Shown here: in pieces, positions 1 to 21,965 of the stretch | How positions within the stretch are numbered: the first letter of the stretch is position 1 | Layout: the number at the start of each line of letters is the position of its first letter | DNA from: a virus | IMG/VR virus record: IMGVR_UViG_3300021376_000402 | Location: 1-21,965 of that record | Reading direction: 5' to 3' (one strand) | Length of the DNA stretch: 21,965 nt | Translations under genes and position numbers: made by a program | Notes under the pieces: model-generated | Databases searched by the model: none | Seen by the model: the letters and a program-made list of their open reading frames with translations, nothing else | Told to the model about the DNA's origin: nothing

Positions 1-2
1 GC

Positions 3-170
3 AATAATTTGGTTCCTGCCTGCAGGCGTTGCAACAGCACCAAAGCCAGCAGTGAAGTTGAAACCTGGTATTTACAGCAGGAATTTTTTACTCAGGCTAG
101 GATGGAAAAAATCAAATCCTGGATGTCTCAGGACATCTTTAATTTGTTCAAGGATTTCATTGTCGCTTGA
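3..170 (+). CDS. HNH endonuclease, C-terminal end (partial)
   Basis: The reading frame is open from the window edge and stops at TGA 168-170, giving 55 C-terminal residues. It begins with NLVPACRRCNSTKA, the second half of an HNH nuclease core: a CxxC zinc knuckle followed by the N-S-x-K segment that normally contributes to metal and phosphate binding. A Trp-rich helical tail (ETWYLQQEFF, then KIKSWM) follows. The first His and catalytic half lie outside the window. Free-standing HNH nucleases are common between phage structural and packaging genes, either as homing enzymes or as packaging partners; this fragment cannot distinguish these. The next gene starts 22 bases downstream on the same strand. 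Frame and motif are seen; function is family knowledge. Confidence 0.6.
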   Translation, partial: NNLVPACRRCNSTKASSEVETWYLQQEFFTQARMEKIKSWMSQDIFNLFKDFIVA

Positions 171-192
171 TATCTGATTCGGATTTTTATTG

Positions 193-3100
193 ATGGCGAT
201 CTCCACGCAGTACGGCGCTAACCCTAATTTCTTCGGTCAAGAAGACTACAACGAAGCTATTAGGCAGGGCCATACTCCTGCGGAGATTCTCCAATGGATG
301 AATCGCAATACCGATAAGTTGCAAGGGGGTAACGTCCCTGGTGGCGGTGGTGTTTACGATAACGTCCTAAACTCTGTTATCAACGAAGCAAACAATACGC
401 AGCCTGCTTCTATTGCTTACCGGAATGCTGGCCTTACTGCCCGGATTATTCCCCTGGAAATTACAGACAAATATGATTTCAACCCTCGCCCTGCAGGCGG
501 GGTTACTTACAGCAGAAACAATAGAAATTGGGATCTTAAAAAAGAAGCAACCGATTACAAAACTGATTATCGAACGAATTACACCGCAGATCGGCGCACT
601 GATTTGCCAACAAATGCAAAAGCAAATTACGCAATCCCGGAATTTCTTCCAACCAATCTTCCATTCAATCTTTCCACCACTTTAAAAACTGATTACAAAA
701 CTGACCATCCAACCAACTTAAAAAAAAATAAAAGATACCAGGCTGAGGTTTGTGATGGGCCAATTGTTTTTGGAAGCAACTGGTGTTGGTATACAAAAAA
801 GGAATGGAGAGACAATTGGGTTGATGATACAGAAGCGAATAACGCAAACCGCAATTTAAATAAAACCAACGCGGCACTTAATAAGGAAAATGCACAAGCC
901 AATATTGATAACACCAACAAGAACACGGCGAACTACAATCAAAACATACGTAATGCGAATATAAATACACAAATCCAAACAATTAGAGAAAAGTATACAA
1001 TTCTCAACCGTGATAACTCAAATACCAATGCCGAATACTCAACAATCAACGTTAAAAATCAACAGTTAAACTATCAAGCGCAACAAACAAACCAGAAAAA
1101 CCAAGAGTTAAACGAAGATAATACTCTTCTTAATAACAAGAACACAGCCGCAAACAAGTTATACGATAAAACTGTTGCGCTTGCCTCCACCACCAAAGGC
1201 GGAGATTATGTTGCACAGCGAGATCAACTTACCTACAACGATTTAATTAACGCTGGCTATACCCCCAGCGAAGCCAAGCAGTTCACTGACAATCTTAAAA
1301 CTCAATTCAAGCTGTTCTACCAGACAGAAAAGCTTGTTCCCTGGGATAGCTCCCTTGGTGCTGCACCTCCCTACGGTACGTTTGATCCTGCCTATTACAA
1401 GGGTCAGAATCCCACGGTCAACGCAGCCTGGAACCAGGCCGTTGCCAATGACGACATTGATATCACTGAGCGATATGGCGAGAACAATTACTATTGGCAG
1501 CATTACACCACCACTGGTAAAGCACAAGGTTTACGTGGTAACAAAGAAGAAGATCTTGTTGCAGCTCAAAAGTACCAGGAAGCTGCCCTTACTGATAAGG
1601 AAATTCAGGACATTCGCGACCTGCAATTAGGTGTTGATACCGACACAATTACGCAACGTTTATTGAATGTTCCAGAGGTTTCTAATGAGTGGACGAAGGC
1701 TCGCCAGGGCGATCCCTATTGGAAACAGTTAGCAAAAGAAAAGTACTTGGATGTAACCAAACCAGAGGAGTTTGCCGTTCTTTTCCGTTTGTCTGAACGA
1801 CCGGAAGATAAACAGATCATTCTCAGCTATAACATCAATGCTGGCAGTGGCATCACGGAGTTGGAAGATGCGATCAATACCGCCATCAACACCAAGAAGA
1901 CTGTTGAGGTAAAGAAATTTGCCGCCATCAATCAGACCGTGTTGAAGGACGCCATTGCTGAAATGAAGAAACAGAAAGGCCGTCAGGAAATGATGAGCTT
2001 TTTCCGTGGCTTCAGTGGCTTTACCGAGGTGATGGATATCAACAAAGACCTGACCAATTCCATCTTGGGTGACACAGGCGTTGGTGGGATACTGGCCTTT
2101 ACTTCTGGAGGTAAGGGAGAAGAGGATTTGCTCAACGCACTTCAGAATGTTACTGGAATGCGGAACAACGTTGTATACAACTGGCAGCAGTGGTTTGATC
2201 AGTCCATTAAAAATAAGTACGGCATTGATTACTCACTGTTTGAACCCTTAGAAGAAAAGAAGGACATCATCAACGCTTTCCTGGACAGCACAGAAAAAGC
2301 ATATGACCAGGCCAAAGGTGAATTCCGTGCAAAATTTCTTGAACAAGCAGGTTTCACATCCAGTAAAGCGTTAGTGGATTTTCTAGGCAAGCAAGGGAAA
2401 GAGGGTGAAACAATCCTGAACGCCATTAAGGGTGATCCAGGGGAAAGCGCCAAGCTCTTGCTGCAACCGATTGGATCACGCCTGGAGGCTGACATCAAAA
2501 CCTTGGATGACGCCAAGAATCGTGGTCTAGCACTAACTTACGGAACGAAAGATGCAACTGAGATGATCAATGTGGAAGCTCAATTTGCTCGCAATTATTT
2601 AGACGAATATTTGATTCCACGTTTCAATACGTCCAAATCAATGGACGAATTCATTGAATACCTAGACATCAGGCAAGAAGAACGAAACCCCTTTGAAGTT
2701 ACAGACATTGACCGGTCCTTGAAGAAGTTAGGTCAGCTCCAGAGTCAGGTCTACCTGGATCAGGTAAAACAACAAGGGCCGCGTTCGTTTGATCCCAACT
2801 TCTACTTCAGTCCAACTGGCGATCGCAGTCGCTTGCGCCAGTACGAAACTCAGAAGAAAACAGTTGAGGACGACTGGGCAGCTGCTAAAGCAGGTGATCC
2901 TTACTGGGCAGTGCAGGTCTATCGCTTTGGTATTGATATAAACAATAAAGCTGCTTTTGCCCGCATGCACTTTGAAGTTAAAGGACAAGGCAAAGGATTT
3001 GATGCTGCTGATGACATCACAAACGCCAGTAAGGTTCAAGATTTCATCTCTATCAACGTGATGCCGCTGCTTCAGAAGGAAGCAGATAAAGCAGAGGTGG

Positions 3101-3765
3101 TGTTTGGTACCTTCATCACACCAGAAGAGTTTGCAGACGAAATGCTGCGCGGCCTGGACCCAGCCAAAACACCAGATGCTTGGAAGGAGGTGCTCCAGCG
3201 GTATGGCTTATCTGAGTTTGCTGGTACCATCGATGAATTAAAGCAATACATTGTTGAAACACTGCGCGGCGGTTCTGCCCAAGAAATTCGTGAGCAGATC
3301 AAATATCTCAACGACAAACGTCAGCGTCCTACACAAGAGATTCTTGGGGTTACTTATATCCCCAAAGAAGAAGATTACAAAGATCAAGCACCTAAGCCAA
3401 CAACTCAGCTTTATTCCATCTTCCAAAGTGCTGGCTATCAAGGAACAGAAGATGAGTTCTACAACAACATGTTCCCTGATTTAGACAGGAGTGAACAGGT
3501 TCTTCTGACCAAGGCAGGTAAAGATACTGCCCTTAAAACTTACGGACTTGATCTACAAGATCCGTTTGCGTCCCTTGGGACAATTGAAAGTTTCTTCCCA
3601 GAAGATCAAGAAGCTATTGATAAAGAGGCAGCAAAAGATAAGGCCAAAGATTTCTATACACGTTACTTTAGAATTGATGAAGATCAAAAAGAGGAAGAGC
3701 CAACTAAATCCAATGCCGGCCAAGCATTCCTCGGTGAATTTACATCCTTGTTTAAAGGCCTCTGA
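193..3765 (+). CDS. Large virion structural protein with internal repeats and an Asn-rich rod
   Basis: This is a 1190-aa protein. ATG 193 is preferred over the in-frame TTG at 190. No catalytic motif is visible. Regions: residues about 100-190 carry degenerate K/R-T-D/N-Y and D/L-P-T-N units; about 210-325 is an Asn/Gln/Lys-rich stretch with N every few residues, probably a long helical or rod segment; the rest is mixed alpha/beta. Two related modules occur: FDPAYYKGQNP near 397 with EWTKARQGDPYW near 500, and FDPNFYFSP near 866 followed by DDWAAAKAGDPYW. The first also holds YWQHYTTTGKAQGLRGN, resembling the H-Y-x3-G-x2-E-G-R repeats of secreted bacterial proteins. Size and position before small basic and lysis genes suggest a virion or tail protein, possibly tape-measure or internal. 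It overlaps the next gene by one base (TGATG). The exact role is unknown. Confidence 0.65.
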   Translation: MAISTQYGANPNFFGQEDYNEAIRQGHTPAEILQWMNRNTDKLQGGNVPGGGGVYDNVLNSVINEANNTQPASIAYRNAGLTARIIPLEITDKYDFNPRPAGGVTYSRNNRNWDLKKEATDYKTDYRTNYTADRRTDLPTNAKANYAIPEFLPTNLPFNLSTTLKTDYKTDHPTNLKKNKRYQAEVCDGPIVFGSNWCWYTKKEWRDNWVDDTEANNANRNLNKTNAALNKENAQANIDNTNKNTANYNQNIRNANINTQIQTIREKYTILNRDNSNTNAEYSTINVKNQQLNYQAQQTNQKNQELNEDNTLLNNKNTAANKLYDKTVALASTTKGGDYVAQRDQLTYNDLINAGYTPSEAKQFTDNLKTQFKLFYQTEKLVPWDSSLGAAPPYGTFDPAYYKGQNPTVNAAWNQAVANDDIDITERYGENNYYWQHYTTTGKAQGLRGNKEEDLVAAQKYQEAALTDKEIQDIRDLQLGVDTDTITQRLLNVPEVSNEWTKARQGDPYWKQLAKEKYLDVTKPEEFAVLFRLSERPEDKQIILSYNINAGSGITELEDAINTAINTKKTVEVKKFAAINQTVLKDAIAEMKKQKGRQEMMSFFRGFSGFTEVMDINKDLTNSILGDTGVGGILAFTSGGKGEEDLLNALQNVTGMRNNVVYNWQQWFDQSIKNKYGIDYSLFEPLEEKKDIINAFLDSTEKAYDQAKGEFRAKFLEQAGFTSSKALVDFLGKQGKEGETILNAIKGDPGESAKLLLQPIGSRLEADIKTLDDAKNRGLALTYGTKDATEMINVEAQFARNYLDEYLIPRFNTSKSMDEFIEYLDIRQEERNPFEVTDIDRSLKKLGQLQSQVYLDQVKQQGPRSFDPNFYFSPTGDRSRLRQYETQKKTVEDDWAAAKAGDPYWAVQVYRFGIDINNKAAFARMHFEVKGQGKGFDAADDITNASKVQDFISINVMPLLQKEADKAEVVFGTFITPEEFADEMLRGLDPAKTPDAWKEVLQRYGLSEFAGTIDELKQYIVETLRGGSAQEIREQIKYLNDKRQRPTQEILGVTYIPKEEDYKDQAPKPTTQLYSIFQSAGYQGTEDEFYNNMFPDLDRSEQVLLTKAGKDTALKTYGLDLQDPFASLGTIESFFPEDQEAIDKEAAKDKAKDFYTRYFRIDEDQKEEEPTKSNAGQAFLGEFTSLFKGL

Positions 3766-4064
3766 TGTCAGATAAACGAAGAAAAGCTGCAGCAGCGGCC
3801 AAGATTGCCAAGGACAAGATGGCGTGCAACAAACCACGCCGAACCCCCGGTCATCCCACCAAATCGCATGTGGTCAAAGCCTGCAAGGGAGGCGAAGAAA
3901 AGATCGTTCGGTTTGGCCAGCAGGGGGTTGAAGGTGCTGGGAAAAACCCGCAGACAGCCAAGGATAAAGCAAGGAAGAAGGCATATTACGCAAGACACAA
4001 TGCTCAAGATTCGAATCCCGACATTATGTCTGCCAGGTACTGGTCGCACAAAGTAAAGTGGTAG
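3765..4064 (+). CDS. Small basic conserved phage protein (DUF6321-like)
   Basis: A 99-aa, Lys/Arg-rich protein. The C-terminal part follows a pattern I recognise from many phage genomes: SHVVKACKGGEEKIVRFG, then QQGVEGAGKN, a KARKKAYYARH stretch and the final MSARYWSHKVKW. I believe this is the family named DUF6321; the name is from memory. The N-terminus is an Ala/Lys helix with a C-x-K-P-R-R segment, so nucleic-acid contact is plausible but unproven. The start overlaps the stop of the large virion protein (TGATG), which suggests coupled translation and a role in the same virion or packaging step. No catalytic residues stand out. Confidence 0.7.
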   Translation: MSDKRRKAAAAAKIAKDKMACNKPRRTPGHPTKSHVVKACKGGEEKIVRFGQQGVEGAGKNPQTAKDKARKKAYYARHNAQDSNPDIMSARYWSHKVKW

Positions 4065-4082
4065 CGCCAATTCAACTCTGTC

Positions 4083-4208
4083 ATGGCAAAACCCAAGTCA
4101 TCCTCATCTATCAAGCTTGAGTCCAAGCCCAAGAAAACTCGGCAAGGACAAGGTCAAAACAGTTTGCCTAATCATGGCCGGAAAAAGATGCGCGGCCAAG
4201 GTAAATAA
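4083..4208 (+). CDS. 41-aa basic protein
   Basis: A short ORF beginning MAKPKSSSSIKLES and ending GRKKMRGQGK, with about a quarter of its residues Lys or Arg. The Q-G-x-x-x-N...G-R-K-K-x-R-G-Q-G-K tail resembles tiny basic proteins often annotated in cyanophages near capsid and packaging genes (memory, not a search). It starts 18 bases after the previous stop on the same strand and fills the gap before the lysozyme hairpin. A role in DNA condensation or as a minor head protein is inference only. Confidence 0.6.
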   Translation: MAKPKSSSSIKLESKPKKTRQGQGQNSLPNHGRKKMRGQGK

Positions 4209-4232
4209 CAACGGCATTCTTATATGTGTAAT

Positions 4233-4257
4233 ATGGGAGTACTTGTTGTACTCCCAT
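4233..4257 (+). promoter_or_regulatory. Perfect 10-bp hairpin enclosing the lysozyme start codon
   Basis: ATGGGAGTAC (4233-4242) and GTACTCCCAT (4248-4257) are perfect inverted repeats around the 5-nt loop TTGTT. The 3' arm ends in the first two bases of the lysozyme ATG (4256-4258), and the only purine-rich ribosome-binding candidate, GGGAG at 4235-4239, lies in the 5' arm. In RNA both would be paired. There is no T-run after the stem on either strand, so a terminator is less likely. T4 gene e is known to use an RNA hairpin to block lysozyme translation on early transcripts; similar control here is inference. Confidence 0.6.
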
Positions 4258-4909
4258 GTTTGATTTGCGGGACGCTGTTGCTTTAATTCGTAAGTACGAA
4301 GGCTTCAACGAAAAAGCGTTTCCCGCAGATGAAGAGGGTGCTTATTCCATTGGGTATGGCACCCAATTTTATCCAGATGGCTCTCCCGTTAAGAAGGGGC
4401 AGTGGTGCACCAAAGAGAAAGCACTGGAGTACTTGTTTTGTGAGGTGAAGGCCATTCGTGGTCTGCTGGCTGATCTTGACATCCATTTGTACGGATGTGC
4501 CGAACAGGCCTTGATTTCGTTCATCCACTCGGTAGGTTGGAAGCCATTTCTTTACAGCAACATCGTTGACTGCATCAATCACGACGACTGGGCTGGAGTG
4601 GCAGAAGAGATCACGCATTGGATTTTCGATGAGAACCACAGGGTCATCGGTGGTCTGATTGATCGACGCCGAGAAGAGGTGGAGCTTCTGCTGCGGGAAA
4701 TTGATGACAGCCCCTGGTCATCCACCGAAGTTCTTCTCAAGGCGTTTCGTAATTACACTGCTGCTCCGCATCAGATAAAAGCCATCCGCCAACTTGAAGA
4801 AAACATTAACCCTTACGTTTTGGCAGAGTTTGCTAATTCGTTCGCGATCAATGAGGATCCTTGGGCACTTGGGGAACTTGATCAAGTTAAATCGGTATTT
4901 GCCAGCTAG
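4256..4909 (+). CDS. Phage lysozyme (GH24 endolysin)
   Basis: A 217-aa protein whose first 40 residues match the T4/lambdoid lysozyme active site: LIRKYEGF with Glu15 as the general acid, Asp25 ten residues on, then AYSIGYGT with Ser31 in the usual Thr position and Thr36 after it. The family cleaves the MurNAc-GlcNAc bond of peptidoglycan. The fold core appears complete through GLIDRRREEVELLL near residue 150, where GH24 enzymes carry a conserved G-L-x-x-R-R. Roughly 60 extra C-terminal residues follow, with no recognised binding domain. No signal peptide or SAR-type TM helix is evident, so export would need a holin. The start codon is inside the hairpin at 4233-4257. A second, unrelated lysin lies at 15221. 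Confidence 0.85.
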   Translation: MFDLRDAVALIRKYEGFNEKAFPADEEGAYSIGYGTQFYPDGSPVKKGQWCTKEKALEYLFCEVKAIRGLLADLDIHLYGCAEQALISFIHSVGWKPFLYSNIVDCINHDDWAGVAEEITHWIFDENHRVIGGLIDRRREEVELLLREIDDSPWSSTEVLLKAFRNYTAAPHQIKAIRQLEENINPYVLAEFANSFAINEDPWALGELDQVKSVFAS

Positions 4910-4933
4910 CCTTAAAATAGTTTCATCGAAGCC

Positions 4934-5239
4934 ATGGAAAACGCAATGGAGAGATCCGTAGAACCACGGGAGTTTGAGTTACCCCTGGAACTCCAGTTCT
5001 CCATGCGTAAAGCTGAGATGGTCGCCAGGGAAATGACCTGGGAAGAACTGTATTCAGCCCTGCTCAACCTCTACCACCAGCGCCTGATGGAGTGGCAGGC
5101 CGTTAAGGAGATCCTGGCAGACGAAAATATTCAGCTGGACTTTGATGTACCAACTGATCTGGAGCTAGAAGAACTCGCCGCCGCCTGCGCGTTTTACGAA
5201 GACGGCGACGAAGATGAAGACGAGCTGCAACCTTTTTAG
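4934..5239 (+). CDS. nblA: NblA-like phycobilisome degradation protein
   Basis: A 101-aa protein whose residues about 13-60 follow the NblA pattern without gaps: FELPLELQFSMRKAEM, then an M-T-x-E-E-L turn (EMTWEELYSALLNLYHQRLM) and a second helix through VKEIL. NblA proteins are small helical dimers that bind phycobilisome rods and recruit Clp protease, and cyanophage copies are known. Unlike canonical NblA of about 55-65 residues, this one has a 12-residue leader and about 40 extra residues ending in an acidic tail (EDGDEDEDEL). The gene stands alone on the plus strand after the lysozyme; TAAAAT about 20 bases upstream could be a -10 element. Its stop overlaps the stop of the convergent DUF3310 gene by 4 bases. 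Assignment is by eye, so homology is likely and activity unproven. Confidence 0.65.
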   Translation: MENAMERSVEPREFELPLELQFSMRKAEMVAREMTWEELYSALLNLYHQRLMEWQAVKEILADENIQLDFDVPTDLELEELAAACAFYEDGDEDEDELQPF

Positions 5240-5841
5240 GCGTCGCCCAATTCAACAAGACGGTTGAGGTACCACTGCGCCTTCTTCAGTGATTCTGTGC
5301 CGCCTTTGTGTTTCTCGCGCCACACATACTTAGCGATATTCCCTTTGAGATAACCGCGAAACTCTTCTGCTGTTAACTGGGCCTCAATGGCTTCGATGCA
5401 TTCGATTCCGCCGTCCGTATAGTGAACAGGATGGTTCACAACATCTTCCCAAATCACGGGAGGACCCTGGATCGTAAACACCGGATTATCACCAATGGTG
5501 TTTTCCCCAGGGAAATTTGAGTTCCGATCTTGGGTAAGAAAATCAGAATCCATCAGCATATCGACGGCTTTTGCCCAGGGAACAGGACAAATCCCATCCT
5601 TGCAGTCGCCAAAATCTAAAACGTCAGGAGAAGCTGAGCCTTCTATCGGCGCAAACCACGACGCTTTGCCGATTCCTCCTTCATCTCTTCCGAAGGACCC
5701 TCCAGTTCCAGTACCAGAGCTTTTGGTTTCGGGCTTGCTCCCATTGCTACTCCCTCCTCCGCTGATGGGATATAACCCGTCAGACCCGGACGGCGCCCCT
5801 CCGCCAATGACAGATTCTGTCTCTCGTTCCCTTCTTGACAT
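5236..5841 (-). CDS. DUF3310 protein (T7 gp1.7-like)
   Basis: The C-terminal 70 residues are a DUF3310 domain: VNHPVHYTDGGIECIEAIEA, then LKGNIAKYVWREKHKG and ESLKKAQWYLNRL. This pattern occurs in many phage proteins, including T7 gp1.7, which has nucleotide kinase activity, so a role in the nucleotide pool is likely. Residues 1-66 are Gly/Ser-rich low complexity and overlap another reading frame (5643-5996) that looks better coding. The true start may therefore be internal, for example ATG at residue 92 or 94 (MLMDSDF). No strong ribosome-binding site favours ATG 5841. It converges with the NblA-like gene, overlapping it by 4 bases. Confidence 0.75.
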   Translation of the reverse strand: MSRRERETESVIGGGAPSGSDGLYPISGGGSSNGSKPETKSSGTGTGGSFGRDEGGIGKASWFAPIEGSASPDVLDFGDCKDGICPVPWAKAVDMLMDSDFLTQDRNSNFPGENTIGDNPVFTIQGPPVIWEDVVNHPVHYTDGGIECIEAIEAQLTAEEFRGYLKGNIAKYVWREKHKGGTESLKKAQWYLNRLVELGDA

Positions 5842-5996
5842 GCCGTTAATCCACGGTTGTACATGTCATATAAGGGTACATCATTTTCTTCGTTTGCGAG
5901 AGGTTGGCCGAAGTCTTCTTCCGTAAGACAGCGACACTTAACCTCATCTTGTACAAACGCATCTAAAAAGGCTGCTGCGTTGTGCATTGTATTCAA
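5643..5996 (-). CDS. Unknown 117-aa protein overlapping the DUF3310 gene
   Basis: The N-terminal 52 residues (MNTMHNAAAFLDAFVQDEV..., C-R-C, EEDFGQPLANEENDVPLYDM) lie upstream of any other gene; the remainder (…GYIPSAEEGVAMGASPKPKA… ending KRRGLRR) overlaps the DUF3310 frame. The composition is protein-like, with an acidic middle and a basic end, whereas the competing frame is Gly/Ser low complexity. ATG 5987 is an alternative start. It is divergent from the gene at 6027 with only 30 bases between starts. I do not recognise the family. Confidence 0.5.
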   Translation of the reverse strand: MNTMHNAAAFLDAFVQDEVKCRCLTEEDFGQPLANEENDVPLYDMYNRGLTACQEGNERQNLSLAEGRRPGLTGYIPSAEEGVAMGASPKPKALVLELEGPSEEMKEESAKRRGLRR

Positions 5997-6026
5997 TACT
6001 TAAGTTACCCCTCTTACAATGATACT

Positions 6027-6407
6027 ATGCCAAGATTCTTTGATTCCACTTACGATCCCAGACAGGACTCTGGTAGTTCTGGTTCGGAAGTAACGGATCT
6101 TAATCCAGAACGTAATTACGATACGGACTTACGTCGTGTCGCAGAACAAGAACGTCCTGATGTTGAAGCAATCAACAGTGATCAGGCTCGGATCAAGCGT
6201 TTCATCACCGCAGCCAAGACGGCAAATAAGTTTCGGCAGAAGGCATCAATTGACGAGCCGACACTCCGTGGTGAAACCCCCCGTTCAGAAGCAACGATTG
6301 GTGGCGTAGAAGTGCCCAGCCTTGGCGATGAATACGGCAAGGTTGGCAGTGTTGGTTACGCCAAGAAACCCAGAGCCCAATCAGGCACCTTCTACGGTTT
6401 TAGCTAG
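6027..6407 (+). CDS. Unknown 126-aa protein
   Basis: Begins MPRFFDSTYDPRQDSGSSGS at ATG 6027. The frame is open back to 5982, but that extension would overlap the divergent gene's start, and TACAAT at 6015-6020 looks like a -10 box, so 6027 is preferred. The protein is polar, with a charged helical middle (QARIKRFITAAKTANKFRQK) and a Gly/Ser-rich end finishing GTFYGFS. No TM helix or known motif. It is a single-gene plus-strand island whose stop overlaps the stop of the convergent gene by 4 bases. It could be a minor virion or scaffold-type protein; that is a guess. Confidence 0.55.
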   Translation: MPRFFDSTYDPRQDSGSSGSEVTDLNPERNYDTDLRRVAEQERPDVEAINSDQARIKRFITAAKTANKFRQKASIDEPTLRGETPRSEATIGGVEVPSLGDEYGKVGSVGYAKKPRAQSGTFYGFS

Positions 6408-6610
6408 CCCCAGCTCTGGCTGAAATCTTCTGAATCAAGGGCATCCTGCATCTGGCCCAGCATGTCCTGAATCATGTTCAGCACCCATTGGGTGTTCTCA
6501 GAGCGAAATCGGCCCAAAGCAGCGGATAGCTCCTGGTTCTCTAGAAACACAATTTGCTTTTCCAGGATTTCGAGGATGTCCATCCTCTGCTCAAGGTTCT
6601 CGCGATTCAT
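6404..6610 (-). CDS. Small helical protein, last gene of leftward operon
   Basis: A 68-aa protein from ATG 6610, two bases after the dCTP deaminase stop; the TTG at 6616 is a weaker alternative. It is almost entirely helix-forming (RENLEQRMDILEILEKQIVF, then a second helix with MIQDMLGQMQDAL), with heptad-like leucines, so a small coiled-coil dimer is plausible. No family recognised. It converges with the plus-strand gene ending at 6407. Confidence 0.6.
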   Translation of the reverse strand: MNRENLEQRMDILEILEKQIVFLENQELSAALGRFRSENTQWVLNMIQDMLGQMQDALDSEDFSQSWG

Positions 6611-6612
6611 GA

Positions 6613-7200
6613 TCAAGCCTTTGAATAGACGACTTCCTGAGCCTGGTTTTGATACTTACCCTTCCGATCCTGGTACGACACCTCACAAGGTGTGCCACGC
6701 AGGAATAACAGCTGGATGATGCCCTCGTTGGCGTAGATGCGGTTGAATTGACCAGTGGCGTTACTGATCTCCAGGGTCAGGTAGCCCTCCCATCCAGCCT
6801 CGGCAGGGGTGATGTTGGCAATGATGCCTGAGCGTGCGTAGCTGCTCTTACCCATTGCAATCACGGTCACGTCCTGGGGCAGCTTAAGACGCTCTTCTGC
6901 GACCGCCAGGCAGTAGCCGTAAGGAGGCAGCAGGAAATACTGGCCTTTCTCGTCTTCCAGTAGTTGAGAATCCGACAGGATCTTGGGGTTGAAATCCTTA
7001 GGGTCGGATACACCCTCTTGAATTCGACCAAAAATCAAACACTGCTTGGGTGACAGGCGGATGTCGTAACCATAGGAACTCAACCCATAGCTCAAAATAC
7101 GCCGACCATCTTCTTCATTAACGAGATGATCAGTAAACGGTTCGATCATCCCCTGGTCCAGGGCAAATGTCTTGATTTCAACGTCGCAAAGGATTCCCAT
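6613..7200 (-). CDS. dcd: dCTP deaminase
   Basis: A 195-aa protein, the normal length for Dcd. The family signature is intact: SYGYDIRLS near residue 42, GKSSYARSGI at 117-126 where E. coli has R-S-S-L-A-R, then AGWEGYLTLEISN with the catalytic Glu at 144. The enzyme converts dCTP to dUTP, feeding dTMP synthesis through dUTPase and thymidylate synthase, or in bifunctional homologues directly to dUMP; sequence by eye does not separate the two. The start ATG 7200 fits the family N-terminus (ILCDVEI). A TATAGT box lies in the 33-base gap upstream. It sits in the leftward operon with a Dam-like protein, consistent with remodelling of the nucleotide pool for phage DNA. Confidence 0.9.
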   Translation of the reverse strand: MGILCDVEIKTFALDQGMIEPFTDHLVNEEDGRRILSYGLSSYGYDIRLSPKQCLIFGRIQEGVSDPKDFNPKILSDSQLLEDEKGQYFLLPPYGYCLAVAEERLKLPQDVTVIAMGKSSYARSGIIANITPAEAGWEGYLTLEISNATGQFNRIYANEGIIQLLFLRGTPCEVSYQDRKGKYQNQAQEVVYSKA

Positions 7201-7233
7201 AGATCCCAGTAATCGTTCTCAACTATACCGAAC

Positions 7234-7821
7234 TCAGTAGATAACGCGACCAAATTGCTCATATGTTTCGATGAATTTTATAGTAGCTGCGCCGGAGTTG
7301 TTCTTTGGTTGCAAGTACACCACAAATGAGCTACAGGTCTTATGCTGCCCAATTCCTTCGCTTGTGTTCTTGATTAGTGTTGGCACTGTTTTCAAGAAGC
7401 AAATGGGGAAATCAAAGATTTTCTGCTCGTAACGGATCATGTCAGGGCAGTTGGTGAAGTAGATGCCTTGCTCCACCTCATCTGCCAGCCACTTCCGATA
7501 CAGCTGACGAAACCACACGGCATGGGATGAAACCAGAGTCGGAGAAGAAGCCCTGGTCATCTTCCATTTATCTAAACGTTTATCAAAGTAGTAGCAGCCA
7601 CTGGGCGGAAACAGATATACCTTTCCAAACCACTGCTGCATATTGAGCCCATCCTGTTGTGGGCTAAAAAATTCATCGGCCTGCACAAAACCTTGGGCCA
7701 CCTTGGAGCTGGCAGGATCCAAGTTAATGCCGCCCATCACAATGTTGGCAGCCTGCACCAATTCAGTGGGTGTGATGAGTTCTAGATCTTCACGCCGACC
7801 TGTAACACGACGGATGCTCAT
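7234..7821 (-). CDS. Phage Dam-like adenine methyltransferase homologue with altered catalytic motif
   Basis: A 195-aa protein. The N-terminal half follows the phage DNA N6-adenine methyltransferase pattern: ELITPTELVQAANIVMGG, INLDPASS, a V-Q-A-D-E-F-F-S segment, DGLNMQQWFGKVYLFPPS. In active members the last motif is N/D-P-P-Y/F, which binds the target adenine; here it reads F-P-P-S. The C-terminal half keeps features of the family (HAVWFRQLYRKW, FPICFL, SSFVVYLQP). The protein may be catalytically dead, changed in target, or a DNA-binding relative. The start overlaps the upstream stop (ATGA), so it is translated as part of the leftward operon. Fold assignment is fairly secure; activity is doubtful. 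Confidence 0.65.
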   Translation of the reverse strand: MSIRRVTGRREDLELITPTELVQAANIVMGGINLDPASSKVAQGFVQADEFFSPQQDGLNMQQWFGKVYLFPPSGCYYFDKRLDKWKMTRASSPTLVSSHAVWFRQLYRKWLADEVEQGIYFTNCPDMIRYEQKIFDFPICFLKTVPTLIKNTSEGIGQHKTCSSFVVYLQPKNNSGAATIKFIETYEQFGRVIY

Positions 7822-8201
7822 GCGTCTACAACTTTGTTGTAATCAATTTCGATATATCGGATGCCTTCTTCATCGTTGATGATGTACCCAGCTTTTTCCT
7901 CGGGATCAATCTTTTGAGCAGCTTCCAGGATTCGGCGGAAGGTTTCTACTAAATCATGATTGTTTTCCCGTTCAAACGCTTCTTTTGCGCTGTTTAACTC
8001 TTCTAATGTCATGTAAACCACCCCACGTTCCTGTTTGGGTTGGAAGCACATCACACCAGGGCCTTCCACCTGCCAGAAGCGGTGGTACATTTCACCCATG
8101 TCCCCCAGGATGAAGTCAACCGTTTGGTTGAGCATCTTGGCTTTTGTGTCGTCAATGTCACCCTGCAACGCAGAGTGGATCAGCTTCTCGCGACGGTTCA
8201 T
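7818..8201 (-). CDS. Unknown 127-aa operon protein
   Basis: Begins MNRREKLIHSALQGDIDDTK and has a two-part look: an N-terminal helical segment with a hydrophobic aromatic stretch (FILGDMGEMYHRFWQVEGP), then a charged helix (EELNSAKEAFERENNHDLVE) and a short beta-rich end (GIRYIEIDYNKVVDA). No TM segment or catalytic motif recognised. Its 5' end overlaps the previous gene by 44 bases and its stop overlaps the Dam-like gene by 4. Its conserved place between a helix-turn-helix gene and DNA-modification genes suggests a DNA-metabolism role, but this is context only. Confidence 0.65.
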   Translation of the reverse strand: MNRREKLIHSALQGDIDDTKAKMLNQTVDFILGDMGEMYHRFWQVEGPGVMCFQPKQERGVVYMTLEELNSAKEAFERENNHDLVETFRRILEAAQKIDPEEKAGYIINDEEGIRYIEIDYNKVVDA

Positions 8202-8658
8202 GTTCGATCAACCCCTGGCGGACAAGGGACTCTAAGAGTTTAGGGAGCGGCTTATAGATGACAACCAACTTGCCAAGGTTGCCGCGTTTCTTAACAAGCT
8301 TACCGGTTTCGTCTCGTAATTTATCAAACTCGCCAGAGCGGATCAGATATTCCGCTACGCATCGGAGGCGACGTTTCAGAGGCAGCTCGGCCTGGGGGAA
8401 TTTTCCGCAGATCGTGTCTGGCTGCATGTCAACAAACGCTAACCGAAGCCTGTTCGCCAACGTCATGCCGGAGTTGGCGTCTTCCTCTTCATAATTCCGA
8501 ACGTTTTCCAGGTAACGACGCAAGCAACCGTCATCAAAGGAACCAGAGGGAGGCAAAAACTCTTCTACCTGCCGGAACAACGATTCAGGCAAAACTTCAG
8601 AACAGTTTTCAACGGTGACAAGGAACAGGTCCAATCTTTGGAAGCGGTTGGGAATCAT
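8158..8658 (-). CDS. Unknown 166-aa operon protein
   Basis: A mainly helical, charged protein (MIPNRFQRLDLFLVTVENCS...). The C-terminal half has a winged-helix-like sequence order, CVAEYLIRSGEFDKLRDE followed by KRGNLGKLVVIY and LPKLLESLVRQGLIEHEP, so a DNA-binding or protein-interaction domain is possible; I cannot name a family. Its ATG overlaps the stop of the helix-turn-helix gene (ATGA), and it overlaps the following gene by 44 bases. Confidence 0.65.
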   Translation of the reverse strand: MIPNRFQRLDLFLVTVENCSEVLPESLFRQVEEFLPPSGSFDDGCLRRYLENVRNYEEEDANSGMTLANRLRLAFVDMQPDTICGKFPQAELPLKRRLRCVAEYLIRSGEFDKLRDETGKLVKKRGNLGKLVVIYKPLPKLLESLVRQGLIEHEPSREADPLCVAG

Positions 8659-9062
8659 TCAAGTTTCTCCTGCGTGGACTTGTACTTGTTCCCGTAGAAG
8701 TCCGATAGATCAATTTCTTTGTTACGTGAGAAGGACATTACCAAAAAGTTCCAGGGAACCCGGATGACAGCCTTCTTGCTTGGGTCGGGAGCGATGTTGA
8801 CGTAATGCAACCCCTCGGTCCAACCTTTTTCTGGCTGTTTTTTCCCAATAGCGATCCAGTTTCGAATCGTTTGGTCCGATACCGCCAGGCGACGAGCACA
8901 TTCTTCAGTCGAGATGTACTCATCCGTAAAAGCCTGCGGATTCATCCGATCGGTTTCTTGCGTTTGATACCGGCTATGCCACATGGAAGCCAAGATGTTT
9001 CGAACACCTTTCAGCTCATGGGCAATATCTTCCAAACCCTTTCGGAGTCCAAATGTTGCCAT
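8655..9062 (-). CDS. Helix-turn-helix DNA-binding protein
   Basis: A 135-aa protein. Residues about 49-80 (YISTEECARRLAVSDQTIRN, then WIAIGKKQP) match an excisionase/MerR-type helix-turn-helix: a Thr-x-x-x-x-A-x-x-L helix, a V-S-x-x-T-I-R-N-W recognition helix, and a wing region with basic residues (DPSKKAVIRVP). The N-terminal 40 residues are amphipathic and may mediate oligomerisation. It is the first gene of the six-gene leftward operon, so a regulator of that operon or a recombination/packaging accessory are both reasonable. An AAACGTTT palindrome lies at 9069-9076, seven bases upstream of the start, where an autoregulatory operator could sit (inference). Confidence 0.65.
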   Translation of the reverse strand: MATFGLRKGLEDIAHELKGVRNILASMWHSRYQTQETDRMNPQAFTDEYISTEECARRLAVSDQTIRNWIAIGKKQPEKGWTEGLHYVNIAPDPSKKAVIRVPWNFLVMSFSRNKEIDLSDFYGNKYKSTQEKLE

Positions 9063-9116
9063 CGTGTCAAACGTTTTGATTAGATGCTAGGGTGTGGGAA
9101 AACATTTTGCATCACC

Positions 9117-9491
9117 ATGGAAGATCAGGTTCCTTCCAGTACTCCTCCTCAGTTTTCTCAGCTGAAGGACCAACAGATCCCTGGTGGGATAACTCCTGAA
9201 CTTCTGGAGCAGCTGAAGGCTCGCGCTCGGGAAGAAGCCATTCGGATGACCATTCTCCAGCAGCAGGCTGCAGCTCAAGAAACAGTGGAGTATCCCACTG
9301 CTCCACCAGAGGCTCCAGCCAGGATTCAGATTCCAAATACCCAACCGCAAGTGGTGTATGTGCGCCGGAACCTAACGGTTGCCGAACTCATTGTGGTGTT
9401 TGTAATCTCCTGTGGCCTGGTTACAGGTATCCAAGGAGTCTGGAATTTTGCATCCAATCACCTTCCGAGGATTGAAATCAAAGCCCGGTAA
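9117..9491 (+). CDS. Single-pass membrane protein, 124 aa
   Basis: Starts MEDQVPSSTPPQFSQLKDQQ at ATG 9117; an upstream in-frame ATG at 9084 would add 11 residues and lies in the presumed promoter of the divergent genes. The first 70 residues are Gln/Pro/Ala-rich and helical (LLEQLKARAREEAIRMTILQ). Then VYVRRNLTVAELIVVFVISC starts a hydrophobic span of about 20-22 residues near residues 88-108, followed by a short basic end (RIEIKAR). The Arg-Arg before the helix suggests a cytoplasmic N-terminus. It has one TM helix and lies upstream of fibres and an endolysin, so a lysis accessory (holin/spanin-like) or virion membrane contact is possible. No family recognised. Confidence 0.6.
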   Translation: MEDQVPSSTPPQFSQLKDQQIPGGITPELLEQLKARAREEAIRMTILQQQAAAQETVEYPTAPPEAPARIQIPNTQPQVVYVRRNLTVAELIVVFVISCGLVTGIQGVWNFASNHLPRIEIKAR

Positions 9492-9509
9492 GGTTGAACA
9501 CACTGCGAC

Positions 9510-9515
9510 TATAAT
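9510..9515 (+). promoter_or_regulatory. Putative -10 box upstream of the first tail fibre
   Basis: A perfect TATAAT hexamer 30 bases before the GTG start at 9546, in the 54-base gap after the membrane-protein gene. No convincing -35 lies at 16-18 bases; TTGAAC at 9494-9499 is too close (10 bases). It could be a -10-only phage promoter that needs a viral sigma or accessory factor. Seen: the hexamer and spacing; the function is inferred. Confidence 0.35.
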
Positions 9516-9545
9516 TCATTTCATAGGGTTTATGTGATTTAATAG

Positions 9546-12500
9546 GTGGCTAACAGACGGATATCCGAGCTACAGGAACTTGCGGGTATTGACTTAGCCG
9601 ATAATGACCTACTGACGGTCGTTGATACCGGTGAAGTTGACCCTGCGATTAAAAACAAGAAGCTCACGATATCTGGCACCAAAGCGTATCTTAATATTTA
9701 CTACCTTCCCCGTACGGGGGGAACTATCAGTGGCAGTATTACCGTTCAAGGTAACACCACAATTCAGAGTGGTTTAACCGTATCTGGCACCACCACGTTG
9801 AGTGGTTTAACCGTTACCGGGTCGGTGACGTTTGTCAACGCCACTGTCCAAAACAATTTAACAGTTAGCGGTGATATCAATACCAACACACTGACCGGTA
9901 ATGCCGCAAACTTCAGCACTGTCACTGGTGTCACTGGTGTTTTTACCAATCAAGTTTCCGGTGCCACAATCACGGGTAACAATATCAACGGAACCAACGG
10001 AACGTTCCAGCAGTTAACCGGTCAAAACGTAACTGTTAATAACAACTTAAGTGTTGCCAACGCACTGTCGGTAACTGGACTAGCAACATTCCAATCCAAC
10101 GTACGAGTAACTGGCACCCTCAGCGGAACCACCGTTACTGGGACGAACGCTCAATTCTCAAATATTACTGGTATCAACATTGTTGGTACCAGCACTGTCT
10201 CTGGGGCTGTTGTTACAGGTAACGCTGGTCAATTTACCGAGCTGACTGGGGTCTCCGGCGTGTTCACCAGCCAGGTGAGCGGTGCTGTTATCACTGGTAA
10301 CACAATCCAAGGAACAGCTATTACAGGCGTTGTTGGGCGATTTACCCAAATCACAGGTGTTTCAGGAACTTTCACAAGCGTTCTCTCTGGTGCAACCATC
10401 ACTGGAGATACGGTTCTTGCAACGCAACTAACCGGAATTTCCGGAACGTTCACCAGCCAGGTATCAGGTGCTGTTGTTACTGGTGATACGGGACGCTTTA
10501 CGCAACTGACCGGCATCAGCGGGGTTTTCACCTCTCAGTTATCTGGGGCAGTTATCACCGGTGACACTGGGCGGTTCAGTCAGCTAACTGGAGTTTCTGG
10601 CGTCTTTACCAGCCAGATCTCTGGAGCCACGATCACTGGTGATACGATCCAGGGAACGACCATCACTGGTATCAATGGTCAGTTCACCCAACTCACTGGA
10701 ATTTCAGGTGTTTTCACCTCCCAACTTAGTGGTGCTGTCATTACCGGAGATACTGGACGCTTTAGCCAGCTCACCGGCATCAGCGGTGTATTCACTGATC
10801 AAATCAGTGGTGCAACCGTCACTGGTGACACAGGTAACTTCACGACCTTAAACGCAATAACCGCAACGTTCACGACGGGAATTGTCCGTCAAAACATCAC
10901 GGTTACTGGCAATATTGCAACCAGCGGCACTCTGACCGTTGATCAGACGGCAACGATTGCGTCTGGCTTAACCGTCACCACTGGCACTATCTCTGGCGTT
11001 ACTTTTACCGGTACGACAGCTCAGTTCACGCAGATCACTGGAATCAGCGGCGTCTTCACCAGTCAGGTATCCGGTGCCGTCATCACGGGTAACACCGTCA
11101 ATGCCACCACTGGTAATTTCCAAACCTTAATCACCAGTGGACATACGGTCCAAGGCAACCTGACCGTCAGCGGAGATCTGGCGGTTCTTGGTTCCGGCAC
11201 CTTTGCTTCTGGTGTCCGCGTCACCGGTACCCTCAGCGGCACCACCATTACCGGCACCACGGGTCAGTTCACCCAGATCACTGGCATCAGTGGTGTCTTC
11301 ACCAGTCAGGTCTCTGGCGCAACCGTTACCGGCAACCTGATCCAGGGTACGAACATCACCGGTATTGCAGGTGGCTTCACCACGCTTACAGGCGCAACGG
11401 TCACTGGTACAACCGCCAACTTCAGCTCTGGTGTCTTTACAACTCAGCTCAGTGGCGCTGTTATTACTGGGGATGCCGGTCAATTTGGAACGCTCACTGG
11501 TAATACCGCTGGCTTCACGACCGTCACTGGTACGACCGTCACTGGCACAACTTCCAATTTCAGCTCCGGCATCTTTACGACCCAGCTTTCAGGTGCTGTT
11601 ATCACCGGTGATGCCGGTCAATTTGGCACCTTAACAGGGAATACCGCAGGGTTTACAGCGGTCACTGGTGCCACTGTTACCGGTACAACAGCCAACTTCA
11701 GCTCTGGCGTCTTTACAACTCGCATTAGCGGTGCTGTTATTACAGGTGACGCTGGACAGTTTGGAACACTAACTGGTAATACAGCCGGATTTACCACGGT
11801 CACCGGTACAACGATTACTGGGACGACCATCAATGCCAGCTCCGGTGTCTTCACCACTCAAATCAGTGGCGCCACCGTCACTGGCAATGCCATTCAAGCA
11901 GGAACACTTACTGGTAATACTGCAGGTTTTACGACTGTTACCGGTATAACCGTTACCGGTACAACTGCAAACTTTAGTTCGGGCGTTTACACCACCCAGA
12001 TTTCTGGCAATGCCATCACCGGTAATACAGCTGGTTTTACCACGGTCACTGGCACCACTATTACTGGAACAACTGTCAACGCACAATCCGGTGTTTTTAC
12101 CACTCAAATTAGTGGAGCCGTTATCACCGGAGATGCCGGTCGATTTGGTACGCTCACTGGTAATACTGCTGGCTTTACTACGGTTACTGGAGCAACAGTA
12201 ACTGGAACAACCGCCAACTTTGCATCGGGTGTCTTCACTACTCAGATCAGTGGCGCCACTATTACCGGTAATTTGATCCAGGCAGGAACTCTGACTGGTA
12301 ATACGGCTGGTTTCACAACTGTAACTGGCACCACAGTAACTGGCACTACTGCTAACTTCGGCTCTGGTGTTTTCACTACTCAAATTTCTGGTAACGCAAT
12401 TACCGGTAATACCGGTGGATTCACGACGCTCACTGGCAATACAGTTACTGGCATCACTGCAAACTTTGCATCTGGTGTCTTTACTAACCAGGTATCTGGC

Positions 12501-12818
12501 GCAGTATTCCAAGCTGGTGGTGCAATCTTCGTCAGTGGTTCTGGTGATGTACGCCCGCGTGGCCTGTTCTCTTTCCCAACGACCGTTGGTACTTCTGGTT
12601 TTGTTCTTCAAACCAATGCAAACGGCACCACTTCTTGGGTGATTCAAAGTGGCGGCGGCGGAAGCACAATTACAACAATCATGCAAAGTAAGATTGTGAT
12701 TGATGTTAATTTTGGCCTTACCGCCGGATATAATGGATTGAGCCAAGGACCTGTTGAAATTGCATCAAGTTTCACCGTTGATGTCCCAAGCGGATCGCTT
12801 TGGAGCGTCCTTGGGTAA
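9546..12818 (+). CDS. Tail fibre with long G/T-rich repeat shaft
   Basis: A 1090-aa protein with a GTG start. Residues 1-50 (MANRRISELQELAGIDLADN..., V-V-D-T, KNKKLTISG) match the conserved N-terminal anchor of cyanophage fibre proteins. Residues about 55-1000 are tandem copies of a 26-residue unit of the type GVFTSQLSGAVITGDTGRF plus SQLTGIS, with 10-residue insertions (TIQGTTITGI type) and later 46-48-residue forms containing QFGTLTGNTAGFTTVTGATV. Regular V/I-T-G and F-T spacing suggests a beta-helical or fibrous trimer. The C-terminus changes to a non-repeat head: VSGSGDVRPRGLFSFPTT, a GGGGS linker, and a terminal IASSFTVDVPSGSLWSVLG segment typical of fibre tips. No enzymatic motif. Likely receptor-contacting; a second fibre follows 42 bases later. 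Confidence 0.88.
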   Translation: MANRRISELQELAGIDLADNDLLTVVDTGEVDPAIKNKKLTISGTKAYLNIYYLPRTGGTISGSITVQGNTTIQSGLTVSGTTTLSGLTVTGSVTFVNATVQNNLTVSGDINTNTLTGNAANFSTVTGVTGVFTNQVSGATITGNNINGTNGTFQQLTGQNVTVNNNLSVANALSVTGLATFQSNVRVTGTLSGTTVTGTNAQFSNITGINIVGTSTVSGAVVTGNAGQFTELTGVSGVFTSQVSGAVITGNTIQGTAITGVVGRFTQITGVSGTFTSVLSGATITGDTVLATQLTGISGTFTSQVSGAVVTGDTGRFTQLTGISGVFTSQLSGAVITGDTGRFSQLTGVSGVFTSQISGATITGDTIQGTTITGINGQFTQLTGISGVFTSQLSGAVITGDTGRFSQLTGISGVFTDQISGATVTGDTGNFTTLNAITATFTTGIVRQNITVTGNIATSGTLTVDQTATIASGLTVTTGTISGVTFTGTTAQFTQITGISGVFTSQVSGAVITGNTVNATTGNFQTLITSGHTVQGNLTVSGDLAVLGSGTFASGVRVTGTLSGTTITGTTGQFTQITGISGVFTSQVSGATVTGNLIQGTNITGIAGGFTTLTGATVTGTTANFSSGVFTTQLSGAVITGDAGQFGTLTGNTAGFTTVTGTTVTGTTSNFSSGIFTTQLSGAVITGDAGQFGTLTGNTAGFTAVTGATVTGTTANFSSGVFTTRISGAVITGDAGQFGTLTGNTAGFTTVTGTTITGTTINASSGVFTTQISGATVTGNAIQAGTLTGNTAGFTTVTGITVTGTTANFSSGVYTTQISGNAITGNTAGFTTVTGTTITGTTVNAQSGVFTTQISGAVITGDAGRFGTLTGNTAGFTTVTGATVTGTTANFASGVFTTQISGATITGNLIQAGTLTGNTAGFTTVTGTTVTGTTANFGSGVFTTQISGNAITGNTGGFTTLTGNTVTGITANFASGVFTNQVSGAVFQAGGAIFVSGSGDVRPRGLFSFPTTVGTSGFVLQTNANGTTSWVIQSGGGGSTITTIMQSKIVIDVNFGLTAGYNGLSQGPVEIASSFTVDVPSGSLWSVLG
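9735..12510 (+). repeat. Coding tandem repeats of the fibre shaft
   Basis: Amino-acid repeats such as GVFTSQxSGAxITGD, GNTAGFTTVTG and VTGTTANFSSGVFTTQISG recur throughout. At DNA level the copies differ mainly at third codon positions: GNTAGF is spelled with different Gly, Asn, Thr and Ala codons in neighbouring copies (compare 11500-11515 and 11638-11653). The reverse strand of this block has long spurious open frames, an effect of the codon pattern. Confidence 0.85.
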
Positions 12819-12860
12819 AATTAACTTAAACTAGAAAGTAAGAAACACCGGGACACAGGA

Positions 12861-13883
12861 ATGGCTTACGGAACTTTAAAGGTCGATAATATAACTTATA
12901 CGTCAGGCGGTTCCGACGCAAGCACTTCAGTTAGCGGCATTGTTGCCATTGCAGCGGGAAATTTCAATAATGTCACTGCTACCGGGACGATTTCCGGGGT
13001 CAGGATTACTGGCAATACGGCTGGCTTCACGACTGTTACAGGTACGACAGTTACTGGTACAACCGCCAACTTCAGCTCGGGGGTTTTTACAACCCAAGTG
13101 AGTGGCGCAACAGTTGCAGGTCCAACGCATACGGGTACAACCGCCAACTTTGTTGCCGGTAATTTTACCACCAGCATCACAGGCGCTACTGTCACTGGAA
13201 CCACAGCAAATTTTCAATCTGGAGTATTCACTACTCAAGTAAGCGGCGCAACAGTTGCAGGCCCAACTCATACTGGTACGACTGCTAATTTTGTTGCTGG
13301 TAACTTCACCACGAGCATCACTGGTGCAACCATTACCGGAACAACTGCCAACTTCAGCTCCGGTGTGTTTACTACTCAAGTAAGCGGCGCAACAGTTGCA
13401 GGCCCAACTCATACTGGCACCACCGCAAACTTTAGTTCAGGTGTTTTTACCACTCAAGTTTCAGGCGCTACGGTTGCTGGTCCAACGCATACCGGTACGA
13501 CTGCAAACTTCTCCAGTGGCAACTTCACCACCACGCTCTCTGGTGCAACTACCAGGGATAGCGCTGGGAATGTTCGTGATATTCCTCAAAACTCTCAAAC
13601 CAGCAGTTATACACTCGTTGCGGCTGACGCTGGTAAACACGTATTTACCACTTCTAGTGTAACGGTGCCTTCCGGTGTGTTTAGCGTTGGTCAAGCAGTC
13701 AGCATCTATAACAACACCACCGGCAATATTACAGTTACCCAAGGTACTAACGTTACTCTTCGCCAAGCAGGTGCATCTGGAACAGGTAATCGAACCTTGG
13801 CACAGCGTGGTTTGGCTACTGTATTATGTGTTTCAGGTGCAGCAGGCACTGAGTTTGTAATTGGTGGTGCAGGGTTAAGCTGA
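12861..13883 (+). CDS. Second repeat-type tail fibre
   Basis: A 340-aa protein starting MAYGTLKVDNITYTSGGSDA, a common opening of cyanophage fibre proteins. The shaft has alternating units of about 47 residues: GATVAGPTHTGTTANFVAGN, FTTSITGATVTGTTANF, SGVFTTQVS; these share words with the 9546 fibre. From about residue 230 a compact C-terminal domain follows: RDIPQNSQTSSYTLVAADAG, KHVFTTSSVTVPSGVFSVGQ, AVSIYNNTTGNITVTQGTN, and TLAQRGLATVLCVSGAAGTE, ending FVIGGAGLS. This end module recurs in many phage fibre and tail proteins, where it is probably a trimerisation or receptor-facing domain. The stop is one base before the next ATG, so it is probably co-expressed with the glycine-rich adhesin. 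Confidence 0.88.
   Translation: MAYGTLKVDNITYTSGGSDASTSVSGIVAIAAGNFNNVTATGTISGVRITGNTAGFTTVTGTTVTGTTANFSSGVFTTQVSGATVAGPTHTGTTANFVAGNFTTSITGATVTGTTANFQSGVFTTQVSGATVAGPTHTGTTANFVAGNFTTSITGATITGTTANFSSGVFTTQVSGATVAGPTHTGTTANFSSGVFTTQVSGATVAGPTHTGTTANFSSGNFTTTLSGATTRDSAGNVRDIPQNSQTSSYTLVAADAGKHVFTTSSVTVPSGVFSVGQAVSIYNNTTGNITVTQGTNVTLRQAGASGTGNRTLAQRGLATVLCVSGAAGTEFVIGGAGLS
12994..13545 (+). repeat. Coding repeats of the second fibre
   Basis: Tandem units built from GATVAGPTHTGTTANF, FTTSITGATVTGTTANF and SGVFTTQVS. Adjacent copies are related to each other and to the shaft of the upstream fibre, suggesting duplication or exchange between the two genes. Confidence 0.8.
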
Positions 13884-13884
13884 T

Positions 13885-14817
13885 ATGTCCTTCCTCCAGA
13901 TGCTGCTTGGAATACCATCCGCTGCTCTAACTGCTGATTATCTGGTTATTGCAGGTGGTGGTGCAGGTGGCTCTTGTGCACAGTTTAGCGGAGATGGCGG
14001 TGGTGGCGGTGCTGGTGGTTATCGCACTTCCGCTGGGCCATCTGGTGGTGGTGCATCTGCTGAATCCAGTCTTCCTTTAACCACAGGCGTTGCTTATACC
14101 ATTACCGTTGGTGGCGGTGGTGCTGCAGTAACAGGAAATGCTGTTGGAACAAGTGGGAGTAATTCCGTATTTGCAACCATCACATCTATTGGCGGTGGCG
14201 GTGGCGCTGCAAGTGATTCTCCCAATCTGAATGCTACAACAGGTGGTTCAGGCGGCGGTGGTGGCGGCGGTGGAGGTGTCGGCTCCCCAGGTAATGCCCC
14301 TGGCGCAGCTGGCACTGCAAACCAAGGCCGTGAAGGCGGTGATGGCTTCCTTGGAGGACAGGGTTTCGGTGCAGGCGGCGGTGGTGGTGCTGGCGGAGTT
14401 GGTCAAAACGGTACGGCTTCTGTTGGCGGCAACGGTGGATCCGGTGTCGCATCGTCTATTACTGGCTCTTCCGTAACACGTGCAGGCGGCGGTGGCGGTG
14501 GCAAAAATGATCTTGGCCCTGCTCCTATTGCTGGTGGCTCCGGCGGAACCGGAGGAGGCGGCGCTGGCGGTCTGAATTCCAACGGTAGTGCAGGTACTAC
14601 GAATACCGGCGGAGGCGGCGGAGGTACTGGCGGAGACCCCGGTACGAAAACATCAGGTGCTGGTGGCTCAGGTATTGTCATTATTAAAATTCCAGATACT
14701 GCCACTGCTAACTTCTCTGCTGGTGTTACCAGCTCGCTGTCTACAGCTGTTGCAGGCTTTAAGATTTATACTGTTACTGCAACGTCGACAACTTCTGAAA
14801 CCGTAACGTTCTCCTAA
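13885..14817 (+). CDS. Glycine-rich adhesin
   Basis: A 310-aa protein with about 40% Gly. It opens MSFLQMLLGIPSAALTADYL, then VIAGGGAGG, and carries many poly-Gly runs separated by short S/T/A/N loops (SIGGGGGAASDSPN, TGGSGGGGGGGGGVGSPG, TRAGGGGGGKNDLGPAP). It ends with GAGGSGIVIIKIPDT and a beta-rich tail (GFKIYTVTATSTTSETVTF). Proteins with this start and ...GGSGIVII...P end are widespread in phages; Salmonella phage S16 gp38, a tip adhesin, has stacked polyglycine helices with variable loops that bind the receptor. The same architecture here is inference from composition and position after two fibres. No signal peptide is needed for a virion protein. Its stop overlaps the next start (TAATG). 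Confidence 0.8.
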   Translation: MSFLQMLLGIPSAALTADYLVIAGGGAGGSCAQFSGDGGGGGAGGYRTSAGPSGGGASAESSLPLTTGVAYTITVGGGGAAVTGNAVGTSGSNSVFATITSIGGGGGAASDSPNLNATTGGSGGGGGGGGGVGSPGNAPGAAGTANQGREGGDGFLGGQGFGAGGGGGAGGVGQNGTASVGGNGGSGVASSITGSSVTRAGGGGGGKNDLGPAPIAGGSGGTGGGGAGGLNSNGSAGTTNTGGGGGGTGGDPGTKTSGAGGSGIVIIKIPDTATANFSAGVTSSLSTAVAGFKIYTVTATSTTSETVTFS

Positions 14818-15215
14818 TGGCACACTTCGCACTTCTCAACGAGAACAACATCGTCACTTTTGTTACCGTTGGTCGTGATGAAGACGACGGTAAAGAGGCC
14901 GAGCTGAATGCTCGCACTGGTCAGGTTTATCGCCAAACCAGCTACAACACTCGTGGTGGTGTGTATTACACGCCTAATACCAACGAACCTGATCCGGATC
15001 AGTCAAAAGCATTTCGCAAGAACTACGCAGGTCTTGGTTACACCTACGATGAGGTTATCGATGGATTTGTTCCTCCCAAGCCCTATCCCTCTTGGTTGCT
15101 GAACACCACAACTGGTCTGTGGGATCCCCCGGTTCCTTATCCGACTGACGGTAAGCGTTACGAGTGGGATGAGGACACCCAGTCCTGGGTAGAAATCCCT
15201 GATCCAGCTGCATAA
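14817..15215 (+). CDS. Conserved tail-region protein, 132 aa
   Basis: Begins MAHFALLNENNIVTFVTVGR. The middle and end match a small protein found after fibre genes in many marine and freshwater phages: QTSYNTRGGVYYT, KAFRKNYAGLGYTYDEVIDG, FVPPKPYPSWLLN, T-G-L-W-D-P-P, DGKRYEWDEDTQSWVEIP. The aromatic, Pro-rich beta composition suits a virion decoration, fibre-assembly or tail-tip protein; the biochemical role is not known to me. It overlaps the adhesin stop by one base, so it is in the same transcription and translation unit. Confidence 0.8.
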   Translation: MAHFALLNENNIVTFVTVGRDEDDGKEAELNARTGQVYRQTSYNTRGGVYYTPNTNEPDPDQSKAFRKNYAGLGYTYDEVIDGFVPPKPYPSWLLNTTTGLWDPPVPYPTDGKRYEWDEDTQSWVEIPDPAA

Positions 15216-15220
15216 TTGCC

Positions 15221-16339
15221 ATGATCAAACTTGTTGATGCGGCTGAACATTTCAAAAATCTTCCGCATCAGCGAGGGGCGCTTGAGTGGTTACAAACTCA
15301 AATCTCAGATCCGGTTTTGGAGGAGTTTGCGACGCGGTATCGCAATACTCCAAAGCCGGACTTGGAGTTTTCCAACACCTGGGATGGCGTGCTAGCAGCT
15401 GCTAAAAAAGCTGGCGCCAAGTTTCCAGAATGTGTTGCAGCCCAATGGTTCCTAGAGAGCAACCAGGGTAAACATGTATCTTGCACCCATAACTACTTTG
15501 GCATCAAATCCAAAGATGGCGATGGTTGCTACGTTGCTACAAAGGAGTTTGTAGGCGGTAAAGAGATTGAAATCAAGGATTGGTTTAAACGTTTTGGCAG
15601 CCTGTACGAATGTGTTGATTATTTAGTCACCCGTTGGTACAAGGATTTCAACGGATATAAAGGCGTCAATCGTGCTAAAACCAGGAATGAGTGCGCTCAA
15701 CTTCTGAAGGATGAAGGATATGCAACTGATCCTGGTTATGTCACCAAAATAATTCAGGTGATGGACCGGCAGCTGCAAAAGCCGGATCCTGCCGAGCCAG
15801 GTGTCATTGACCGGAAGATTCTGTCTGTACCCTATGAGTACCAGCTGGATAACCAATCCGGCACTGGATACCGAGAGTGTTTCTCGTCAACCTGCGCCAT
15901 GATCTGTGAGTATTACGGCAAGGTAAAGAGTGACGACGAATACAACAAGATCCGCAGCCAATACGGCGATACAACCAACCGCAATGCTCAGCTCGCAGCC
16001 ATCAGATCCCTGGGGCTTAATGCCAGGTTTATTACCAATGGGAACGCCGCATTGCTTGAAAATGAAATCCGCAATGGTCGGCCAGTTGCTGTTGGTTGGT
16101 TACATAAAGGAACTGTAAGTTACCCCACAGGCGGTGGACATTGGACCTGTTGCGTGGGCTTTACGCCAACCTCATTTGTATTCCATGATCCAAATGGAGA
16201 GGCGGATATGGTCAATGGCGGGTATGTCAACAACAGCGCTGCTAAAGGCAAGAATGTAGAGTACAGCAGGAAAAATTGGTTACGCAGATGGGAATGCGAC
16301 GGAAATAACACAGGCTGGGCGATTCTGATCAGCAAGTGA
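15221..16339 (+). CDS. Two-domain endolysin: GH73-type glucosaminidase plus C39-like cysteine peptidase
   Basis: A 372-aa protein. Residues about 50-185 resemble FlgJ-type glucosaminidases: KFPECVAAQWFLESNQGKHV with Glu79 as likely acid, followed by C-T-H-N-Y-F-G-I-K, a W-F-K-R-F-G-S-L segment and G-Y-A-T-D-P-G-Y, all typical of GH73. Residues about 205-370 look like a papain-fold C39-type peptidase: VPYEYQLDNQSGTG, then RECFSSTCAMICEYYG with catalytic Cys220 (Cys225 is the alternative), GGGHWTCCVGF with His307 and FHDPNGE with Asp323. Together they could cut glycan and peptide bonds of peptidoglycan. No signal peptide. It is 5 bases after the tail-region gene, so a virion-associated lysin for entry is as likely as late lysis. 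Domain calls are by motif. Confidence 0.82.
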   Translation: MIKLVDAAEHFKNLPHQRGALEWLQTQISDPVLEEFATRYRNTPKPDLEFSNTWDGVLAAAKKAGAKFPECVAAQWFLESNQGKHVSCTHNYFGIKSKDGDGCYVATKEFVGGKEIEIKDWFKRFGSLYECVDYLVTRWYKDFNGYKGVNRAKTRNECAQLLKDEGYATDPGYVTKIIQVMDRQLQKPDPAEPGVIDRKILSVPYEYQLDNQSGTGYRECFSSTCAMICEYYGKVKSDDEYNKIRSQYGDTTNRNAQLAAIRSLGLNARFITNGNAALLENEIRNGRPVAVGWLHKGTVSYPTGGGHWTCCVGFTPTSFVFHDPNGEADMVNGGYVNNSAAKGKNVEYSRKNWLRRWECDGNNTGWAILISK

Positions 16340-16497
16340 AGAACCACAAAGAACCGCATACCCGCGTCAATATCTGCTGGAAAGTTGGCGACGAAAAAAA
16401 ATGCGCCACTATGGATAAGAGTGACGCATATAAAACCCGTGACTGGGTAGAAGCAAACGACGGTGTCGTCTATTGGTTCCAAGCGTTGCTTGATTGA
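16336..16497 (+). CDS. Unknown 53-aa protein
   Basis: GTG start overlapping the endolysin stop (GTGA). The sequence includes HTRVNICWKVGDEKKCATMD, then KTRDWVEANDGVVYWFQALL. It reads as a compact alternation of strands and one helix with two Cys residues. The GTGA overlap and balanced composition favour a real, coupled gene. No family known to me; a regulator or chaperone of the lysin is one possibility. It ends immediately beside the stop of the convergent gene. Confidence 0.6.
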   Translation: MKNHKEPHTRVNICWKVGDEKKCATMDKSDAYKTRDWVEANDGVVYWFQALLD

Positions 16498-16510
16498 TCA
16501 GCGTTGCTTG
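16482..16510. repeat. 11-bp direct repeat at a convergent gene junction
   Basis: AGCGTTGCTTG occurs at 16482-16492 and 16500-16510, spanning the two abutting convergent stop codons (16495-16497 and 16498-16500). It could be a recombination or duplication scar, or chance. Confidence 0.5.
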
Positions 16511-16662
16511 GCGCGGCCAATCACCAGGGCACCAATCTCAATGAGGCGATAGAGCTTACGCACCAGAGCGTCATCTTTAGGTGTGGGGGTCAGCGCAGTA
16601 ATGGCAGAGCAAGCAGCATGAATAGCCAGTGCTACTTCCAGGTATTCGTTGAGTTTGTGCAT
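16498..16662 (-). CDS. Small helical protein, 54 aa
   Basis: Starts at ATG 16662 with a good ribosome-binding site (AGGAAA, 5 bases away). The sequence reads MHKLNEYLEVALAIHAACSA, I-T-A-L-T-P-T-P-K-D-D, then ALVRKLYRLIEIGALVIGRA and K-Q-R: two helices around a Pro turn. The moderately hydrophobic second helix is flanked by Arg/Lys. The family is unknown; it resembles small 'K-L-x-R-x-I-E-x-x-A-L' phage proteins I have seen. It is the last gene of the leftward block from 18211. Confidence 0.6.
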   Translation of the reverse strand: MHKLNEYLEVALAIHAACSAITALTPTPKDDALVRKLYRLIEIGALVIGRAKQR

Positions 16663-16680
16663 GACAATTTCCTGTTTTCT

Positions 16681-17010
16681 TTATTCTAAACGCATCGGTT
16701 TATAGATATAGAAAGATTTCGTTTCTTCATCAATGGAATGAATGATATCTAGGTTGTGCCTAAGAATCCATTTCTTCCAGATCTTCATTTGACGTTCTGC
16801 ATCTGCTGATTCGCAGTAAAACATAATGATGTCACCCTCTGGAACAACATCAAGCCATGCATACAACTGACGCAAAGCAATGGCATGACCACTATTGCCA
16901 CCTAAACCAGTCAGGTTTTTGTTTAGTTTCTGTACACGCTTGCGTTTGGAGCGCCTTTTCAGCCAGTCGTTAATCTGTCGCCGGCTTTTGCCAACGGCTA
17001 AACTGGCCAT
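16681..17010 (-). CDS. Unknown 109-aa basic protein
   Basis: From ATG 17010: MASLAVGKSRRQINDWLKRR, S-K-R-K-R-V-Q-K-L-N-K-N-L, then GHAIALRQLYAWLDVVPEGD, IIMFYCESADAERQMKIWKK and a short beta end (TKSFYIYKPMRLE). The Arg/Lys-rich N-terminus suggests nucleic-acid binding; the C-terminal alpha/beta part resembles a small KOW/ferredoxin-sized domain but has no motif I can name. The frame is open up to a GTG at 17175, but that part is poly-Lys and overlaps the better frame of the gene at 16970-17122, so I take the internal ATG. 18 bases separate its stop from the next start. Confidence 0.6.
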   Translation of the reverse strand: MASLAVGKSRRQINDWLKRRSKRKRVQKLNKNLTGLGGNSGHAIALRQLYAWLDVVPEGDIIMFYCESADAERQMKIWKKWILRHNLDIIHSIDEETKSFYIYKPMRLE

Positions 17011-17122
17011 CCACGCGTAGTTTTTCCCAATACGGATCCATGGGATCAGGCGTGTTACAGCTATCGCGCCATTCTTGAGAATGATCGTGTGAACTAATTT
17101 TTTTCTTTTGATTCGCTTGCAT
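16970..17122 (-). CDS. Unknown 50-aa protein
   Basis: From ATG 17122: MQANQKKKISSHDHSQEWRD, then SCNTPDPMDPYWEKLRVDGQ and FSRWQKPATD. Polar, with a Trp- and Pro-rich second half. The same frame is open to 17233 and could begin at a GTG at 17200, which would overlap the upstream 45-aa gene. It overlaps the following gene by 41 bases. The W/D/P composition argues against a shadow frame, but support is modest. Confidence 0.45.
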   Translation of the reverse strand: MQANQKKKISSHDHSQEWRDSCNTPDPMDPYWEKLRVDGQFSRWQKPATD

Positions 17123-17153
17123 CTTTTCTTTTTCTTTAGCAGTGAGCCAAAGC

Positions 17154-17291
17154 TCAATCCTCGTAGATCCGACACTGTACGGCGCCAGGGTTTTCCTCAC
17201 AATAACGCTTAAAGCGTTCAGTGGAAGTTTCACTATAGATAGTGCAACGCTTGAACAGTTTGCAAACGAGCCAGTTATAAAAACCCATCAT
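17154..17291 (-). CDS. Small protein, 45 aa (C-E-E-N-P type)
   Basis: Starts MMGFYNWLVCKLFKRCTIYS and ends with RYCEENPGAVQCRIYED. ATG 17291 overlaps the stop of the upstream gene (ATGA), a hallmark of translational coupling; a second ATG at 17288 is the alternative. It has three or four Cys in a short Arg/Lys-rich protein, and a Y-C-E-x-N-P-x-A-x-x-C-R-I-Y end that I have seen in other cyanophage mini-proteins. It may bind a metal or stay disulfide-free in the cytoplasm; function unknown. Confidence 0.6.
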   Translation of the reverse strand: MMGFYNWLVCKLFKRCTIYSETSTERFKRYCEENPGAVQCRIYED

Positions 17292-18211
17292 GGCCTGTTT
17301 GTTAAAGTAACAAAGATTTCCGGGAACTTGTCATCAGGATGATGCTGAGCGTCCCAAGCATCTACCCATTCTGACAGGGTATGGTCATGAACGGTATCAA
17401 GAAATTCTTCACTTCCGAATTCCAAGATGAAGAAGTTATCGTCTGCTGCAGCAGCACCGCTCCCCTGGGGGCTACCAATTAACCATTCCGAGCCATTGAG
17501 AATGGTTACTGTTACTCCTGAATTAATAACGCATTCATTTTCAGTGAACCCATTAGGTTTCCCTGGAACATCCGAGATATTGGTGTTGGTGGTGATTGGA
17601 GAGTTAAAGGTTGCTGTCGTAACAGCATCAATCGTGGTCTCCTGGAGGAACAGCGTGAAATCTTCCAGAGCCAGCAAGTATTCGACCGCAGCAAACTCGA
17701 TGACTAGACCAACGTTGTAATCCAGCCTTTCGTTACGGGTACTGGAAATACAAAGCAGGTAACTACCGGCCTGCAGTGGGTAGTAGCGATCATCCCCACG
17801 ATCCAAACGGATGCGAGAAAAGGTGTTGTAGAGATCCGACTGGGTACTCATAGAAGTAGCCAGGTACGGAAAGTAAGCCTCCCCCGTTGTCAAGCTGGTT
17901 CCTTGATGGATGGAATCCTCCTGAAAGATGGGTAAACCAACGATGGGGACCTGGTTCAGGTCATACATCGAAGTCTGAATGTAGTTAGGACGCGGACCGT
18001 CCTTAACAACAATGATCCAACCAGGGCTTTGTAAATTGATTTGAAACCAATGGTTATAGGTGCCACCGCCGTAACCATTTAGTCCAACCTGGTTCAGAGG
18101 CCCTAGCGCTCCCGTCAAATAACGCAACGACAGTTCGCCAAAGTTACCCAGGACCAGTGGATTATCTTTTGTACGCTGACGCTGATTAGTTTGACTTGAG
18201 ATTCTAGACAC
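17288..18211 (-). CDS. Putative virion/tail protein with fibre-tip-like segment
   Basis: A 307-aa protein from GTG 18211 (VSRISSQTNQRQRTKDNPLV). The N-terminal 190 residues are beta-rich with aromatic loops (GGGTYNHWFQINLQSPGWII, YFPYLATSMSTQSDLYNTFS, AGSYLLCISSTRNERLDYNV). Residues about 190-245 contain TTIDAVTTATFNSPITTNTN and INSGVTVTILNGSEWLIG; the latter resembles the last residues of the 9546 fibre (SFTVDVPSGSLWSVLG). A C-terminal acidic helical part follows (FLDTVHDHTLSEWVDAWDAQ). The composition fits a structural or receptor-side protein, oddly on the opposite strand to the main fibre block. The stop overlaps the next start (ATGA). Confidence 0.6.
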   Translation of the reverse strand: MSRISSQTNQRQRTKDNPLVLGNFGELSLRYLTGALGPLNQVGLNGYGGGTYNHWFQINLQSPGWIIVVKDGPRPNYIQTSMYDLNQVPIVGLPIFQEDSIHQGTSLTTGEAYFPYLATSMSTQSDLYNTFSRIRLDRGDDRYYPLQAGSYLLCISSTRNERLDYNVGLVIEFAAVEYLLALEDFTLFLQETTIDAVTTATFNSPITTNTNISDVPGKPNGFTENECVINSGVTVTILNGSEWLIGSPQGSGAAAADDNFFILEFGSEEFLDTVHDHTLSEWVDAWDAQHHPDDKFPEIFVTLTNRP

Positions 18212-18231
18212 TTCGACCCAATAGCCCGTAT

Positions 18232-18948
18232 TTACTCATTGTACTCGGGGCGATCTTTCACGTATTCGGGATTAGTAATAGCATTTTTATACTCACGTTG
18301 TATCACTGGTTGCATGCCAGACTCACGTTGAGACTGCCGGTTGAAGAGCATTAGCTTCTCCGCTTTGAAGTCCAGCTCTAAAGGATGGATGGTCTGCGGC
18401 GGATAGTTGCGATTAAAACTGGAGACCATATGTAAAGGGTTGGCACATTTCGGGTTGCCGCACAGTCTGGTCACCACCAGCGCCCCTACATCCCCCCACG
18501 CGCACTGGTAGAGCGCCTTGTGGACATTCACGTTCTCGGACTTCTGCTTGCTGTAGCTCGACCGATACGACGGCAGACACACCCTCTTGGGAGTACCACC
18601 ACCAGGTATCTCCATCTCCCAGCAGTCTTCCGGGAAGCCGACCTTCACCAGCTTCCAGAGCTTGGCGTATTTGTGCTTGTAGTCCGCATGGAGGTAATTG
18701 ATATCGAACCCACAGACGTTGCTCAGAATTTTTTTAACGCACTCATAGCACCAGTGCCCATCTAAATCTCGGATGAGATGACCGTGAGGACAGGCGAAAC
18801 CCCGGTAGTACCCCAGCTTCTTCAGGTTCTCTTCCTCCAGGTTCTCAATCCCCTGGATATGACGGAAGTTTGCTTGTCCCAGTTGAGACTCAACCTGCTT
18901 CACAATGTTCGCCATCGGACCAAAATCATGACACTGCCTTAGGGACAT
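18232..18948 (-). CDS. HNH-like zinc protein
   Basis: About 238 aa. A zinc ribbon lies near the N-terminal third (CPHGHLIRDLDGHWCYEC), and the C-terminal third has NVHKALYQCAWG followed by RLCGNPKCANPLHMVS, the C-x-N-P-x-C-x-N-P-x-H-M/L finish of phage HNH endonucleases. The usual His before the first Cys is replaced (T-R-L-C), so cleavage activity is uncertain; the His in NVHKAL may serve. Start choice: ATG 18987 would run through a tandem GCAGACTT repeat that is part of a palindrome, so ATG 18948 is used; ATG 18915 (MANIVKQVESQ) is equally possible. Likely a homing-type nuclease or a DNA-binding derivative. Confidence 0.6.
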   Translation of the reverse strand: MSLRQCHDFGPMANIVKQVESQLGQANFRHIQGIENLEEENLKKLGYYRGFACPHGHLIRDLDGHWCYECVKKILSNVCGFDINYLHADYKHKYAKLWKLVKVGFPEDCWEMEIPGGGTPKRVCLPSYRSSYSKQKSENVNVHKALYQCAWGDVGALVVTRLCGNPKCANPLHMVSSFNRNYPPQTIHPLELDFKAEKLMLFNRQSQRESGMQPVIQREYKNAITNPEYVKDRPEYNE

Positions 18949-18960
18949 TGTAATGGGGCC

Positions 18961-19081
18961 GTGCAGACTTGCAGACTTTGACCCCATTTTTATCTTTATT
19001 AGAGCTAAATGACACTTTGACTGACAGTGTCATTTACGTCACGTAAGGGTTGAAATACCCCCAAAGTCTGCATCTCTGCAC
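18961..19081. repeat. 121-bp nested palindrome in the main intergenic region
   Basis: Outer arms 18961-18980 and 19062-19081 are inverted copies matching at 18 of 20 positions; inner arms 19006-19016 (TAAATGACACT) and 19026-19036 are perfect inverted repeats. Both pairs share the same axis at 19021. The left outer arm contains GCAGACTT twice in tandem (18963-18978). A further near-perfect palindrome, TTACGTCACGTAA, overlaps the inner arm at 19034-19046. The half-site ATGACACT occurs again at 18928-18935. Candidate origin, operator cluster or structured RNA. Confidence 0.75.
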
Positions 19082-19158
19082 CGACATTCGAGTCCCACAC
19101 TGAGATTTTGATATTTCTGTACTGCTCTTGTTCGTGCCTTCGTGCCGCACCAACGCAC
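19082..19158. other. Gene-free spacer between palindrome and terminator
   Basis: No ORF with a plausible start, no tRNA and no promoter that I trust. The only structure seen is TTCGTGCC repeated twice in tandem near 19132-19147. With the palindrome and terminator it makes the longest non-coding interval of the window (about 270 bases). Confidence 0.5.
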
Positions 19159-19185
19159 AAAAAAACCCCTGCCGTAGCAGAGGCC
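19159..19185 (-). terminator. Intrinsic terminator after the glycosyltransferase gene
   Basis: On the minus strand CCTCTGC and GCAGGGG form a 7-bp stem (one G-U pair) closed by a TACG tetraloop of the very stable UNCG class, followed directly by seven T residues (19165-19159). It lies 35 bases past the stop of the 20476-19220 gene and would end the helicase-speD-glycosyltransferase transcript before the palindrome. Confidence 0.85.
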
Positions 19186-19219
19186 TTTGGTTCCCCACAG
19201 GATTTCGTCCCGACCAACC

Positions 19220-20476
19220 TTAGGCCGTAACCAGTTCCCGCTCAGCTTTCTTTTTTTTCTTCTTAGGTTCTGTCAACGCTTCCGCCTCCAGTACAGGATG
19301 AAGCACCTCTTGGAACACCCCATCGAACTGAGCAGCGACCGTATCCCAGTTAAACTGTTCGTCAGTTGCCCGCAGGTAACAGAGTTCAGCAACGGCATCT
19401 AGCTTCTCGCGGTCCTCATACAGTTCGTTGAGGATCTCGGTGAGGTGGACGGAGGAGGGGCAGGGCATCTCACGAGCAAAGTTGGTGTCCACATCAACGT
19501 GCTCACAGCGAATCAATTTGCCGTAACCCTCGAAGATCTCCTTGCAGGAGGTGTGATCAGGTACTACCTGAGCCACCCGACATGCCGCGTGCTCAAAGTT
19601 CACGAGACCCCAGCCTTCACCCTTACAAGTATTGACACCCACATCGGCAGCCTGGTAGATCGTCTCCAGCAGGTCCACCGGCACAGAAGGCGGGTTGGGC
19701 GTGTTGGCGGTCATGATGATGCGACCGTTGGGATCAAGGCCCCGCTTCTGCATCTCTCGCGCAAATACAGCCATCACATCCCAGCCCTGGTCCTTGGTAC
19801 CCATGTGCAGGTACAGGTGGGCATCCGGTTTATCGACTGCGAAATCGGCAAAAGCATCAATCGTGATATCGATCCGTTTGCGGAACTGGTTCCTGTTGCC
19901 ATTGAAGACAATGAATGCGTCCTCCTTCACACCCAGCTTCTTACGTGCTTCCAGCTTGTCGCCAGGCTTGAACTGCCCAGGGGTCACGCCATGGGGAATC
20001 ACACTGATCGCCTTTTGGATTCCACCCTTAATGAATTCGTGTGCACCGAATTCCGTATAGGAGATGACGGCATCCCATGCGTTGGCGGTATCAGCGAGGC
20101 AACCAACCCAGTTGTAGGAATCCATGGGCATGTAACCCACGAACTTGAAGCCCAGCTTCTGGTGTAAATCGTGGATCTTGGAGTATTGATGGTTGATGAT
20201 CCAGCAGTCATTGATGGTGAAGACCACATCAGGCTTTTCGATCTCTACAATCTCGCGGATGCGGTCCTCACCAAAAGCACCGTGTTGGAAACGGTTGGAT
20301 GCCGGGTAGATCTTGTAGGTCTGCTGCAAGGGATCTGGGTCACCATGCCAGTTGCAGCCGAGGATTACAATCTCGTATTTATCTTTCAGCCGATCAATAA
20401 CGTTGTGAGTAACGCGTGCAAAACCAGTGGTGGCAATAACGTCACCAACCCAAAGAAGCTTCGGTTTTTTAGTCAT
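19220..20476 (-). CDS. GT4-type glycosyltransferase (GT-B fold)
   Basis: A 418-aa protein of full family length. The N-terminal domain opens KPKLLWVGDVIATTGFARVT, the G-F-A/G-R nucleotide-sugar loop of GT4/GT1 enzymes. The C-terminal domain has VIPHGVTPGQFKPG, then FNGNRNQFRKRIDITIDAFA and GEGWGLVNFEHAA, an E-x7-E motif that contacts the donor sugar. The tail is Lys-rich (EPKKKKKKAERE), unusual for the family, and may bind DNA or acidic surfaces. Phage copies may glycosylate DNA, virion proteins or host surface glycans; sequence does not decide. The start ATG 20476 is preceded by TATAGT, and the stop is followed by a clear terminator. Confidence 0.85.
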   Translation of the reverse strand: MTKKPKLLWVGDVIATTGFARVTHNVIDRLKDKYEIVILGCNWHGDPDPLQQTYKIYPASNRFQHGAFGEDRIREIVEIEKPDVVFTINDCWIINHQYSKIHDLHQKLGFKFVGYMPMDSYNWVGCLADTANAWDAVISYTEFGAHEFIKGGIQKAISVIPHGVTPGQFKPGDKLEARKKLGVKEDAFIVFNGNRNQFRKRIDITIDAFADFAVDKPDAHLYLHMGTKDQGWDVMAVFAREMQKRGLDPNGRIIMTANTPNPPSVPVDLLETIYQAADVGVNTCKGEGWGLVNFEHAACRVAQVVPDHTSCKEIFEGYGKLIRCEHVDVDTNFAREMPCPSSVHLTEILNELYEDREKLDAVAELCYLRATDEQFNWDTVAAQFDGVFQEVLHPVLEAEALTEPKKKKKKAERELVTA

Positions 20477-20498
20477 TAAATCGGATTATTCTCGATTT

Positions 20499-20529
20499 AC
20501 TATACACAAACAAACAACATAAATGCCAA
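20499..20529 (-). promoter_or_regulatory. Possible sigma70-type promoter for the glycosyltransferase
   Basis: On the minus strand TTGGCA (20529-20524) and TATAGT (20504-20499) lie 19 bases apart, each one base from consensus, in the 57-base gap between the speD stop and the glycosyltransferase ATG. The spacing is slightly long. The -10 box ends 22 bases before the start codon. Its presence would uncouple this gene from speD. Confidence 0.4.
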
Positions 20530-20533
20530 GACA

Positions 20534-20959
20534 TTAGGCATCTGCCAATGCCTGCATCCCGGTGTTGTTCTCGACATACAGTTTATCCAACGCAGCAACT
20601 GCACCCGCTTCGCCGGGGGTAATAGAACGTGTTAATTCCCGTTCTTCTGCAGTCTTTGCCTTGAGTTTGTACTTTAGAAACTCAGCTGCCTTATGGGTGT
20701 TGGTGGTATCCCCGCAGGTGTAGAGATCGATGGCGGCGTACCCAATCTCTGGCCAAGTATGAATGGAGGCGTGTGATTCAGCCAGCAGGGCCAGCAGTGT
20801 GACGCCCTGCGGTTCAAATTTCTCCCCAAAGATCCTAAGGATGGTAGCTTTTGCCATCAGAAGAGCAGCTTCCAACCACTCCTCCAGTAGCTCGTAATCA
20901 TTCAGTGCCTCTGGATCACAGTCATACAAATCCAGAATTAGGTGACGCCCATTAGACAT
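20534..20959 (-). CDS. speD: S-adenosylmethionine decarboxylase proenzyme
   Basis: A 141-aa protein of the short bacterial SpeD class. The self-processing site is intact: LLAESHASIHTWPEIGYAAI, where Ser62 after Glu61 becomes the pyruvoyl group; His67 and Cys82 (LYTCGD) are the processing and protonation residues of the family. The enzyme makes decarboxylated AdoMet for spermidine synthesis. Such genes are recurrent in cyanophages, where polyamines may help condense DNA or support photosystems and translation. ATG 20959 overlaps the helicase stop by 8 bases, so it is translated from the same mRNA. The C-terminal 30 residues (SITPGEAGAVAALDKLYVEN) extend past the core. Confidence 0.92.
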   Translation of the reverse strand: MSNGRHLILDLYDCDPEALNDYELLEEWLEAALLMAKATILRIFGEKFEPQGVTLLALLAESHASIHTWPEIGYAAIDLYTCGDTTNTHKAAEFLKYKLKAKTAEERELTRSITPGEAGAVAALDKLYVENNTGMQALADA

Positions 20960-21965
20960 CTGTCATTTCTAGTTCATCCTCCATTGTCGCATCAGGATTT
21001 GCTTCTAGCGACATTCCATAGAACTCCTTGTACTTTTCCTTATCAGACGAAACCTCAACAATGGAAGGCCAACCTTCATATTTCGGGCTGGACTCCCGCA
21101 CAGCAACATTCACCACCCGCATGCCCCTGGTATTCCGCATGGGGAAGACATTGATCTTCAGCTGGTGCTTACAGATGTCAATGAACAGGGGCTCAAATCG
21201 GTTGCGCGACATGATGCCCACGTTGCACTGACGGCAAAACTCGGCATAGCTGGCGTACAACCACTTGTCCTGGTGATCATAGATATGGGATGAACCCATC
21301 GGTGCGTTCTTCGTGAAGCCAACAGCAGAGCTGACGCCTGGGTCGTAGATGACCTTGTGCTCCATCCAGTCCAGCAGTGGGTTGGACCGGAGGTTCTGCA
21401 TCTTCTCGTACTTCTGAAAGAACTTCACCTTCTTGGAAGTTTCCATCAGGTATTCACGCATCTCCTCCTCACTCATGTCGAGGAGCCAGTTCACCAGGCC
21501 AGGCAGTAGCGGTGCGAACACACCTTGCGGTTCACCCTTGGGGTTGAACTTGATTAACTCCTTCTGTTCATTCGGACCACCGGTGAACGGACGGTCGAAT
21601 GGAATGGTGAGACGACGGCGAGCAAGACCAGAGGTGTAGTCAGTGGACTGAATAGCTTCGTTGGCTGTAATCATCACAACCCCGTGGTACTGGAAAGGAT
21701 CCAGTCCTTCACCTTGATACTTGCGTTCGCTACGGATCCAGTCACTACCGGTGATGGCCTTCAGCCTGGAAACAGAACCACCCCAACGGTCGGCATCCTG
21801 GAACAGCAGGAGCTTCTTACCCATGTAGGCCGCCGCTTCAAACCGGTTCTTTTCCATGTTCTCGAAGTCCGTGGAATAGGTATTGCTCTTACCCACCAGT
21901 GCCACGGCCAGGTTTGCGTAGGTGGACTTACCCGACTTACCCGGACCCACAATCTCAACAAACTT
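20952..21965 (-). CDS. SF3-type helicase/primase (D5/P4-like), N-terminus outside the window
   Basis: The frame runs off the right edge; 337 C-terminal residues are seen. KFVEIVGPGKSGKSTYANLA is a Walker A P-loop, LLLFQDADRWGG the Walker B, and GVVMITANEAIQST motif C with its conserved Asn, in the order and spacing of SF3 helicases; ARRRLTIPFDRP supplies the Arg finger region. The rest (residues about 190-337 of the fragment) includes a Trp/Tyr-rich winged-helix-like part (KWLYASYAEFCRQCNVGIMS), as in D5_N/poxvirus- and P4-type replicative helicases. The missing N-terminal part probably has primase activity. It anchors the replication module and shares an overlap with speD. An internal GTG at 21950 is not a true start because the P-loop context continues upstream. 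Confidence 0.88.
   Translation of the reverse strand, partial: KFVEIVGPGKSGKSTYANLAVALVGKSNTYSTDFENMEKNRFEAAAYMGKKLLLFQDADRWGGSVSRLKAITGSDWIRSERKYQGEGLDPFQYHGVVMITANEAIQSTDYTSGLARRRLTIPFDRPFTGGPNEQKELIKFNPKGEPQGVFAPLLPGLVNWLLDMSEEEMREYLMETSKKVKFFQKYEKMQNLRSNPLLDWMEHKVIYDPGVSSAVGFTKNAPMGSSHIYDHQDKWLYASYAEFCRQCNVGIMSRNRFEPLFIDICKHQLKINVFPMRNTRGMRVVNVAVRESSPKYEGWPSIVEVSSDKEKYKEFYGMSLEANPDATMEDELEMTDV

Follow-up and report, generated by a model that had tools for sequence, protein, structure and literature searches.

Introduction

Mutations near the N-terminus of the proteolysis adaptor NblA impair its binding to ClpC. At the opposite end of the protein, the NblA C-terminus has been reported to contact the phycobilisome while ClpC is bound simultaneously (PMC7760959). 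The occurrence of nblA in cyanophages is already known; in the excerpts drawn on here, one report counts 14 cyanopodoviruses along with S-TIM5 and homologues in myoviruses, makes no mention of Synechococcus phage S-EIV1, and describes phycobilin loss when other cyanophage NblAs are expressed (PMC9602691). The NblAs of the Microcystis phages Ma-LMM01 and MaMV-DC, of S-SCSM1 and of the cyanopodoviruses, as far as those excerpts go, are phage-encoded NblA homologues like the protein described below. A second described system that bears on this protein is the C-terminal peptide of single-stranded DNA-binding proteins (SSB-Ct), an acidic-x-P-F sequence (PMC5872125) that reads DDDIPF in E. coli and acts as an interaction hub (PMC5872125, PMC10143822).

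The DNA analyzed here, referred to as the window, is a stretch of 21,965 nucleotides from IMG/VR virus record IMGVR_UViG_3300021376_000402. It encodes a small protein whose core, residues 13-63, is very likely a distant homologue of NblA as judged by profile comparison. The core is followed by a conserved extension that ends in a peptide resembling SSB-Ct, and both the extension and this end are, to our knowledge, undescribed so far.

The gene and its genomic setting

The open reading frame is a real gene and lies on the plus strand exactly where an earlier sequence-only reading had placed it (Table 1). It begins 24 bases after the end of the lysozyme gene. The second in-frame ATG encodes M5, which is invariant in a 30-sequence alignment and serves as the start codon of several relatives, so the true start may be at 4946.

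Table 1. Coordinates of the putative adaptor gene, its parts and its immediate neighbors in the window
Feature	Position	Strand	Details
NblA-like putative adaptor gene	4934..5239	+	101 aa + stop, ATG to TAG; alternative start ATG 4946
Core, very likely NblA-homologous, residues 15-61	4976..5116	+	PF04485 positions 1-47, hhalign, shuffle control, structure models
Linker + third predicted helix, residues 64-89	5123..5200	+	F-D-V/I-P-T-D-L-E-L-x-E-L-A motif; not in canonical NblA
Disordered acidic tail, residues 89-101	5198..5236	+	ends L-Q-P-F; resembles SSB C-terminal peptide
Phage lysozyme gene, directly upstream	4256..4909	+	PF00959 E=3.9e-16
DUF3310 gene, convergent, 3' end overlaps putative adaptor gene by 4 bases	5236..5841	-	PF11753 E=7.4e-20

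The phage origin proposed in that reading agrees with the neighbors of the gene, which are phage lysozyme, DUF3310 and dCTP deaminase, and with the closest sequenced relative. A tblastn search of 50,697 phage records with the window protein matched only Synechococcus phage S-EIV1, the sole isolate found to carry the gene, whose host is Synechococcus sp. PCCC-A2c. The S-EIV1 protein AHV82245.1, annotated as hypothetical, is a direct orthologue with 63% identity to the window protein; it likewise follows lysozyme and has an acidic tail (ending APF), but the tail is longer (106 aa in total) and the record carries no NblA annotation. Ma-LMM01-type NblAs differ in this respect, as they are found among the phage records by a canonical NblA query, which matched them over 52 residues under the annotation nblA. 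Two canonical queries, the first with an approximate tail, recovered Microcystis and Nodularia NblAs and no relatives of the S-EIV1 protein. In a survey table, S-EIV1 is given without a photosynthesis gene (PMC5332604), and no recognition of its gene as nblA-like was found in the literature searched, the S-EIV1 genome paper and Nadel 2019 being beyond its scope.

The family is large, occurs in cyanophages related to S-EIV1 and sits beside phage lysozyme. A single-sequence scan of IMG/VR with the window protein detected 150 related stretches and an alignment scan with the family at least 521, placing the gene in hundreds of contigs from picocyanobacterial phages of one widespread lineage. Lysozyme adjoins the family gene in all 243 loci with enough upstream DNA, and in each of 208 loci DUF3310 lies downstream at a distance of at most 2.5 kb. 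With neighbors this constant, the gene belongs to the conserved set of the S-EIV1 lineage and is not a recent acquisition. The family alignment retrieved no relatives in a profile scan of genome contigs, and comparison of the window protein with PHROGs, NCBIfam and PADLOC yielded no informative family, PHROGs and NCBIfam giving no NblA match.

Elsewhere in the window, translations of two minus-strand frames (20534-20959 and 19220-20476) place an S-adenosylmethionine decarboxylase-like gene beside those for primase and glycosyltransferase, and the annotation of S-EIV1 lists genes of these kinds in identical order. Two long repetitive proteins on the plus strand (9546-12818 and 12861-13883), with repeats like SGVFTTQVSGATVTG, probably represent beta-repeats of a tail fiber or adhesin, and long open frames, for example 11769-12746, run on the opposite strand of these genes.

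Homology of the core to NblA

Detection of NblA likeness depends on whether one sequence or the whole family is compared. An NblA-family HMM search, named in the sequence-only reading as a check, is positive for the family and weak for the lone window sequence: PF04485 (NblA) gives the window protein 20.4 bits across the core, below the curated Pfam cut-off of 25 bits, and is the Pfam family matched by 30 of 30 aligned members (best E 4.8e-6). Relatives score 16.6-25.3 bits; two members exceed the cut-off, at 25.3 bits (G010) and, in a picocyanobacterial genome (G417), at 26.5 bits. When the family profile was compared with 177,635 distinct PDB sequences, the best match was NblA 1ojh from Anabaena sp. 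PCC 7120 (E 6.6e-4, 50 residues without a gap). Profile-profile alignment by hhalign against 89 distinct canonical NblAs of genomic and phage origin (51-68 aa in length) covered 51 columns, residues 13-63, again gap-free, with a score of 42.7 and P 7e-8; the best of 200 column shuffles scored 18.2 and the reversed alignment 10.6. The gap-free NblA-like stretch noticed by eye in the window is thus borne out. An NblA HMM constructed for this analysis was run over 14,226 ORFs from the loci; family members reached 11.9-26.0 bits, and no unrelated ORF exceeded 7.6. The two most divergent members (L621 and L622) showed no NblA match.

The motifs E-L-P-L-E-L-Q-F-S-M-R, M-T-W-E-E and L-L-N-L-Y-H-Q of the window core correspond to features of 1ojh, namely the N-terminal E-L-x-L-E-x-Q-F-S-x-R motif, a methionine at the turn and L-x-x-L-Y-x-Q in helix 2 of a two-helix hairpin. 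An AlphaFold model predicts this hairpin with high confidence (helices 18-32 and 36-63) in the same register as in NblA, as had been anticipated. Foldseek searches of the PDB with the full model and with a 56-residue core gave no match, a result that is uninformative, as a hairpin so short and helical rarely scores.

Residues kept and lost

In two alignments with a common register, the family keeps NblA positions E6, L7, L9, E10, Q12, F13 and R16, as well as M25, L34, L37, Y38, Q40 and L52. The best-kept part is the N-terminal motif E-L-S/P-L-E-x-Q-F-x-x-R. R44, E45 and Y48 of NblA are lost and other helix-2 positions are changed, and none of the six residues of the K53-H-Q-W-G-L58 block, part of the region for which phycobilisome contact has been reported, survives, which justifies the doubt expressed earlier about the C-terminal binding residues. 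K26, A27, E28, R50, E53 and W54 are strongly conserved in the family and have no NblA counterpart. A kept N-terminal motif with a lost C-terminal block would fit an adaptor whose protease side is retained and whose cargo side has changed. Since the residues of the phycobilisome contact were looked for and are absent, the window protein is not classed here as a bona fide NblA. The H-Q-W-G-L residues are likewise missing from diverged NblA-like proteins of the hosts; by itself, their loss is thus compatible with phycobilisome binding.

The C-terminal extension

With 101 residues against about 60 in NblA, the window protein carries some 38 extra residues comprising a linker, a third helix, an acidic tail and a terminal Pro-Phe (PF). 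This extension is, as proposed, foreign to canonical NblA, being conserved in the family and absent from NblA. The proposal of an acidic tail of about 40 residues holds for a disordered acidic run at approximately residues 89-99; it does not hold for residues 63-90, a conserved linker and helix, and it left out the conserved PF end. The model places the third helix at residues 75-89, followed by a disordered end with pLDDT <50 across residues 91-101. D71, P73, T74, E77, E80 and L81 in the linker and third helix are invariant among 42 sequences.

The PF end is present in 86 of 103 unique family sequences. Its proline is encoded by CCG (40), CCT (28), CCC (17) or CCA (1) and its phenylalanine by TTC (58) or TTT (28), a variation showing that the residues and not the bases are conserved. 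The preceding residue is usually Q and not I, V or L. Clades without PF end in SVF (L614-L617), PFFG (L621, L622), PLAI/PLSI (L393-L430) or FL/AV. A constraint from the 4-base overlap with the DUF3310 gene was considered as the cause of the final phenylalanine and rejected, the opposing stop being in register in 56 of 123 distinct 3' ends; the position of the proline codon outside the overlap further rules it out.

Comparison with SSB tails

Like SSB-Ct, the tail of the window protein is a disordered acidic run with a C-terminal Pro-Phe; unlike SSBs, the family has no OB fold, usually has Q before PF and includes clades with other ends. PF ends are rare among the products of the phage genomes surveyed. 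Among the 128 listed CDS of S-EIV1, the two with a PF end are the annotated single-stranded DNA-binding protein and the NblA-like protein. Crude gene calls in three further genomes gave 3 of 136, 2 of 123 and 3 of 127 products ending in PF, always including these two, which therefore account for eight of the ten PF-ending products in the four genomes surveyed. A PF end was read on 77 of 80 phage SSBs; in the picocyanobacterial genomes examined, both SSBs close with I/V-P-F, preceded by mostly acidic residues.

Comparison of the two tails by clade, excluding the PLAI clade with its short contigs, shows PF on both SSB and putative adaptor in the main clade, PF on the SSB and not on the putative adaptor in the SVF and PFFG clades, and PF on neither protein in the FL clade, whose SSB ends in DDNEHF. 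A strict tracking of the SSB end by the PF end is therefore not upheld, and with divergent clades ending in SVF, PFFG, PLAI and FL, SSB mimicry is a lead and not a result.

The DDNEHF end was read in SSBs of divergent-clade phage contigs 3300006810_000037 and 3300005613_000310 (L529 and L530); the SSB frame of L529 reads through to ...SPRCFQLF. A 142-aa phage ORF at 5880-6308 (+) of L634 (G291) ends in ...EPTLEEIPF, which brings the SSB-tail-like ends of that genome to three.

NblA in the host group

The canonical adaptor is rarely detectable in the host group. Within the picocyanobacterial family, 201 genomes were searched and 5 gave a PF04485 match (E <=0.01), one of them through the phage-type member in G417; in a wider sample of the phylum, 92 of 244 genomes had a match. 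With CsoS2 as a marker of alpha-cyanobacteria, one of 23 CsoS2-bearing genomes had a match. Diverged NblA-like forms, such as MAPTSLSLESNFELERIKRSIDAMDD-type proteins, are present in the host group. Given the rarity of PF04485 in hosts, an adaptor brought in by the phage could provide an activity that the host lacks or possesses in a diverged form.

Proposed role and alternative explanations

In the preferred reading, the N-terminal hairpin (residues ~13-63) most likely dimerises and would dock on the host ClpC unfoldase in the fashion of NblA. The phycobilisome-contacting end of NblA would have given way to the D-V/I-P-T helix and to an acidic tail, mobile and with a short hydrophobic terminus, which may select cargo or strengthen its binding. 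The most likely cargo would be the host light-harvesting antenna, whose degradation, presumably during infection, could release amino acids or reduce damage by light. A role of the family protein as some type of ClpC adaptor is probable, the antenna as its main cargo has an even chance or a little less, and degradation of the antenna by the putative adaptor is plausible. The reading as a whole is given an even chance; it sees a proteolysis adaptor derived from NblA and encoded by phages, its cargo recognition remodelled and the antenna still its likeliest cargo.

With the NblA C-terminal block lost and an SSB-like tail gained, a change of cargo is at least conceivable. The core would then dock on ClpC and the tail, mimicking SSB-Ct, would hand SSB-binding host proteins to ClpCP in place of phycobilisomes, the candidates being host replication, repair or nuclease proteins. 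The frequency of the PF end with its synonymously variable proline codon, the near restriction of such ends to SSB and the NblA-like protein (at most one other gene in each of the three further genomes), the I/V-P-F ends of host SSBs, the role of SSB-Ct as an interaction hub and the loss of the phycobilisome-contact block all favor this idea. It is nevertheless rather unlikely, as four types of clade keep the protein without a PF end, two of them with PF still on their SSB, as Q and not I, V or L usually precedes PF, and as all SSB/adaptor pairs are phylogenetically linked. Stated as a re-targeting of Clp, in which the antenna-binding end of an NblA-derived ClpC adaptor was exchanged for an SSB-tail mimic, the proposal is unlikely; if true, host nucleases, recombination and replication factors gathered by SSB would be directed to ClpCP during infection.

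The same PF-tail evidence would apply equally to a protein without a part in proteolysis, in which the hairpin serves as a scaffold for dimerisation and the acidic tail works in phage replication, as a competitor of SSB tails or as a DNA-mimicking regulator, and the family-specific residues K26 to W54 that NblA lacks would suit it as well. This explanation is improbable, however, in view of the gene's place in a lysozyme/late cluster about 35 kb from the SSB and polymerase genes in the circular S-EIV1 genome, and of the NblA N-terminal motif, dispensable for mere dimerisation, being the best-kept part. Convergence of an unrelated small helical late phage protein (a chaperone, an antiholin-like protein or a minor virion factor) on an NblA-like sequence seems similarly improbable: single-sequence scores below threshold, the lack of a structural match by Foldseek, the invariant position beside lysozyme and the fading of the NblA match in weaker members are what such a protein might show, but NblA is the top match in two independent libraries, gap-free and in unchanged register, the profile-profile score lies far outside the shuffles, and two members pass the Pfam cut-off.

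If the family protein is a working adaptor, these phages control the host Clp protease, and the family is an example of a degradation adaptor acquiring a new specificity. One small protein and standard assays suffice to decide between the antenna and, by way of the SSB-like tail, DNA-repair proteins as the target of the putative adaptor.

Further NblA-like frames

A second NblA-like ORF, which lacks a tail and includes the sequence MDAIDLPMNVEFSIHAAALAIQRLDRDELEEAFIEMLHQ..., lies on the same phage contig as a family member (L623, G318:87607-87792). It scores 33 bits to the family profile and 17 bits to the NblA HMM constructed for this analysis; against Pfam and the phage records it gave no significant match. 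The family member of G417 that exceeds the Pfam NblA cut-off is encoded at 5402-5710 (-) of contig C41 (L653), where its neighbors are a rhomboid protein, a Cas4-like PD-(D/E)XK protein, an SNase and a trigger-factor fragment. Wide sharing of the C-terminal module by other phage proteins was considered and rejected, this contig providing the one weak case. The adjacent ORF at 5724-6182 (-) ends in LDLDVPTKDQLDNLINILEDEEQDLDQEETF, which resembles the family C-terminal module, and the pair may represent a mobile element or a split duplication.
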